Source: Natronococcus sp. CG52
Lineage (GTDB): Archaea > Halobacteriota > Halobacteria > Halobacteriales > Natrialbaceae
Direction of reading: 5' to 3'
NCBI RefSeq assembly: GCF_023913515.1
Contig: NZ_CP099392.1
Span: 310,001 to 374,000, forward strand
DNA length: 64,000 bases
Under the pieces are notes generated by a model. That model had not been told where the DNA came from and made no database searches. It saw only the letters and a program-made list of their open reading frames with translations. The translations under genes and the position numbers were made by a program. Each line of letters starts with the position of its first letter. Position 1 is the stretch's first letter. Positions 1-64,000 of the stretch are shown here, piece by piece.

Positions 1-1
1 C

Positions 2-499
2 GAGGCCCTCACCGGGAAGCTGCCGGTGTACCCGACCGCCGCCTTCGGTTCGAACGCGCCGATCGTCGAGGTGGACGTCGAGACCGGCGAGGTCGAGATC
101 CTCACGTTCCACACCGTTCGGGACTGCGGGACGATGCTCAACCCGATGATCGTCGAAGGGCAGGCCCACGGCGGGATCGCCCAGGGAGTCGGCGCTGCCC
201 TGCTCGAGGAGTTCGGCTACGAGGCGAACGGCCAGCCCCAGGCGATCACGCTGTTCGACTACCTGCTCCCCTCGATCGAGAACGTGCCGAAGATCGAGAT
301 GGAGCACACGGAGACGCCGTCTCCGTTCACCGAAACCGGCGCGAAAGGCGTCGGTGAGGGCGGCATGATCGACGCACCCGCCAGCATCGCCACCTCGATC
401 AACGCCGCGCTGGAGCCGCTCGGGCTCGATGAGCCCGCAGACCGGATCCCCGTCGCGCCGGACCACCTGCGGAAGAAGATTCGCGATCGCGAGCAGTAG
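2..499 (+). CDS. Molybdenum hydroxylase large subunit (CoxL / xanthine dehydrogenase family), C-terminal part
   Basis: The gene enters from the left edge, so only the last 165 residues are visible. They match the molybdopterin-binding large subunit of the xanthine dehydrogenase / carbon monoxide dehydrogenase / aldehyde oxidase family. The segment GAKGVGEGG holds the GxKGxGE motif whose glutamate is the catalytic base of this family, followed by the usual DAPASIATSINAAL helix. The enzyme hydroxylates a carbon centre using water and passes electrons to FeS and FAD subunits. A FAD subunit and a CoxG-like gene follow in convergent orientation. The substrate cannot be told from this fragment; family naming as CO dehydrogenase would be over-interpretation. 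Confidence 0.9.
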   Translation, partial: EALTGKLPVYPTAAFGSNAPIVEVDVETGEVEILTFHTVRDCGTMLNPMIVEGQAHGGIAQGVGAALLEEFGYEANGQPQAITLFDYLLPSIENVPKIEMEHTETPSPFTETGAKGVGEGGMIDAPASIATSINAALEPLGLDEPADRIPVAPDHLRKKIRDREQ

Positions 500-553
500 C
501 AACGGTCACGGCTGTGCCCCCACCTTCCTACGGTATCGAAGAAGCGCAGTCCG

Positions 554-1090
554 TCAGTCGTCCGACTCGAGCGCGACGTCTTCGTCGGATTCGAGAGCCA
601 CGTCTTCGTCAGCGGGAGCGGCCTCGAGTTCGGACTCGGCCTCGACGCCTTCCTCGGCTTTCTCCTGCATACAGGAGAAGAACTTCCCGACCAGTCGGTT
701 CGTTACGCTCTTCAACGCGCGGCCGCCGAGGCTCGCAATCGTCCCCGAGACGTCGGCCGTCGCCGACCACTCGACGGTCGTTCCGCCGTCCTCGTTCTCT
801 ACGAGATTCATCTCGGCGGTGGTCTCGAACTCGTTTCGCGGCGCGTGGCCGACCGCTTTCATTTCGAGCGCCTCGGGGTAGTCGGCCCGGGTGACGACGA
901 CGTCGACGTCGAACTCGGGTTTGACGCTGCCGACGCCGACGGCCATGACGGCGTCGATCTCGTAGGACGACTCGAGCGTCATCTCCTTGCAGCCGGGCGC
1001 ACACTCCGCGAGGACGTCGGTGTCCGTGAAGTAGTCCCACAGTTCTTCTCTCGACTGTTCCATCTCGTTTTCGCCGGTGAATTCTAACAT
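554..1090 (-). CDS. CoxG-like SRPBCC protein (carbon monoxide dehydrogenase subunit G family)
   Basis: A 178-residue protein. It opens like a CoxG protein, with a MEQSREELWDYFTD helix and then DVLAECAPGCKEM (family pattern: decision by D, C-x-P-G). Residues 1-145 form the SRPBCC/START-like fold. The tail of about 30 residues is acidic and contains a repeated DEDVALESD. CoxG proteins assist maturation or membrane recruitment of molybdenum hydroxylases; they are not catalytic. The ATG overlaps the last bases of the upstream FAD-subunit gene by 7 bases, so the two are almost surely co-transcribed and translationally coupled. It converges on the large-subunit gene. Confidence 0.85.
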   Translation of the reverse strand: MLEFTGENEMEQSREELWDYFTDTDVLAECAPGCKEMTLESSYEIDAVMAVGVGSVKPEFDVDVVVTRADYPEALEMKAVGHAPRNEFETTAEMNLVENEDGGTTVEWSATADVSGTIASLGGRALKSVTNRLVGKFFSCMQEKAEEGVEAESELEAAPADEDVALESDEDVALESDD

Positions 1091-1980
1091 TGATCGGTGC
1101 GAGCGCGTTCGTACGACGTTTCGAGCGAGCGTTTGGCGTACTCGCCGGCCACTTCCTCCTTGTACTCTCGGTCCGCGTGCATCTCCCCTTCGGGATCGAC
1201 CGCATCGGTGACGGTCGCCGCGACCTCCTCGAGCGTATCCGCCGAGAGCGGTTCACCCTCGACGATCGACTCCGCGTCCTCGACCCGCAGCGGCACGTCG
1301 GCCGCGTTCGCGAGCGCGATTCGCACGTCTTCGACGACCGGCTCGTCGGCACCCGGCTCGGCGACGCGAACGGACGTCGCCGCGCTGACGGTCGGCCAGG
1401 TCTGTGCCGCCGGCTTGAGTTCGAGGAAGGTCATTCCGGTCCGCTCCGGCGGAAACGGGTCCGTCGGTACCGAGACGCTCTCGATGAGCTCCCCCTCGCG
1501 CAGGTCGGTGAACATGTACGCGATGAAGTAGTCGCTCACGGGAACCGTCCGCGTCTCCTCGAGGGAGCGCAGCGTCAACGAGCCGCCGAGCGCGAGCAGT
1601 GCCGTCGGGTAGTTTCCCGCCGGATCGGCCTCGCCGATGCTGCCGCCGATCGTCCCCTGATTGCGCACCGAGGGGCCGGCGATCTGTTCGGCGGCCTCGG
1701 GAAGCATCGGCAACCGCTCGGCGAGCCGATCAGATCGCTCGAGCGTTCGGTGGGTCGTCATCGCGCCGATCCGGACCTCGTCGTCGGTTACTTCGACGCC
1801 GGCGAGGTCGTCGACGCCGTTGAGGTCGACGAGGTGATCGGGCGTCGCGAGCCGGTTCGCCATCACGATGCCCAGCGACTGGTTCCCCGCGAGGAGTTCG
1901 GCGTCCTCGAGTTCCTCGAGCAGTTCGAGAACCTCCGGGACCGTCTCGGGCCGGTGATGGGTAAACGGCGCCGGCTTCAT
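1084..1980 (-). CDS. Molybdenum hydroxylase FAD-binding subunit (CoxM family)
   Basis: About 298 residues from the ATG at 1980, where the product begins MKPAPFTHHRPETV, typical for this family; an ATG 54 bases upstream is less likely. FAD_binding_5 signatures are visible: AGNQSLGIVMANRLATP near residue 33 (first FAD loop) and TIGGSIGEADPAGN near residue 107 (second FAD loop). A CO_deh_flav_C domain follows. The subunit takes electrons from FeS clusters of the small subunit and passes them to an acceptor. The downstream gene is CoxG-like, with overlapping ends. No small FeS subunit is visible; it probably lies left of the window near the large subunit. Confidence 0.88.
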   Translation of the reverse strand: MKPAPFTHHRPETVPEVLELLEELEDAELLAGNQSLGIVMANRLATPDHLVDLNGVDDLAGVEVTDDEVRIGAMTTHRTLERSDRLAERLPMLPEAAEQIAGPSVRNQGTIGGSIGEADPAGNYPTALLALGGSLTLRSLEETRTVPVSDYFIAYMFTDLREGELIESVSVPTDPFPPERTGMTFLELKPAAQTWPTVSAATSVRVAEPGADEPVVEDVRIALANAADVPLRVEDAESIVEGEPLSADTLEEVAATVTDAVDPEGEMHADREYKEEVAGEYAKRSLETSYERARTDQC

Positions 1981-2233
1981 GGTTTCGGGAGTCGATCGCT
2001 CGAGCGGGCCGGCCGCCACCCCGCTGACGGCCATCGGTTGCTGTCGATGCGACGCTGAGTAGTGATACGAGTGGTCATGGGTCGGTCACACGGATATCAT
2101 ACCATTTCTCGAACCCCACTAATAAGTGTTGTTGGGTGTTGGCATGGGGATGTGTATCTATTCACTTGCGGAGGTAACGATCAGGCGCGAGATACTGCGA
2201 ACCGGCCGGGAGTTCGAACCTGCTACCGGCCGG

Positions 2234-2252
2234 AGGTCACATCTGGTGACCT
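2234..2252. promoter_or_regulatory. Inverted repeat in the divergent coxM-cyclase promoter region
   Basis: Perfect 7-base arms AGGTCAC and GTGACCT are separated by ATCTG. The repeat lies about 30 bases upstream of the TATA-like box of the cyclase gene at 2316 and between two divergent genes. Directly before it are two copies of ACCGGCCGG at 2201 and 2225. The position suits an activator or repressor site. The cognate regulator is not visible, so this is inference. Confidence 0.5.
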
Positions 2253-2283
2253 TCAACCGCGAGTGTCGTATCCTATTCACGTA

Positions 2284-2292
2284 ATTTTAAGT
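2284..2292 (+). promoter_or_regulatory. TATA-like box of the cyclase gene
   Basis: ATTTTAAGT is centred about 29 bases before the ATG at 2316, the spacing expected for a haloarchaeal leaderless transcript. Confidence 0.5.
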
Positions 2293-2315
2293 ACGGCCCC
2301 GGGGATGTACCGGTC

Positions 2316-3074
2316 ATGCTCGACGGCTACGAGATGTACGACCTGACACAGCCCTGGTCGCAGGATACGCCGGCCTGGCCGACCTACGATAATCCGAAAG
2401 TCTGGTACGAGAAGAGCCTGGACACGGAGAAAGTCAACGGTCAGAAGATCGAATTCATGAACCACACCGGGACCCACCTGGACGGCGAGAAACACTTCGT
2501 CGCCAGCGGCCGAGATATCGAACAGGTGGGACTCGACGAACTCGTCGGCGACGCCGTCGTCGCGGACATCTCCGACGAAGTCGGCGACTACGACGTCTAC
2601 ACGAGCGAGATGATCGAGGACGTCTGTGACGTCCGCGAAGGCGACATCCTCTTTATCCACACCGGCTACCAGGACTACGCCTGGTACAAAGAGGACGCAG
2701 ATCCTCACCGCTACTTCTGCAAGCACCCCGGCCCGAACGCGGAGTTCGCCGAGTGGTGCAAGGAGATGAATCTGAACTACCTGCTGCTGGACTGCGGCAG
2801 CGCCGATCACCCGATGAACACCGTGATTCGAGACGTCCGTCCCGAACTCGCCGACGAAGCGGTCGACGAACTCGACGTCGACGATCTCGACGAGATCTTC
2901 CCGCCGGAGGGGTACCAGCTCATGCACACCGAACTGTTCCCCGAAGGGATCATCCACGTCGAAAACGCACGGGTCCCCGAAGAACTGCTGAACGAACGCG
3001 TCCAGATCGGCACCTTCCCGTGGCGGTTCCGCGGCGGTGAATCCAGCGTCAGTCGCTGCGTCGCGTTCAAGTAA
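2316..3074 (+). CDS. Cyclase-family metal-dependent hydrolase (kynurenine formamidase / isatin hydrolase like)
   Basis: A 252-residue protein of the cyclase family (PF04199). The metal-binding signature HTGTHLDGEKH (His50, His54, Asp56, His60) is intact. Members hydrolyse amide or lactam bonds, as in arylformamidase and isatin hydrolase, using Mn or Zn. The gene has a TATA-like box about 29 bases before the start. It is divergent from the molybdenum hydroxylase FAD subunit, so the two may act on the same aromatic or heterocyclic substrate: hydroxylation then ring or amide opening. The exact substrate is not determined by sequence. Confidence 0.85.
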   Translation: MLDGYEMYDLTQPWSQDTPAWPTYDNPKVWYEKSLDTEKVNGQKIEFMNHTGTHLDGEKHFVASGRDIEQVGLDELVGDAVVADISDEVGDYDVYTSEMIEDVCDVREGDILFIHTGYQDYAWYKEDADPHRYFCKHPGPNAEFAEWCKEMNLNYLLLDCGSADHPMNTVIRDVRPELADEAVDELDVDDLDEIFPPEGYQLMHTELFPEGIIHVENARVPEELLNERVQIGTFPWRFRGGESSVSRCVAFK

Positions 3075-3111
3075 CGACTCGACCGACGATCGAACGCAAT
3101 CCAGCGAGCGG

Positions 3112-3543
3112 TCACCGGACCACGAGAACCGGAATCGGCGACCGCCGTGTGACCTTCTCTGCGACACTTCCGAGTAGCACTCGCGCAACGCCTTCCCGAC
3201 CGTGGCTCCCGATAGCGACCATGTCGAACTCGTCTTCCTCGGCGCGCGCGACGATCAGTCGATCGGGTCGGACGCGACCACGCTCGGTCTCGATATCGAC
3301 GTCGTGATTGCGTCCGCGCTCGCGGGCCGACTCGAGGATCTCATCGGATCGCTCCAGCTCCGGCGCGTCGTCGGGCAGGTCTCCGGTCATTCCGGAGAAC
3401 GTCCCGATGTCGCCGCGTCCCGCCTCGACGACGTGAAACGCCGTGATCTCCGCGTCGGGGAACGTCTCGGCCGCGTACTCGAGTGCGTCCGTCGATCGCT
3501 CCGAACCGTCGACTGGGACCAGAATCCGTTCCGGCAGACTCAC
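3112..3543 (-). CDS. Universal stress protein (UspA family)
   Basis: 143 residues with a GTG start giving MSLPERILVPVDGSERS, the usual first strand and Walker-like loop of UspA. The ATP-binding signature G-2x-G-9x-G-S is present as GSHGREGVARVLLGS near residue 118, so it is probably an ATP-binding type. It is a cytosolic dimer with an unknown client. It converges on the cyclase gene with a 37-base gap and appears monocistronic. Confidence 0.9.
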   Translation of the reverse strand: MSLPERILVPVDGSERSTDALEYAAETFPDAEITAFHVVEAGRGDIGTFSGMTGDLPDDAPELERSDEILESARERGRNHDVDIETERGRVRPDRLIVARAEEDEFDMVAIGSHGREGVARVLLGSVAEKVTRRSPIPVLVVR

Positions 3544-3667
3544 GTGTACGATCGGGAGGGGAATAGCACTTGCTCGACATCTAGTGAGCCGTGAACGCTC
3601 ATCCGGCCCGAGAATTACGGTAGAGATGGTCGCGAGGAGAACGATCGAACGCGGAGGTCTCGGGTCG

Positions 3668-5560
3668 TCAGTGCGGCTGGACCGGCAGTTCGATATGCGT
3701 CGAGTACTCGGCGTCGTGGTGGACCGTGTTCGTCGCCACTCGGTACTCGCGGTCGCCGTAGAGCGGACCCCCGGTGTTGTGATTCACGTCGTACCGCGGG
3801 TAGTTCGACGAGGAGATGTCGAGTCGGAGGCGGTGGCCCTCCTTGAAGACGTTCGCCGTCGGATACGGCTCCATCTCGAACTCGTAGACTGCGCCGGGCT
3901 CGAGAAGGTCCGGCTCGTCGCGGTAGCCGCGGTACCGGCCGCGACAGATCGAATCACAGAGATTCACCGCGAAGCCGTCGGGGAACTCCTCGCTGGGCGG
4001 GTGTTCGTCGATCAGCTTCGCCGTGAAGTCGGTGTCCGGCCCGTCGGTCGAGCCGTAGACGCGCACCCGGACCGGGCCCGCGATCTCGAGGTCCCGGTCG
4101 AGCGGCGGCGTCCGATAGACGAGCACGTCGTTGCGCTCCTCGAGCGGGCCGTACGGCGGCTCCGCGCCGAGCGTGTCGGGCCGGGTGCGCTGATCGAAGC
4201 CGCCGCGGCCGGTAATGTCCTGCAGTTTGCGCTCGGAGAGGGGGTACTCGATGAGGTTCTCTTCGCGCTGTTCGTAGGTGATGTACGACGAACAGTTGCC
4301 GCCGACGGTCGGGACGGGATCGCGCGGGTCGAACTCGTAGCTCGTCGCGGCGTCCTCGGCGGTCGGCTCGTCCGTCGAGAGCCGGCCGCCCTCGTGGGCG
4401 TAGTACGTCCGGAACTCGGTGTCAGGGAGCGGCCACTCGTCGGCGTCACGCCACTCGCCGCCGTGGAAGAGCCGTCCGTTACGGGTCTGTGAGCCGTCGC
4501 CGGTCCCCATCTGAAAGTACTGGACCGTCGGCTGGTCCGCCCACGTGTCCTTCCCCTTGAGGTAGTGGTCGAAAAAGCGCAGGCGCGTCTCCTGATAGTC
4601 CCGCAGGCAGGCCTGGCCGAACTCGAGTTCGCCCGAGTAGGACTTGTTCCAGGACGGGAGCGGATAGGAGTTCCAGCCGTGGGTCCACGGCCCCATCAGG
4701 AGGTAGTGGTCGCTGTCCTTCCGCTCCGCGAGCGCCTCGAAGTTATCGCAGGTTGCCTTCGTGTAGGAGTCGTACCACGCGCCGGCGTAGACCGTCGGGA
4801 CGTCCGCCGACCGGTCGTAGTAGGCCTCGAAGTTGAGCCCGGGTTCCTGCCAGAGTTCGTCGCTCGCGCTCCCCTGGGTCATGATGTCAAACGCCCACTC
4901 CTCGTAGTCGGGAATGTGCCGCAGCGGCGACTGGCCCGGCTGGACGGGGCCGTTCTCGAGGACGTCCCGGACGTCGACGTTCGCCAGGCGTTGCTGGACG
5001 TCGGGGTCCTCGAGAGCGCGCTGTGCGAAGCCCCCGCCGAGCGTGAGCGCCCAGCAGAGCCAGCGCAGTTCGAAGGCGCCGTTGTGTCGGAACGTCGCCT
5101 TTCGACCGTCGGCCGCGCCCTGGTTGACGAACATCGCCTCGAGGGAGGGAGGATCCTGTGTCGCGAGCGCGTTCTGGACCCACGCGCCGTAGGAGGTGCC
5201 GATCGTTCCGACCTGGCCGTCACAGTAGTCCCGGTCGGCGAGCCACTCGACGGTGTCGTAGCCGTCCTCCGGTTCGTCGACGAAGATGTAGTAGTCGCCC
5301 TCGCTGTCGAAGCGACCGCGACAGTCCTGGATCGCGACGACGTAGCCGCGTTCGGCGTACCACTCGCCGTGTCGTTCCATGCGGCCGCGCTTGCCGTAGG
5401 GCGTCCGGTCGAGCAGCGCGGGTTCGGGCTCCTCGATCGGCTCCCCGGTGTCGGGGTCGGCCGGACGGTAGACGTCGGTCGCGAGCCGGGTCCCGTCGCG
5501 GGTCTCGACCATCACGTTCAACTCGGCGTGGACCGCGTACTCCGGATCTGAAACCATCAT
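3668..5560 (-). CDS. CocE/NonD family alpha/beta hydrolase (X-Pro dipeptidyl-peptidase S15 type)
   Basis: About 630 residues. The N-terminal half is the S15 alpha/beta hydrolase domain and the C-terminal half is the jelly-roll PepX_C domain. Catalytic candidates are visible: Ser123 in GTSYG, Asp in GAWYDSY and His in GPWTHG. Family members cleave esters, glutaryl or acyl-amide bonds; the substrate here is unknown. I chose the ATG at 5560 because a TATA-like stretch (TTACTTATTA type on the minus strand, about 5582-5592) sits about 27 bases upstream. ATGs at 5578 and 5581 would add 6-7 residues. It is divergent from the NCS2 permease gene. Confidence 0.85.
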   Translation of the reverse strand: MMVSDPEYAVHAELNVMVETRDGTRLATDVYRPADPDTGEPIEEPEPALLDRTPYGKRGRMERHGEWYAERGYVVAIQDCRGRFDSEGDYYIFVDEPEDGYDTVEWLADRDYCDGQVGTIGTSYGAWVQNALATQDPPSLEAMFVNQGAADGRKATFRHNGAFELRWLCWALTLGGGFAQRALEDPDVQQRLANVDVRDVLENGPVQPGQSPLRHIPDYEEWAFDIMTQGSASDELWQEPGLNFEAYYDRSADVPTVYAGAWYDSYTKATCDNFEALAERKDSDHYLLMGPWTHGWNSYPLPSWNKSYSGELEFGQACLRDYQETRLRFFDHYLKGKDTWADQPTVQYFQMGTGDGSQTRNGRLFHGGEWRDADEWPLPDTEFRTYYAHEGGRLSTDEPTAEDAATSYEFDPRDPVPTVGGNCSSYITYEQREENLIEYPLSERKLQDITGRGGFDQRTRPDTLGAEPPYGPLEERNDVLVYRTPPLDRDLEIAGPVRVRVYGSTDGPDTDFTAKLIDEHPPSEEFPDGFAVNLCDSICRGRYRGYRDEPDLLEPGAVYEFEMEPYPTANVFKEGHRLRLDISSSNYPRYDVNHNTGGPLYGDREYRVATNTVHHDAEYSTHIELPVQPH

Positions 5561-5668
5561 CCAAACAGAGACAGGCATCATGTAATAAGTTAACTCCCGC
5601 TTCGGGAGCGGGTCGTCGCTCGTCCGTTCCGGCGGCCCGTCTCCGGTTACGACCGGCAGCAGCGGTAC

Positions 5669-5678
5669 TTTTATAATG
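5669..5678 (+). promoter_or_regulatory. TATA-like box upstream of the NCS2 permease
   Basis: TTTTATAATG lies about 95 bases before the preferred permease start at 5766, giving a leader of about 65 bases. The A+T core is readable on both strands, so it could serve either divergent gene. Confidence 0.4.
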
Positions 5679-5765
5679 TTACCCTCGGTTTGTTGTCGCA
5701 TATCTGTGCGAGTCCGAGACAGGTTCTCGTACAGCATGCTCGGTGTGCAACCGGGATCGATCACT

Positions 5766-7340
5766 ATGACGGGTGAAAACGACAACACGGATCAGGGACG
5801 AACGGATGGGGGTTCAGTCTCGCGAGAGGAAGCGTCGTTCGTCGAGTACGGCATCGAAGACAAGCCACCGCTCGGTGAGTCGATCTTCCTCGGCGTACAG
5901 CACTACCTGACGATGATCGGGGCGACGGTCGCGATCCCGTTGATCCTCGCCGGGGCGATGGAGATGCCCGCGGCGGAAACGGCCCGCCTCGTCGGGACGT
6001 TCTTCGTCGTCTCGGGTATCGCGACGCTATTACAGACGACGGTCGGAAACCGCTACCCGATCGTTCAGGGCGGAACGTTCGCGCTCCTCGCGCCCGCCCT
6101 CGCCGTCATCGGCGCGCTCGGCGCACAGGGGGTCGGCTGGCAAGTAACGCTACTCGAGTTACAGGGAGCGATCATCGCGGCCGCAGTGGTTCAGGTCCTG
6201 CTCGGCTACATCGGGGCCCTGGGAAAACTCAAGTACTACCTCTCGCCGGTCGTGATCGCGCCGGTGATCGTCCTGATCGGTCTCTCGTTGATCGGCGTCG
6301 AAGACGTGACGAGGCCGGACCAGAACTGGTGGCTGCTGGGACTGACCCTGTTCCTGATCGTGCTGTTCTCCCAGTATCTCGACCAGTACAGCCGTTACGC
6401 GAAGCTATTCCCGGTGCTGCTTGGCATCGTCGCCGCCTGGGTCCTCGCCGCAGTGCTCTCCGTGACCGGCGCCTACGGTCCGGAAACGGTCGGATACGTC
6501 GACACGGGGGCCGTCGCCGAGGCGTCTGCGATTCAGGTAATCACGCCGTTGCAATGGGGTATGCCGCGGCTCACCCTCGCTTTCACCGTGGGGATTTTCG
6601 CCGGCGTCGTCGCGTCGATGATCGAGAGTATGGGTGACTACTACGCGGTCGCCCGGATCGCCGGCGTCGGTGCGCCCAGCGAGAAGCGCATCAACCACGG
6701 CATCGGGATGGAAGGAGTCGGCAACGTCATCGCCGGCATCATGGGAACTGGAAACGGGTCAACCTCCTACGGCGAGAACATCGGTGCGATCGGGATCACC
6801 GGCGTCGCATCCCGGTACGTCGTCCAGATCGGCGCGATCGTGATGTTGATCGTCGGGTTCGTCGGTTACTTCGGCGCGTTGATCACGACGATTCCGTCGC
6901 CGATCGTCGGCGCGCTGTACATCGCGATGTTCGGACAGATCGCCGCAGTCGGACTGTCGAACCTCAAGTACGTCGATCTCGACGCATCGCGGAACGTCTT
7001 CATCATCGGTATCGCGCTCTTCCTCGGTCTGGCGGTGCCGGAGTACATGGCGAACGTCGGCGGCGCCGAGGAGTTCCGGGAGATCGCCTCGGGTGCCGCG
7101 GTAGTCGGCCCGGTCCTCGGGCAACAACTCGTCGCCGACACGATATTCGTCATCGGTTCGACCACGATGGCCGTCGGCGGGATCGTCGCCTTCGTGCTCG
7201 ACAACACGATCCGCGGTACGAAAGACGAGCGCGGGCTCACGCAGTGGGAGCAACTCGCCGAGGACGACGAGGAGTTCGTCACCTTCTTCGAGGAGATGCG
7301 CTCGGGAGACGAACCGAGACCGGTCGACCGAGCCGACTAA
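5766..7340 (+). CDS. NCS2-family nucleobase permease (uracil/xanthine type)
   Basis: 524 residues from the ATG at 5766 (MTGENDNTDQG); upstream in-frame ATGs give an unlikely arginine-rich leader. An acidic 45-residue N-terminus is followed by about 12-14 membrane segments. The NCS2 landmarks are present: LGVQHYLTMIGATVAIP in the first helix and GNRYPIVQGGTFALLAP in TM3. The substrate-site region ESMGDYYAVARIAG is followed by GTGNGSTSYGENIGAIGITGVASRYV in the TM10 hairpin. It imports a purine or pyrimidine base, probably with a cation. Its neighbours (molybdenum hydroxylase, cyclase hydrolase, MoeA) fit purine or related heterocycle catabolism. Confidence 0.92.
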   Translation: MTGENDNTDQGRTDGGSVSREEASFVEYGIEDKPPLGESIFLGVQHYLTMIGATVAIPLILAGAMEMPAAETARLVGTFFVVSGIATLLQTTVGNRYPIVQGGTFALLAPALAVIGALGAQGVGWQVTLLELQGAIIAAAVVQVLLGYIGALGKLKYYLSPVVIAPVIVLIGLSLIGVEDVTRPDQNWWLLGLTLFLIVLFSQYLDQYSRYAKLFPVLLGIVAAWVLAAVLSVTGAYGPETVGYVDTGAVAEASAIQVITPLQWGMPRLTLAFTVGIFAGVVASMIESMGDYYAVARIAGVGAPSEKRINHGIGMEGVGNVIAGIMGTGNGSTSYGENIGAIGITGVASRYVVQIGAIVMLIVGFVGYFGALITTIPSPIVGALYIAMFGQIAAVGLSNLKYVDLDASRNVFIIGIALFLGLAVPEYMANVGGAEEFREIASGAAVVGPVLGQQLVADTIFVIGSTTMAVGGIVAFVLDNTIRGTKDERGLTQWEQLAEDDEEFVTFFEEMRSGDEPRPVDRAD

Positions 7341-7430
7341 CGGCGGGCGGATCGGCGCGTCTCCGATTCGACTCGTATTTTCACCGACGTGGGGGAAAGC
7401 TTGATTACGAGCGCTCGCTCACTGACGGTA

Positions 7431-7877
7431 ATGCCGAGCCGAGACGGCCTCGACATCGATCGCGGCGAACGACTCCGCTACCGTGGTAAGCTCCGTCCCG
7501 GCGGCGAAATCGCTGTCACCGGCCGCCGCGTCCTCGTCCGCAGAGCCGACGGGACCACGAGCGTACCGTACGCGAACGTCAGCGAGGTCAGCCACGAATC
7601 GTTCAACTGGTTTCTCGCCATCATGAGCCTCTCGCTCGCCGGGTTCGGCGTCTACTCGATCCCGGCGAACGCCTTCGTCGGGACCGGTTTCGCCGCGGCC
7701 GGGCTCTGGAGTCTCTATCGCACCTACCGTCACCGCGACCGCGTTCGGATCCACACCCACAGCCAGGCCAAACCCGTCGAAGTCTTCCCCGAAGACGTCG
7801 ACGGCCTCTACACCGAACTCGAGCCGGCCATCGACGCGGTCCGGGACGAACAGGGTCCGGCCGACGCGGACGGGTGA
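7431..7877 (+). CDS. Small membrane protein with PH-like N-terminus
   Basis: 148 residues from ATG 7431 (MPSRDGLDIDRGERLRYRGK). Residues 1-55 look like a beta-rich, PH-like segment (ITVTGRRVLVRRADG-type pattern with RVLVRRADGTTSVPYANVSEV). Two hydrophobic helices follow near 63-105 (WFLAIMSLSLAGFGVYSIPA and AFVGTGFAAAGLWSLY), then a basic and acidic tail. No enzyme motif is seen. It lies 90 bases after the permease and 40 bases before moeA, so it may be in one transcription unit with moeA. Function unknown. Confidence 0.7.
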   Translation: MPSRDGLDIDRGERLRYRGKLRPGGEIAVTGRRVLVRRADGTTSVPYANVSEVSHESFNWFLAIMSLSLAGFGVYSIPANAFVGTGFAAAGLWSLYRTYRHRDRVRIHTHSQAKPVEVFPEDVDGLYTELEPAIDAVRDEQGPADADG

Positions 7878-7917
7878 GTGTCACAAGCGCTTTTTCGATC
7901 CACGTCGAAACGCGATC

Positions 7918-9129
7918 ATGGCCGACCACGACGACCTGCTCTCGCGTACGGACGCCGTCGATCGGACGCTCGCTCACCGCCGCTCGTTTCTCGAGCGCCA
8001 CCGGACGACGACGGTCGCCGTCGATCGGATCGACGGGCGGGTCGTCGCCGAAGATATCGTCGCCGAGACCGACCAGCCTGCCGGCGACCACGCCACGATG
8101 GACGGCTACGCGTTCGCCGCGGCCGACGACGGCCCGTTCGAGATCGTCGACGACGAGATCTTTCCCGAAGCAACCCCGCCGGCCCTCGAGCCGGGTACCG
8201 CCGTCCGGATCGCCACGGGAGCGCCGCTGCCGGAGCGAGTCGATACCGTCGTCAAACGGGAGGACGCGGTCGTCGAGGGATCGCGACTGGAGCATCCGGA
8301 CCTCGAAGTCGGCACCTACGTCTACGAGCGCGGATCGAACGTCACCGCGGGCGACCGGTTGTACGCGGTCGGCGATCGACTCTCGGCGCTCGACGCGATC
8401 CTGCTTCGGGACCTCGGGCGCGAAGAGGTCGAGTGCTACGAGCCGTTCTCGGTCGGCGTCCTCGCGACCGGAACGGAGATACACGAGGGACTCCACACCG
8501 ACCTCGACTCGCCGATGCTCTGTAATCTGCTCCGGTCGTGGGGACACGACCCCAGCTACGAGGGGTCAGTCCCCGACGAGGGCGGGCAGGTCGAGCGGCG
8601 GGTCGACGAACTCGCCGAGCGCCACGACGTGGTCGTCACCACCGGCGGCACCAGCGTCGGGAAGAAAGACTACGTCCTCGACGCGCTGGCGTCCCTCGGC
8701 GAGGTCGCCTTTCACCGGGTCCGCATCCGGCCCGGAAAACCGATCGCCCTCGCACGATCGTCCGACCACGACGCCCTCGCCGTCGCCATCCCCGGGAAAC
8801 CGATCGGGGCCTACGTCAGCGCCGCGTTCGTCGCTCGAGCGCTCTTCACGGGCGAGGCGGCGACGCCGTCCCTCGAGCGGACACTGACCCACGACGTCGG
8901 ACTCGGCCCGGCGGGATTCGAGTATGTCGTCCCCGTCGTGCTGGACGGCGACGACGCGGTCCCGCTCGGCCACGCCGACTCCCCGCTCGCGGTGTACGAG
9001 ACGACCTTCGACCCGAGCGTTCTCTCCTCGAGTACGCGAGCAGCCACCGCAGACGGGTTCGTCACGACGACGGACGACCTGACCGCCGGCGAACGGGTGG
9101 CAGTCGTTCCGACGACGGCACTCGAGTGA
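7918..9129 (+). CDS. moeA: Molybdopterin molybdenumtransferase MoeA
   Basis: 403 residues with the full MoeA layout. The N-terminal domain has DHATMDGYAF (residues 58-66; MDGYA is the family signature). A beta-barrel insert follows. The MoCF_biosynth domain has VLATGTEI (181-188) and TTGGTSVGKKDY (241-252), then RPGKP (271-275) and PGKPIGAY. MoeA inserts molybdate (or tungstate) into adenylylated molybdopterin. Its place beside molybdenum hydroxylase genes suggests it serves that enzyme. The C-terminal MoeA_C domain is present. The gene is intact. Confidence 0.93.
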   Translation: MADHDDLLSRTDAVDRTLAHRRSFLERHRTTTVAVDRIDGRVVAEDIVAETDQPAGDHATMDGYAFAAADDGPFEIVDDEIFPEATPPALEPGTAVRIATGAPLPERVDTVVKREDAVVEGSRLEHPDLEVGTYVYERGSNVTAGDRLYAVGDRLSALDAILLRDLGREEVECYEPFSVGVLATGTEIHEGLHTDLDSPMLCNLLRSWGHDPSYEGSVPDEGGQVERRVDELAERHDVVVTTGGTSVGKKDYVLDALASLGEVAFHRVRIRPGKPIALARSSDHDALAVAIPGKPIGAYVSAAFVARALFTGEAATPSLERTLTHDVGLGPAGFEYVVPVVLDGDDAVPLGHADSPLAVYETTFDPSVLSSSTRAATADGFVTTTDDLTAGERVAVVPTTALE

Positions 9130-9269
9130 CGAGAAGACGGGGCGCTCACGTTCGAGTGACGGGAAGCGAGTGGCGAGAGGCGGACCGAGCGACGACGGAC
9201 GCGGGTGTACCACCGTCCGCGAACGATAGGAACGTTTTTGGTGGATACTCGACATTGTCATGGTTACCC

Positions 9270-10475
9270 ATGACTCCCGGCGATCGCATTCTCGAGGGCG
9301 TGAGAGTCGTCGATCTGACGACGTTCGTTACCGGCGGCTTCTGCTCGTTGATGCTGGCCAATCAGGGGGCAGAGGTAATCAAGGTCGAACGTCCGGATGC
9401 AGGTGACGACAACCGTCACTCCGGTCCGCCGTTTATCGACGGCGAATCGCCGTATTTCTGGACGGTAAACTACGGAAAGAAAAGCGTCGAACTCGATCTC
9501 AAGACCGACGCCGGACGGGACGCGCTCTACGAGCTCGTCGGCGAGGCCGACGTCTTCCTGCAGAACTACCGGCCGGGGACGGCGGAACGCCTCGACGTCG
9601 ACGAGGAGACGATCCGCTCGTACAACGACGATATCGTCTACTGTGCGATCTCGGCGTTCGGGCAGACCGGTCCCTGGCGGGAACGGCCGGGGTACGACCT
9701 GATGATCCAGGGAATGAGTGGTATCATGAGCGTCACGGGGGAGGAGGGTGGAGAACCGGTGAAAGTCGGGCTCCCGATGACGGACCTCATTACGGCGATG
9801 TGGGCTGCGTTCGGTATCTCGAACGCGCTCTACCGGCGGGAACGAGTCGGCGAGGGAGAGTACATCGATCTCGGGATGCTCGACGCGGTACTCCCGTGGC
9901 TCACCAAACAGGCCGGGAAGGTCTTCGCCGACGAGTCCCCCTCGCGGATGGGGACGAAAGATCCCGTTCTCGCGCCGTACCAGACGTTCGAAACCGCCGA
10001 CGGACACATTAACGTCGCCTGTCTCAACCAGCGGCTCTGGAAGCGTCTCTGCCGGGCGATCGACCGTCCGGAACTCGTCGACGACGATCGCTTCGCGACC
10101 AACGCGGATCGCGTCGAACACATGGCCGACCTCGAGGACGAACTCGAGGCGACCTTTCGCGAACTGACGACCGACGAGTGGGTTACGCTGCTCGTCGAGG
10201 AGGCCGGCGTTCCAGCCGGTCCGGTTTTCGACGTCGAAGACGCACTCTACAACGAACAGACCGACGCTCGCAACAGTACGACGACGCTCGAGCATCCCGA
10301 GCGAGGAGAGATACCAGTCGTCGAACATCCCCTGAAATACGGCCGATCACGCAGCGGGTTCGAGTCGCCACCGCCACGGCTGGGCGAACACAACCGGAGC
10401 GTCTTCCGCGAGCTCGGCTACGAGGAAACCGAACTGGACGACCTCGAAGAACGGGGTGCCTTCGGTGGAGAGTGA
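9270..10475 (+). CDS. Class III CoA-transferase (CaiB/BaiF family)
   Basis: 401 residues starting MTPGDRILEGVRVVDLTTFV, the standard family opening. The segment GADVIK-type NQGAEVIKVERP (residues 31-42) and the GYDLMIQGMSG segment are present. Asp143 in GYD lines up with the catalytic aspartate of formyl-CoA transferase and of methylacyl-CoA racemase. The enzyme moves CoA between carboxylic acids, activating a substrate for degradation. The open frame extends far upstream out of register with MoeA, but only this ATG gives family sequence. A palindromic element begins 16 bases after the stop. Confidence 0.9.
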   Translation: MTPGDRILEGVRVVDLTTFVTGGFCSLMLANQGAEVIKVERPDAGDDNRHSGPPFIDGESPYFWTVNYGKKSVELDLKTDAGRDALYELVGEADVFLQNYRPGTAERLDVDEETIRSYNDDIVYCAISAFGQTGPWRERPGYDLMIQGMSGIMSVTGEEGGEPVKVGLPMTDLITAMWAAFGISNALYRRERVGEGEYIDLGMLDAVLPWLTKQAGKVFADESPSRMGTKDPVLAPYQTFETADGHINVACLNQRLWKRLCRAIDRPELVDDDRFATNADRVEHMADLEDELEATFRELTTDEWVTLLVEEAGVPAGPVFDVEDALYNEQTDARNSTTTLEHPERGEIPVVEHPLKYGRSRSGFESPPPRLGEHNRSVFRELGYEETELDDLEERGAFGGE

Positions 10476-10491
10476 GACGATAGCGCTCGAG

Positions 10492-10616
10492 CTATAGTAG
10501 TCACTGAAAATCGATGCACACCCGATCGCACGACGGGAGCGCGGGTCGGAGCGAGCGAAGCAAGCGAGAACCGCGGACAGTGCGATCGGTGTGTAAATCG
10601 TTTTAGCTGATACTAG
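10492..10616. mobile_element. Palindromic miniature element, copy 1 (MITE-like)
   Basis: A 125-base element with imperfect terminal inverted repeats, CTATAGTAGTCACTGAAA at the left and a diverged match at the right end (TTTTAGCTGATACTAG). Its inner arm from CGCACGACGGGAGCG to CGATCGGTGTG is the exact reverse complement of the core of the copy at 52153-52280. It has no coding capacity. It sits 16 bases after the CoA-transferase stop, so it may also end that transcript. Confidence 0.75.
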
Positions 10617-10789
10617 AGTCGAACGAGAGCTTCGTTGCGGTACCTCGACGATCAGTCGTCGGCTTCGACCGGGGGAATAGTTCGTACTCGTGGGTACGGA
10701 ACGTCTCCGAAGAAACCGAAATCAGTTACCTCCGGCGGAGAATGTGCCCCATCCCGGTTACTTATGTGGGATCCCCGTGAGAACCACTC

Positions 10790-11026
10790 ATGATTCGAGA
10801 TGTCGCCTCGCGCTCTGCACTACAGGCGCGAAAGCGCGCCGTCATCAAGACGCTCTGTTACCGCCTGTTCATGCTGTTGATCACCGTTGCTGTCGCGTGG
10901 TTGATCGTCGGTGACGTTGGAGACGCACTGAACATCGGATTACTGACGAACGCACTGAAGACTGGGACGTACTACTTCTACGAACGGGTCTGGGATCACA
11001 TTACCTGGGGAGTGTCGTCCTCGTGA
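10790..11026 (+). CDS. DUF2061 small membrane protein
   Basis: 78 residues. The family pattern is clear: basic N-terminus ARKRAVIKTLCYRLFM, first helix LLITVAVAWLIVG, then ALNIGLLTNALKTGTYYFYERVWDHI with the characteristic YYxYERxW. Two membrane segments are predicted. Molecular function is unknown. A TATA-like TTACTTATG lies about 32 bases upstream of the ATG. It is the last normal-composition gene before the A+T-rich mobile zone. Confidence 0.85.
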   Translation: MIRDVASRSALQARKRAVIKTLCYRLFMLLITVAVAWLIVGDVGDALNIGLLTNALKTGTYYFYERVWDHITWGVSSS

Positions 11027-11187
11027 GCCAAACGTAACCCGTCATCACGGTAGTACCGTTTCGGTGGAATTCGTTTAAACCCCTGTTCTCGTTCTGTGGC
11101 GTATTATTCACGAGAAACGCGGTGTCCGAAACGCCGTTTTCTGCTTACTTCGCGGAACGATAAACTACTATTCGCGATATGTATTGT

Positions 11188-11227
11188 TCTATCCTGAAGG
11201 CAGGCACGTCAGAAATAATCGGTTGAA
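11188..11227 (+). repeat. 40-base direct repeat, left copy
   Basis: The 40 bases from TCTATCCTGAAGGCAGG to ATAATCGGTTGAA match 13881-13920 at 36 of 40 positions in the same orientation. The pair flanks the transposase region. Confidence 0.7.
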
Positions 11228-11336
11228 TTTCTCATTCAACGGACTTTATTTCACGACCGCTTCTTGCGGACTAGCCGTTCAATATAGGTGAAACAATTAA
11301 CGTTAGAACAATCAATACCTCAGTCAATTATTATTT

Positions 11337-11552
11337 CTAATTACGGTCGTGTTGTGGTTGAGCCTTCTTAAATAGAGGCCACGCGACTACCGACAACCCG
11401 ATGAAAATGAGGAGAAATGCGGCTCCCAGCCATGTAACTGGTAGTCCGGAGAGGTATAATCCATAGGTCCCGATGAGTGCCAGCACTATAACTGCTATAA
11501 GGACTAAGTGAACATCTCCGAAAGCACCAGTCGCATTTGAATCACCATACAT
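11337..11552 (-). CDS. Small two-helix membrane protein, unknown
   Basis: 71 residues, MYGDSNATGAFGDVHLVLIA onward, with two hydrophobic helices (about 16-33 and 38-58) and a short charged tail. Base composition is much lower in G+C than neighbouring genes. It lies within the candidate insertion sequence and is read divergently from the transposase. It could be a passenger gene or an older local gene. No family recognised. Confidence 0.5.
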   Translation of the reverse strand: MYGDSNATGAFGDVHLVLIAVIVLALIGTYGLYLSGLPVTWLGAAFLLIFIGLSVVAWPLFKKAQPQHDRN

Positions 11553-11769
11553 AATGTATTCTACACACTATTTATGTAAGTGTCTTATGGTGAAAATCCT
11601 ATACTAGTCAATCCTCGTCTATGTCGGTTGTAATTTACGTCGTACAACATTTGTGCCGTGTATCTTGCACGGCATCAAGAACATCTATTACAACGACAAA
11701 AGTTCCAGTGGTCAGTGCGCACGCTGTACTTATCGGATGTTCTCCGTTCAGGGTTTCATCAAGATACAT

Positions 11770-11782
11770 ACTATTATATAAG
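11770..11782 (+). promoter_or_regulatory. TATA-like box of the transposase gene
   Basis: ACTATTATATAAG is centred about 30 bases before the GTG start at 11806, consistent with a leaderless transcript. Confidence 0.5.
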
Positions 11783-11805
11783 ACGTTTCTCGTGCTATCA
11801 ACGTA

Positions 11806-13692
11806 GTGTCGGTTGCTCAACCTACTGACTCCCCGTTTGACCACGACAGGTACTTCACGTTCACTGTCAACGACAAGACCTACACCGGAAGTATTCACTT
11901 CCTCACCCACTACGCCGGGAAGCCAGACTTCGTAGAAGTCTTGCGAAGTGCCTTCTTCCGAGATGAAACCTATGGCGATACCCGGGCGGCATGGCATCGG
12001 AACACCACGTCATTTTACGCGTGGGTGAAAGCGCACATGCTTCGGCTTGCGTGGGACTGCCGTGAAGGGTTCCTCCACCACTTCCTTCACTCATTCCCCA
12101 ATATCTGCCGCGACTTTGGATTCCCCGTCGCTCACAACCGCGACCTGAGCGGAGCACCGAGCCAGTCCCGGCTCTGGGAGATGTGGAACAAAGAGTTCAC
12201 CGACGTACAACGAGAGTTTGTCCGAACAGCTACCGAGGAAGCCCTCACCTTCGCCCGCGAACAAGGCATTCCCGCACCGGACCCAGTGTTCCGACCCGAA
12301 GAACGCGACATCTCCTCGAAACGGAGCGAACAGCGACTCGTCGCTGAGAAGACCAAAGAGGTCTGGCAACAGGCCAAGCCGTTCGTCACGGATACGTTCT
12401 ACCTGAAGCGAGCCGACAATAGCGTGATTCACGAGAACGCGTTCTGGGAACAGCACGCGTATATGGGAATGCGCGAGAATATGTACGCTCAAAGCGGCCA
12501 GCACTCATTCTACATCGACTCCCAGCGCAACCAGACGCCGAGCGCATCCAATCACCGCTACCAGATAGGGAAGCTCACCGTCGAGGAGACACGCTCGATG
12601 CTCCACGCGACAACCCGGATGCTCATCGCCCGCGCTCGCCACAACTCCGAACTCGTCGGCAAACTCTGGGCTGCCATCGACATTACCAAGGGGAACCCGT
12701 GGACGGGAAACATCGAGCGCGACGAGGACGACAACATCACGGAAGACTGGATTCTCGGCTACAAAGACGGTGAAGTGTACTACCAGTGGGCGACCATCCA
12801 GATTGTGGGCTACGACATCCCACTCGTGCTGGACGCAATACCCGTCAAGCGTGGAATGAAGCGAGCCGACATCGTGGATACCCTGCTGGAGAACGCGCTC
12901 AACCTCGTAGACGACATCGAACTCGTGATGATGGACAGAGAGTTCGATAATGATGGCGTGAAGGACGCGTGTGATAAGCACGGCGTCTACTACCTGAACG
13001 GCGCACGCAAACGCCAATCTGAAAAAGCGACATGCACGCGACTTCGCCGTGCCGGAAAAACGGTTCACATCGAAGAGGAAACAGTCGCAGATGGTCCGAC
13101 TCGCAAGCGGATGTTCCTCCCCTCCAGCACGGACGACCCTGATGCGGAGGATATGGAAGAGAGCAGCGAACCCGTAAAGGGGAGTTCGGATGTCCGCGAG
13201 GAGATGCGTGAAGACCTCGCTGAACTCGGTATCGACCTAAACGATGACAACAACCGGCGCAGTTTCGGTCCGGTCATTGACGACCTCCGTGAGCAGGAGG
13301 CAAACGAGCCGTCTGTCGGAAGCGGCGAGGATGCGCAGGCGTATGCGTTGTTCGAGACGAACCACCCCAGCGTGACGCTGAATGACGACGAAAGCGAGAT
13401 AGAGCGCGTTCACATGGTTGAGCGGATGGTTCGCCGGTATCGCCACCGCTGGGGCATCGAGAACGGCTACAAGCAAATCAAGACGTTCCGCGTCCGAACG
13501 ACGAGTAAACGCCACACGTATCGGTTCTTCAACTTCGTGTTCGCGTGCGTACTGTACAACGTCTGGCGGCTCGTAGACTTGCTGGTGAAACTGGCCATCG
13601 ACGGCGAAAACGCGACGTACGCGCCGCGCGTGGACGCCAATCAGTTCCTCACGGTGGCGAAGAAGTACTACGGTCTCGACCCGCCCGGCTAA
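11806..13692 (+). CDS. Transposase, large haloarchaeal DDE (IS4-like) type
   Basis: 628 residues with a GTG start. An RNase-H-like DDE fold is suggested by three stretches. LWAAIDITKGNPW carries the first Asp, and ELVMMDREFDNDGVKDAC the second. The C-terminal YRHRWGIENGYKQIKTFRVRTTS has the Y-(x2)-R-(x3)-E-(x6)-K-like signature of IS4-type enzymes, followed by the hydrophobic FFNFVFACVLYNVWRL. An acidic low-complexity insert at about 430-510 separates the second Asp from the catalytic Glu. It is longer than common IS4 transposases. It appears intact. I cannot assign the exact IS family. Confidence 0.88.
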   Translation: MSVAQPTDSPFDHDRYFTFTVNDKTYTGSIHFLTHYAGKPDFVEVLRSAFFRDETYGDTRAAWHRNTTSFYAWVKAHMLRLAWDCREGFLHHFLHSFPNICRDFGFPVAHNRDLSGAPSQSRLWEMWNKEFTDVQREFVRTATEEALTFAREQGIPAPDPVFRPEERDISSKRSEQRLVAEKTKEVWQQAKPFVTDTFYLKRADNSVIHENAFWEQHAYMGMRENMYAQSGQHSFYIDSQRNQTPSASNHRYQIGKLTVEETRSMLHATTRMLIARARHNSELVGKLWAAIDITKGNPWTGNIERDEDDNITEDWILGYKDGEVYYQWATIQIVGYDIPLVLDAIPVKRGMKRADIVDTLLENALNLVDDIELVMMDREFDNDGVKDACDKHGVYYLNGARKRQSEKATCTRLRRAGKTVHIEEETVADGPTRKRMFLPSSTDDPDAEDMEESSEPVKGSSDVREEMREDLAELGIDLNDDNNRRSFGPVIDDLREQEANEPSVGSGEDAQAYALFETNHPSVTLNDDESEIERVHMVERMVRRYRHRWGIENGYKQIKTFRVRTTSKRHTYRFFNFVFACVLYNVWRLVDLLVKLAIDGENATYAPRVDANQFLTVAKKYYGLDPPG

Positions 13693-13880
13693 CGCCGAGC
13701 GTCCCCGTGTTCGCTGACCGCTGAGCGGCAGCACTGTTCTGTACCCTCTATTTTCGGCTGATTCCTATCTGTTTCTGTACTGGCCACCTCATCCTACTCC
13801 ACCGACTTTTTCGTACAAGGAGATTGTAGCGGGAGAAACTATGGCTCAACCAATTATTTGTCTACATGCCTGCCTTCTAT

Positions 13881-13920
13881 TCTATCCTGAAGTCAGGCGC
13901 GTCAGAAATAATCGCTTGGA
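13881..13920 (+). repeat. 40-base direct repeat, right copy
   Basis: The 40 bases from TCTATCCTGAAGTCAGG to ATAATCGCTTGGA match the left copy at 11188-11227 (36 of 40). Its GAAGTCAGGC can also pair with GCCTGCCTTC just upstream, forming a possible hairpin. Confidence 0.7.
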
Positions 13921-13984
13921 TTGGCTTAACCGGATTATCTGCCAGACCGAACGTGATAATCACACACCACAGTAACTATCTATC

Positions 13985-14368
13985 ATGGAAACCTGTGATG
14001 CGAAGCCATCTGATACTGAAGCCGTCCGAGCGGCTCATTCTAATTCCACCACGCGGCTTGAAACTGAGGCATATAGCGAAGAACAAGTTAATGCGTGGGC
14101 ACAAGGATGTGAATCCGCAGACTATACCTCGGCTATCGAGTCTGAGGAGTCGGCGTTCGTTGTAGCCGAGGTCGATGGCAAAGTCGTGGCGTTCGGGTCT
14201 CTGAAATTTGCGTCTCCTGATGCATACGAAGCGGACGTAGATGCCGAAGTTACGGGTGTCTATGTCCACCCATCTGTCGCTCGGGAAGGTGTTGGGACAC
14301 GTACCTATGTAAACAACCTCGGGCGCGGTGGCCCGAGGCTTTTGTTGGTTCCCTCAGCCGTGCGATAG
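13985..14368 (+). pseudogene. GNAT acetyltransferase, C-terminus lost to an insertion
   Basis: The first about 107 residues are a GNAT N-acetyltransferase: FVVAEVDGKVVAFGSLKF, then EVTGVYVHPSVAREGVGTR, which carries the start of the acetyl-CoA-binding R/Q-x-x-G-x-G/A loop. After GVGTR the frame runs into TYVNNLGRGG, encoded by a hairpin-bounded element, and stops at 14368. The helices that complete the CoA site and the last strands are missing, so it should be inactive. Base composition is lower in G+C than the window average. The remainder of the domain was not found downstream. Confidence 0.8.
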
Positions 14369-14470
14369 CACTCCCTGTTCCGCGAGGAAACGGGATGAGG
14401 TTGGGCGGCTTACGCGCCCCGACCCGGACAGACGCACCAACCGCACCTGCGGTTGGGTTTTGTGAGTCCG
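14310..14470. mobile_element. Short hairpin-bounded element (possible IS200/IS605-derived remnant)
   Basis: The stretch begins at a GNAT break and ends at a break in an opposite-strand membrane-protein gene. It carries two perfect hairpins: CCTCGGGC with GCCCGAGG (14317-14338) and CCAACCGCA with TGCGGTTGG (14437-14456). Subterminal hairpins are typical of IS200/IS605 ends and of derived non-autonomous elements in haloarchaea. No transposase or TnpB lies within. The exact boundaries are approximate. Confidence 0.5.
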
Positions 14471-14599
14471 GTAATTCGCGTTTTTGGCGTCCAATGGTAA
14501 ATTCGGATTTGTCTGTAGCCACGGGAGATACGCACCGACCGAGATGGTGATCGCCCCCGCCACTGTTAGAAGCGGATTACAAATCCGTTGGGATACCAT
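14470..14599 (-). pseudogene. Membrane protein, N-terminal fragment
   Basis: From the ATG at 14599 the product reads MVSQRICNPLLTVAG and AITISVGAYLPWLQTNPNLP, a plausible first membrane helix with a conserved-looking loop. After LPLDAKN it passes into the hairpin-bounded element and becomes arginine-rich nonsense. Only about 40 residues remain. It is the second gene cut by the element. The family is not identified. Confidence 0.5.
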
Positions 14600-14857
14600 G
14601 CACCCACTTATATACGGCACGGTAAATGTGTTCTACTAACACAAAGAGATTTGACCAATAGTAGCGATACCCCATCGATTCCTACGACCGATTCTTTCAA
14701 ACCCGAGCGATTATCCTTGCATTCCGTAGTAGCGGTGAAACAGCGTCCGTCTCGGTCCAGTCTCGAGTAAAACGTACAACTGGACTCGGGATCGATATCG
14801 TGAACAGCGCTACTCATTACGGACTGATTCGGCCACCACGGGATGGAGACGGACCGG

Positions 14858-15016
14858 TTACGAGTCGTCGTATTCCGAGCTATCGTACTCTGCAATCTCC
14901 GACGAACCACACGAGGGACAGACCCGCTGGACTGACTCGAGCGTCGTCCCACAGTCCCGACACTCGTAGATCACGTCGTCGTCGGATAACCACCGCCGCA
15001 CAGTGGTGAGGGACAT
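14858..15016 (-). CDS. 52-residue zinc ribbon protein
   Basis: A short gene, MSLTTVRRWLSDDDVIYECR onward. It has two CxxC pairs (CRDC at 19-22 and CPSC at 33-36) spaced as in a rubredoxin-like zinc ribbon, and an acidic tail EYDSSEYDDS. Haloarchaea encode many such single-ribbon micro-proteins, some of which influence stress or biofilm behaviour; the role here is unknown. Codon usage and acidity are normal for the window, and there is no stop inside. It stands alone between decayed genes. Confidence 0.75.
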   Translation of the reverse strand: MSLTTVRRWLSDDDVIYECRDCGTTLESVQRVCPSCGSSEIAEYDSSEYDDS

Positions 15017-15210
15017 AACACATGTAGTTCTTCAGCAGTTCTAAAGGTATTTGCTTTCGATCGCCGGGGGTACTGGTGAAACACGCCATATCCGATAGAG
15101 CATCGGTGTTAATCCTGGTAATTTGACTGATGTTGAAGCTGTAAATTTCTGACCGCCGCTGATCCGTTGAATCTACTCGAGTTCCGCGTCGCCAGCCGGC
15201 TTGCTCGTCG

Positions 15211-15695
15211 TTAGAACGACCCGGTCGAGCCCGGATCCCGATCGGCGAGCATCGAGCGGTCGAGGTAAAGTCGTTCGAGTCCGCTGTCGCGGGCGCGTTC
15301 GAACACCTCCTCGTACTCTTCCTCGGTGATCGGCCGAACGTCGACAAACGTCGCTTCGGAAATCTCGCCTGCGACGAACTCCAGCGCTCGCTTCGCACCC
15401 TCGACGGGATTCGGCGTGACGAGATGGCGCACGAGGAGGCCGCCGGTCGCGAGCCCGGTGTCGTCGAAACGGAGGTAGATCTCAGCGATCTCCGCGGGCG
15501 TGGCGGGTTCGCCTTCGGCCTCTCGACTGGGATGTCGTCGGCCTGGCACGTAGCGATGTCGTCTGCGGTCCGATCGACGCGACAGTCGTACGCGCAGAGA
15601 TCGCAGTTCGCCTACCGACTCCAGAGGTCGTCTACGCGGTCCTCGAACTCCGTCCTCGAGGGACCGTGAGAGTTTGGCGTCGCCTCTGGCGTGCC
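15211..15695 (-). pseudogene. Radical SAM protein remnant (PflX-like)
   Basis: Two pieces in different frames are visible. About 15690-15560 gives FEDRVDDLWSR, then a TAG stop, then ANCDLCAYDCRVDRTADD, the N-terminal cysteine segment of PflX-like radical SAM proteins. From about 15510 to 15213 another frame gives IAEIYLRFDDTGLATGG, LLVRHLVTPNPVEGAKRAL and ITEEEYEEVFERARDSG, the C-terminal part. The middle of the barrel with the CxxxCxxC cluster motif is missing. With a stop, a frameshift and a large deletion it is a true pseudogene. Confidence 0.75.
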
Positions 15696-16523
15696 GGTTC
15701 TCGTGTCGCGTGCTATGGCAACCAGCCGATAAATCGCGTTTCAAGCTATCGGACAGCACGATCGTCGCCGCCACTATCGTACAAAACGCGACCGAACGCT
15801 ACGCTGCAGTTACGAAACCGCGGAAAAGTACGAGGAGTGAACGACACCGCGTTTCCGGTGAATATTCGGTAGTGAACCGACAGTACGTGTTATTTCGCGT
15901 ATCGACCTCTTGGCGTGCTCACGGCCGCCCCTATCGGATTCTCGAGGGGGGATCGATCCGTTGGGTCGTTTGCGCTCACGAGGCCGCGCACTCTCCCGAA
16001 ACACGCGTGGATCCCTTTCCGTGAAATCTGACGCGCTAGCGCGACGAAATTCGTGAAAATGCGATCGAGTGTGCCTGTGTGTCCCGTACGATTCGAACGG
16101 GTTCGAGCGGTCGGTAGCACGGCGTCGAGCCAGCATCCGGGTAGATGCCAGCGGAGGGCGTATCACGTGTGACACCCTCGGAACCGATACCCAGCGGGGC
16201 TGAGGAAGAACGAACCGGTAGACGCAGCACAGTCGTCCTGTTACTTCGGCGTCCCGATCGACAGCGTCCAAACACTCAAGTATCGAATCTACGGCGTCAG
16301 AGTATCGATGTCCGGCGAGTAAGAGGTGTACGACATTCATCGGTTACAGTCACTCATCGGTCCGGATATCTCTAGTTGAAACGATAGCTCCGATCGTAAC
16401 ACTGTGCCTACCACAGTTCTATCGTTCAATTTCGACCGGTCAACGGTTGCGCTCGTCACACGTGTCTTCTTCAGAACAGGTACACGACGATTACTAATCA
16501 GGGAGTCAACCGATGGCTCGATC
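15696..16523. other. Intergenic stretch without recognised features
   Basis: Open frames here are arginine-rich antisense-type reading with no conserved look. No repeat, RNA gene or strong hairpin was found. A TATA-like region just before 16524 probably serves the lipoprotein gene. Confidence 0.4.
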
Positions 16524-17129
16524 ATGGAGAGACGAAAGATACTCCTCGGAAGCGGAGCAGCGATCGCAACCGCACTCGCCGGCTGTTCGAGCACCGAAAC
16601 TGACGATCCCCGGTCGGATGACGAATCGGACGATACGACGGAATCGTTCGGCGACGACACGGACGGTGCAGACGGCAGTGAAGACGGCGAAAACGGACAG
16701 GACGATACTGAGGGAGAGGGCGACGCTGACGACGTCAGCGAAGACGACCAGGGCGCCGACGAATCGGACGGGGAAGACAGCCAGGAGCAGATCCCCGGCT
16801 TCAACCGAGCGGAGTTCGAAACCAGCACCGACGACGTTTCGGTGACGAACGTCACGCGCGACGACGCCTCGGTCACCGTCGTCGCCGAAGCGGATGAACT
16901 CGACGAAGACGAACTGAACGCCGAACTCGAGTCGGGCGTCCTCGCGTTCGCGGACTCGATCGACGACGCCGAAGCGTTCACCGAAGAGATCGACGCCGTT
17001 CCCTGGCATATCAACTACAACGGCTTCAACGTCGCCGTGTTCGAGATCGAGAGCGAGTGGATCGTGGAGTACGCGAACGGCGAGATCTCGGAGGACGAAC
17101 TCGAAGAGCGGATTCTCGAGACGGCCTAA
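16524..17129 (+). CDS. Tat-exported lipoprotein, unknown
   Basis: 201 residues from ATG 16524. The signal MERRKILLGSGAAIATALAGC has the twin-arginine pair and a lipobox LAGC with Cys21, so it should be exported by Tat and lipid-anchored outside. Residues 25-95 are a Glu/Asp/Ser-rich linker. The C-terminal about 100 residues (RAEFETSTDDVSVTNVTRDD to the end) form a small alpha/beta domain without known motifs. It lies in a run of exported-protein genes. Function unknown. Confidence 0.8.
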   Translation: MERRKILLGSGAAIATALAGCSSTETDDPRSDDESDDTTESFGDDTDGADGSEDGENGQDDTEGEGDADDVSEDDQGADESDGEDSQEQIPGFNRAEFETSTDDVSVTNVTRDDASVTVVAEADELDEDELNAELESGVLAFADSIDDAEAFTEEIDAVPWHINYNGFNVAVFEIESEWIVEYANGEISEDELEERILETA

Positions 17130-17361
17130 CCGACGGGAGAAGGCACCAACCGCGACCTCCTCGACTCGTCTCGGATTGCGGCCGTTCGGCACTCGAGACT
17201 CGTCTTCAGTAGGTCTTTCGGTCCTATTACAGGTACCGTTAGTTCTCCGAAAATCGAACTGACGCGACACATAATTCTAACCCCGATGACAACTAACTCA
17301 CAGCTATTGAAAATATTCGGAACTCATTATAGTTAATCTATGAACTAATACTTCGGACACT

Positions 17362-18492
17362 ATGTCTACGACACGAGAAGCGAAACGAGGGCTACTGGGT
17401 CGGAGATCGTACCTCAAGATAGCGGGCGCTGCGATTCTGGGAACGATGATGACCGCAACAGCGGCGGCTTCCGACCACGAGACCGTCACCGTCCCCGAAG
17501 ACGAACGGAGAGTCGTCGAAGTCGGCGACTCCGAAACGCTCGAGAACGTCACGTACGACGTGACGGCCTCCGGAGCGGGCGTCACGATTATCGCGACGGG
17601 AACGGACTGGACGATCCGAAACGTCGCGGTCGACGGCCAGGTCGATATGGGCAATCGCACGGTCCTCGGTGTGGCCGACACCGGCGGCGGCACGTCGCGT
17701 ATCGAAAACGTGTGGCTCGGTGACGGGTCCGTCTACGAGGAAAACGGTGCGACCGGTCTCTGGGTCGATCCCGCTCACGACGGCCACCTCGAGATCGAGC
17801 GCGTCAACATCCAGGAGATGAGCGATAACGGCTTTTACTGTTCGGCACCCGGGACCGACTGGGGAGCTGGTGGGACGGTCGTTATACGGGACTGTTACGC
17901 GGCGAACTGTTGGATCTCGCAGTTCCGACTCGCTGAAGGATCCGTCGAGAACTGTACCGCGTCCGTTACCGACGACCGACAGTACCGACGGGGGCGAGGC
18001 GTCTGGGCGTGGTCGCCCGGTCCCGTCGAGGTGCGCGACTGCAACTTCGACATGAACGGCCATCACTACTCGTTCGTCGCCGGCGCGAACGAGGAGGGGA
18101 GTCGAATCGACGTCTTCAGCACGGAGTGGGACGACCAGTTCCACGACGGGTGGCGAACCATCGATGACGGAACGGTGAACTTCGAGTGCGGAAACGGAAA
18201 CGATCCGCAAAACGTCGTCCCCGACGGATGTCCGACTTCGGCCGCGGAGGCGGTCGGTGCCGAGGAAGACGACCCCGGAGACGACGGATCCGAAGACGAC
18301 GGATCCGAGGAGGACGACGAATCCGGGACCGACGAACCGGAGGACGGTGGCTCGTCGGTCGACGATTATCGCGACGACGAGACTGGTGACGTCGAAATCG
18401 ACGGCTTTCAGGATGCGCTCTCCGACTGGGAGAACGGAACCATCAGTACGAGTCTGCTCATCGACGTCTTCAACGCGTGGTTCGGCAGCTGA
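17362..18492 (+). CDS. Tat-exported right-handed beta-helix protein with C-terminal dockerin-like module
   Basis: 376 residues. The signal RRSYLKIAGAAILGTMMTATAAA carries a twin arginine and ends in an AxA-type site, so export is by Tat. Residues 45-285 show repeating short strands (TIRNVAVDG, RIENVWLGDGSVYEENG, EIERVNIQEMSDNGFYC, VVIRDCYAANC, VEVRDCNFDM) typical of pectate-lyase-like parallel beta-helices. An acidic linker with repeated DDGSEDD follows at about 300-340. The last 35 residues (VEIDGFQDALSDWENGTIST and on) resemble a dockerin-like or cell-surface module. It probably binds or cleaves a polysaccharide; substrate unknown. Confidence 0.8.
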   Translation: MSTTREAKRGLLGRRSYLKIAGAAILGTMMTATAAASDHETVTVPEDERRVVEVGDSETLENVTYDVTASGAGVTIIATGTDWTIRNVAVDGQVDMGNRTVLGVADTGGGTSRIENVWLGDGSVYEENGATGLWVDPAHDGHLEIERVNIQEMSDNGFYCSAPGTDWGAGGTVVIRDCYAANCWISQFRLAEGSVENCTASVTDDRQYRRGRGVWAWSPGPVEVRDCNFDMNGHHYSFVAGANEEGSRIDVFSTEWDDQFHDGWRTIDDGTVNFECGNGNDPQNVVPDGCPTSAAEAVGAEEDDPGDDGSEDDGSEEDDESGTDEPEDGGSSVDDYRDDETGDVEIDGFQDALSDWENGTISTSLLIDVFNAWFGS

Positions 18493-18693
18493 GATCCACC
18501 CGCGGCTTTGGTCTCGCCCCCGCTGTAACGCACCCCGAACTCACGGCGTTTCTGCACCCACCGGAGGCCCCTCGGGGCGGTCGATCGGTGATACCGGACT
18601 CGGTTCGATCAGTTCCGTTGGCCGATCGATCTCGAGGAACACCGACGCCGAGCGTATCGACGTCGAACGCTCGACGGCGATGTAAGAGCGCGA

Positions 18694-19431
18694 TTAGCAG
18701 TCGTCGTCCGCCTCTTCGGGAACGATTCTAATGCGGCCGGTTTCGGTCTCTTCGCCGAGCGTGATCGTCCACTCGTAGCGTCCTACGCCGAGATTCTTAC
18801 GAGAAAAGACATGCTTGGACTCGCGAGGCTCGAACTCGAGCGGAATTTCCTCGGTTTCGTTGTTGACATCGAAGGTTAACTCCGCCTCGACGGCGTCGTA
18901 GTGGTAGTTGAGCGCGGTCATGTCGAATCCGAGCGGGAGCGTCTCGTCGGCGTCGTCGACGTAGAGAACTTCCTCCTCGCCGGAGTCCCAGCCGGGAACA
19001 TTAAGGTAGAACCCCTCGTCGCTGCCCTCGTAGTCGTCGTCCGACTCGACGACGAGCGTTCCGGTCTCGGTCTCGTCGCCGACGGTGACGGTCCAGTCGT
19101 GTTCGCCCGGGCCGAGACTTCTGGGATCGAACGATTGTCGCGTGCTCGCGCTATCGTGGCCCTCGAGTTCGAACGTCTCGAGTTCCTCGTCGAAGTGCGC
19201 GACCTCGAGCGCGACCGGAACCGAGGTGGAGTCCAGACCGTGATTCGTCACCGAGATCCGGAAGGATGTATGGCCCAGGTCTACGTGTGTCGAATCGTCC
19301 GCGTCGACGGTGAGTTCGAGGTCCACGTCATTCGTATCGTCCGCACCGACCGTGCCGCTCGAGGCGATTACGCTACCGGTCAGGAGTGCTGCACTACTCG
19401 CCAGCACGGATCGTCGTTTTCGGCTTGGCAT
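18694..19431 (-). CDS. Tat-exported protein with two CARDB-like beta domains
   Basis: 245 residues. The N-terminus MPSRKRRSVLASSAALLTGS is a Tat-type signal (RKRR, hydrophobic core, AxA-like end near residue 30). The mature part holds two similar beta-sandwich units of about 100 residues. Each ends in the same pattern: LGPGEHDWTVTVGDETETG (near 120) and LGVGRYEWTITLGEETETG (near 220). This matches CARDB-type adhesion or extracellular Ig-like domains. It converges on the preceding beta-helix gene. No catalytic motif; probably structural or adhesive. Confidence 0.8.
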   Translation of the reverse strand: MPSRKRRSVLASSAALLTGSVIASSGTVGADDTNDVDLELTVDADDSTHVDLGHTSFRISVTNHGLDSTSVPVALEVAHFDEELETFELEGHDSASTRQSFDPRSLGPGEHDWTVTVGDETETGTLVVESDDDYEGSDEGFYLNVPGWDSGEEEVLYVDDADETLPLGFDMTALNYHYDAVEAELTFDVNNETEEIPLEFEPRESKHVFSRKNLGVGRYEWTITLGEETETGRIRIVPEEADDDC

Positions 19432-19849
19432 GCGTTATTCAACGACAGTAACTAGTCATGTTGCTATACGGTCCTTAAGTGAAATTTCCGTCACGTCGAA
19501 CGGTGCGACAGCGTCCCCGTTCGAGTCCGCCGGCAAAATACGGCAGCACGATCGAATGTCTCCGTTCGGAAGACGTACGGTTCCCGGCGACCGATTTCGG
19601 CGCTTCTCACTTAGCGCCGTTTTATGAGCGCGATCCGGAAGGCGAACGGTGTCCGCTCCGGTACGCTCGTGATTAAGAGAGTGGATATTATGATTAATGG
19701 GATTAGATTACCAGTATATTAAACAGAATTTCTGCTCCGGTAGAGCGGACGTTTCGGTAAACGGCCGTTTCGCTCGCCGGGACTCGTGCTCCAGGTGCTA
19801 CCGTAGCGCCGGGTGGATTTCACGCTCCGAGAGGGGCGACCGCCGTTCG
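19432..19849. other. Intergenic stretch without recognised features
   Basis: 418 bases between two minus-strand genes. It contains an A+T-rich patch at 19680-19730 that could hold a promoter. No convincing gene, repeat or RNA is seen. Confidence 0.4.
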
Positions 19850-21394
19850 TCACTCCACGAGCGCGTCCGGATCCGAGTCGAACGAAAAGCGCTCGACGGC
19901 GGACGCATTACCGTCACCCGTCCAGAACTCGTCAGACTCGCACAGATCGCAGTTGTCCAGTTCGAGCGCGTCTATCGTCTCGCCAGCGCCGAGATCGATC
20001 CCGCCATTTAGTTCACACCGGGCGAACACGATCTCGTTCGGACTCTGTCGTAACCGGACCACGCTGTCACTTCCCGACTCGATGTAACTCTCCGTGACCG
20101 TCGCACTGTCGCCGTCGTACGCCTCGAGGAACGCCCTCGAATTCGTCTCCCCGTCGTTGACGTAGCTAATTGACTCGAGGACGAGACGAGTCCGACGCGA
20201 GCACACAGCAGCACCGCGAATGCGTGCACCGGAGTCCTCCCGGATCGAGACGTTCAGGAACTTCGCAACAGCGTCGTCGTCGCCGCCGGAACCGACGCCG
20301 GCCCGGATCGCCCACTGGTCCGTCTCGTTTTCGATCGTCGTCCCGATCGCGGTGAACTGGCCCGAATCGCCCCACGTTCGGACGAGATCGTTGCGGCCGG
20401 TACGCGAGATAGCCTCGCCACCCAGGAACAGCGGTCCGTCGCCGTCGCTCGCGAGCAGCGTCCCGAACCCGCTGACCGCGTCGTCGTCCGCCGGCACGGG
20501 GAACTGCTCCGCGTCCGGATCCATGTCCCAGATTGACGTCGGCTCGATCGCGATATCCCCCTTTCCGAGCCGAATGTTCGCTCGGCCGCAGTTCTCGGCT
20601 TGCGGCGAGACGAGGAGATTCGCCCCGTCGGGACTGTTCCGAATGTAGAACCCGTTGTCCCAGATCTCGCGGACGACGCAGTCGGTCCAGAGCTGCGTGC
20701 CGACGTGGGGCGGATCTGATGCGATGCCGATCGCGTGGCTGTTATCGTTGTCTCCGCTCCAGCGATCGCCGTCCGGAATCCGGATTCGCTCGTTGTATCC
20801 GAGTCCCTCGTTCGACGTGATACAGGACAGGTAGCAGTACTTGTCGCCGCGCTGCTCGTAGTGATCGCGCCGCCCCCGGAGAACGAGATTCGAGTTGTGG
20901 AGGTAGTCGTCGACGAAAAAGCGCCCGATACCGGCGTCGTAGCCGTTGAGGTCGATCTCGAGGTCTTCGAGAACACACGACGAGATGCCCTCGCCCCAGT
21001 CACCGACGGAGAACGCGGCGTCGAGATCGTCGTGATCGATCCGAAGTCGACCGCCGCCCGCGATGACGAGCGCGGCGTCGCCGGGAGCAACGTCGATTGG
21101 CGACTGAAGCCGATAAACGTCGCCGTCCAGATGGATCTCCGCGTCGAGATTCTCGAGGATCCACTCGCCGATGTCGCCGCCGCTGCCGTCTCCTGGATAG
21201 CCGTGCTCGCTGGCGACGACTCTGCTATCCGGCGTCGGCTCGGATCCGTCCTCGGAGAGATCGGCGATCGCGCTCTCGAGCGTCTCGATCTGGCTGGCGA
21301 TCTCGTCGGTGCAATCGACCTCCGACCCGATTTCCTCGAGGTACCCCTCGAGTTCGTCGAGTCGATCGCTTCCCGATCGGTCAAGTGATCTCAT
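19850..21394 (-). CDS. Right-handed beta-helix protein with coiled-coil N-terminus, no signal peptide
   Basis: 514 residues. Residues 1-50 are a charged, coiled-coil-like helix (RLDELEGYLEEIGSEV, IASQIETLESAIADL). From about 65 the protein shows parallel beta-helix rungs: LVIAGGGRLRID, CVLEDLEIDLNGYDAGIG, DCVVREIWDNGFYIRNS, KFLNVSIREDSGARIRGAAV, TVTESYIESGSDSVV. It shares WDNGFY/SDNGFY with the Tat beta-helix protein at 17362. The lack of a secretion signal, with a coiled-coil head, resembles tail-spike-like folds, but no phage genes are near. Role unknown; carbohydrate binding or cleavage is the best guess. Confidence 0.75.
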   Translation of the reverse strand: MRSLDRSGSDRLDELEGYLEEIGSEVDCTDEIASQIETLESAIADLSEDGSEPTPDSRVVASEHGYPGDGSGGDIGEWILENLDAEIHLDGDVYRLQSPIDVAPGDAALVIAGGGRLRIDHDDLDAAFSVGDWGEGISSCVLEDLEIDLNGYDAGIGRFFVDDYLHNSNLVLRGRRDHYEQRGDKYCYLSCITSNEGLGYNERIRIPDGDRWSGDNDNSHAIGIASDPPHVGTQLWTDCVVREIWDNGFYIRNSPDGANLLVSPQAENCGRANIRLGKGDIAIEPTSIWDMDPDAEQFPVPADDDAVSGFGTLLASDGDGPLFLGGEAISRTGRNDLVRTWGDSGQFTAIGTTIENETDQWAIRAGVGSGGDDDAVAKFLNVSIREDSGARIRGAAVCSRRTRLVLESISYVNDGETNSRAFLEAYDGDSATVTESYIESGSDSVVRLRQSPNEIVFARCELNGGIDLGAGETIDALELDNCDLCESDEFWTGDGNASAVERFSFDSDPDALVE

Positions 21395-21571
21395 ATGTGT
21401 ACAGACAGCGGTTCACCAAATCACGCTACCAGTCGCTCTGCTCTCCTTTCGCGCGGTGATAGCGGTGCGTGTTCGTACCCTGGACGGTCGCGAATAATAA
21501 ACTGGGAGCTTTCGTCCGACTGGAAAGCGCTGTGTGGTAGCTATTCGGAACGACGGTGCCGGAGGTTCGAT

Positions 21572-22729
21572 CTAACTCGGCAATCGTCCCCTTCGCTCGA
21601 GGAAGAGGAGGACAACGATCGTGGCACCGAGGAAGAGCGCGGCACTGCTAAACACCGAGTCGTAGGAGTAGCCGCGCTCGATGAACAGGCCGACGGCGGA
21701 CGAACCGACCGCTTGCGTGAGCATCCACGTAGAACTGAACACGGCGTAGGCGCTGCCGCGTGCCGAATCCGGAAGCGTTCCGAGGAGGTACGTATCGATA
21801 GCCGGGAACAGGGCGTGGATGACGAAGCCGATGATCGTGGTGATTACGATCAGTGCAACCAGACCTTCCGCGATGGTCAAGAGAAGAATGCTCACGGAGA
21901 AGGCACCGACGATTCCGAGCAGATACGGGATTTGCGGAAATCTGTCCGCCAGATCGCCGCCGAAGTAAAACGCGGGAACGCCAGCAGTGAAGACGATCGT
22001 GAGCATCGCTCCCGCCGCCCAGTCGGAGAGCCCTTTCGACTGCATGTACAGTTCGTAGAAGTTGAACAGGCCCTGCCAGACGAACGATGCTGCGCCGACG
22101 ATTGCTAATCCCGTTACGATGAGACGCCACTCCGAAAGCGCGCCGGCCACGAAGCTTCGATCGTCCTGTCCCGCCGTCGGCATATCGGTCTTCCTCGCAA
22201 CGAACCACGTATAGGCCGTTGTCACTGCTGCACCAACCGCGATCGCCCACAGCGAGAGTCGCCAGTCGACGAAGAGTGCGAGGACGACGAACGGGGCGGC
22301 AATCACCGCGGCAACCTGGCTGGCGGCCCCGTGGATCCCCAGGATCCGTCCGACGCGCTCGGGATACAGTTCGCTCAGAAGCGGATTCGCCGAGACGAAG
22401 TACACTCCCGAGGCGATGCCCATGAGGAAGGCACCGACCATCAGGTGTCGAACCGTCGTCGCCGTCGCAGCGATTCCGGAGGAGATGGAGAGAATCACTC
22501 CCGACGAGACCACGACGTGGTGTCTCGGAACTTTCGTGAGAATCCATCCGGTAGGCAATCTCGGAGCCGCACTCCCGACCCAGGCGAGTGTCACGATGAG
22601 TCCGGCGGTCGCCTCGCCGATTCCGAATTCGGCGATAAATACGCTCAAAAGCGGTGCGAAGACGATCCTGGCGAGGTTGACGAGAAAGACGAATCCGCAG
22701 AGGGAAGCGAAGAGTCGGGCACGGGTCAC
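21572..22729 (-). CDS. MFS transporter
   Basis: 385 residues with 12 hydrophobic helices. The first half has the MFS loop between helices 2 and 3 (LPTGWILTKVPRHH in place of the usual GxxxDRxGRR) and the second half has FGGDLADRFPQIP. This places it in the major facilitator superfamily, in a group of haloarchaeal carriers of unknown substrate. It starts at an ATG at 22729. No neighbouring enzyme suggests a substrate. Confidence 0.85.
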   Translation of the reverse strand: MTRARLFASLCGFVFLVNLARIVFAPLLSVFIAEFGIGEATAGLIVTLAWVGSAAPRLPTGWILTKVPRHHVVVSSGVILSISSGIAATATTVRHLMVGAFLMGIASGVYFVSANPLLSELYPERVGRILGIHGAASQVAAVIAAPFVVLALFVDWRLSLWAIAVGAAVTTAYTWFVARKTDMPTAGQDDRSFVAGALSEWRLIVTGLAIVGAASFVWQGLFNFYELYMQSKGLSDWAAGAMLTIVFTAGVPAFYFGGDLADRFPQIPYLLGIVGAFSVSILLLTIAEGLVALIVITTIIGFVIHALFPAIDTYLLGTLPDSARGSAYAVFSSTWMLTQAVGSSAVGLFIERGYSYDSVFSSAALFLGATIVVLLFLERRGRLPS

Positions 22730-23212
22730 GGTCAGTATTCCCAGTAAAACGTCTCAAACGTTCCGGAATCGGAACGGGTTCACACCGGTTGGGCGCTCAC
22801 TCCGAGACGGGGCCCAGCGAGGATGACCAGACGACCGTGACTACCGAATCGACGTTCGCAGTAGATCGGAACCGAAACGACCGGATCGTAGACCGCCTTT
22901 CGCGAGCGATTTGGCCGTGTATTCGTGTATAACATCCGCTGGTGGACGCTCTGGAGACGATTCTGATTTCGGTCCGCCCGTCGTGCGTGACACGCCGGAT
23001 TTCCACTGAAACGCCGTTTTCCTCCGATCCAGTTAGCGCGATAACGACGTGATCCGTTCCCAGACGAAGAAAGCGTATTCGGGGACGCTGATCGGGCATC
23101 GAGTGGCAAAGAAAGAGACAACGTCATCAGGGGTACACCCGTGGCTCTATTCGTTATCGGTTCCGCTGAACGCGGCGGCACGTTTTTACGAGTCAGTGGA
23201 GATAATTGCGGT
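22730..23212. other. Intergenic stretch without recognised features
   Basis: 483 bases. Frames present are short and arginine-rich. A TTTTTACG box near 23181 lies about 30 bases before the GTG at 23213. Confidence 0.4.
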
Positions 23213-23539
23213 GTGGGACGCTACCAGCCAGGAATACACGACACGTTCATCAAATGTGACGCATCTCGGTGCGGAGCGAACAACGCCCCAGAGGGATCTG
23301 CAGAATACGATACCGACTGTTGGCGGTGCGGAGAGTCGTTGAGTGGAAAGCCTAAGCCGGGTGATGAGGTGACTGTCGACATCGTTGACGAGAAACCCGA
23401 CGGAACGCTCGTCTGTAAGATGGATAACGGATTCGTTCTTTTTCTCGAGGAAGAGGTTTCGGCGATCCAGGCCACAGTTCGAGTCACCTCCGTTGACGAG
23501 ACGTACGGACAAGCAGAAGTCGTCGAAACGGAATTATAG
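23213..23539 (+). CDS. Zinc-ribbon / TRAM-like small protein
   Basis: 108 residues from the GTG at 23213 (VGRYQPGIHDTFIKCD), chosen because a TTTTTACG box lies about 30 bases upstream; a GTG at 23141 would add 24 residues of unlike sequence. Residues 14-42 form a zinc-binding segment with KCDASRCG and DCWRCG pairs. Residues 48-108 (KPGDEVTVDIVDEKPDGTLV and on) form a small beta-barrel like TRAM or OB RNA-binding domains. Haloarchaea have several such TRAM proteins thought to act on RNA, as cold-shock proteins do. Exact role unknown. Confidence 0.7.
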   Translation: MGRYQPGIHDTFIKCDASRCGANNAPEGSAEYDTDCWRCGESLSGKPKPGDEVTVDIVDEKPDGTLVCKMDNGFVLFLEEEVSAIQATVRVTSVDETYGQAEVVETEL

Positions 23540-23637
23540 CCGCGTGGTTCTCGACGGCCGCGGTCTGTCGTTCATTCTCCACGGCCTGGTGTCTATCTGG
23601 AACGTCGCTTACCCTTTACTGTCGATCCGGTAGTTCG

Positions 23638-24197
23638 CCGGAGAAGTGGCGTGATCGCCGGATCGATACGTTGCCGAACGGGCGTGCACTCGACGTCGCA
23701 ACTGGAACCGGTCGCAATGCCCTTTTCCTCGCCGATCACGGTTACGAGGTCGATGCGGTCGACGTCGCAGACGAGGCCCTTGCAATCGCCCGTCAACGCG
23801 CCGAAGCGTGCGATGTCGACGTGAACTGGATCCGCGCCGATCTGGACGAGTTCGATACGGAACCCGGTGCGTACGGCGTGATCACGGTGAGTTTCTTCGT
23901 CGCCCTCGAGTATCTCCCCGAACTGAAGGATGCGCTCGCACCTGGCGGATCCTGGTTTACGAACACCATCTCCGCTCCGCCGATCCGATCGAAGTTGGCC
24001 CCTCGAACGATCGGTACAGGTATCGCTCGAACGATCTGCTCCGGACGTGTCTAGATCTAACGATTCTGCAGTACGAAGAACGGAGACGGACGGTCACCGA
24101 CGGAACCGCTGCGGTCGTTACGCTGGTGGCGCGAAATTCTACCGGAGAGACACAATCGTATCCAGATCTCACCGGGACGGAAGTTCGATCGCCCTGA
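23638..24197 (+). pseudogene. SAM-dependent methyltransferase, frameshifted and N-terminally truncated
   Basis: The first frame gives EKWRDRRIDTLPNGRALDVA and TGTGRNALFLADHGYEVDAVD, a class I methyltransferase motif I (DVATGTGRN) and motif II. It then reads LEYLPELKDALAPGG. At about 23,950 the frame changes and family sequence resumes as ILVYEHHLRSADPIEVG, then NDRYRYRSNDLLR, ending at 24197. One missing G in the GGCGGATCC area would restore PGGILVYEHHL. In addition, no start codon is found in frame before EKWRD. It is either a pseudogene or a gene with a sequence error plus an unrecognised start. Confidence 0.8.
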
Positions 24198-24485
24198 CGC
24201 TCGCCGAATCGGGACCAGAGATGCCGATACGCTTCGCAGGTGGCTTCCCGACGGAGAGACCGGCCTCGAGCACCGGGACCGACACTCGTCGCCGGCGAGT
24301 ACTGCCTCACGATGCGGGTGGACCGCTTCCATAACTCGTGGGCAGCCGATCGAGCGTCAGAGAATGGATCGAACAGTTCGTACAGTACCGTAGCACACAG
24401 CGACCGCACCGTCACTCAACGGAAAACACAAGCGAAGGTCCTAAACTAGACGCCCCTATCAGCGAGTTAAACCCGGAAACGGCGG

Positions 24486-25583
24486 TTAGTTGTTCGTTTG
24501 GAGTGTCACGGTGTATATCACGTCGTGGTCGATTTCAATGTCTTCAGTCAGCGTCGGGTAGCCGTCCGCCTCCACGATAAGCGTGTACTCGCCGTTCTCG
24601 ACGTCGAAGTCGGCTCTCCCTTGGCCATCGACGGCTTGCGTTTCGCTCCAACCGCCGAAACCGCCTTCATCGACTTCGACGGTGGCATGATCGATCGGGT
24701 CTTCGTCGCCGTTCTGAACGATTACTCGCAGTATACTCGTCTCCTCGTCGCCGTCATCCTCCCCGTCTTCGCCATCGCCGTCAGTGTCATCCTGCTCATC
24801 GGATTCGTTACCCTCATCTTCGCCGGCGTCGCCCTCATCTTCATCGTCTTCCTCGTCAGCCCCCTCGTCTTCGTCATCGTCGTCGACGTCCTCCTGCTCG
24901 TCCTCGCTCTCGTCGGATCCATCCGTTTCATCCGTGTTATCGTCGTTCGGTTCGTCAGCCTCATCCTGCGCACCGGAGTCGTCCTGCTCGTCGGATTCAT
25001 CCGGTTCATCGTCGTCAGCGTGAACGTCCGTGACCTCGAAATCGTACTCGACGGTTCCCTCGCAGTTATCGAGTTCGAGCGAGTAGACCGTGTCGTCATC
25101 GCCCGGTCCGGGCCCCTCGACTCCGGTATCCGTGGTTGCGGAGAGTTCCGTTCCGTCCTCCCCGTAAATCCGGGCTTCCATGTCGATGGTCATCTCCGCA
25201 TCGCTCGTGTTCTCGACCATCACGTGAACGTGACAGTGGTCGCTCGGCGGTTCGCTCGCCCAGGTGAAGGTGTGTCTCACGACCGCGAGATGATGTTCAG
25301 CGTCATCCGACAGCAGAATCGTTCCCGCGACCGACTCGTCTTCGTGCATCTTCTGCTCGTCGCTGTCGGTCTCGTCTTCGCCCCCAGTGTCGGAACCGTC
25401 GGTGTCCTCGGCGTCTGAATCGTCAGTGTTCTTAACGTCTGAATCGTCATCGTCCTCGAACTCCCGATCGGTTTCGTTCTCGCCCTCGCCATCCGAGTCG
25501 TCCTCGAGTGCGCCACACCCCGCAAGGACCGCTGAAAGTGATACCCCCGCAGCCGTACTGAATTCGCGACGATTTAGATCCAT
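24486..25583 (-). CDS. Tat lipoprotein with long acidic linker and carboxypeptidase-regulatory-like domain
   Basis: 365 residues from the ATG at 25583. The signal MDLNRREFSTAAGVSLSAVLAGC has a twin arginine and lipobox LAGC (Cys23). An acidic region covers about 25-80. A beta domain (ESVAGTILLSDDAEHHLAVV to FEVTDVHADD) covers about 80-190. A stretch of about 100 residues made almost only of Asp, Glu, Ser and Thr follows. The C-terminal 70 residues (LRVIVQNGDEDPIDHATVEV, ENGEYTLIVEADGYPTLTED) form a CarboxypepD_reg/PEGA-like fold. It is probably a surface protein anchored by lipid, with the linker as a stalk. Confidence 0.82.
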   Translation of the reverse strand: MDLNRREFSTAAGVSLSAVLAGCGALEDDSDGEGENETDREFEDDDDSDVKNTDDSDAEDTDGSDTGGEDETDSDEQKMHEDESVAGTILLSDDAEHHLAVVRHTFTWASEPPSDHCHVHVMVENTSDAEMTIDMEARIYGEDGTELSATTDTGVEGPGPGDDDTVYSLELDNCEGTVEYDFEVTDVHADDDEPDESDEQDDSGAQDEADEPNDDNTDETDGSDESEDEQEDVDDDDEDEGADEEDDEDEGDAGEDEGNESDEQDDTDGDGEDGEDDGDEETSILRVIVQNGDEDPIDHATVEVDEGGFGGWSETQAVDGQGRADFDVENGEYTLIVEADGYPTLTEDIEIDHDVIYTVTLQTNN

Positions 25584-26514
25584 GTGTCTCTCGTTCGTGG
25601 CCGCTCTCCGCCGATTCGATGCCGATACATGAGCGCTGGATAGACCGTTCTTCGTTCCACTATGTTTAGCGTATCGAATCGGTGTAGAACCTCTCAAAAC
25701 GGCGTTATGACGAATTTTCACCGATGTTGATAGATAAAATATCAGTCGTTTCTCGAGGCGGCACGAGTCCAGGGACGACACCGCTGTCGCCGCTCGTTCC
25801 GGCTCAAATCCCCTGGTACCGTATCTGTTCGTCGGAGAGTATTACTGGAAGTTAGCAATCACTTTCTTCCGAACGGGTGTTACTATTTTACACTCGTTAG
25901 ACCCATTCGATTGTGTGAGGATCTTGCCACTGGTCGTGCTGCGGGATTCGAACGAGAGACGCTCGCCTCGCTGCTCGGAGATGGCGCGCGCTCGCACCGT
26001 CCGGTTCGGCGAGTGGATCAAGCGGGGACGAAAATTCGATTGCAGGCTGCCGGGCGTTTTCGGTGCACTCCACGGCGGACCGGTAAACTCGGTCGCGCGG
26101 GATTCTCCGTTCGCTCCGCGCGCCGTACTGTCGAATGTGATCGGTGCAAATACTGGGCCAAAGGATTCTCTTAAGTCGTAATATGGTATTACACAACACG
26201 CGGGTATCACACCTGCACCAACAACCGATCGACGAGGAATCGAAATCTGGCCCGTTGTACCAAGCCAGCGTTCGCGGTTCCCCACCCGAGGCGGTGATCC
26301 CGATCCCGACAACGGCACCCGACTGTCGTGGTCGCCGCCCACCTCTGTAACTGCGGAGACGGTTCGGTTGCAACCGTTCGGCTTCTCATCCGTCCGTAAC
26401 GGCCGTCTCCGATGAATTACGGCCGGAGAACGGGTCGTAACACGCCCTCGATCACGCGGCTGGCAGTGAGAGCGAATCAGAACCCTTTCGGCCGAGTACG
26501 GTCGAGAGCGGGTC
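25584..26514. other. Long intergenic stretch, no gene recognised
   Basis: 931 bases. Frames on both strands lack family sequence. On the minus strand 25953-25931 reads like the 3' end of a tRNA (see separate entry). Nothing else is recognised. Confidence 0.4.
25931..25953 (-). other. tRNA 3'-end-like sequence
   Basis: Read on the minus strand, the 23 bases give G, then the seven-base T-loop TTCGAAT, then CCCGC, then seven bases AGCACGA, then CCA. This is the layout of a tRNA 3' end, but no matching 5' T-stem or tRNA body lies upstream. It may be chance, or a leftover attachment site. Confidence 0.2.
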
Positions 26515-27720
26515 GTGTGTGCCGAGCGCTCGGAACGTCCCGACAGCCGTCGTAGCTGGGTAGTGGCGGTTGTCGGCGCCGTTGCGATGGTATTCACCTT
26601 CGGTACGCCGCTGTCGTACGGTATTTTCCGAGGTCCGTTCAGCGACGCGTTCAGCATCTCGCCGGTCGCCCTCTCCGGCGTGTTCGCCGGAATGCTCTTC
26701 ACGTTCTTTATCGGGTCCGGACTCGTCGGCGTCTTCGGCGCGCGGTTCCGGTCTCGAGCAGTACTCGTCGTCTGTTCGCTCGCAGCGGCTGTTCTGGCAC
26801 CTTCGCTGTACGTTACGCGGTCGGTCGTCGGGCTGGCCGTCGTGTTCGCCGTCCTCGGGCTCGCACTGGGAACGGCCTTCGTTCTCATCGCGTCGGTCGT
26901 CCCGCGCTGGTTCGAGGCCCGGCGCGGCGCTGCAACGGGCCTCATCTTCGTCGGCAACGGGCTCGGCCTGTTCGTGCTTCCGCCCGTCTGGCAACTTGCC
27001 CTCGCGGAGCTAGGCGTGCGCCGCGGCTTCCTCGTCATCGTGTCGGTGACCGCGCTCGCGTTTTTCCTCGCAGGCCTCGTCTGTCGACGACCGCGATGGG
27101 CCGAGCAGTCGACCGCGACCGCCGGTGAACTGCTCGAGTGGCTCACCCGCCTGGGCGGGACGCGAACCTTTCAGCTGCTGTTCGTGGGGATGGCGCTCTC
27201 CTTCGCGTGGTACCAGTTGCTCGCCGCCTACGCCGTCGATCTGTTCGCCCACCGCGGACTGACGGAGGCCGGTGCTTCGGCCGCGTTCGGTCTGATCGGT
27301 GGCGTCAGCATCATCTCGCGGATCGGTGGCGGCTATCTCGCCGACGTCGTGGGCTCGCGACGAGCGTTTCTCGCGTCGCTCGTCTGCGCGGCTATCGGCG
27401 TTTCCCTGCTGTTCGCCTCTACCGTTCCGGCGATGCCGATCGCGATTTTCTTGATCGGACTCGGACTGGGCGGCTCGGCGACGCTGTACATCCCGCTGCT
27501 CATGACCGTCTACTCGCCCGAGAACGACACCGCCATCGTCGGCGTGTTCAACATCGCCATCGGCATCACCGCGTTGGCGATGCCGCCGCTAGGAACGGTG
27601 AGCGTCGCTTACACGGGAGGGTTTACGATCGCCATCCTCCTGACGTTCGCTGCCGTCGTCGTCGGAATGTGGACCGTTGCTGCCGGAACCGCGGAGCCGG
27701 ACGCGGCTCCTCGAGTGTGA
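26515..27720 (+). CDS. MFS transporter (monocarboxylate / oxalate-formate antiporter-like)
   Basis: 401 residues with a GTG start and 12 helices. Features of the OFA/monocarboxylate branch are GTPLSYGIFRGPFSDAF in the first loop, FVLIASVVPRWFEARRGAATG before helix 5 and IGGGYLADVVGSRRAFLAS in the middle. It probably moves a carboxylate. A second MFS gene lies 250 bases downstream on the same strand. The start is uncertain by a few codons. Confidence 0.85.
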   Translation: MCAERSERPDSRRSWVVAVVGAVAMVFTFGTPLSYGIFRGPFSDAFSISPVALSGVFAGMLFTFFIGSGLVGVFGARFRSRAVLVVCSLAAAVLAPSLYVTRSVVGLAVVFAVLGLALGTAFVLIASVVPRWFEARRGAATGLIFVGNGLGLFVLPPVWQLALAELGVRRGFLVIVSVTALAFFLAGLVCRRPRWAEQSTATAGELLEWLTRLGGTRTFQLLFVGMALSFAWYQLLAAYAVDLFAHRGLTEAGASAAFGLIGGVSIISRIGGGYLADVVGSRRAFLASLVCAAIGVSLLFASTVPAMPIAIFLIGLGLGGSATLYIPLLMTVYSPENDTAIVGVFNIAIGITALAMPPLGTVSVAYTGGFTIAILLTFAAVVVGMWTVAAGTAEPDAAPRV

Positions 27721-27970
27721 CTACCCTCGACGATTATTTCGTCTCGACGATCCGGACGAACGCGGTGATGACCGTTAGCTCGTGGCATCCTCTTCGAGCG
27801 AACGGAGGGACCGATCTCTCGAGAGGCGCGGGTTACCCGTCGCCCGTATCTCCGGGGGGTCGTTTCGGAGCTGACGGATCGCCGCGCGTCTAAAGCCGCG
27901 GGGGTCGTCCCCGTCGACCGGACGGTTTACTATCACAACACTTACTCACTAACCTCGAGAACGAGCGGGC

Positions 27971-29263
27971 GTGGATCTGCTAACAGACCCCACGAAACGG
28001 CGCTGGCTCGCGTGGGGGGCGCTGGCTCTCGTCTTCCTGCTCGTCAACGTCCACCGACTGTCGACGGCCGTGCTATCGGAGCAGTTGACCGGCGATTTCG
28101 GTATCACGGCCGCCCAGTTGGGGACGCTCCACGCCTCGTTTTTCGTCATCTACGCCATCGTCCAGATTCCGACCGGGGCGTTAGCGGATCGATACGGGCC
28201 GCGATACGTTGGCGCGGCCGGCGCGTTCACCCTCAGTCTCGGTGCGATCGCGTTCACGGCGAGTGGTGGCTACGTCGCGGCCTTTCTCTCGCGAGCGCTT
28301 ATCGGTCTCGGGAGCGGCGTCATCTTCATCTCCGTTCTGCGATTCTGTGCGAACTGGTATCGAATCGACGAGTTTGCGACGATGACGGGGTTGACCGGCG
28401 GCGTCGCCGGCCTCGGGGCCATCTTCGCGACGACGCCGCTGGCGATCGCTATCGGCTGGTTCGGGTGGCGCCAGACGGTGTTCGGGCTCGCCCTGCTCGG
28501 CTTCGTCGCAGGTGGCGCGGTCCTCGCGCTTACCCGGAGTTCGCCCGCAGACGCCGGCCTCGAGCCGATCGATAACGTGCCCGAACAGCCGTCGGTGACG
28601 CTCGCCGAGACGACCGACTACTTGCGAGACCTGCTCGCCGACGCCGACCAGTGGCTGCTGTCGCTCATCTTCTTCTCCTCGATGGGGACCATCCTGACGA
28701 TCATCGGTCTCTGGGGTGTGCCGTATCTCGTCATCGTCTACGAACTCGACGTTACGACGGCGTCGTACTACACGCTGCTCGGGTCGGTTGGGATGCTTAT
28801 CGGCGCCCCGATGGTCGGCTGGGTATCGGACAGAATCGGGCGGCGATTCCTCCCGATGGCCGTCGGTCTCGGCGCGTTCATGCTCTCGCTCGCTACGGTA
28901 CCTATCTTCGGCAACCCTCCCCTGGTCGTCATCGCCGCCACGTACTTCTTCATCGGTTTCTCCCTCGGGTTCGTGATGCTCTCGCTGTCGATCGTCAAGG
29001 AAAAGTATCCGCCCGAAGCGAGCGGCGTCGCCACCGCCACCGTCAACGGGGCGGGCTTTTTCGGGGCGACCGTCCTCCCGCCGCTGATGGGCATCGCACT
29101 CGACCGATATCGGACCGGCGACGTCGTCGCGGGGACCGTCGTCTACACCGAGTTCGGGTACCGCGTCGCCTTCGCTATTACGACCGCCGCCGTCGCGGTG
29201 GCGTTTCTCAGTTCGCTCTGGCTGTACCTCCGAGAGCAGCGCTGTTGTACAGGTGTCAGCTGA
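27971..29263 (+). CDS. MFS transporter
   Basis: 430 residues with a GTG start and 12 helices. The motif A loop is well kept: IPTGALADRYGPRYVG (helices 2-3) and MVGWVSDRIGRRFLPM (helices 8-9). LRFCANWYRIDEFATMTGL is typical of the anion:cation symporter-like branch (NarK/nitrate or hexose-phosphate type). The substrate is not determined. It ends 60 bases before a convergent ABC permease gene. Confidence 0.87.
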   Translation: MDLLTDPTKRRWLAWGALALVFLLVNVHRLSTAVLSEQLTGDFGITAAQLGTLHASFFVIYAIVQIPTGALADRYGPRYVGAAGAFTLSLGAIAFTASGGYVAAFLSRALIGLGSGVIFISVLRFCANWYRIDEFATMTGLTGGVAGLGAIFATTPLAIAIGWFGWRQTVFGLALLGFVAGGAVLALTRSSPADAGLEPIDNVPEQPSVTLAETTDYLRDLLADADQWLLSLIFFSSMGTILTIIGLWGVPYLVIVYELDVTTASYYTLLGSVGMLIGAPMVGWVSDRIGRRFLPMAVGLGAFMLSLATVPIFGNPPLVVIAATYFFIGFSLGFVMLSLSIVKEKYPPEASGVATATVNGAGFFGATVLPPLMGIALDRYRTGDVVAGTVVYTEFGYRVAFAITTAAVAVAFLSSLWLYLREQRCCTGVS

Positions 29264-29326
29264 TACCTGGCAGTCTGATGTCTTGCCCGGGTGCCGCCCT
29301 GTCCGGGCGGTATCGTCGCTATATCC

Positions 29327-30112
29327 TTATATGTCTCGTCGCCGGAACAGGAACCGGCTGACGATCGAGAGAACGAGGAACGCGGCGAGGAGGATACCGG
29401 TGTCGGCTAGCCGGTACGTTCCGTCGATCAGAATCGGCGTCGGATCGTAGTAGTGAGTCGGACTGACGTACTGAATCCACTCGAAATCGCCCGCCCCTGC
29501 GACCAGCGACTCGACGAGGAAGAGAACGAACACGAGTGCGACGGCGATGCGCTGTGCGACGTCCGCTCGATCGACGAGCACCGAAAGGACCAGACCGATC
29601 CCCGTGCAGACGAGGAGATACGGGATCGACAGCAGGTGCACCAGCGCGAGATGCGCCGGATCGATCGACTCGCCGATCGCGAGCACCAGGACGTAGACGA
29701 CGGCACCGACGACGACGTTGAGTGCGGCGAGCGGGACCAGCAACGAGGTGAATTTCTCCGTAAGCAGGTTCGATCGAGAGAGTGGAAACGAGAGCAGCAG
29801 GTCCATTCGGTCGTGTTCGATGTCGCTCGCGATCGCTCCCCCAGCGGCGTACGCGAAGTACAGTCCCAACCCGAGCAGCCACACGAAACTGTAGAACTGA
29901 GCGCCGAGGAATCCCTCGATAGTCGTCATCGCCTCGATCCCGAACGCCTCCATCATGGCGGGCGGCATCGACTCGAGCATCTCGTCCAGATCGACGCCCT
30001 CGAGTTGCGTGAAGTACCAGACTACGAACGCCGCGTACGCTCCGATACCGGCGGTCAGGACCGCCGTTCCCCGAATCCGACGGCTCGCCTCGTAGCGGGC
30101 GGTCTCAAACAT
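29327..30112 (-). CDS. ABC-2 type transporter permease
   Basis: 261 residues with six hydrophobic segments and the ABC-2 layout: helix 1 (VLTAGIGAYAAFVVWYF), an extracellular loop with MPPAMMEAFG, then GAIASDIEHDRMDLLLSFPLSRSNLLTEKF, the usual cytoplasmic coupling region. The ATG overlaps the end of the ATPase gene by 8 bases. It probably exports a drug, lipid or peptide with that ATPase. The pair is divergent from a TetR-type regulator. Confidence 0.87.
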   Translation of the reverse strand: MFETARYEASRRIRGTAVLTAGIGAYAAFVVWYFTQLEGVDLDEMLESMPPAMMEAFGIEAMTTIEGFLGAQFYSFVWLLGLGLYFAYAAGGAIASDIEHDRMDLLLSFPLSRSNLLTEKFTSLLVPLAALNVVVGAVVYVLVLAIGESIDPAHLALVHLLSIPYLLVCTGIGLVLSVLVDRADVAQRIAVALVFVLFLVESLVAGAGDFEWIQYVSPTHYYDPTPILIDGTYRLADTGILLAAFLVLSIVSRFLFRRRDI

Positions 30113-31022
30113 CAGATTTTACCTCCTGACCGGGTTGCTCCGCACCGTTCGTTCCGTAGTAGTGCATGAACACGTCTTCGAGCGGGGGTTCGCTGATCTC
30201 GACCTCGAGAACGTCGTAGGTCGCGAGTTTGCGGAGCAGCGTGTTGTAGCCTCCTGTGTAGGTGAACCGGACTTCGTCGCCGATCGTCGCAACGTCGAAG
30301 ACGCCGTCGAGGCTGGTGAGTTCCGAACGTACCTCGCTGGGAGTTCGAAGCTGGACGCGCTTGCCGCCCTGATCGAGGAGCGTCTCGACGTCCTCGAGTC
30401 CGACGAGCCGTCCGGCCCGGAGGATCCCGACGCGGTCGCAGACGCGGCGCACCTCGCTCAGCACGTGCGAGGAGAAGAAGATCGTCGTTCCCCGCTCGCG
30501 CTCGCTCCTGACGAACTCGTTGAACTCCTCCTGTTTGAGCGGGTCCAGTCCCGACGTCGGTTCGTCCATGATGACGAGATCGGGATCGTGCATGAACGCC
30601 TGGACGATCCCGAGCATCCGCTCGTTCCCGGTCGAGTACTCCCGAATCGGCCGGTCGACGGGCGGCGTGAACACCTCGAGGAGCTCCTCGCGCCTGTGAT
30701 CGCCTTTGACGGACGCGTGATAGTCGAGGACTCGCTCGCCGGTCACGTCTTCGTCGAACCCGAGGTGCGCCGGCAGGTAGCCGATCCGCCGCTTCGCTTC
30801 GATGAGCGCATCCTCGTCGCGGACGTCCGCCCCGAGCACCGTCGCCGTTCCGGACGTCGGCGCGAGTAACCCGAGGAGAGCGCGAATCGTCGTCGTCTTC
30901 CCGGCTCCGTTCGGACCGAGGAAGCCGAACACTTCGCCCTCCTCGACGGCGAACGATAGGGAGTCGACGCCGAGGACGCTCCCGTAGTCTTTCGTCAGCT
31001 CGGTCACTTCAATAACGGCCAT
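30105..31022 (-). CDS. ABC transporter ATP-binding protein
   Basis: 305 residues from the ATG at 31022 (MAVIEVTELTKDYGSVLGVD). Walker A is [10 protein letters not shown] and Walker B is LVIMDEPTSGLD. The signature loop is degenerate, STGNERMLGIVQAF in place of LSGGQ, as seen in many ABC-2 ATPases of this branch. The H-loop is SSHVLSEV. The C-terminal about 80 residues are the DUF4162-like extension. It energises the permease encoded next. The promoter region between this gene and the TetR gene is only 95 bases and holds an inverted repeat. Confidence 0.92.
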   Translation of the reverse strand: MAVIEVTELTKDYGSVLGVDSLSFAVEEGEVFGFLGPNGAGKTTTIRALLGLLAPTSGTATVLGADVRDEDALIEAKRRIGYLPAHLGFDEDVTGERVLDYHASVKGDHRREELLEVFTPPVDRPIREYSTGNERMLGIVQAFMHDPDLVIMDEPTSGLDPLKQEEFNEFVRSERERGTTIFFSSHVLSEVRRVCDRVGILRAGRLVGLEDVETLLDQGGKRVQLRTPSEVRSELTSLDGVFDVATIGDEVRFTYTGGYNTLLRKLATYDVLEVEISEPPLEDVFMHYYGTNGAEQPGQEVKSDV

Positions 31023-31056
31023 ACCTATCCTTGACTCCATGAATAGATATCTTTTG

Positions 31057-31083
31057 TGGTCATGGGGTTGTGAATGGTGACCA
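31057..31083. promoter_or_regulatory. Possible operator between the ABC operon and its TetR regulator
   Basis: TGGTCA at 31057-31062 and TGACCA at 31078-31083 are perfect inverted arms with 15 bases between. They lie in the 95-base divergent intergenic region, next to the TATA-like box of the TetR gene. This is the expected place for an autoregulatory site. Confidence 0.4.
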
Positions 31084-31085
31084 AC

Positions 31086-31094
31086 TTATTTATA
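31086..31094 (+). promoter_or_regulatory. TATA-like box of the TetR gene
   Basis: TTATTTATA is centred about 28 bases before the ATG at 31118, pointing to a leaderless transcript and supporting that start. Confidence 0.55.
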
Positions 31095-31117
31095 GAGTTT
31101 CGGAAGCAAGGAGACCC

Positions 31118-31741
31118 ATGCACGGCTTTAGCGACGAAGAACGGGACCAGATCCGGGAGAAACTCGTCGAGGTCGGTCGCGAGAAACTCCTGGCGTTCGG
31201 GCCGAAGAAGACGAACGTCGCGGACATCACGGAACCGGTCGGGATCGCCAAGAGCACGTTCTACCTCTTTTTCGACTCGAAGGGCGATCTGTACCTCGAG
31301 ATCATGCGCCGCGAGACCGACGAGTTTACCAACAGCCTGGAGAGCGAACTCGACGGAATCGAGGATCCACACGAAGGAATCGAGCGACTCTGTCGTTGCT
31401 ATCGCACGTTCGCCGAACGGAATCCGCTCATTCAGCAACTGATGGCGGACGACCGTTACGCCATGACTTTTCGCGACAACGTCCCGGCGGAGCGGTTAGA
31501 AGAGATCCAGCAGGAAGGGATGGCCGAGATTGTACCGTATATCGAGGCGCTGCAGGACCAGAGCGACGGGTTGCTCGCGGAACACGATCCCGCGACGATC
31601 CTCGGATTACTCAGTGCGATCGGGCTCCTGGTGTTCTACAGAGACGAGTACGAGGAGTACGCCGATAACTACTACGAACAGGTCCAGGAACTGCTCATCG
31701 CGACGCTCGCCAGAGGGTTGACAGCCGAACGGCAGAACTGA
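31118..31741 (+). CDS. TetR/AcrR family regulator of the adjacent ABC exporter
   Basis: 207 residues. The HTH is in residues 1-50 with the TetR signature: TNVADITEPVGIAKSTFYLFFDSKGDLYLEIM. The C-terminal helical domain is a ligand-binding domain of undefined specificity. The start at 31118 is set by a TATA-like box 28 bases upstream; an upstream ATG at 31070 would cover that box. It is divergent from the ABC-2 genes, which it probably represses, sensing an exported compound. Confidence 0.87.
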   Translation: MHGFSDEERDQIREKLVEVGREKLLAFGPKKTNVADITEPVGIAKSTFYLFFDSKGDLYLEIMRRETDEFTNSLESELDGIEDPHEGIERLCRCYRTFAERNPLIQQLMADDRYAMTFRDNVPAERLEEIQQEGMAEIVPYIEALQDQSDGLLAEHDPATILGLLSAIGLLVFYRDEYEEYADNYYEQVQELLIATLARGLTAERQN

Positions 31742-31959
31742 TGCAGTCGACCCGTCCGTCGGCGCAACCTCGTTCTCCGACGGGACGACAGTCGGTTACT
31801 GGCGTTCCGCGTCGACCGCTCCCGATCCGATCGACGAACGAATACCGGCACCACTCGACACCGCTGAAGCTGTGGTCGTCGCACACGACGGTGACACGGG
31901 CGCGACGAGACCGGGTCACGAACGTCCGCACGGACTATCTATATCCGGTCGTTCACCTC

Positions 31960-32013
31960 ATTCAACTAAAAGGTTAAATAAGAGCGCGGCGTCTATTCAA
32001 CCGGATGGTTGAA
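31960..32013. promoter_or_regulatory. Two ArsR-type inverted repeats at the start of the ArsR operon
   Basis: The first is ATTCAAC (31960-31966) with GGTTAAAT (31972-31979). The second is perfect: TTCAACC (31996-32002) and GGTTGAA (32007-32013) around GGAT. The second repeat includes the ATG at 32005, so a bound protein would cover the start codon. Both share the TTCAAC/GTTGAA core. Confidence 0.5.
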
Positions 32014-32343
32014 CGAGAGGCGAACGATCCGGACCTCGACGCGATCTTCGGAGCGCTGGCCAACCCGACCCGACGGGCGCTCATCGAGCAGTTGGCCGGC
32101 AATTCAGAGAGCGTCGGCGATCTGGCAGAGCCCCACGACATGTCCCTGGCGGCGGTGTCGAAGCACCTGCAAGTGCTGGAAGACGCGGGCCTCATCGAGG
32201 TCGAGAAGGACGGCCGTGTACGCCGTTGCCGCTTGGACGCCGCACCGCTGAGCGACGCCTTCGGCTGGCTGACTCGGTACCGGATCTTCTGGGAGGATCG
32301 GCTCGACGCGCTCGAAGACCATCTAGAGGAAGATGACCAATGA
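32005..32343 (+). CDS. ArsR-family winged-helix regulator
   Basis: 112 residues. The wHTH covers about 10-80: IFGALANPTRRALIEQL, then MSLAAVSKHLQVLEDAGLIE and the wing VEKDGRVRRCRLD. The WLTRYRIFWEDRLDALEDHL tail is typical of ArsR proteins paired with SRPBCC (AHSA1) genes. No metal-binding cysteines are seen, so it is not a metal sensor of the classic type. The stop overlaps the next start by 4 bases. It likely represses its own operon through the repeats around its start. Confidence 0.9.
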   Translation: MVEREANDPDLDAIFGALANPTRRALIEQLAGNSESVGDLAEPHDMSLAAVSKHLQVLEDAGLIEVEKDGRVRRCRLDAAPLSDAFGWLTRYRIFWEDRLDALEDHLEEDDQ

Positions 32344-32849
32344 CAGATCACGAGGCGGCCGACGAGACCGAATTCGAACCGAGCGAGTATAACCTGATCA
32401 TCGAACGAACGTTCGACGCGCCGCGCGAGCGCGTCTGGGAAGCGTGGACGAATCCCGAGCAGGTCGAGCAGTGGTGGGGACCGGAGGGTTTCACGGTACC
32501 CCGCTGTGAGATGGACGTGCGGCCGGGCGGATCCTTTCACATCGACATGGAAGCCCCCGACGGGACCATCTACCCCGACGAAGGGGAATTTCACGAGGTC
32601 GACGAACCCGAACGACTCGTCGCCACGAGCCGCGCATTCGAGGACGAGGATGGCGACTTCCAGCTCGAGGTGCGCCAGACCGTGACGTTCGCCGACCGCG
32701 ACGGCAGAACGGAACTCACGCTGGAAGCGGAGGTCATCACGGGGACCCCCGAGGTGGCCGATGCACTCGAGGGAATGGAACTGGGCTGGAGTCAGAGCCT
32801 CGACAAGCTCGACGCGTACGTCGCTCAGTCAGCAGGTGATGCGGAGTGA
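32340..32849 (+). CDS. SRPBCC (AHSA1-like) protein, first copy
   Basis: 169 residues. After a 20-residue acidic lead comes NLIIERTFDAPRERVWEAWT, the AHSA1-type opening, then QVEQWWGPEGFTVPRCEMDV and RPGGSFHIDM and a C-terminal helix GWSQSLDKLDAYV. This ligand-binding fold is often encoded with ArsR regulators; the ligand is unknown. It overlaps both neighbours by 4 bases. The second copy follows directly and is similar in its RTFDAPRERV segment. Confidence 0.88.
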   Translation: MTDHEAADETEFEPSEYNLIIERTFDAPRERVWEAWTNPEQVEQWWGPEGFTVPRCEMDVRPGGSFHIDMEAPDGTIYPDEGEFHEVDEPERLVATSRAFEDEDGDFQLEVRQTVTFADRDGRTELTLEAEVITGTPEVADALEGMELGWSQSLDKLDAYVAQSAGDAE

Positions 32850-33328
32850 CGGACGACGCCGGAACTGGTGATCGGCGGCAGCTCGAAACGGACGAGGCGA
32901 GCCTAACCATCCGCCGGACCTTCGACGCGCCGCGCGAGCGCGTCTTCCGAGCTTTCACCGACCCCGAAGAACTCGAGCAGTGGTTCGCACCGGGAGAGGT
33001 GACGACACAGGTCCATATCCTCGAACCCGAGCCCGACGGTGCCCTCTCACTCAGCTTCGTGGACGAGGAGCACCCGACCGATATCGAGGGAACGTTCCTG
33101 AAGGTGCTCGAGCACGAGCGGATCGTCCATACCTGGCAGTACCCGGGTGAAGAAGAGAGCCGCGTGACCTACGAGTTCCGGGACGTCGACGACGGAACGG
33201 AAGTCGTGCTCACCCACGAAGACATCGGTCCGTACCAGGATCGTTCGGCGCGCGAGAACGCCGACGGCTACGCCGAGGGGTGGACCAGCGCGCTCGAGAA
33301 GCTAGAAGGGGTTGCGAGCCGCGAATGA
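32846..33328 (+). CDS. SRPBCC (AHSA1-like) protein, second copy
   Basis: 160 residues with a GTG start overlapping the preceding stop. The opening LTIRRTFDAPRERVFRAFTD and LEQWFAPGEVTTQVHILEP match the AHSA1 family, and it closes with the helix NADGYAEGWTSALEKLEGV. Similarity to the first copy suggests tandem duplication, probably to form a hetero-pair or handle two ligands. Function unknown. Confidence 0.88.
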   Translation: MTDDAGTGDRRQLETDEASLTIRRTFDAPRERVFRAFTDPEELEQWFAPGEVTTQVHILEPEPDGALSLSFVDEEHPTDIEGTFLKVLEHERIVHTWQYPGEEESRVTYEFRDVDDGTEVVLTHEDIGPYQDRSARENADGYAEGWTSALEKLEGVASRE

Positions 33329-33726
33329 AGGAAACGTACGCCGGAAGCTGTCACTGCGGCGCGGTTCGCTTCGAGTCGGAGCTCAATCTGCTCGAGGGGA
33401 CCACCAGGTGTAACTGCTCGATCTGCGCAAAGACGCGGTACTGGGCCGCCGTCGCTACCCCCGATGCGTTCCGACTGCTGCAGGGCGCGGACGCGTTGAC
33501 GGACTATCAGCTCGGAGGCGATACGATTCACCACCGCTTCTGCAGTCGCTGCAGTGTCAAGCCGTTCGGTCGAGGGACCGCGGCCGAACTCGGTGGCGAC
33601 TTCTACGCCGTCAACGTCGCCTGCCTGGACGACGCTACGGACGAAGAGCTGGCAGAAGCGCCGGTCACCTACGTCGACGGAAGACACGACCGGGAGTCGT
33701 CGCCCGCCGAGACTCGACACCTCTGA
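33325..33726 (+). CDS. GFA / CENP-V family zinc protein
   Basis: 133 residues from the ATG at 33325, which overlaps the previous stop by 4 bases. The zinc-binding cysteines of the glutathione-dependent formaldehyde-activating fold are all seen: SCHCGAVRFE, TRCNCSICAKTRYWA and FCSRCSVKPFGRG. Known GFA enzymes add glutathione to formaldehyde; haloarchaea use other thiols, so the true reaction is unclear. It is last in the ArsR-SRPBCC-SRPBCC-GFA operon, hinting at detoxification of a small reactive compound. Confidence 0.88.
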   Translation: MKETYAGSCHCGAVRFESELNLLEGTTRCNCSICAKTRYWAAVATPDAFRLLQGADALTDYQLGGDTIHHRFCSRCSVKPFGRGTAAELGGDFYAVNVACLDDATDEELAEAPVTYVDGRHDRESSPAETRHL

Positions 33727-33950
33727 AGCGTGTGATCCTCACCGATGCGCGGACCGTCCACCTGGAGAACGAAAGCCACGGTATCGACATCAAAGTAGCG
33801 TCTCGAGCGCATCGAGGTCGTCGTCGAGCCCATCGACGAAACCGGACTTCGAGACGAGCGCGAATCGCTCGTCCCTCGTCTCCGGCCCCACCGAGCGTTT
33901 TCGACTTTCGTTCGAAGCGCATCGACGAACCCGCGTCCGGCCGAATCGGC

Positions 33951-34577
33951 CTACATCGGATCACGCATGGACTCCGTAATGATCGTCCCCTCGGCCCGGT
34001 GAAGGATTCCGCTCGCCGTCGCCTTGTTCACGTCGAATTCGTCCGCGATATCCGTGAGCGAGCACCGACGCGGGGAATCGTAGTACCCTCTCTCGATCGC
34101 CGCCGCGACGAACTGGCGCTGCCGATCCGTGAGTAACTCGTGCGGATCGTGCGACTGCGTAATAGATACCAGCTCGTACGCGACGTCCGCCGCCTCGAGT
34201 TCGGTCGTGTATCGAGTCAGCTGATCGTGCGTGACCGTCGCCTCGGTGACCACCCACCCGTCTCGGATGCGCATCGGAAACGGCGGCGGATTTCCGGATT
34301 CGCGTCCCGCGCGACCGGGTGCAGGCTCCGACCGCTGGCGGAACTGGACCACGAGCCGCTGTTCGCCGGCGTGTATCTCCTCGTAGGATCGCACGTCCGG
34401 ATCGGTCTCGAAGTATCGACGAGCGACGTCGTGATCCAGCCCGGTTATCTCGACGAGCGTCACGTGGCCGTCTGTAGTCTCACAGGAGGTCAGCAGCGCG
34501 AATTCGGCATCCGGATACTCGGTCGAGAGCGTCGCGAGACCGCCGAACGCTTCTACCTTCATTCGAACGGTGGGCAT
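33951..34577 (-). CDS. HTH_10 (bacterio-opsin-activator type) regulator, intact copy A
   Basis: 208 residues. The N-terminal 120 residues form a sensor-like alpha/beta domain (MPTVRMKVEAFGGLATLSTE, YPDAEFALLTS). The C-terminal HTH_10 is clear: LLTDRQRQFVAAAIERGYYD, SPRRCSLTDIADEFDVNKAT and ASGILHRAEGTIITE. It is one of four related genes within 7 kb (others at 36319, 37183 and 40116; two are decayed). Targets are unknown; it converges on the GFA operon and is divergent from a small membrane protein/monooxygenase pair. Confidence 0.88.
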   Translation of the reverse strand: MPTVRMKVEAFGGLATLSTEYPDAEFALLTSCETTDGHVTLVEITGLDHDVARRYFETDPDVRSYEEIHAGEQRLVVQFRQRSEPAPGRAGRESGNPPPFPMRIRDGWVVTEATVTHDQLTRYTTELEAADVAYELVSITQSHDPHELLTDRQRQFVAAAIERGYYDSPRRCSLTDIADEFDVNKATASGILHRAEGTIITESMRDPM

Positions 34578-34772
34578 ACGCTCTGTACGACGAGCCAGCG
34601 GTTCAACATAGACGCAAACATGTTGCCATCGACCGTTCGAACGATCTCACTGCCAGTCGATCGTGAACTCGAGAAGGCGATCAAGCCGGTAGCAAGGCGC
34701 GTCGTTCGAGGAGGACAACATGTTTGCGAAAATCGAGAAGTCGGGCGGCGGTCTCCTAGCTGACGAGAGACG

Positions 34773-35030
34773 ATGACTACCGAACACACGGACGAAACGA
34801 ACTCGACTCGCGTCAGCGTAGGCGACACGGTGAACTGGACCCGGCTCGAGGGGGTCGTCGCAGTTGGGGCACTCCTCACCTCGTTTATCTGGTTCCTCGG
34901 AATGCCGACCGGAATGGCGATCGGTATCGGGTTTGGCACGGTACTGTTGCTCGACTTCCTTCGCAGCATGCTCTTCGACGAGGCACGTACCGACCGCGCC
35001 GATCTCACCGCCCGAGAGGGACACCAGTGA
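34773..35030 (+). CDS. Small two-helix membrane protein
   Basis: 85 residues with an acidic-neutral N-terminus. Two helices follow (GVVAVGALLTSFIWFLGMP at about 28-46 and GMAIGIGFGTVLLLDFLRSML at about 47-67), then a charged tail. Its stop overlaps the GTG of the downstream monooxygenase by 4 bases, so both are in one operon. No family motif is recognised. Confidence 0.7.
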   Translation: MTTEHTDETNSTRVSVGDTVNWTRLEGVVAVGALLTSFIWFLGMPTGMAIGIGFGTVLLLDFLRSMLFDEARTDRADLTAREGHQ

Positions 35031-36247
35031 CCTCGAGCGAACGAACGTCCCGCAGCGTACTCGTAATCGGCTGTGGGATCGCCGGACCGGTTCTCGCCGC
35101 GTTCTTGCAGCGCGCGGGAATGGACCCGATAGTGTACGAAGCCGCAGCCGAGCCGAGAGACGACGAAGGTGCATTTCTGCAACTGGCGCCGATGGGTGTC
35201 AACGTGCTCAAGACGCTCGGGATTACGGACGACGAGATCGAAGCCGCCGGCGGATTCCCCGACTCGGGCATCGTCTTCTACAACAGCGAGGGCGAGACCA
35301 TCGCTGAATTAGATGGGACGAACGAAACGGAAGCCTACGGTGCGCGGAGTTACGTTATCAAACGCGGCCGTTTGGCCAAACTGCTTCGCGAAGCGGCGAT
35401 CGAGCGCGGAATCACCGTTCGCTTCGATGCGAAACTCGAGGATATCGAGATCGTCGACGACGACACCGTCGAAGCTGCGTTCGAGGACGGACCCGTGACT
35501 CGAGGTGACCTCCTCGTCGGATGTGATGGCGTGCGCTCGAAAACGCGGCGACTCGTCATGCCCGACGCACCTGCACCCGAGTACACCAAAATGGTCGACT
35601 GCGGCGGCTTCACCACCCGGCCGTCGTCCGTTCCGTCTTCCAGCGCGATGCACATGACCTACGGGAAGCAAGCCTTCTTCGGCTACCTCGCTAAACCGGA
35701 CGACGAGGTCTACTGGTTCGACAACCTCCCGTGGCCCGGGGAACCGGCGCGAGGGGAGCACGGTTCGATGTCGAACGACGAGTGGAAACGGCACCTGCTG
35801 GACGCACACGAGGACGATTCGTCGTTCATCTCCGAGATTATTCGATCGACCGACGGAACGATCGGCAAGTGGCCGCTGTACGATTTGCCCACGTTAGACA
35901 CCTGGCACGAGGGACCGGTCTGTCTGATCGGTGATGCCGCACACGCCACGCCGCCGCACAACGGTCACGGTGCGTCGATGGCGCTCGAGGACGCGATCGT
36001 ATTGGCCAAGTGCCTTCGAGATATCCCCGACCTCGAGCGCGCATTCGAGCAGTTCGAGGAGCTAAGAACGGAGCGTGTCGAAAAGGTATCTACGCAGGCG
36101 AGACGTATCGGGAAGCAAAAGACGATGACCAGTCCCGTCAAACGCTGGGTCCGGGACCGGATGCTGCCGGTCTTTCTGAGGTTCGGAACGGACTCGATGG
36201 ACTGGCTGTTCGGGTATCGCGTCGAGTGGGATCGACAACTCACCTGA
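35027..36247 (+). CDS. FAD-dependent monooxygenase (PHBH-type)
   Basis: 406 residues with a GTG start. The Rossmann FAD motif is VLVIGCGIAGPVLAAFLQRAG at about 10-29 (GxGxxG). The DG-type motif is LLVGCDGVRSKTRRL near 164 and the third FAD motif is VCLIGDAAHATPPHNGHGAS near 300. This is the class A flavoprotein monooxygenase pattern; members hydroxylate aromatic or polyketide-like compounds with NAD(P)H and O2. It is co-transcribed with a small membrane protein. An HTH_10 regulator lies divergently upstream; the substrate is unknown. Confidence 0.9.
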   Translation: MTSSERTSRSVLVIGCGIAGPVLAAFLQRAGMDPIVYEAAAEPRDDEGAFLQLAPMGVNVLKTLGITDDEIEAAGGFPDSGIVFYNSEGETIAELDGTNETEAYGARSYVIKRGRLAKLLREAAIERGITVRFDAKLEDIEIVDDDTVEAAFEDGPVTRGDLLVGCDGVRSKTRRLVMPDAPAPEYTKMVDCGGFTTRPSSVPSSSAMHMTYGKQAFFGYLAKPDDEVYWFDNLPWPGEPARGEHGSMSNDEWKRHLLDAHEDDSSFISEIIRSTDGTIGKWPLYDLPTLDTWHEGPVCLIGDAAHATPPHNGHGASMALEDAIVLAKCLRDIPDLERAFEQFEELRTERVEKVSTQARRIGKQKTMTSPVKRWVRDRMLPVFLRFGTDSMDWLFGYRVEWDRQLT

Positions 36248-36318
36248 GTGGCAGTCCCGAACTGAGCGCGATCCCGGCTACCGATCTCTGACGGAGCCTC
36301 CACGCTCGAAACCAGCGT

Positions 36319-36969
36319 CTACGCGCCGGGATCTTCGAGAAATTCCGTGATGATCGTTCATTCTGCACGGCGGAGAATTCCGATCGCCGTCGCCTCGTTG
36401 ACCTCGAAGACCTCGGCGAGGTCGGTGACCGAACAGCGGCGTGGACTGTCGTAGTACCCTCGAGCGGCCGCTTCGGTGACGAATCGTCACCGTCGGTCGG
36501 TCAGTACGACCGACGGCTCGAGCGATTGTGAAACCGAGACGAGTTCGTCGGTGGTGACGCCGGCGGCGTCGAATCCTGCTCTGAGCGTGGCCAGCCGTCC
36601 GGGTGTCGTCAGCGTCTCGCTGTGTATCCAGCCGTCTCGGAGGACGGGCGGCGTTCGCGGAAGAGTTCCGGATTCGCGCGCCGCCCGGTACGGTTCCGGC
36701 TCCGGGGCGACCGTACATGACCAAGAACGTCTGATCGTCTGCGTACAGCACTTCGTGGGATCGTACCCGCTCTAGTTCGTCGACGCGTCGAATGACCGAC
36801 TCAGATTCCGTCGTCTCTTCCCCCACCAGGACGAGAAGCTCCTCCTCGACCGGGTGTAGCCGGCCAGGATTCGGAACTCGGTCTCGGGATTGTCGGTCGA
36901 TAGCGCGGCGAGTCCGTGGTGATCGGGTTTGATTTCAGGTGTACCCGCCGCACAGTACCTGTAGGCCAT
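36319..36969 (-). pseudogene. HTH_10 regulator, decayed copy B
   Basis: Length (about 650 bases) and pieces match the intact neighbours, but the reading is broken. The N-terminus reads PEIKPDHHGLAALSTDNPET from an ATG at 36969. Another frame gives GEETTESESVIRRVDELERV and EVLYADDQTFLVMYG. The C-terminal HTH reads LTDRR, stop, then RFVTEAAARGYYDSPRRCSV, TDLAEVFEVNEATAIGILRR, AE, stop, TIITEFLEDPGA. One stop replaces the Gly codon of the RAEGTIITE seen in copy A (GGA to TGA). Substitution stops plus frameshifts show real decay. Confidence 0.85.
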
Positions 36970-37182
36970 CGAGCGACGATACTCGTTCTTTACAGTCACG
37001 ATCACAGAACACTGTGGAAGACACTCGCCGAACAGAGCCGATGTCAGATTGGCCCTAAGCCAGCCACACTGGCGGCGAGAGCGACGGCAGCAGTATCAGA
37101 TGAGCGGGCCGACCTCGAGTCACCAACCCGCTGGAAGATCGTGCTGCCGCTTACGAACTGACAGTCACGATATGATCAGGAC

Positions 37183-37836
37183 TTAGTTGAGCGCGTCGAG
37201 ACCGTCGATCTGTCCCGCCTCAGCGACGAACGCTTTGATAACCTGCTCTTCGGCACGGTGGAGAACGCCGCTCACTGCCGACGGATTAACGTCCAGCCCG
37301 GTCGCAAGCTCAGTGAGTGAACAACCGCGCGGGCTATCGTAGTATCCACGCGCAATGGCTTCAGTGAGGACCTCCCATTGACGGTCAGTCAATAGGTCGG
37401 TCACCTCGACCGGCTGGGTGATCGAGATGAGTTCGAACGATACGTCAGCCCGTTCGAATTCAGCTTTGAGCTGCGACAATCGTTCCCACGACACTATCGT
37501 TTCAATCGTTTGCCAGCCGTTACGCAAAATCATCGGGTATTGCGGTAACATTCCTGCGGTACGTGCCGCGTATCGCGGCGCGTGCTCCGAGGTTTCGATC
37601 TGAAACAACACTCCCCGCTGATCAGTGCGTAGTACCTCACACGAGCGCACCTCAGGTGCTTCTTCGAGCGCCTGAACGAGAGCCTCCGAATTGGACGTCT
37701 CTGCGTCGACAACCACCTGTAAGCTGCCCGTTGTGCGGTGAGCGGTAAGGATTCGAAACTCGTCGTCCGGATAATTGATCGAAAATCTCACCAACGAATC
37801 ACGCGGCAGTTTAACTTTCAGCCAGACTCTGGGCAT
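37183..37836 (-). CDS. HTH_10 (bacterio-opsin-activator type) regulator, intact copy C
   Basis: 217 residues. MPRVWLKVKLPRDSLVRFSI opens the N-terminal domain. The HTH_10 is LLTDRQWEVLTEAIARGYYD, SPRGCSLTELATGLDVNPSA and VSGVLHRAEEQVIKAFVAEA. It is about as long as copy A and shares the segment around FELISITQPVEVTDLLTDRQ. It is divergent from the SnoaL-like gene at 38028, a plausible target. G+C is slightly lower than its neighbours, as for the genes to its right. Confidence 0.87.
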   Translation of the reverse strand: MPRVWLKVKLPRDSLVRFSINYPDDEFRILTAHRTTGSLQVVVDAETSNSEALVQALEEAPEVRSCEVLRTDQRGVLFQIETSEHAPRYAARTAGMLPQYPMILRNGWQTIETIVSWERLSQLKAEFERADVSFELISITQPVEVTDLLTDRQWEVLTEAIARGYYDSPRGCSLTELATGLDVNPSAVSGVLHRAEEQVIKAFVAEAGQIDGLDALN

Positions 37837-38027
37837 ATTCCGTCTTCGTTCCCTGACGGCTTGGTACCGTCGTGGTGAATATTTTCACGCGAATCGCTAT
37901 GGTGTCAGATCGCCTAGTAAACTTCACAGGCATACTACACAACGTATGCCGGAACGAGACTGGTCTCGGAAGACCGGTTCAAAGCGGCGGTACGCAGCGT
38001 ACCCGTCTCGACCGAAAGAACGATCCC

Positions 38028-38480
38028 ATGTTAACAAATTCCGATACACAGGTCATCAACCGCTACTGCGACGAGGTCTTGAACGACGGTGATTTCACCG
38101 CCGCCACCGAGATACTCGCGCCCGACTTCGTCATCCACGGACTGCAGACGCTCCGAGGCAGGGAGCGCTTTCTCGAAGTTCAATCGACGATACGGAAGGC
38201 ATTCCCAGACCTGACGGTTGACGTAGAAGATATGTTCGGAGACGAGAATACCGTTGCAGTCCGATCCACGATGCGTGGAACACATCGAGGTGAGTATCTG
38301 GGTATCGCAGCGACGGGCAGACAGGTAGCGGTCGAATCGATGATGATATGCCGACTGTCCGGCGGGCGAATAGTCGAAGTATGGGCACAGATGGACTCGC
38401 TGTCCTGGTTCCAGCAGCTCGAGGCTGTCCCACCGATGGAATGGCAGGAAGCGGAATCGACCCCGACTGACCAAGACTAA
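38028..38480 (+). CDS. SnoaL-like polyketide cyclase / ester cyclase family protein
   Basis: 150 residues from the ATG at 38028 (MLTNSDTQVINRYCDEVLND). SnoaL-type NTF2 fold: DFTAATEILAPDFVIHG, FLEVQSTIRKAFPDLTVDVE, TMRGTHRGEYLGIAATGRQV and GRIVEVWAQMDSLSWFQQL. These match family positions including the TGR segment and the W at the end. The enzyme activity is unproved for most members. It lies 15 bases before the DUF5519 gene, so they form an operon, with an HTH_10 gene divergent. Confidence 0.85.
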   Translation: MLTNSDTQVINRYCDEVLNDGDFTAATEILAPDFVIHGLQTLRGRERFLEVQSTIRKAFPDLTVDVEDMFGDENTVAVRSTMRGTHRGEYLGIAATGRQVAVESMMICRLSGGRIVEVWAQMDSLSWFQQLEAVPPMEWQEAESTPTDQD

Positions 38481-38494
38481 GACGTGTACGAGCA

Positions 38495-38959
38495 ATGACG
38501 GAGAAAGACGTTCGACAACGGAAAACGGGCAGCGAACAGATCATCGAAACGGTCGCGTCGTGGCCGAACATCACGGCAGCTGAAGGGCGGTTCAATTCGA
38601 CGAGCTTCGAACTAGCGGGCAGGGAGATCGGACACCTACACCCGAGACTGGCGGATATCGACTATCCGAAACCGCTGCGGGATGAGCTGATTACTGAAGG
38701 CCAAACCGAGGAACATCACGCCGTTCCAATGCACCCAACTGCGACGACCTTCCGCATCGAATCAACCGACGACGTCGACCGCGCCGTCCGGCTGTTCCGA
38801 CTCTCGTACCTCGTTCGCGTGGCCACCCTGCAGGAGGACGTGGGGGCGGAGTCGGATGTAACCGATATCGATGTCGAGAAAGAACTAGATGGACTCGAGC
38901 CGAGCGATGCGATTCGTCGCGCCTTCGAGGCTGCAGTAGACGAGGAGCGCAGTAAGTAA
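38495..38959 (+). CDS. DUF5519 (luciferase-domain-like) protein
   Basis: 154 residues. The family pattern is seen as QIIETVASWPNITAAEGRF, STSFELAGREIGHLHPRLAD, EGQTEEHHAVPMHPTATTFR and DVDRAVRLFRLSYLVRV. These are the REIGHLH and HH-P positions common in DUF5519 proteins. No reaction is established. It is co-directional with, and 14 bases after, the SnoaL-like gene. Low-complexity features are absent. Confidence 0.75.
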   Translation: MTEKDVRQRKTGSEQIIETVASWPNITAAEGRFNSTSFELAGREIGHLHPRLADIDYPKPLRDELITEGQTEEHHAVPMHPTATTFRIESTDDVDRAVRLFRLSYLVRVATLQEDVGAESDVTDIDVEKELDGLEPSDAIRRAFEAAVDEERSK

Positions 38960-39057
38960 CGGGTTGATCCTCGCGGTCCAGAATACGCGGAACCGACCGG
39001 ACGACACCCACAGCCTGATATTCCGGTTCGCGGAACCGGCAGCGAGTACCGTCGCAA

Positions 39058-39480
39058 TTAGCCGTCCGAAAGCTCGCTCAGGAGGATCGGAGACACTCTG
39101 GCACCGAGCCAACCGGCCACGATCGCAAGCGAGAACTGTACAAGCATTGTCGGGTCGAGCGGTCCGAATGCCAGGCCGATAACCGCGACTACCGCGCCGA
39201 CTTAGGAGACCGTGTACGATTGCGGCGCTCGAGTCGACGCGACGGACGACCCACGCCGCAGCCAGGACAGTAAGCAGTATCGTCAGCGCTGGAACGATTA
39301 CCGTGCTCACGAGTACGGTGAACGACTCGATGACGAGTCGATCGACTCCCCGGGCGCCTGAAACGAGAGGACGAACGTCTAGACGACGATCGCGACGACG
39401 AGGAGTGGGATCGAGATGGCGTGCGGTGCGATCCTACCGACAACGATGTGTTTCAACTTCGGGTTTCGACTGTGTATCAT
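39058..39480 (-). pseudogene. Small membrane protein, decayed
   Basis: The minus strand from the ATG at 39480 reads MIHSRNPKLKHIVVGRIAPH and AISIPLLVVAIVV, then a TAG stop, then TFVLSFQAPGESID. Another frame continues VIESFTVLVSTVIVPALTIL, LTVLAAAWVVRRVDSSAAIV and HGLL. A third gives VGAVVAVIGLAFGPLDPTML, VQFSLAIVAGWLGARVSPIL and ends at 39058. Joined, this is a normal four-helix protein of about 140 residues, broken by one stop and two shifts. The family is not named. Confidence 0.7.
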
Positions 39481-39565
39481 TTCGGACATACTCGAAGTGG
39501 TATCGTCCGTTGCCGTTCGTCGGCGTCCCGCGAGCGGTGCGCGCGTTCTGGAATCGTCGAAGCGG

Positions 39566-40015
39566 TCATTCCGCGACGGGATCCTCAGGGACGATACCGA
39601 GCCGGCGTAGCAAGCTGATGGTGTCCGCGTACAGGTACAGCTCGGCGATTTTCCCGCCTTCGATACGAAAAACGCCGACGTTCTCGAGTGTGATCTCGTT
39701 TCCTGTCGGTTCGGCGTCCAGTAGCTCTCCGTGATGCGTTCCGATCAACGTGTGCTGGTAGACGACGATGTCTCCTTCGGCGATGCACCCGTTCTCGGTG
39801 ACGCTGAGGTCGGGAAACGCGGCGAAGAAGTCCGCATTACCGGCCTTAAATTCCTCGCGACTTCGAAACGATTCTCCGTTTCCCGTCGCGTATTCGTGGT
39901 AGTCAGCTCTCAGGAAGTCGTCGGCGACTTCGACGTCCTTCTCGACGAAGACCGCATCTATGAAGTCGCGCACTACCGCCTTGTTTTCCGCTTCCGTTTG
40001 CTCTTGATCTTCCAC
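39566..40015 (-). CDS. SnoaL-like polyketide cyclase / ester cyclase family protein
   Basis: 149 residues with an NTF2-like fold: NKAVVRDFIDAVFVEKDVEV, FLRADYHEYATGNGESFRSR, KAGNADFFAAFPDLSVTENG, TLIGTHHGELLDAEPTGNEI and GGKIAELYLYADTISLLRRL. It is the second SnoaL-like gene in the cluster and is read toward the decayed membrane protein. It is divergent from the decayed HTH_10 copy D (about 100 bases apart), so it may have lost its regulator. Confidence 0.85.
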   Translation of the reverse strand: MEDQEQTEAENKAVVRDFIDAVFVEKDVEVADDFLRADYHEYATGNGESFRSREEFKAGNADFFAAFPDLSVTENGCIAEGDIVVYQHTLIGTHHGELLDAEPTGNEITLENVGVFRIEGGKIAELYLYADTISLLRRLGIVPEDPVAE

Positions 40016-40115
40016 CGTATGATCTCCACTTCTCTATCGGCTACACAAGCGTATCAGGGTTGAGTCAGACACGTTCGCCCGTGTGCTGATGACGGTTCGG
40101 CGTCGAGAGACGTCT

Positions 40116-40813
40116 ATGCCGAGAGTGCGAACGAAAGTCGAGCCGCACGGGAGTTTGGCCGAGTTCTCGGCGAACCACCCCGATGCCGAACCCCGATTGC
40201 GGGCCGGATGGGACGACGGAGAGCGGTTCCTGTCGATTGCGGAAGCGGACGCGCCGAACGACGAGGTGGTTCGTTCGTACTTCGACGACGCGCCTGAAGT
40301 GGACTCGTACGAGGTCGCACGCGCGGACGACGAGATCACCGTCATTCAGGCGGCGATCGAAAATCCGGACTCTCACCGGGCCGCCCGCGCAGCAGAGACG
40401 CTCCCGCGATTCCCGCTGGTCGTCCGCGACGGCTAGATCTACAACGATTTGACAGTGACACACGAACAGCTGTCGCAATTCACGTCCGAACTCGAGGCGG
40501 CCGGCGTCAGTTACGAAATCGCGTCGATCACGCAGTCGATCGACGTTTCGACGCTCCTTACGGAGCGACAACACGAGTTCGTCGTGGAGGCGATCGAGTG
40601 GGGCTACTACGACTTACCGCGTCGCTGTTCGGTCACCGACCTCGCCGAGGCGTTCGGCGTCAACAAGCGACCGCCAGCGGCATCTCACGTCGCGCCGAAG
40701 GACAACTTATTAAGGGGTTCGTTCCGGGCCGTCCCAACGGACGATCGTGGCCCACTCGAGCGGACGAAGAAACGGCGACTGAGGTCCCTACTAGTCTATG
40801 CCGGAGCCGGTAG
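40116..40813 (+). pseudogene. HTH_10 regulator, decayed copy D
   Basis: MPRVRTKVEPHGSLAEFSAN opens the usual N-terminal domain. The frame runs to FPLVVRDG, a TAG (40434), then IYNDLTVTHEQLSQFTSEL and the HTH start LLTERQHEFVVEAIEWGYYD, LPRRCSVTDLAEAFGVNK. Intact copy A has Trp where the TAG lies. After VNK, one missing G moves the rest to another frame: ATASGISRRAEGQLIKGF. One nonsense change plus one shift, so a pseudogene. Readthrough of the old frame makes an artificial fusion to the next gene. Confidence 0.87.
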
Positions 40814-40838
40814 ACAGATCACGCACGAGGGGGTCGTC

Positions 40839-41642
40839 ATGGAAGAACGAGACCACAACCACGCCGATGAGCCGAGAACCGAGGAGAGCCACGAGGCGGA
40901 GGGAGGTGAACATGCCCACGGAACCCACGATCGTCACGCGCTACCCGGCGGACTCTCGGTCGCTACCGGTGGCCTCCGTCTCGCCCCGTCGGAGATTCGC
41001 CTCGAACCCAACGTCGAGCAGCCGTTCACGTACCAAATTCGCGAGTACGACGGGACCGTCGTCACGGAGTTCGAGGAGACCCACGACGAGCTGAGCCATC
41101 TCATTTTCGTCCGGCGCGACCTCACTCGCTTCCAGCACCGGCATCCCGAACTGGGCGCGGACGGCACCTGGAGCCAGCAACTCGCGCTTCCGGACCCGGG
41201 AGTGTACCGAGCGTTCGTGGACGTCCGCGTCGACGGACGACCGACGACGCTCGGCGTTGATCTCTTCGCACCCGGCCCGGTCGAACTCGATCCTCGCCCC
41301 GATTCCACGCGCGAAGCGACGGCGGATGGGTACGATATAACGCTCGTGCCCGAGGACATCCGGGCCGGGGAAGACGTCGCCCTCGAGTTCGAGTTTCGAC
41401 GAGGGGGCGAGCGGGTTGCTCAGTTACATCCGTACCTCGGTGCACTCGGACACCTCGTCGCCCTCCGAGAGGGGGATCTCGCGTATTTACACGTCCACCC
41501 CGAAGAGACGGATCCCGAAGGCGGGACGGTCCGGTTCGAAGCTCGATTCCCCACCGCAGGTCGATATCGCCTCTTTCTGCAGGCGAAGCCCGAAGGGGAC
41601 CTGCTCACGACGTCCTTCGACGTGCGAATCGACGATCGGTAA
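40839..41642 (+). CDS. His-rich protein with two Ig-like beta domains, unknown
   Basis: 267 residues from the ATG at 40839; upstream in-frame sequence belongs to the decayed HTH_10 gene. The first 45 residues are rich in His, Glu and Asp (DHNHADEPR, GEHAHGTHDRH), possibly metal-binding. Two beta domains follow, with ELSHLIFVRRDLTRFQHRHP at about 95-115 and LHPYLGALGHLVALREGDLA plus YLHVHPEE at about 215-245. The repeated H-x-H-P pattern suggests copper or other metal binding, as in related actinobacterial secreted proteins. No signal peptide is visible here. Confidence 0.7.
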   Translation: MEERDHNHADEPRTEESHEAEGGEHAHGTHDRHALPGGLSVATGGLRLAPSEIRLEPNVEQPFTYQIREYDGTVVTEFEETHDELSHLIFVRRDLTRFQHRHPELGADGTWSQQLALPDPGVYRAFVDVRVDGRPTTLGVDLFAPGPVELDPRPDSTREATADGYDITLVPEDIRAGEDVALEFEFRRGGERVAQLHPYLGALGHLVALREGDLAYLHVHPEETDPEGGTVRFEARFPTAGRYRLFLQAKPEGDLLTTSFDVRIDDR

Positions 41643-41703
41643 TCCGTCGCCGTCCGGGAGCGTTGCAGTCCGCGTCCGGCTCGTCGAACCGATCCGACGA
41701 AGA

Positions 41704-41910
41704 CTACGAGTCGTTCGATCCGATCGGCTTGTAGTACTCGGTCAGCCACGTTGCGAGTCCATCGGGCCCGGGGAAGAGCGTCCGGTGGTTGACATTCGCC
41801 TTGTCGAGTTTGTCGCGGAACTCCTGTTTTCGCTCGGCAGCACCCACATGTGGATCGCCTGAGAGATGAACGCGAGCGTCGCCGCCGCGTACAGAATAGT
41901 CGTTTCGTTC
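41704..41910 (-). pseudogene. Remnant of an unidentified gene (membrane segment plus FRG-like tail)
   Basis: Two frames join to TTILYAAATLAFISQAIHMW and VLPSE, then RKQEFRDKLDKANVNHRTLF and PGPDGLATWLTEYYKPIG, ending at 41704. The tail resembles the end of FRG-domain proteins (NHRTLFPGxDGLxxWLxxYY). The first part is a lone membrane-like helix. A small deletion separates them. The identity is a guess; it is read on from the broken permease upstream. Confidence 0.4.
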
Positions 41911-41914
41911 TCGA

Positions 41915-42240
41915 GCGAAGCTGACTCGCGAACTCGAGACGCGGTACAGCAAGGCGGTGGCGATACCACTGAGCACGAGGCCGAGCACGCCGAGCACCGC
42001 CACCGCGGGCACGACGGTGTTCCAGACGCCGGAGAACGCCGTCACGTCGATCACTGTGAGGACGTCCTGGCCGAGCATCAGCGCGCGGACGGCGTCGACG
42101 CCGTACGTGACCGGGTTGTACGTCGCCACTACCTGCATCCACTCCGGTAAGACGACGATCGGCAGGAAGGCGCTCGAGAGGAACAACAGAGGGTACTGCA
42201 ACAGATTCGCCCGGATAACGGTCGAACGATCGGAGACCAT
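41915..42240 (-). pseudogene. ABC-2 permease, C-terminal remnant
   Basis: From MVSDRSTVIRANLLQYPLLF the reading gives LSSAFLPIVVLPEWMQVVAT, YNPVTYGVDAVRALMLGQDV and LVLSGIATALLYRVSSSRV, the last third of a DrrB-type permease (the FLSSxFLPxxxLPxWMQ and NPVTYxVDAVRxL motifs). About 150 N-terminal residues are missing. After SSRV it runs into the next remnant. It lies downstream of an intact ATPase and permease, so it is probably a decayed second permease of that exporter. Confidence 0.75.
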
Positions 42241-42430
42241 CTTCGGCGGGCGGAAGCGAAGACCATCCGGTCCGCGGTCGTTTAACAGCGAGGTTCGTCT
42301 CGTTCGAACGCTCCAGCAGTGTGCTCGCGTGTGGCGGGTATTCGGTGGTAACCGACCGACTCGAGAGACGGCGTCGGAGAGCGAACACCGCGTGCGATTT
42401 TAGGGTCTCGTGGGACCGCCGCGGTATCCG

Positions 42431-43267
42431 CTACTGCTGGGCCCGGAACAGATACATCGTCACGGGGCCGAACACGGCGACGAATACCGCCGACATGAAC
42501 AGTACCGTCCCGATTTCGCCGGCCGTCGCCGTCCCGTGCATTAGCCCGCGCATCGCGATGACGAGGTGACTGAAGGGGTTGACGCCGACGAACGCCTCGA
42601 GCAACCCGGGCATCGTCTCGGGGCCGACGAAGACGTTGCTGACGAACGTCAGCGGGAACAGGATCATCATGCTCACGCCCATGAGCGACTCCGGGCTTCG
42701 CATGACGAATCCGAGTGCGGTCCAGATCCACGACAGTCCGAACGAGAACACCAGCAGGAGCGCCACCGCCGACAACACGCCGACGGCTCCGCCCTCCGGT
42801 CGGAACCCGAGCACCAACCCGAGGGCGATGACGATCGTCGAGGCGATCGTGTACCGCACGGCGTCGCCGAGCAGGGCGCCGACGATGACCGAGGGTTGCC
42901 AGACCGGCAGGGTTCGGAACCGATCGAAGACGCCCTCGTCGATGTCGTCGTTCAGGGTCACGCCGGTGTAGATGGTGATGAACACGACCGTCATGGCGAG
43001 GATCCCCGGCAGGAGTTCCTGCAGGTACGCGCTCGTCGATCCCGCGAGCGCCCCGCCGAACAGGTAGGTGAACAGCAACAGGAACATGATCGGGAAGACG
43101 GTGACGTCGAACAGCTGCTCGGGGACGTGCTTGATCTTCAACAGCGCTCGCCAGCCGAACGTGAGCGAGGCGGAGATGGCGTTCGCTCGCGGCGGCCGCG
43201 GCTGATCCGACACCGCCGACCGCAGGATTTCGACGTCCGGCTCGGTGGCCGTGGTCTCGTCGGTCAT
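42431..43267 (-). CDS. ABC-2 type permease, drug-exporter (DrrB-like)
   Basis: 278 residues. A 35-residue cytoplasmic lead precedes [20 protein letters not shown], then six helices. DrrB-type motifs are [36 protein letters not shown] (coupling helix), [20 protein letters not shown] and [14 protein letters not shown]. It partners the ATPase encoded upstream, with an ATGA-type 4-base overlap. Probably a multidrug or natural-product exporter. Confidence 0.9.
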
Positions 43268-44358
43268 CGGTACCCCTCCTCGGCAATCGCGTCCTCGTGA
43301 GCCGGGTGATCGGTCAGCGCGAGAAACACCTCGTCGAGACTCGGCTGGCCGAGTGCGAAATCAGTGATCGCGACGTCGGCTCGAGAGAGCTCTACGAACG
43401 CGTGGGCGATGCGGTCGGTCTCGGCGACTCGAGCCGACAGCGCCGTCGGATCGGACTCGAGATCCACTGGAACGTCGAGGATCCGGATCAGCGCCCGTCT
43501 GGCCTCCTCGCGCTGGTCGGGATCGCGCACACGGACGTTCAGGACGCCCGAACCGATCGAGGATTTGAGTTCGCCCGGCGTACCCTCGGCGATGATCCGA
43601 CCGTCGTCGATGACGGCGATCCGATCGGCGAGCTGGTCGGCCTCCTCTAAGTACTGCGTGGTCAGCACCACCGTCGTTCCGTTGGCGACGAGCGCCCGGA
43701 TGATCTCCCAGACCTGGGTCCGATTCCGCGGGTCGAGCCCGGTGGTCGGCTCGTCGAGGAACAGCAACTCCGGCGTGACGACGATGCTCGCTGCGATATC
43801 GAGGCGGCGTCGCATCCCGCCGGAGTACGTTTTCACCTGACGCGAGGCCGCTTCGGTCAGGCCGAATGCCGCGAGCAGTTCGTTCGTTCGCGCTTTGGCC
43901 TGCGACCGCGAGTAGCCGAGCAATCGCGACAGCAGGACGAGGTTCTCGCGGCCGGTGAGGTCCTCGTCCACCGACGCGAACTGGCCGGTCATGCTCACCC
44001 GGCTGCGCACGTCGTCGGCGTCGCTCACCACGTCGTGGCCGAACACTCGAGCCGCACCCGCGTCGGGACGCAACAGCGTCGCGAGCATGCGGATGGTGGT
44101 GGTCTTTCCGGCGCCGTTCGGTCCGAGGAGGCCGTAGATGCCGCCCGCGGGAATCGTCAGGTCGACGCCGTCGACGGCTTTCGTGTCTCCGAAGTGTTTG
44201 ACGAGGCCGTCCGTTTCGATCGCGAGAGCCGGTTCGTCGGCGCCGTCTTCGCCGCTCGCCGTCGAGGCGTCCGCACGGCTCGCCGCTGCCGTGATCGACT
44301 CCGGTCGCTCCGCGTCTTTCGCGAAATCGGAGGTGCTCGACGATCGGTGATCCGTCAT
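43264..44358 (-). CDS. ABC transporter ATP-binding protein, DrrA-like
   Basis: 364 residues from the ATG at 44358; the open frame extends upstream but is not family-like. After an acidic-neutral lead of about 45 residues come Walker [15 protein letters not shown], the DrrA-type [20 protein letters not shown], signature [16 protein letters not shown], Walker [15 protein letters not shown] and switch [15 protein letters not shown]. The C-terminal domain ends in [12 protein letters not shown]. It is the energy subunit of the exporter. Confidence 0.93.
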
Positions 44359-44877
44359 TCGCCCACCTCTCCGGTGGGGGGTCGCGGTCGGTCGCGACCG
44401 ACGCGACGCGCAGTCGGTCTCTCGGTTGGGGTGCGATCGATCATGATTCTCTACCGTTTCGTACGCCTCTCGAGCGTATATACGGGATCCAAGAGCGGTG
44501 CGAAAGTAGTCTTCGGAGGGCCTGAGACGGCCGACGTGGCGCGATACGGGCGCCGTCGAGTCACTTTCACTCCTCCCGATCGAAGACGTTCGCGGCTCTC
44601 GTGCGCCGCGATGGTTCACAGGCGCGTTCTCGGTTCCGGATCGGCACGCGTAGCTACGGAGTCGAGTTCGATGCCGGTTCGCGTGAAGATATTCACCCTC
44701 CCTCGTCGGCGGCGGAATGTGACCCAATAGGATCGAACGGGAACGGCTACGTTCGATCCGCGAGACGCGTCTTTTATGCCGTTTGCTAGCGTCTCGATAC
44801 TGCGAGGACGAGCGTAACGTATCAGATCAACTCGGGTCGGTATCGCGAAGAGCCGCCGGAATTGGCGACGAAATCAC
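44359..44877. other. Intergenic stretch without recognised features
   Basis: 519 bases between the ABC ATPase and the alpha/beta hydrolase, which diverge. It must hold both promoters; no clear TATA box or inverted repeat stands out. No gene is recognised. Confidence 0.4.
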
Positions 44878-45687
44878 ATGACGAAAACCGACGTACACAG
44901 CGATCGAACGGGTATCGTGCGTTCGAACGACGGCACATCCATCGCCTTCGAGCGATCCGGCGAGGGTCCACCGCTGGTCCTCGTCGGCGGCGCACTCACC
45001 GATCGGTCGGCGGGCGCGCCGCTGGCAGCGCATCTGGCGCCGCACTTTACCGTGTACACCTACGACCGACGGGGACGGGGAGAGAGCGGTGACACGGAAC
45101 CGTACGCGGTCGAACGCGAGTTCGACGACCTCGAGGCGATCATCGACGAAGTCGGCGGCTCGGCGTTCGTCTTCGGGATGTCCTCCGGTGCGATACTCGC
45201 CCTCGAGGCCGCGGTTCGCGGCCTCGCCATCGAACGACTGGCACTGTACGAACCGCCGTACCGGGTCGACGAGGGCGCACCCCGACCGCCGCCGGACTTC
45301 GCGACGCAACTCGAGGCCCGTCTCGCAGACGGTCGACGGGGAGACGCGGTCGAACGCTTCCTGACGGAAGCGGTCGGGATGCCCGCCGACGGCGTCGGCG
45401 GGATGCGGAACGGACCGATGTGGCCGGCCCTCGAAGAACTCGCACCGACACTCGTCTATGATCTCACCGTCGTCGGAGACGGCTCGCTGCCGACCGCCCG
45501 GCTGGAATCCGTCGCGGCGCCGACGCTCGTGATGGACGGAACGGAGAGTCCGGCGTGGGCGCGTCACGCGGCGCAAGCGCTCGCGAACGCCCTACCCGAT
45601 TCGCAGTACCGCTCTCTGGAGGGGCAAACTCACGAGGTCACACCGGACGCCCTCGCTCCCGTGGTAGCGGAATTCTCGGACGATTGA
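44878..45687 (+). CDS. Alpha/beta hydrolase
   Basis: 269 residues with a canonical fold. The oxyanion region GPPLVLVGGALTDRS precedes YTYDRRGRGESGD. The nucleophile elbow is FGMSSGAILAL (Ser near 103), the acid is in LVMDGTESPAW and the His is in EGQTHEV near 251. It is an esterase or lactonase-like member; the substrate is unknown. It is divergent from the drug-exporter genes. Confidence 0.88.
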   Translation: MTKTDVHSDRTGIVRSNDGTSIAFERSGEGPPLVLVGGALTDRSAGAPLAAHLAPHFTVYTYDRRGRGESGDTEPYAVEREFDDLEAIIDEVGGSAFVFGMSSGAILALEAAVRGLAIERLALYEPPYRVDEGAPRPPPDFATQLEARLADGRRGDAVERFLTEAVGMPADGVGGMRNGPMWPALEELAPTLVYDLTVVGDGSLPTARLESVAAPTLVMDGTESPAWARHAAQALANALPDSQYRSLEGQTHEVTPDALAPVVAEFSDD

Positions 45688-45936
45688 GGGGGTTCTCCCT
45701 CGATATCCGCGTCTCGTCGGTCTTCCACCTCACCGATCCGTTGCCGTCCGCTGAACGGTGGCTATTCGCCGGATCACTCGCCCTGTGTCTCGTCTCCCTC
45801 GGCGACGACGTGGCGTTCGCTCGCGAATGGCTGACGGCCGTTCCGCTCGATCGACGCGGTACCGCACACTTGGTCTCGAGGCGGTCGGTATGACCGAGGA
45901 GTCCACGATGACCGAACCTCGGCTCAGACGTCTGGT

Positions 45937-46345
45937 TCAGGAGCCGGCCCCAGTTCCGATACCCCCGACGAGCAGATAGGCAGCGACGAGCGCGATCGCG
46001 AGCACGCCGTCGACGACGGCGACCGACGTGGCACCGACTGCGTCGCTACCGACGCCGAGGAGGAAGACTCGACCGCCGCTTTGTGGAAGATCACCAGCTC
46101 CCAGATCCCGGGATACTGTCCGGGGCGGTAGGCTATAACAACAGGTAGATCCCGGCGAACACTAGGAACCCGAACAGCTGCCAGCTCTCGATGACGAACG
46201 TCTCGGGGTCCGCAACGCGGATGGACGACGCCGTTACGATGAAGGAGACGACCGCGCCGAGCGCGGCGAGTATCAGAACGGCAGTCGCCAGTCTCCGCTC
46301 CCCCGATGAAATCGGTTTCGAACCGCCGGTAGCTGGCTCAGTCAT
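45937..46345 (-). pseudogene. Four-helix membrane protein, frameshifted
   Basis: From the ATG at 46345: MTEPATGGSKPISSGERRLA, TAVLILAALGAVVSFIVTAS, ESWQLFGFLVFAGIYLLL and a stop at 46133. Shifting frame by one base gives VIAYRPGQYPGIWELVIFHK and AAVE. A second one-base shift gives VFLLGVGSDAVGATSVAVVD, GVLAIALVAAYLLVGGIGTG and AGS, ending at 45937. Joined, it is a coherent protein of about 130 residues. Two single-base losses explain it. Confidence 0.65.
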
Positions 46346-46499
46346 GGAATCCCTGCGCTTCGATGCTCGATGCTCATTTCGGTGATCCGACTCCGTCACT
46401 GCTGGCCGCCGGGCGAACCCGTTCGCTGCGGTCGACGGACGCGGCCGTCAGCGTTCGCGGGCCAGGTGAACTGCCTCCCGCATTGGTGAGGGCCAAACA

Positions 46500-46880
46500 C
46501 GGTTGAAGCGGGGAAGCGGCCGCTAAGCAATATGAGTCCGTCCATCGTCATGCAGACTGGCGAACCGGTCAACACCGCCGGCTCGCCAGGCGGACTCCAG
46601 ATCATTACAACGACTGCCCACGCCATTCTCCACGGGATCGCCTACGACCTCGATCCGTTGGACGCAATCGAGGAGCCGAGTATCAACACGACTGACTACC
46701 CACCGATCGGATACGAAACGGGCGTCCCCGACGCTGCGCGCGAGCAAACGGCGGAGTGGGACAGGTCTGAGGCAACGCCCAGACCCACGGAAACGCCCAG
46801 ACCATCAAGACCGACGGCGACGAGTTAATCGGGGGTCGACCCGGCCCGTGACGGTCAAACCGTCGGGTTTGATCGGGGAG
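46500..46880 (+). pseudogene. Gamma-glutamyltransferase C-terminal remnant
   Basis: The plus strand reads PNTVEAGKRPLSNMSPSIV, then GEPVNTAGSPGGLQIITTTA and AILHGIAYDLDPLDAIEEPS, the small-subunit core of gamma-glutamyltransferase (KRPLSxMSPxIV and GSPGG motifs). A second frame holds GNAQTIKTDGDELIG, and the first resumes with GVDPARDGQTVGF near 46,832-46,870, the enzyme's C-terminus. The catalytic Thr and the large subunit are absent. Several shifts show it is a dead remnant. Confidence 0.8.
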
Positions 46881-47140
46881 GCTGCCGTGGACGTGGACAG
46901 AGCGACTAACGAACTACGGAGTGGAACGTCACAGGCTACGGAACTGGGGAATTAGCTGAGACAGGTGATCGAGCAAATCGGAAAAACGATTGGGCCACGG
47001 AGACGGTTGATGTCCTCTGCACACCGAAACGCAATCGGGATCAGTACAGCGTCAGCGTTCCCGGTCGAAACTGACCCGACCCGATCGAGGCTCTGTTGAC
47101 GCGTGGAACGATCACAACCGTCTTGCCCGTCCGAGGTGAA

Positions 47141-47150
47141 TGAACGTTCA
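47141..47150. promoter_or_regulatory. Palindrome at the start of the TetR gene
   Basis: TGAACGTTCA is a perfect 10-base palindrome five bases before the preferred ATG at 47155. Outer bases GGT and ACC extend the symmetry with two mismatches. It is a likely TetR autoregulatory site. Confidence 0.45.
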
Positions 47151-47154
47151 ACCA

Positions 47155-47784
47155 ATGGGATCGATGGACCTCTTCGAGGACGAGCCAGCTAGCACCCGAG
47201 AGGCCATCATGCAGGCCACTTACCGGGCGCTCCGTAAACACGGCTACGCCGGGCTGACGATCCAGCGAATCGGCGACGAGTTCCCGAAGAGCAAGTCGCT
47301 CCTCTATCACCACTACGACGGAAAGGACGCGCTCTTGCTCGAGTTCCTCTCGTTCATGCTCGAGCGCTTCGAGGCGACGATCCCGGATCGCGAGTACGGT
47401 GACGCCCGCGAACACCTCGAGGCGATCCTCGACCACGCGCTCCCGACGGACCTCGATTCCGAGCGGGCGGAGTTCAGGGCCGCGATGGTCGAGCTGCGAG
47501 CGCAGGCTGCGACCGACGAGGCCTACCGCGAGCACTTCACCCGGAACGACCGATTCTTCCGTCGGCGACTCGCCACGGTCGTTCGCCGCGGAATCGAAGA
47601 GGGCGTCTTCCGGGACGTCGATCCGGAACGGGCGGCCGCGATGGTGCTCTCGTCGATCCACGGCGCGATGCAGGAGGAAGCGACGACCGACACCGAGCGG
47701 ACCGCGGCCGTCCGAGAAGAGCTGCGAGCCTACGTCGAGTCTCGTCTACTCGCACCGGACGTCGAACTGGAGGCGATCGAGTGA
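47155..47784 (+). CDS. TetR/AcrR family regulator of the MATE gene
   Basis: 209 residues. The HTH has TREAIMQATYRALRKHGYAG, LTIQRIGDEFPKSKSLLYHH and YDGKDALLLEFL. The helical C-terminus contains HALPTDLDSERAEFRAAMVE and RLATVVRRGIEEGVFRDVDP, typical of efflux regulators. ATG 47155 is preferred because the palindrome lies just before it; an ATG at 47140 overlaps the palindrome. Its stop overlaps the MATE start by 4 bases. Confidence 0.87.
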   Translation: MGSMDLFEDEPASTREAIMQATYRALRKHGYAGLTIQRIGDEFPKSKSLLYHHYDGKDALLLEFLSFMLERFEATIPDREYGDAREHLEAILDHALPTDLDSERAEFRAAMVELRAQAATDEAYREHFTRNDRFFRRRLATVVRRGIEEGVFRDVDPERAAAMVLSSIHGAMQEEATTDTERTAAVREELRAYVESRLLAPDVELEAIE

Positions 47785-49291
47785 GCCGGGATCGCTCGGT
47801 CAACGTCGTCGACGGGGGGTTAGTGTGGCCGCTGATCGTCCTTTCGGTGCCGATCGTCCTCACCAACCTGCTGATGGTCGGCTACAACCTCGCCGACACG
47901 TTCTGGGTCGGGCGCCTCGGTCAGGCGGGCGTCTCCGCGCTGTCGTTCTCGTGGGCGATCATCTTCCTGGTGATCAGCTTCGGGATCGGCTTCAACGTCG
48001 CGGGGACGGTGCTCGTCGCCCAGAACAAGGGCGCCGGCAACCTCGACGGGATCAGCCGGGTCGCCGGCCAGACGGTCACGTTCGTCTTCCTGCTCTCGAT
48101 GCTCATCGCCGTCGTCGGGTTTTTCCTCACGCCCTCGATGCTCCGGCTCATCGGTGCCGAATCGGGGACCCTGGAATACGAGTACGCCCTCGCGTACACC
48201 CGGACGGAGTTCGTCGGAATGCCGTTCATCTTCGCGTTCTTCGTCTTTCAGTCGCTGCTTCAGGGCTGGGGTGATACGCGGACGCCGCTGTACCTCATGA
48301 CGTTCAGCGTCGCGCTCAACGTCGTCATCGATCCGTTTTTCATCCTCGGATTCCAGGATAACGTCGTCTTCGCGTGGTTCGGCCTCGAGGCGCTCGAAGC
48401 CTCCTGTTCGCGCTCACGGGGTTCGACGGCTGGGCTGTGCAGGGCGCGGCGTTCGCGACGATTCTCTCGCGCGGGCTCGCCGCTGGGATCGGAATCTGGC
48501 TGCTGCTCTCGGGATCGGTCGGCATCCAGCTCACCCGGAGCGACTTTCGGCTCCGGATGGAGACGGTCAAACAGCTCGTTACGATCGGGACGCCCGCGAG
48601 CATCGAGATCAGCACCAAGGCGTTCAGCGTGACGATCCTCACCGCGCTGGTCGCGCTGGCCGGCCCGACGGCGGTGGCCGGCTACGGTATCGGGACCCGC
48701 ATCACGTCGATGGTCGTGCTGCCGGCGCTCGGACTCGCCCGCGGCGTCGAGACTCTCGTCGGACAGAACCTCGGCGCCCGGCAGGCCGACCGCGCCAAAC
48801 GCGGTGTGTACGCCGCGGCCGGACTCGTCGCCGGTTGTTTTCTCCTCTTCAGCGTCTTCGTCTACGTTCTCGCCGATCCGATTATCGGTGTCTTCATCAC
48901 TGGATCGGGTGCAACCGAAGTGACGGCGATCGGTGCCGAGTATCTGCGTATCATCTCCCTTTCGTTCGTCTTCCTCGGGGTTTTCTACATCGTGCAGGGC
49001 GCGTTCCGCGGCAGCGGCAGCACCCGGATCGCGATGGGATTCGCGATTATCGGCTTCATCGTTCTCCGCCCGTTGCTCGCCTACGGTCTCGCCGAGCCCC
49101 TGGGAATGGGCGCCACCGGCGTCTTCATCGGCGACGCCCTGACGAACGTCGTCATCGTCGTTCTCGCCGGGCTGTACCTCCTCCGGGGAACCTGGACCGA
49201 CAGCGTGATCGAGGAAGGAGCTGACCCGGAGCCGGAGATCGACGCGGGAGATCACGCAACGCCAGTGAGTGACGGGTTCGAGGACGACTAA
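47781..49291 (+). pseudogene. MATE family efflux transporter, one frameshift
   Basis: Two frames cover a full-length MATE protein of about 500 residues. The first (47781 to about 48400) has SVPIVLTNLLMVGYNLADTF, WVGRLGQAGVSALSFSWAI and QGWGDTRTPLYLMTFSVALN. The second (about 48400-49291) has GFDGWAVQGAAFATILSRGL, AGYGIGTRITSMVVLPALGL, GVETLVGQNLGARQADRAKR and VQGAFRGSGSTRIAMGFAII. The join near 48,400 (GCCTCCTG) lacks one base, probably a C. It exports drugs or metabolites with Na or H antiport and is regulated by the TetR before it. A single indel may be a sequencing error. Confidence 0.87.
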
Positions 49292-49462
49292 CTCCTCGGA
49301 CGGAGTGGAGGAGCGCGTTTGAGCGCCTCATCGCGTCAAAACGGTCTTTTGAAGCGCTTGAATTGCGCATTTTCCGGTTTGAAGGGAAGATCGAACGGTT
49401 GAATTTCGTGAGGGCAGTCCGATCTCGGCCGGCAAGAGCGGTTTTCAACCGACATCGACCGC

Positions 49463-50795
49463 TCACTCGGCAGTTTCTGGAACGGGAACTCTCTCCTCCG
49501 TTTCCACGACGTAGCGGTCGGGCAGTTCCGGTTCGGGCTCCCGGCCGACGGTGAAAAAGCGCTCGGTGCGTGTGAGTTCCTCCGTTGCAGGACTCGGCTT
49601 CGTGATCCGCTCGTAGTCCACCGTCACACCCGCCGGTTCGGCGGCGATGCGAACGGCAGCAAGCTGGTAGGACGGATAGAACACGGGCGGCAGGATGCCG
49701 ATAATCCCGTCCCGACGGTGGAGTCGCTTCAGCCACGTTCCGGTGTTGACCAGTATCCCCCCGTCGGTCTCCTGAATCGACGGTCGGTGGGTGTGACCGT
49801 AGCAGAAGATCGTCGTCTCCGGCTGATCGGCGAAGGTTTCGCGAGCGGATTCTTCGTACGGTGCTTCGGGATCGACGGTCAGATCGGTCTCGAAGATCCC
49901 GAAGCGGTCGACAGTCTTCCGAATGTCCCGTCGGATGAAGTACAACGGGATGCCCACGAGCAACAGCAGGCCGGCGACGGACGCGTTGAGCGCGAGGAAG
50001 AACCAGGCTGCCGTGCCGGCCCTGCCGAACTGGCCGAGAAACGCTTCCGTTCGGTCGACCGGCGCCGACCAGATACCCAGGACGTCCAATCCCGCCAGCA
50101 CGGCGAGGATCGCACTCACGTTGAACAACAGCAAGAAGGGAACCAGCGAGTAGCGCAGCAGCGGGTTCATCTCGCGGTAGAAGTACTTCGAGAGGAGCCA
50201 GACCGGCATCCGTTCGGTCGGCGTGACCGCTTGAACGTCCTTCAGCCAGTTGTACCGCCCGCGATCGGGCTTGGCCCGCCCGGCTCGTCACGAGGGTGTT
50301 GTAGTAGTAGCCGAGCGGCGTCGCGTGGGGATTCCCCCAATCCTCGATCTGGTTGTTGGGATCCTGCTGGTGGCCGTGCTCGAAGTGGATCGCCTGCTCG
50401 CCGACCGGCCGAGAGATCGACTGGTCCTGGATGAGATCGACGTTGTACGCAGCGAATCGCTCCACGTACTCGTCGTAAGCCGCGAGTTCGTGGTCGTGAT
50501 TGCCCGGCAACAGCGTGATCGGAATATTCTCGCCGGTCGCACGGAACTGTTCGAACAGCTTCGGATACGTTTCTTCGAGCACGTCGAACTTCTCGATACC
50601 CTGGGACTTCGTAAACTCCCAGAGCCCGAACGCGTCACCGTTGATGATCAACTCGGCGTTCTCGTCAGTTGTCTCCAGGCGCTCGAGAAACGCGAGTAGT
50701 TCTTCGATAAACTCGACCTCTTCGAGCTGTTCGTCACCGCCGATGTGAAGGTCACTGATTACGTAATAGACCCGATCATCGGTGTCGTTGCCCAT
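49463..50795 (-). pseudogene. Metallophosphoesterase with two membrane helices, one frameshift
   Basis: The first frame has YVISDLHIGGDEQ (D15 and H17 of the first metal motif), INGDAFGLWEF, LLPGNHDHELAAYDEYV and FEHGHQQDPNNQ, as in calcineurin-like phosphoesterases. Near 50,280 the frame changes by one extra base. The second frame reads AKPDRGRYNWLKDVQAVTPT, then two membrane helices (LRYSLVPFLLLFNVSAILAV and AAWFFLALNASVAGLLLLVG), and ends with CYGHTHRPSIQETDGGILVN. All metal ligands are present across the two frames. The extra G may be a sequencing error. Confidence 0.85.
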
Positions 50796-50873
50796 CGTCT
50801 CCAGACCTTACGGCCATCTCAAAAAGGTATTGTCTTCTCCGTCGATTCCTGTCGTCCGAACAACTGGTTAGCG

Positions 50874-51839
50874 TTACTCGTGAATGCCCATCGCGCTAAT
50901 CTGTTCCTGATATCGGTTCCGGATGGTGACCTCGGTTACCTGGGCGACGTCGGCGACGTCCCGCTGTGTCTTTTTCTCGTTGCACAGGAGTGCGCTCGCG
51001 TAGATTGCAGCCGCGGCGTATCCGGTCGGTGATTTGCCCGACAGCATCCCCTGTTCGGCGGTGGTCTCGATGATTTCGTTCGCTTTCGACTGTACTTCTT
51101 CGGAAAGCTCAAGCTCGGAGCAGAAGCGAGGCACGTACTTCTTCGGATCGACGGGTTCCATCTCGAGACTGAGCTCCTGCGAGATGTATCGGTACGTGCG
51201 ACCGATCTCCATCCGATCGACGCGCGAGACCGCCGCGACTTCGTCCAGCGACCGCGGGATCCCCTCCATACGACAGGCCGCGTACAGCGTGCTCGTGGCA
51301 ACGCCCTCAATCGAGCGTCCACGGATGAGGTCCTCCTTGAGCGCGCGTCGGTAGAGCACGCTCGCAACTTCTCGGACGGACCGGGGAACGCCCAGGGCGG
51401 AGGCCATTCGATCGGTTTCGGAGAGCGCAAACTGAAGGTTTCGCTCGCCAGCGTCCTTCGTCCGAATGCGCTCCTGCCACTTGCGCAGCCGACTCATTTG
51501 ATTCCGTTTCTCCGAGGAGAGGGAGCGTCCGTAGGCGTCTTTGTTCTTCCAGTCGATCGTCGTGGTGAGACCCTTATCGTGCATCGTCTGGGTCGTTGGC
51601 GCCCCGACGCGGGATTTGCTGTCCCGCTCCGATTGATTGAACGCCCGCCACTCGGGTCCGTGATCGATAGCCTCCTCCTCGAGGATCAGCCCGCAGTCTT
51701 CACAGCTAATTTCGCTCCCGTCCGAGCTCCTAATGAGTGTGCTCGAATCACATTCTGGACAGGTCTGAACACCCTTCTGCTCAGTTGTTTCCCGTTCTGT
51801 CTCATCCTCCTTCTCCCGCTGGCGAGTCGGGCGTTTCAT
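50874..51839 (-). CDS. tfb: Transcription initiation factor B (TFB, archaeal TFIIB)
   Basis: 321 residues. The zinc ribbon has C27, C30, C46 and C49 (CPEC and CEDC). The B-finger region is [20 protein letters not shown]. Two cyclin-like repeats follow: [40 protein letters not shown] and [20 protein letters not shown], then [40 protein letters not shown] and [20 protein letters not shown]. It brings RNA polymerase to TBP-TATA complexes. Haloarchaea have several TFBs. A TATTTAA box lies about 35 bases upstream. Confidence 0.95.
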
Positions 51840-52152
51840 CAGTCAACTGTAGAAAGTCGCCCGAGACGGTTAAATACTTGGAGCAATCGGCCAGGTAAAG
51901 AGTTGAATACGCACGGCTTCTATACCGATAAAATGAGACTGTTGATCCTACTTAAATCCGTCTATGAGACGATACCGGGCCGGCTTCGACGCTCGCACGC
52001 TCGCTGAGAATCGATGCGTGTTCACCGAGGTGTCGTTCGAGAACTGTATCCCCTCGAGCGGTCCGGTCCGCGGATCGAGCGCGGAGAGGGCTCAACAGCA
52101 GAGTCGAGCCTCTTTGGTGGTGACGGTTATCCACCGGTCGTGTTACGGACGG

Positions 52153-52280
52153 CTATAGTAACCACTGAAACGGGTTCCACACCGATCGCACTGTCCGCGG
52201 TTCTCGCTTGCTTCGCTCGCTCCGACCCGCGCTCCCGTCGTGCGATTTGGTGTGCACCGACTTTCAGTGGCGACTACAAG
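52153..52280. mobile_element. Palindromic miniature element, copy 2 (MITE-like)
   Basis: 128 bases from CTATAGTAACCACTGAAA to TTTCAGTGGCGACTACAAG. The ends are imperfect inverted repeats of about 18 bases. The core CCACACCGATCGCACTGTCC to GCTCCCGTCGTGCG is the exact reverse complement of the core of copy 1, so the two lie in opposite orientation. It has no coding capacity and is followed at once by a row of hairpins. Confidence 0.75.
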
Positions 52281-52331
52281 AGAGGCCCCACAGCCAGCAT
52301 CCGCGAACAAAGTGAGTGGCTTCCCGCCGAA

Positions 52332-52460
52332 GCGGACAAAGTCCGCGAAGACGGCCCTTTTAGCGTAGATTTTTGGGCCCAGCGCGGAACCGAGGTTCCG
52401 ATCGAAGTCGTTCGAGACGGCGAAGCCGTCTCGTGATGACGAGAGACCGAAGGTCTCTCG
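52332..52460. other. Row of four perfect small-loop hairpins
   Basis: Within 129 bases: GCGGAC-AAA-GTCCGC (52332), CGGAACC-GA-GGTTCCG (52385), CGAGACGGC-GAA-GCCGTCTCG arms of 9 (52413) and CGAGAGACC-GAA-GGTCTCTCG arms of 9 (52440). The last two share a GAA loop and are 27 bases apart. A short open frame spans part of it but has no family likeness. It may be a structured RNA, a processing or termination region, or remains of a mobile element. Confidence 0.5.
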
Positions 52461-52700
52461 AACCACGAGGAATCCCGAGGCGAAAAAGGTACGCGCGCGC
52501 ATGAAATATCTGCTTCGGACAAAATCACGGCTGTGCAAGGGGATTTCAACGAGATCATAGATCCCTCAGTAACGTCCAGTTTTTCGGAACTGGGAGGTGA
52601 TTCGAGACGGAGATAACGGAAGCGTCGGGTTCTTCAGCGATCCTGTGAAGAGTCGTGGGTTTGACGTTAAACGTACCGCGGCCGCCGGACCACAGGAATG

Positions 52701-53573
52701 TCAAACTGCGATGAGCGCTACTCCGACGACAGCCAGGACGGCAGCGACGAGCCGAAGTCGAAAGTATCGCTCGCCGAGGAGGATCCCGCCGAGAACGACG
52801 GCGATGATCGCCTGCGTATTGATGATCGGAGAGGCGATACTCGCCGGCAGCACTGCAAATGCGAGCGTCGTTACGTGCTCGCCGAGCGCGACGATCGCGC
52901 CCCCGGCGGCCAGTTTGGGAAGGTCCCCTCGAATCGCCGTCGGCGGATTTCTGACCGCGCTCGGGAAGAGAACGACCGCGACGCCGAACAGCAGTATCGG
53001 GACCCAGAGCGTTCCCGGGATGGCGAGTTCCTGTAGCGAGACCCGTTTTCCGAGGTCACTGACCGCGTAGCACATCGCACTCAGCAACGCGAGCTGTGCG
53101 GGCCGTGAGCGTGCAGCCTTGATGAACGGCTGGAAGAACCCGCCAGGGTCGTAGTTCGCGACGTACACCGCGAGCGTCGCGACGAGGACACCGACGACCT
53201 GTAGCCGTGTGAGAAATTGGCCGAGCAAAACGATCTCGAGCGGGAGGACGAACATCGGGACGATCTTGTTGATCGGCGCCACGTACGAAACGTCTCCGTC
53301 GTCGATCGCCTGCAGGAACAACACGAACGCGACGGCGGTCATGACCACTGTGAGGGCGACGATACCCAGTTCGAAGAGACCCATGCCATCGAACAGGTTC
53401 CTCGAGAACTCCGTCTGCGTGATCACGACCGGAAGGTACCAGGTGATCGCGAACGCGTTGAGGAGCACAGTTAGTGCCGCCGGCGGATAGCCGGAAAACG
53501 ACCGCTTCAGCACGTAAATGTAGAAGCCCCAGACGAAGGCTGCAACGATCGCAAAGCCGACACCAGCGTCCAT
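52701..53573 (-). CDS. EamA / DMT superfamily transporter
   Basis: 290 residues in ten helices, as two EamA repeats of five helices. The first repeat opens MDAGVGFAIVAAFVWGFYIY and ends AVYVANYDPGGFF. The second holds ALLSAMCYAVSDLGKRVSL, ASIASPIINTQAIIAVVLGG and ILLGERYFRLRLVAAVLAVV, the usual ending of the family. Possible roles are metabolite or amino acid export; the substrate is unknown. The gene is intact and monocistronic. Confidence 0.87.
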   Translation of the reverse strand: MDAGVGFAIVAAFVWGFYIYVLKRSFSGYPPAALTVLLNAFAITWYLPVVITQTEFSRNLFDGMGLFELGIVALTVVMTAVAFVLFLQAIDDGDVSYVAPINKIVPMFVLPLEIVLLGQFLTRLQVVGVLVATLAVYVANYDPGGFFQPFIKAARSRPAQLALLSAMCYAVSDLGKRVSLQELAIPGTLWVPILLFGVAVVLFPSAVRNPPTAIRGDLPKLAAGGAIVALGEHVTTLAFAVLPASIASPIINTQAIIAVVLGGILLGERYFRLRLVAAVLAVVGVALIAV

Positions 53574-53666
53574 TACTCGGCTGGAGGAATGTCCGATACA
53601 TCAGTCGTTCGATCGAGTGATCACTCGGAACTCACCAGCCGCCTATCGCGAGCGGACGCGACGCCA

Positions 53667-54017
53667 TCACTGCGAAACCGGAGCGGCGTCGACGAGTGCA
53701 ACGCGCGTATAGAGGTCGATCACACTGCAGACGAGCACGGCGAGTGGAACGGCCACGTCGATGAACGTCACGCCCTCGAGCCGAACGATGGTGATCACGA
53801 GCGGTTCGACGACCGTGCCGTCGACGAGGAGCGTCCCGGTGCTGAGGAAGACGAGCGCAGCCGCGTACAGTACTGCCCAGCTGAGACCGCGCATCCACTG
53901 ACGGGTGTAACAGTGTCCGACGCCCGGAAAACACACCGCCAGAAGGTACGCTGGCCACGTCTTCACGCGTGCGACGACCGCGAGCGAACGGCTCACCGCG
54001 GGTTGTGTCGTGAGCAT
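53667..54017 (-). CDS. TM2-like small membrane protein
   Basis: 116 residues. WPAYLLAVCFPGVGHCYTRQ and WMRGLSWAVLYAAALVFLS give the TM2-type opening (a PGxGHxYxxxWxRG-like turn). A second half, VAVPLAVLVCSVIDLYTRV, ends in the helix common to this group. Three to four membrane segments are seen. Function unknown. It is 93 bases from the EamA gene, same strand. Confidence 0.75.
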   Translation of the reverse strand: MLTTQPAVSRSLAVVARVKTWPAYLLAVCFPGVGHCYTRQWMRGLSWAVLYAAALVFLSTGTLLVDGTVVEPLVITIVRLEGVTFIDVAVPLAVLVCSVIDLYTRVALVDAAPVSQ

Positions 54018-54249
54018 GGTGCTATCGCCTCCGGAAGGGCGGTAGTCGGTGATCGACGAGGGACGATACGGGTGTGGTCGATGGTGCCTCCATAGAGTCC
54101 GTATCCAGACTCGGCCTCAAAAACGTCAGTCAGACGGGCGTACGACACCGTGCAGGGCGCGGCGGATCGCTATCGAGCGACGCCGGGCGAGACGTCCAAC
54201 GTCGCACGCTGCCGATCCGACGAAAGGAGTGTGCGGCGGCGTGAGTCGC

Positions 54250-54845
54250 TCACCGGTCCAACTCGTTCTTGAGCTCCGCGACCGCCACGGCACCGACGCC
54301 GGTTGCGATGGAGAGCGCCCGCTTGCGCGCTCTCGTATCGGCTAACTCGAGCAGCAAGACCGAGTCGTCGCCCCGGTCGACGTGTGCACTGCCGAGCGCC
54401 TCGCACCGACGACCGTCGGGCATCGTGGCGGCGGCCTTCACCTGACAGTAGGTGAACTCCGTTTCGTGGGGCGAGACCAGGACGTCCGTCTCGACGTCGA
54501 TATCGTAGAAGTGCGAGAGCACTTCGAAACCCTTCCGGTTGATCGCCTGCGTGCCGTCGATCTCGTCGATGAATTCGCCGGGAACCCACTCGAGCGGGTC
54601 GTCGGAGATCGACCGGTCCGAAGCTCGTACGCCGTCGGGTCGACGGCGTCGGTATCAGCAGCCGCGTCGGCATCGATAACCTCGGGCGTTACCGGATCGG
54701 GATCGGACGGACTCGGCGGCACGAGTTCGACGTCCATACCGAGATCCTCGAGCTCGTCCATCGCGCCCTCGGCCTCGCCTCGGGAGTCGAACTCCCGTTC
54801 TTTTCCGCTCCCCGTATCTCGGACGATCCACGCGCTAGTACTCAC
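54250..54845 (-). pseudogene. Unknown haloarchaeal protein, one frameshift
   Basis: From the GTG at 54845: VSTSAWIVRDTGSGKEREFD, SRGEAEGAMDELEDLGMDVE and AVDPTAYELR. Near 54,620 the frame shifts by one lost base and continues SDDPLEWVPGEFIDEIDGTQ, AINRKGFEVLSHFYDIDVET, TYCQVKAAATMPDGRRCEAL and LSIATGVGAVAVAELKNELD, ending at 54250. The joined product is about 197 residues, acidic, with an N-terminal SPOR-like/DUF unit and a C-terminal alpha/beta unit. No function is known. The single shift may be a sequence error. Confidence 0.7.
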
Positions 54846-55135
54846 GTTTCTCACCTCGTCGTACGTACGTGGCGAGCGGCTAACCGTTCGTCGGTTTCGA
54901 CTGGACCGTAAGTGCCGTATTCCCCGCCTACGACCGCCATCAGCCAAGAGTTTGATAGTCTAACTTCTCGTCGACGCCACCTGTTCGCAGTCGAACAGCT
55001 GATCGGCTCACTCGAACGACTGACGCCCGACGGCGAACGCGTTACGATCGCGCTAGGGTTCCTCCTGCTCGGCGCCCACGGAGTGACGCTCCTGTTCGGT
55101 GTGCCTACCGCTCGATCCTCCCCGCGGAGCGGCCC

Positions 55136-56746
55136 TCAATCTCCGAGGCGGAGTTCGATCAGCGCCAGTTCGTCCGATGGAACCGCTTCCGAGAAGGCCC
55201 GTTCGATCTCGTTCCACGTTCCGGGACGATAGGCCTCGATTCCGAAGCTCTCGGCGAACGTCACGAGATCCGGATTCGCGAGTTCGGTCCCGGTATGCTC
55301 GCCACGGTGTGTCACCTGCTGTTCGGAGATGAGGCCGTAATCGTCGTCGTTGAACACGACGACCGTGAAGCCGCAGTCGAGTCGAGTCGCGGTTTCGATC
55401 TCCGCCGCGTTCATCAGGAAGCCGCCGTCGCCGGTTCCCGCGACGACGTTGGCGTCGACCGCGAGGTCCGCCGCGAGCGCACCCGGAACGGCGATTCCCA
55501 TACTCGCCAGTCCGTTCGAGACGATGCAGGTGTTCGGATCGTACACCGGAAACGACTGTGCGATCGCCATCTTGTGACTGCCGACGTCCGAGACGAGGAC
55601 GTCCTCGTCGGCCATGGCCTCCCGCAACAGCGGGAGCGCGTTTCTGACGGTGATCGGATCGCTCTCTTCGGGCGGCTTCGTCACCGCCTCGAGCAACTGG
55701 TCGTGTAGCTCGCGGCACCACAGTGCAGAGGCGTCCGACGAGAGCCGCTCGTCGATCGCCCTGAGCGTCGCGCCGACGTCCGCGACGATCTCGACGTCGG
55801 GGTTGTAGTGGCGGTAGACCTCTGCGGGCTCGTGGTCGACGTGAACGATCGTCTTTTCGAGGTTCGGATTCCATCCCTCCGGATCGTGTTCGGCGATATC
55901 GTACCCGACCGCGACGACGCAGTCCGCCCGCTCGACCGCGCGAGCCGCCTCGCCGTCCGGACCCGAATCGAGCGTCATCAGCGAGGTCGGCTCGCGGTCG
56001 GAGATAGCGCCCTTGCCCATGTACGTCGCGACGACGGGGATCTCGAGGCGGTCGACGAGCGCACGGATGCTGTCGGCCGCGCGGGTTCGCACTGCGCCGT
56101 TACCCGCGAGCAGAATCGGTCGCTCGGCCTCCTCGAGTAGCGTCGCGGCTCGCTCGACCGACTCGGGATCCGGATCCGGCCGGCGCACCTGATCGCGGAT
56201 AGGAATCGGCTCGGCGTCGGTCTCCTCGCGAGCGACGTCCTCGGGGAACTCGAGGTGGGTCGCGCCCGGCTTCTCGTACTCGGCGAGCTTGAACGCCTTG
56301 CGGACCGATTCGGAGACGATCTCGGGGTCTGCAATCTGGGCGTTCCACTTGACGATCGGCTCGAACACGTCGATCACGTCGAGTGCCTGGTGGCTCTCCT
56401 TGTGCAGCCGTTCGCGACCGCCCTGGCCCGTGATCGCGACGAGCGGACTCTTGTCTAGCTGTGCGTCGGCGACGCCGGTGATGAGGTTCGTCGCGCCGGG
56501 CCCCAGCGTCGAGAGGCAGACGCCCGCGTCGCCGGTCAGCCGGCCGTAAACGTCGGCCATGAACGCCGCTCCCTGTTCGTGTCGGGTCGGAGCGAAGGTG
56601 ATCGGAGAGTCCCGGAGCGAGAACAGCAGTTCCTCGATTTCTTCGCCCGGGAGACCGAAGACGTACTCGACACCCTCGACCTCGAGGCAGTCGACGAGTA
56701 GATCGGATGCTAGTGGCACGTTTCTCTCGACTACCTTGCGGTACAT
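55136..56746 (-). CDS. Acetolactate-synthase-type thiamine diphosphate enzyme
   Basis: 536 residues with three TPP-enzyme domains. The N-terminal Pyr domain has VFGLPGEEIEELL and catalytic Glu57 in THEQGAAFMADVYGR, then LSTLGPGATNLITG. The middle domain has LAGNGAVRTRAADSIRALVD. The PP domain has GTGDGGFLMNAAEIETATRL (GDG motif) and FNDDDYGLISEQQ. It decarboxylates pyruvate-like 2-oxoacids. The close match to catabolic, FAD-free acetolactate synthases suggests acetoin-type metabolism, or benzoylformate-like substrates. An aldehyde dehydrogenase gene lies next to it on the same strand. Confidence 0.88.
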   Translation of the reverse strand: MYRKVVERNVPLASDLLVDCLEVEGVEYVFGLPGEEIEELLFSLRDSPITFAPTRHEQGAAFMADVYGRLTGDAGVCLSTLGPGATNLITGVADAQLDKSPLVAITGQGGRERLHKESHQALDVIDVFEPIVKWNAQIADPEIVSESVRKAFKLAEYEKPGATHLEFPEDVAREETDAEPIPIRDQVRRPDPDPESVERAATLLEEAERPILLAGNGAVRTRAADSIRALVDRLEIPVVATYMGKGAISDREPTSLMTLDSGPDGEAARAVERADCVVAVGYDIAEHDPEGWNPNLEKTIVHVDHEPAEVYRHYNPDVEIVADVGATLRAIDERLSSDASALWCRELHDQLLEAVTKPPEESDPITVRNALPLLREAMADEDVLVSDVGSHKMAIAQSFPVYDPNTCIVSNGLASMGIAVPGALAADLAVDANVVAGTGDGGFLMNAAEIETATRLDCGFTVVVFNDDDYGLISEQQVTHRGEHTGTELANPDLVTFAESFGIEAYRPGTWNEIERAFSEAVPSDELALIELRLGD

Positions 56747-56921
56747 GATTCTACCACCCGCTCGAGAGTCGAGAGGACGAGTTTTCCTACCTGTACCCCG
56801 AGCGGAGTCATCCCTCGGAAATCGGCCACGGAGCCGGCTACCGGATGGGGCGGCGAGCAGAACGGTCTCGATCGGCGAGATGAAACACCTCCAGAAAACG
56901 GGATCGAACCGCTCGAGACGC

Positions 56922-58319
56922 TTACTCGGTTGCGGGAACGTCGTCGCCCTCGCCGGCGGACTGCACCCAGATGGTCTTTCGATTGACGAACTCGTGGATC
57001 CCCTCCTTGGCGAGTTCGCGACCGTACCCGGACGCCTTCACGCCGCCGAACGGGAGTCGAGGATCGGACTTGACGAGTTCGTTGACGAACACGCAGCCGG
57101 CTTCGATCTCGCGGGCGATCCGCTCCCCGCGATCGAGGTCCTCGGTCCAGATCGAGCCGCCGAGTCCGTAGTGGATGTCGTTCGCGATCTCGATCGCCTC
57201 CTCCTCGTCGGCGGCGCGGAAGACGGCCGCGGCCGGTCCGAAGACCTCCTCCTCGGCCGCGGGACTGTCCATCGGCGGTTCGGCGAGCACCGTCGGCGGA
57301 TAGTACCAGCCGTCGCGGTCGAGGGGTTCGCCGCCGCACTCGAGGGTCGCCCCCGCCTCGACGCTCGCCTCGACCTGCTCGTGAACGTCCTCCATGAGAT
57401 CTTCGCGCGCCTGCGGACCGATTTCGGTGCCGGACTCCATCGGATCGCCGATTTCGAGGGCCTCCATCTCCGAGACGAAGCGGTCGAGAAACTCGTCGAA
57501 GACCTCGTCGGCGACGATGAACCGCTTGGCCGCGATACAGGACTGCCCCGAGTTGATCGTCCGCGCCGTGGCCGCGGTTTCGGCCGCCGCGTCGAGGTCG
57601 GCGTCCTCGAGGACGACGAACGGGTCGCTCCCGCCGAGTTCGAGGACGTGTTTCTTCAGTTCGTTGCCGGCCTGTTCGGCGATGGCGCGCCCGGCACCCT
57701 CGCTCCCCGTCAGGGTGAGCGCGTCGAGACGGTCGTCTCGAACGACGTCCTCGATCGCGTCGGAGCCGACCAGCAGCGTCGAGAAGACGCCCTCGGGATA
57801 GCCCGCGTCGCGGAAGATCTCCTCGATCGCGAGCGCACAGCCCGGTACGTTCGAGGCGTGTTTGAGCAGGCCGACGTTGCCGGCAGTCAGGTGCGGCGCG
57901 GCGAAGCGAAACACCTGCCAGAACGGGAAGTTCCAGGGCATCACCGCGAGGACGGCTCCCAGCGGCTCGTAGGAGACGAACGTCTTCGCGTTCGGCTCGC
58001 TGCCGATTACGCGGTCGGCGAGGAACTCGTCCGCACGCTCGGCGTAGAAGTCACAGACCCACGCGCACTTCTCGAGTTCGGAGTGGGATTCGTCGATCGG
58101 CTTACCCATCTCTCGGCTCATCAACTCGGCGTACTCGTCCTGCCGGTCGCGAAGGATCTCGCCGGCGTTCTCGAGAAGCTGCTGACGTTCGGTGATATTC
58201 GTCTCCGCCCACGATTCCGAGGCCGAAACCGCGTCCTCGAGAATGGAGTCGACGTCGTCCGCCGTGTGGTCGTCGTACGTTTCGATTACCTCGTCGGTCG
58301 CTGGATTGGTACTCTTCAT
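56922..58319 (-). CDS. NAD(P)-dependent aldehyde dehydrogenase (succinate-semialdehyde type)
   Basis: 465 residues from the ATG at 58319 (MKSTNPATDEVIETYDDHTA); upstream ATGs give a non-family lead. Catalytic Glu227 (LELGGSDPF) and Cys261 (NSGQSCIAAKR) are present, and PWNFPFWQVFRFAAPHLTAG marks the cofactor domain. It resembles succinate-semialdehyde dehydrogenases, oxidising a short aldehyde to an acid. It lies 175 bases upstream of the acetolactate-synthase-type gene, same strand. Confidence 0.92.
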   Translation of the reverse strand: MKSTNPATDEVIETYDDHTADDVDSILEDAVSASESWAETNITERQQLLENAGEILRDRQDEYAELMSREMGKPIDESHSELEKCAWVCDFYAERADEFLADRVIGSEPNAKTFVSYEPLGAVLAVMPWNFPFWQVFRFAAPHLTAGNVGLLKHASNVPGCALAIEEIFRDAGYPEGVFSTLLVGSDAIEDVVRDDRLDALTLTGSEGAGRAIAEQAGNELKKHVLELGGSDPFVVLEDADLDAAAETAATARTINSGQSCIAAKRFIVADEVFDEFLDRFVSEMEALEIGDPMESGTEIGPQAREDLMEDVHEQVEASVEAGATLECGGEPLDRDGWYYPPTVLAEPPMDSPAAEEEVFGPAAAVFRAADEEEAIEIANDIHYGLGGSIWTEDLDRGERIAREIEAGCVFVNELVKSDPRLPFGGVKASGYGRELAKEGIHEFVNRKTIWVQSAGEGDDVPATE

Positions 58320-58930
58320 TGGCAGTATCACCAACGCGCCGCGCGTTTCCGGTAGTACGGTAACGAACGACAAAGAGCTGTTCCCGGCAATCGGATTGCG
58401 CTCTTCGAATATTCCAACGAGGCACACAGTCTCGAGTCTCGTGAGCTCCGCCGGGGCATTCTCGATCGCGGCCGACAGTAAGGGAGCGACGATCGACAAC
58501 GTCGTCAATCCGATTACGGATTCGACACCAGCACCGAATTGATTGATTCGGAATGCGTTTTATAGAACTCGAAAACGGTATATTTGACGCCTCTAATCGT
58601 GTCTTACTTGTGTCCTCAGGAGCACGTACGCGAATCAGGTATCCCGCACGAGCGCCTCTAGCGCGGTTACGGGCGAACGAAAAATATTGTATCGCTCGCG
58701 AGGAACGGACTCGTGTGCGATCGCCCGGAATTCGACTGGATCTCGTCCCTCTCTTTTCCGTATATATGACTCTAGTTATGATATGTATACGGTTATGATC
58801 GTACCGGTTCGCGATATCGTTGGGATAAGATACCTACGGTAGCTACCTCAGCTAAGCTACCTATTGTAGCTATTTTAAAGACTCTCCTTCGCGTACCGTT
58901 AACGGTCGCAGCGAGTTTCGAGTCGAGATA
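58320..58930. other. Long intergenic stretch, A+T-richer, with short repeats
   Basis: 611 bases. The part at 58790-58880 holds GGTAGCTACC (58838-58847, a palindrome) and AGCTACCT at 58841 and 58855, with AGCTATTT about 14 bases later. No gene is recognised. The last base precedes miniature element copy 3. Confidence 0.4.
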
Positions 58931-59016
58931 CTATAGTACCAACTGAAACGGGTTCCACACCGATCGCACGACGGCTGTGCGATCGGGCGTGTACTGACTT
59001 TCAGTGGCTACTATAG
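58931..59016. mobile_element. Palindromic miniature element, copy 3, short form (MITE-like)
   Basis: 86 bases, CTATAGTACCAACTGAAA at the left and TTTCAGTGGCTACTATAG at the right, the best-kept ends of the family. The inner arms CACACCGATCGCAC and GTGCGATCGGGCGTG pair. It lacks about 40 bases of non-palindromic core found in copies 1 and 2, so nearly the whole unit can fold into one hairpin. It lies 26 bases after the stop of the GH2 gene, which runs toward it. Confidence 0.75.
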
Positions 59017-59042
59017 CGAAGTAGTATCTGTACGTCCGAAAT

Positions 59043-61765
59043 TCAACGGTTCTGGGAGAGCCATCGGAGGAGACGATTACAGAGAACGGTGGCGACGGGG
59101 TGGCGTCCGTACCGATCGCAGACCCGAAACGTCAGCGCCGTTATCGATCCACTTCCGTACCCGCGGACGACGAAGGGGCTACTCCAGTTCGCGAGCCATC
59201 CCTCTACGTAGCCGACGTGAACGCGGTCGACCGACGGGTTCAGATCGGTGGCGACCGCGTACGGATAGAGTCCGTCGAACTCCCAGCCGAGGTGGCGATT
59301 CGGACAGATATCCTCGAGGAGTGCCGAGTCCCGGTAGTAGAACCCGGCGACGAGATTCCAGCTTTCGGCGCGCGGTAGCGAGCGGTAGGTGAACGGCCCG
59401 CCGGTTCTCATCTCGCCGTCTCGATCCGGGACGTGGACGACGGCACCGCCGTCGGTCGCGAACTGATCGATACGACTCGTGATTTCGGAGGTTACGGCGA
59501 CGTCGACCGCATCGGAGAGCGTGTGCGTGACGGTCACGCCCTCCTCGGCGAGTCGCGAAGCGAACGCACCGTCCGCGTACACGGTCATCGACGGCGTCGC
59601 GCCACGGTCACCGTCGACGATCGTCACGGGTTCCGCCGTCGAGATCGATTCGTCTCGCGGCGAGAAGGAGACGGTCAACTCCGTCGTTCGCGCCACCTCG
59701 TCCGTCTCCGTTGGTGCTGTGACCGTCGTCGTAAGGGCGGTCGCGTCGTGAGCAGCGACCGAGACGGTCTCACCGCCTCGCTGTCGATCCAGGGACCACT
59801 CGAGCGGCCCCGAAACCGACTGATCGGTGTCGTTGACGACGGTGAGCGAAACCTCGACGGACTGGTCGGCCCACGTGGCGTGCGACTCGGGCCTCGCGAC
59901 GACCGTGAGCGGGCCGTTAACCGTCGAAAACCGGGGGCGAAAGACTTCGGGTTTCGGTGGTAGTCGGACAGGCCGTTGAACTCCCACTCGATATCCGACA
60001 GTTCGGTCAGAACGTAGCCGGCGATCTCGTCTCGAACGCGCATCTCCTCTATGAGGTGTTTGATCGACGTGAACTCCCGCTCTTGCCAGGACGCTGCGAG
60101 ATCGGCGTAGTCGTCGAAGACGTCGGGGAGCGTCGTCCGCTGAAGCCGCTCGTCGATCCCGTCCGGTTTCTTGAGCGCCTCGACGAGAAAGTCGTGGTCG
60201 AACCAGTGCGGATCCCCGCCGTATCGATCGCGGAGGGCGTCCACGTCGCTCAGCCCCCACGTCCCGAGTTCCGAGACGACGAGCGGCGCGTCGGGATCGT
60301 CGAACTCGGTCGTAGCGTAGTTGTCGCCCGGATAGTGGCGGATGTGCTCGAGGTCGGCGGCCCAGCTATCGGCCTGATCGGGACTGACGAAGTAGCGGTG
60401 GTAGTCGTTGACGTCGGTCGCCACGTGCGCCCAGCCGGAGTTGTCACACACGATCCGCGTTGGATCGCGTTCGCGAACCGACCGATAGAGATCGGCGAGG
60501 AACCGCTGTTTCTCCGCATCCGTCCAGAGCGTCTCGTCGGCGTCGTGGTGACCGAGACCCCACTCCTCGTTGTACAGCGACCAGATGACGACGCTCGGCC
60601 GGTTGTAATCGCGTTCGACGAGCCCCTCGACCTGTGCCCTCACTTCCGCACGCGAGCGCTCGGTGTCCCGCATCGGGTTTGCGGGCTCTTGCCACACCAG
60701 CATCCCGTTCCGATCGGCACACTCGAGAAAGTCCGGATGAGCGGGCTTGACGTGTTTCCGGATGAGATTGAACCCGAGGTCGGCGGCCAGTTCGATCTCG
60801 CTGCTGAACGTCTCCTCGTCCCGGGGCCGGTAGAGCGTCTCCGGGTAGTATCCCTGTTCGAGAACGCCGCGAAGCGTAATCGGTTCGCCGTTCAGCAGGA
60901 ACTCCCCGTCCGCCGTCTCGAAGCTCCGCATTCCGAAGTAGTCCTCGTACCGATCGACGACCGTCCCGTCGCGCTCGAGGATCACGGTGAGGTCGTACAG
61001 CGCCGGCTCGTCGGGACACCAGTAGGTGGGGTCGTCGAACTCGAGAACGGCCGTCGAGTCGGCGGCCGGCGAGACGGTGGCGCTCGCCTCCGAATCGCCG
61101 TCTCCGTCGGCCAGCACCGTCGCCCGCAACGCCTCGACGTCGGCCGATCCCGTCGCGAACTCGAGATCGACGACGGCACGATCCCGTTCGAGGTCGGGAG
61201 TGACGGGTGCGTCGACGATTCGGGTTTCCGGACGGAACTCGAGGCTGACGGACTGCCAGAGGCCGGAGACCCGAGTGTACCACGGATCTCCCTGTTTTCC
61301 GTGCGGAATCTCCGAGAGATCCGCGGGATCGGTGACCGCGACCACCATCGCGTTCGCTCCGCGCTCCAGTTCGTCGGTGACGTCTATCGTGAACGGGAGG
61401 TAGCCGCCGCGGTTCTCGCCGACGCGCTCGCTGTTGACCCACACCGTCGTCTCGTAGTCCGCGGCGCCGAAGACGAGAAACGCCCGCTTTCCCGCCGGAA
61501 CCGCCGCGTCCAGGTCGATCGATCGACGATACCACGCCGTCCCAGTGTACTCTCGATACGCGTCGTCTTCCTGCCACGCTCGGGGAATCTCGACCGCGTG
61601 TGCACGGTCCGGCCACGTCGCGTCTCGTTCGTACCACCGGTTCGTTCGGCCGCTGCGTTCCGGATCGATGAGAAACTCCCACTCGCCGTCGAGCGCGACC
61701 GAGCGCCGTCGGTCGCTCGCGTCCTCCTCGGACGCTCCCGTCGGTGACCCGGTCACGACTCCCAC
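59043..61765 (-). pseudogene. GH2 family glycoside hydrolase (beta-galactosidase/beta-glucuronidase type), one frameshift
   Basis: The first frame, 61765 to about 59948, is about 606 residues. It has the sugar-binding jelly roll (AFLVFGAADYETTVWVNSER), an Ig domain and the TIM barrel. Catalytic residues are Asn399-Glu400 in SLYNEEWGLG (acid/base) and Glu499 in VVSELGTWG (nucleophile). A lost base in the CCC run after HRNP shifts the frame. The second frame resumes EVFRPRFSTVNGPLTVVARP and runs through two more beta domains to 59043. The total is about 905 residues. The barrel is complete, so if the shift is a sequencing error the gene is functional. It is divergent from the IclR gene. Confidence 0.88.
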
Positions 61766-62005
61766 CGATATTCCCGGTCGCTAGCGGCTAGATCGGCTCG
61801 TGAACGCAGGACGTCTCGGCGGAACTGAGGCAGGGTGTCGGTCGTCTCAGGGGGTGCAGGACGCATGTTCGGTCACTTTCGTAGTAACGTTCGTTTCGGC
61901 GAATAAATCTTCCGTCCGACGCAAGCGAGTACGCGCCGTGAACGAGACGACTCCGTGTCACAATGAGAAACGGTTTTGGTGATCGTCGCCAGTCGTCTAC
62001 GACAC

Positions 62006-62812
62006 ATGTCGGGGACGAGCCACCACGTGAAATCGGTCCGCAAGCTCTTTCGGATCATCGAGGCGCTGGAACGGCGCGAGAGTACGGGAATCACGGAACT
62101 GGCGCGCGAGACTGGGATCGCCAAGAGCTCGGTCTACAAGTATCTCGACACGCTCCACCACCTCGGATTCGTGACGAAAACCGGGTCCTCGTACGCGCTC
62201 TCCCTGCGGTGGTTCCAGATCGGTCGTCGGGTTCGCGAGCGCCGCGACGTCTTCCAGGTCGCGCGGACGGAACTGAACCGGTTGGCCCGGCAGACCGGGG
62301 AGACGGTCTCGCTCGTCGTCGAAGAGGACGGAGACGCGATCTATCTCTCCCAGACGAGCGAGCGCGAGCAACCCGTCGGACCGGTCAGCGAGGGCGACCG
62401 CATTCCGGCGCCGATTTCGGTCGGCGGCAAGGCGATCCTCTCGTACCGTCCCGTCGAAGAGGTGGAGGCGCTGCTCGCGGAACAGGAGCTGACCGACCGC
62501 GCGGATCAGCTCGTTTCGGAGTTACGGACGCTTCGGAACCAGCGGATGGTTATCGAACGCGAGGGTCCGCAGGAGAGTACCTTCAGCGCGGGATCCTTCA
62601 TGGGCCACCGCCACGTCGTCGGCCACGGCGAACCCTACCAGAACCTCCACAGCGTCGCCGTTCCCGTCAGAGACGCCGACAACTACGCCATCGCCGCGAT
62701 CGAGGTCAGCGGCTCCAAAGACAGTCTCTACGGTCGCCGACTCGAGGACGAGATCGCCAGACTCCTCGTGAACGCGAGCAAGTCGATCGAGACCGTGCTG
62801 TTGAGCCGGTAG
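62006..62812 (+). CDS. IclR family transcriptional regulator
   Basis: 268 residues from the ATG at 62006. The winged HTH has VKSVRKLFRIIEALERREST, GITELARETGIAKSSVYKYL and DTLHHLGFVTKTGSSYALSL. The effector domain has RIPAPISVGGKAILSYRPVE and GHGEPYQNLHSVAVPVRDAD, the usual IclR pocket. It lies between the GH2 and galactonate dehydratase genes, both read away from or toward it, and probably controls them, sensing a sugar or sugar acid. An ATG 30 bases upstream is less likely. Confidence 0.92.
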   Translation: MSGTSHHVKSVRKLFRIIEALERRESTGITELARETGIAKSSVYKYLDTLHHLGFVTKTGSSYALSLRWFQIGRRVRERRDVFQVARTELNRLARQTGETVSLVVEEDGDAIYLSQTSEREQPVGPVSEGDRIPAPISVGGKAILSYRPVEEVEALLAEQELTDRADQLVSELRTLRNQRMVIEREGPQESTFSAGSFMGHRHVVGHGEPYQNLHSVAVPVRDADNYAIAAIEVSGSKDSLYGRRLEDEIARLLVNASKSIETVLLSR

Positions 62813-62893
62813 TTCGGACCGAAAGCGACGCTCGTCAGCCCTCGACGCGGGCCGTCTCAGCTCTCCACTCCACCTCGTACTCGTCCACCATCG

Positions 62894-64000
62894 TTACCAC
62901 TCCGCGACGCTGCCGTCGTCGTGGCGCCAGACGGGATTGTGCCAGTCGACCTCGCCGGCCTGCTCCCGGACGTACTCCTCGTCGATGTCGACTCCGAGCC
63001 CCGGTCCGTCGGGGATGTCGACGTACCCCTCCCGGTAGTCGAAAACGGAGGGGTCCGCGAGGTAATCGAGCACGTCGCTGGTCTCGTTGTAGTGGATGTC
63101 GAGGCTCTGCTCCTGGATGAGCGCGTTCGGCGAACAGGCGTCGACCTGGATGCACGAGGCTAGCGCGATCGGGCCGAGCGGGCAGTGCGGTGCGACCGCC
63201 ACGTCGTAGGCTTCGGCCATCGACGCGATCTTGTTCACCTCGGTGATCCCGCCGGCGTGGGACAGGTCGGGCTGGATGAGGTCGACGTGTCCGTCCTCGA
63301 AGACCTGCTTGAAATCCCACCGCGAGTACATCCGCTCGCCGGTCGCGATCGGGGTGGTCGTGTGCTGGGCGATCCCCGCGAGTTCGTCCAGGTGTTCCGT
63401 CAGGACCGGCTCTTCGATGAAGAACGGCTCGTACGGTTCGAGGGCCGCGACCAGCCGCTTGGCCATCGACTTCGAGACGCGCCCGTGAAAGTCGACGCCG
63501 ACGTCGACCTCGCTCCCGACGGCTTCGCGAACCTCTCGCATCCGCTCGGTCGCGGCCTCGACGGTCGCCGGCGAGTCGATTCGCTCCATCGCCGGCGTCC
63601 CGTTCATCTTGAGGGCGGTGAAGCCGGCGTCGACCTTCTCGCGCGCCTGGTCGGCGACGTCCGACGGATCGTCCCCGCCGATCCACTGGTAGACGCGCAG
63701 TCGATCGCGGGCCCGCCCGCCGAGCAGGTCGTACACCGGGGCGTCGTACGTCTTGCCCTTGATGTCCCACAGCGCCTGGTCGATCCCGGCGATGGCCGAC
63801 ATCAGGACCGGCCCGCCGCGGTAGAAGCCGCCGCGGTACATCGTCTGCCAGTGATCTTCGATTCGTGCCGGATCCTCGCCGACGAGGTAGGTATCCATCA
63901 GCTCTTCGACCGCGGTCTTGACCGTCTTCGCGCGTCCTTCGACGACCGGTTCGCCCCAGCCGACGGTGCCGTCGCTCGTCGTCACCTTGAGGAACAGCCA
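62894..64000 (-). CDS. dgoD: D-galactonate dehydratase (enolase superfamily), N-terminus outside the window
   Basis: 369 residues visible; the start lies beyond the right edge (first visible residues WLFLKVTTSDGTVGWGEPV). Family motifs are strong. VDVGVDFHGRVSK holds the metal Asp and catalytic His (DxH). FFIEEP and ATGERMYSRWDFK hold the two metal Glu. DLIQPDLSHAGGI and APHCPLGPIALASC hold the second His. These match galactonate dehydratase, which makes 2-keto-3-deoxygalactonate in the haloarchaeal galactose pathway. It converges on the IclR gene. Confidence 0.92.
   Translation of the reverse strand, partial: WLFLKVTTSDGTVGWGEPVVEGRAKTVKTAVEELMDTYLVGEDPARIEDHWQTMYRGGFYRGGPVLMSAIAGIDQALWDIKGKTYDAPVYDLLGGRARDRLRVYQWIGGDDPSDVADQAREKVDAGFTALKMNGTPAMERIDSPATVEAATERMREVREAVGSEVDVGVDFHGRVSKSMAKRLVAALEPYEPFFIEEPVLTEHLDELAGIAQHTTTPIATGERMYSRWDFKQVFEDGHVDLIQPDLSHAGGITEVNKIASMAEAYDVAVAPHCPLGPIALASCIQVDACSPNALIQEQSLDIHYNETSDVLDYLADPSVFDYREGYVDIPDGPGLGVDIDEEYVREQAGEVDWHNPVWRHDDGSVAEW

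Follow-up and report, generated by a model that had tools for sequence, protein, structure and literature searches.

Why should four related HTH_10 regulators, two of them decaying, lie among unrelated enzyme genes in a single plasmid region of Natronococcus sp. CG52? We addressed this question in a window of 64,000 nucleotides, the whole stretch of DNA analyzed, to which all coordinates below refer. Haloarchaea encode dozens of HTH_10 regulators each, and to our knowledge very few of these have known targets. The cluster is probably a plasmid collection of separate regulator–target modules belonging to one haloarchaeal HTH_10 (Bat/NarO-type) subfamily.

Regulator copies and their state

The four copies share 41–46% identity with one another. 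Copy 1 (33951–34577, minus strand, 208 aa; Pfam HTH_10 E = 9.3e-18) and copy 3 (37183–37836, minus strand, 217 aa; E = 6.5e-16) are intact. Copy 2 (approximately 36325–36969, minus strand), which stands in tandem with copy 3, contains three in-frame stops and frameshifts in its tblastn reading frames and has a degenerate start region, and in copy 4 (40116 to ∼40730, plus strand) a TAG replaces the tryptophan of the conserved DGW and a frameshift interrupts the recognition helix. All four have a significant HTH_10 domain (E = 9e-18, 7e-13, 7e-16, and 2e-11 for copies 1–4), and copies 1 and 3 score 64.2 and 58.3 bits, above the curated cut-off of 23.1. The first-pass annotation, made from the sequence alone, had proposed exactly this set of two intact and two broken regulators, and their decay is real: of 20 near-invariant residues, copy 2 retains 15 and copy 4 retains 18, whereas 91 intact relatives retain 19.5 on average and never fewer than 17. 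Decaying relatives also occur elsewhere (G077 C3:507891, L270, and L272).

The host genome contains 63 HTH_10 matches in total. The best in-genome matches of copy 1 are the other three cluster copies (46%, 42%, and 43% identity), followed by matches at 39%, 36%, and ∼31–33%, so the cluster is more than a random grouping of ordinary HTH_10 genes. Pfam matched no PAS or GAF sensor domain in copies 1 and 3, and the BAT-associated domain (PF15915) reached 21.8 bits in copy 3, below its cut-off of 25.8, with no match in copy 1. A fold search with the N-terminal domain returned only middling ties (Ta1207 and ACT/NIL-like folds; Z 7–8) and thus does not indicate a ligand, the C-terminal part resembles a sigma region 4-like HTH, and a PDB sequence search gave no real matches.

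Enzyme and neighbor genes

Divergently from copy 1, a small membrane protein (34773–35030, plus strand, 85 aa) overlaps by 4 bp the start of an FAD-dependent monooxygenase (35027–36247, plus strand; FAD_binding_3, E = 2.5e-28). With 99.8 bits against a cut-off of 22, the latter qualifies as a class A FAD monooxygenase, and it reached no NCBIfam equivalog cut-off. SnoaL_a, of the SnoaL-like ester cyclase family (38031–38480, plus strand; E = 1.3e-34), is followed by a type ii DUF5519/Luciferase-domain protein (38495–38959, plus strand; PF17648, E = 1.1e-11), and SnoaL_b (39566–40015, minus strand; E = 2.8e-28) lies divergent from copy 4. Both SnoaL proteins exceed the Pfam SnoaL cut-off of 28.4 (119 and 99 bits, respectively). 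A membrane-protein gene at 39073–39453 (minus strand; tblastn E = 4e-14), from a 137-aa family known from monooxygenase loci, is the third decayed gene of the cluster, with stops and a frameshift.

The monooxygenase, the two SnoaL genes, and DUF5519 do lie between the regulators, as had been described, whereas the His-rich gene placed among them (40839–41642, plus strand; only a weak YtkA match) is situated beyond copy 4, whose reading frame continues into it, and is a neighbor rather than a clear member of the cluster. Farther along lie a DrrAB-type ABC exporter (42431–44358, minus strand; permease 42431–43267, ATPase 43264–44358) with 82% DNA identity to the G077 plasmid and an alpha/beta hydrolase (44878–45687, plus strand; Abhydrolase_6, E = 1.6e-15). 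The exporter ATPase passes the TIGR01188 drrA cut-off (377 vs 312.45 bits), whereas the permease falls below that of drrB.

Candidate operators

Palindromes were counted at a score of at least 12. Because the pattern came from copies 1 and 3 and the rows scanned with it are related to them, the following counts are not independent: a 14-bp palindrome with an AA-N4-TT core lies ∼44 bp upstream of 75 of the 126 regulators (∼1 in shuffles, range 0–3), compared to 30 of 954 control promoters (3%), and the exact form GYRAA-N4-TTYRC occurs in 31 regulator promoters versus 0.4. In several divergent pairs, the palindrome centre is 44–47 bp from both start codons.

Each intact copy in the cluster has such a candidate site of its own. 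Candidate operator A of copy 1 (GCAAACATGTTGCC; 34614–34627, plus strand) is centred 43.5 bp from the start codon, and candidate operator B (GCAAACATGTTGTC; 34714–34727, minus strand) has its centre 52.5 bp from where the membrane-protein/monooxygenase operon starts. The two form an inverted repeat and are the only exact GCAAACATGTTKNC sites in the 4.74-Mb genome, both falling in the copy 1 intergenic region. The copy 3 candidate (GTGAATATTTTCAC; 37875–37888), centred 45.5 bp from the start codon, is conserved in six orthologues and differs in sequence from that of copy 1; GTGAAN4TTCAC occurs four times in the 4.74 Mb. A second copy 3-type candidate (GTGAAGATATTCAC; 44683–44696) lies upstream of the alpha/beta hydrolase and shares with the first an extended TTCGC-GTGAANATATTCACC flank, making the hydrolase a possible copy 3 target. 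At the corresponding position of copy 4, only a weak, degenerate palindrome is found (TCAGACACGTTCGC; 40065–40078, plus strand; centre 44.5 bp from the start), with eight of ten matches to the subfamily pattern.

Regulator–target linkage across the subfamily

Partner labels change 14 times along the regulator tree, compared to 33.5 times when shuffled (shuffle minimum 29): the clade-by-clade linkage between regulator and target is real, and operator-like sites lie between the two. The order of copy 3 with SnoaL and DUF5519, together with the operators, recurs in two other loci (L277 and L140), and a SnoaL_a orthologue (73% identity) adjoins the copy 3 orthologue in Halosolutus. The expectation that each target stays beside the same regulator clade is thus borne out for subclades that keep their neighbor, but it fails for the monooxygenase, whose homologues (∼50% identity) are found near a different regulator clade, and for SnoaL_b. 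Neither adjacent regulator nor detectable remnant accompanies the Haladaptatus SnoaL_b orthologues (72% identity), and copy 4 and SnoaL_b were rejected as a conserved pair. The small membrane protein stands beside only one copy 1 orthologue (L124), in the same divergent position. These distributions show that regulator partners can be swapped. The earlier suggestion that decay had left target genes without regulators is not borne out, since the monooxygenase still lies under intact copy 1 and the Haladaptatus SnoaL_b orthologues lack any adjacent regulator. A literature search found no paper linking SnoaL with haloarchaeal regulators.

Origin of the cluster and alternative explanations

The origin first proposed for this cluster was that a single regulator and its target were duplicated serially in place and the copies then underwent birth-and-death. 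Consistent with it, the four copies are mutually nearest relatives within the genome, copies 2 and 3 are in tandem on one strand, and the AU test does not reject deep monophyly of the four copies together with their orthologues (p = 0.31 and 0.35), so that all four may go back to one very old ancestor. A clade of the cluster copies alone is, however, rejected (AU p = 4e-5), and the tree gave no resolution of their deep branching order. Copy 1 is 77% identical to its orthologue in another Natronococcus (L124) and 74% to one on a Haladaptatus plasmid (L232), and copy 3 is 75%, 75%, 75%, and 74% identical to those in Halosolutus, Natrialba, and two other Haladaptatus plasmids, compared to ∼41% between copies 1 and 3. 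Their mutual identity of 41–46% marks the copies as paralogues of long standing, and recent tandem duplication is rejected on the orthologue identities and the AU test. Nor was one target duplicated: the monooxygenase, SnoaL, and DUF5519 families are unrelated, and the two SnoaL genes differ in their nearest relatives. Orthologues of copies 1 and 3 are neighbors in none of the searched genomes, and in Haladaptatus pallidirubidus they occupy separate replicons. We therefore consider serial duplication unlikely; most of the copies appear to have been acquired from separate sources, not duplicated side by side.

It is similarly improbable that the whole 33–45 kb set is one integrated pathway under a single regulator, with the other copies redundant. 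The copy 3-type site at 44683, near the hydrolase and exporter, would suit such a pathway, as would enzyme types that fit an oxidation–cyclisation–export theme, but the differing copy 1 and copy 3 operators argue against it, and the modules are found separately elsewhere. Gene order across the block is not conserved either: G077 shares just two parts of it, ABC and ArsR-AHSA1, in a different order, leaving a shared regulon across the whole window unsupported, and megablast of the 33–42 kb region gave no matches in the searched plasmid collection, where the whole block thus has no close copy. Least likely, and in our view very doubtful, is that the regulators control only themselves and the enzymes are passengers tolerating insertion at plasmid hot spots. 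A monooxygenase that changes partner and a SnoaL_b that lacks one are compatible with that reading, yet partners are conserved by clade, a second copy 1 site precedes the monooxygenase operon, and divergent pairs carry sites equidistant from both start codons.

For a collection of separate modules, the mechanism would run as follows. The N-terminal domain would respond to redox state or to a small molecule, and a regulator dimer would bind the palindrome and turn on both itself and its neighbor; the palindrome lies just upstream of the expected BRE/TATA, which suits an activator. In sequence, the neighbor operon of each intact copy either shares the regulator's palindrome or carries a second one: copy 1 is paired with the small membrane protein and the monooxygenase, and copy 3 with SnoaL_a and DUF5519, perhaps also with the hydrolase at 44878. 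Modules would mostly arrive via inter-replicon transfer, exchange partners, and eventually degenerate, a fate already seen in copies 2 and 4 and in the 39073 membrane gene. The enzymes probably modify or detoxify oxidized or aromatic compounds, a plausible theme already raised by the first-pass annotation, and the adjacent DrrAB-type pump may export these compounds. We infer that the regulators act locally, as switches of oxidative detoxification or of export.

Operator specificity

Copy 3 may have been inverted through its own palindromic operators. Operator-to-SnoaL spacing in copy 3-type loci matches (156, 155, and 151 bp), but the flank alignments are ambiguous (z = 3.3 vs 4.5), and the inversion is left as speculation.

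Residue 190 (copy 1 numbering), in the recognition helix, varies with the operator half-site: G with GTGAA or GTAAA, V or I with TCGAA, K with GGAAA, R with AGGAA, and E with CCGAA, as in NarO. This correspondence is consistent across clades, with three to six independent switches, too few for significance. Tentatively, the subfamily could consist of insulated one-protein switches, in which residue 190 and its neighbors set the outer half-site bases and copies are re-usable with new enzymes. If recognition-helix residues set the outer bases, new copies could gain new operator specificities; copies could then move on plasmids, operator included, and acquire new enzyme partners, as with copy 1 and the monooxygenase. 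Clade-specific operators at a fixed position, together with a conserved neighbor, yield concrete target predictions for much of the subfamily, and they allow direct tests, in hosts amenable to genetics, of how regulator specificity evolves in archaea.

Comparison with known systems

NarO of Haloferax volcanii is an HTH_10 regulator of denitrification and, like DmsR, has neither PAS nor GAF domains, according to PMC11218638; its palindrome CGAA-N4-TTCG is documented as functional in PMC5746218 and PMC10062603. The cluster regulators resemble NarO in lacking these sensor domains and in having an AA-N4-TT-core palindrome upstream of their putative targets (PMC5746218, PMC10062603, PMC11218638). 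They differ in their outer bases, which vary by clade (GTGAA, GCAAA, TCGAA, GGAAA, and AGGAA); the outgroup clade palindrome is CCGAACATGTTCGG, and the cluster copies keep the core with outer bases other than those of CGAA-N4-TTCG. Subfamily targets, directly beside the regulator, would be SnoaL, monooxygenase, SDR, DoxX, and similar genes rather than nar/nir; no nar, nir, or dms gene adjoins the cluster, where monooxygenase, SnoaL, and DUF5519 genes are the neighbors.

DmsR of Halobacterium, described as activating DMSO respiration (PMC11218638), is likewise a short HTH_10 regulator without PAS/GAF and, compared by description only, differs in target genes and inducing conditions. Bat, the bacterio-opsin activator of Halobacterium, shares the C-terminal HTH_10 domain and, with copy 3, a weak BAT-domain similarity, whereas the cluster regulators are only ∼210 aa long, have no PAS/GAF sensor domains, and show no link to a bop gene. 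No polyketide synthase was seen near the cluster, and its SnoaL proteins score well short of the cut-off for methyl ester cyclases, unlike the SnoaL/DnrD and DrrAB polyketide systems, which the locus resembles in its Pfam SnoaL matches and in an ABC ATPase that passes the curated drrA threshold.

Regulator copies and decay in the cluster

The window belongs to C2, a 393-kb secondary replicon in a haloarchaeal genome of three contigs that has 63 HTH_10 domains in total. The first-pass annotation's four related regulators were borne out: copies 1 (33951–34577, minus strand) and 3 (37183–37836, minus strand) are intact, copy 2 (about 36325–36969, minus strand) carries three stops as well as frameshifts, and its start is degraded, and copy 4 (40116 to about 40730, plus strand) is interrupted by a stop at the conserved DGW and shifts frame within the recognition helix, with some conserved residues also gone from both decayed copies. 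The His-rich gene, which that annotation placed between the copies, lies beyond copy 4. The copy 4 remnant frame (40449–41642, plus strand) continues stop-free into this gene, and automatic annotation may therefore report a single fused protein.

A third decayed gene of the cluster (39073–39453, minus strand) encoded a membrane protein of a 137-aa family, intact members of which directly adjoin monooxygenase genes in other haloarchaea; the monooxygenase's usual membrane partner is left in the window only as this pseudogene. Decaying regulators of the same subfamily also occur in two Haladaptatus loci (L270, L272) and in G077, a genome of another genus (C3:507891–508460); loss of subfamily regulators is therefore common.

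Origin of the copies

The copies share 41–46% pairwise identity, compared with 77% between copy 1 and its orthologue in the genus-mate G064 and 74% for that on plasmid unnamed1 of Haladaptatus pallidirubidus. Copy 3 has orthologues at 75% in Halosolutus, Natrialba asiatica, and plasmid unnamed6 of H. pallidirubidus, whose copy 1 and copy 3 orthologues are thus on different plasmids, and at 74% on an H. halobius plasmid. Copies 2 and 4 had no relative above about 52% among 125 family genomes. A tree of 54 members assigns copies 1 and 3 to different subclades, each with full support, and a grouping restricted to the four window copies was rejected (p = 4e-5). Together, these identities, subclades and rejection rule out recent serial duplication in place; the history first proposed was mostly wrong. 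The copies plus orthologues as one clade were not rejected (p = 0.31 and 0.35), and an old duplication followed by dispersal is possible; the simplest reading is that modules were gathered from separate sources. The subfamily is patchy (19 of the 125 family genomes at E 1e-36, copy 4 as query) and multi-copy where found (up to 11 matches in one genome, E 1e-25).

Regulator–partner linkage

We gathered 122 relatives from haloarchaeal genomes and clustered their neighbour genes, predicted with our own simple composition-based gene caller and assigned functions from Pfam or by sequence appearance (SDR, NmrA). Regulator subclades retain a partner, mostly divergently transcribed, namely DUF5519 (copy 3 clade), DoxX, SnoaL, SDR, FMN reductase, NmrA, or, on its regulator's strand, the monooxygenase. 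Partner labels change 14 times on the subfamily tree, compared with an average of 33.5 and never fewer than 29 in 200 shuffles. Across the subfamily the proposed regulator–target linkage holds, and the operator evidence below adds strength to it.

Exceptions to this linkage are the monooxygenase and SnoaL_b (39566–40015, minus strand). At eight other monooxygenase loci (the strain's own chromosome, G047, G069 twice, G077, Haladaptatus halobius, Halomontanus rarus, and Natrinema salinisoli), a regulator of a different clade is adjacent or within several kb. The chromosomal paralogue is followed immediately downstream by an HTH_10 regulator of its own, from another clade (C1:320836–322713). The window monooxygenase (35027–36247, plus strand) is joined to the copy 1 unit via a small membrane protein (34773–35030, plus strand), also found beside the copy 1 orthologue in G064. 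Because SnoaL_b orthologues in Haladaptatus (72%) have no adjacent regulator, a target left without its regulator is not demonstrated for this gene.

Candidate operators

The palindrome GTGAATATATTCAC of the copy 3 intergenic region is retained with small changes in six orthologues, the copy 1 intergenic sites are of the GCAAACATGTT type, and GYRAA-N4-TTYRC fits both. Exact matches occur in 31 of 126 regulator promoters (0.4 in shuffles), matches at ≥ 9 of 10 positions in 55/126 (7.8 in shuffles), and a palindrome-plus-core score in the zone −95 to −36 is passed by 75/126, compared with 0–3 in shuffles and 30 of 954 control promoters; since the promoters are related and the pattern was taken from two of them, these counts should be read as a measure of strength and not as a tally of independent events. 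Sites most often start at −50 to −53 relative to the regulator start, and several divergent pairs have the site centre 44–47 bp from each of the two start codons. The NarO-type functional palindrome, CGAA-N4-TTCG (PMC5746218, PMC10062603), has a common core with these candidates but different outer bases.

Two candidate sites belong to copy 1: the first lies 43.5 bp from the copy 1 start, the second 52.5 bp from the membrane-protein/monooxygenase operon. They are the only exact GCAAACATGTTKNC occurrences in the 4.74-Mb genome. The single copy 3 candidate, 45.5 bp from its start, is one of four genomic GTGAAN4TTCAC sites; another (44683–44696) precedes an alpha/beta hydrolase gene by about 188 bp, and in Natrialba asiatica a site of this kind precedes an epoxide hydrolase gene (L147:8059). 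In H. pallidirubidus (L277:1351–3947) the copy 3 orthologue sits between two copies of its operator and reads toward SnoaL, opposite to the arrangement at 37183–38959 in the window, where copy 3 reads away from it. The orientation looks as if inverted through the palindromes, with ambiguous flank alignments.

Predicted function and neighbouring genes

The cluster is real, its parts are ordinary, and it is more informative than first described. At the sequence level, the families, the operator-like palindromes, and their positions and conservation are established. The regulator would bind its candidate palindrome as a dimer, and its N-terminal domain (AlphaFold mean pLDDT 89), with only middling ACT/NIL-like resemblance, may act as the sensor. 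Leaderless transcripts are common in haloarchaea; if they apply here, the candidate site lies just upstream of the expected BRE/TATA, which would point to activation rather than repression. The FAD monooxygenase, SnoaL, hydrolase, and DrrAB-type exporter suggest a predicted role in handling oxidised or aromatic compounds.

The DrrAB-type ABC exporter genes (42420–44572) and the ArsR-AHSA1 pair (31965–32852) recur on the G077 plasmid at 82–87% DNA identity, in a different order and with a decaying subfamily regulator between them.
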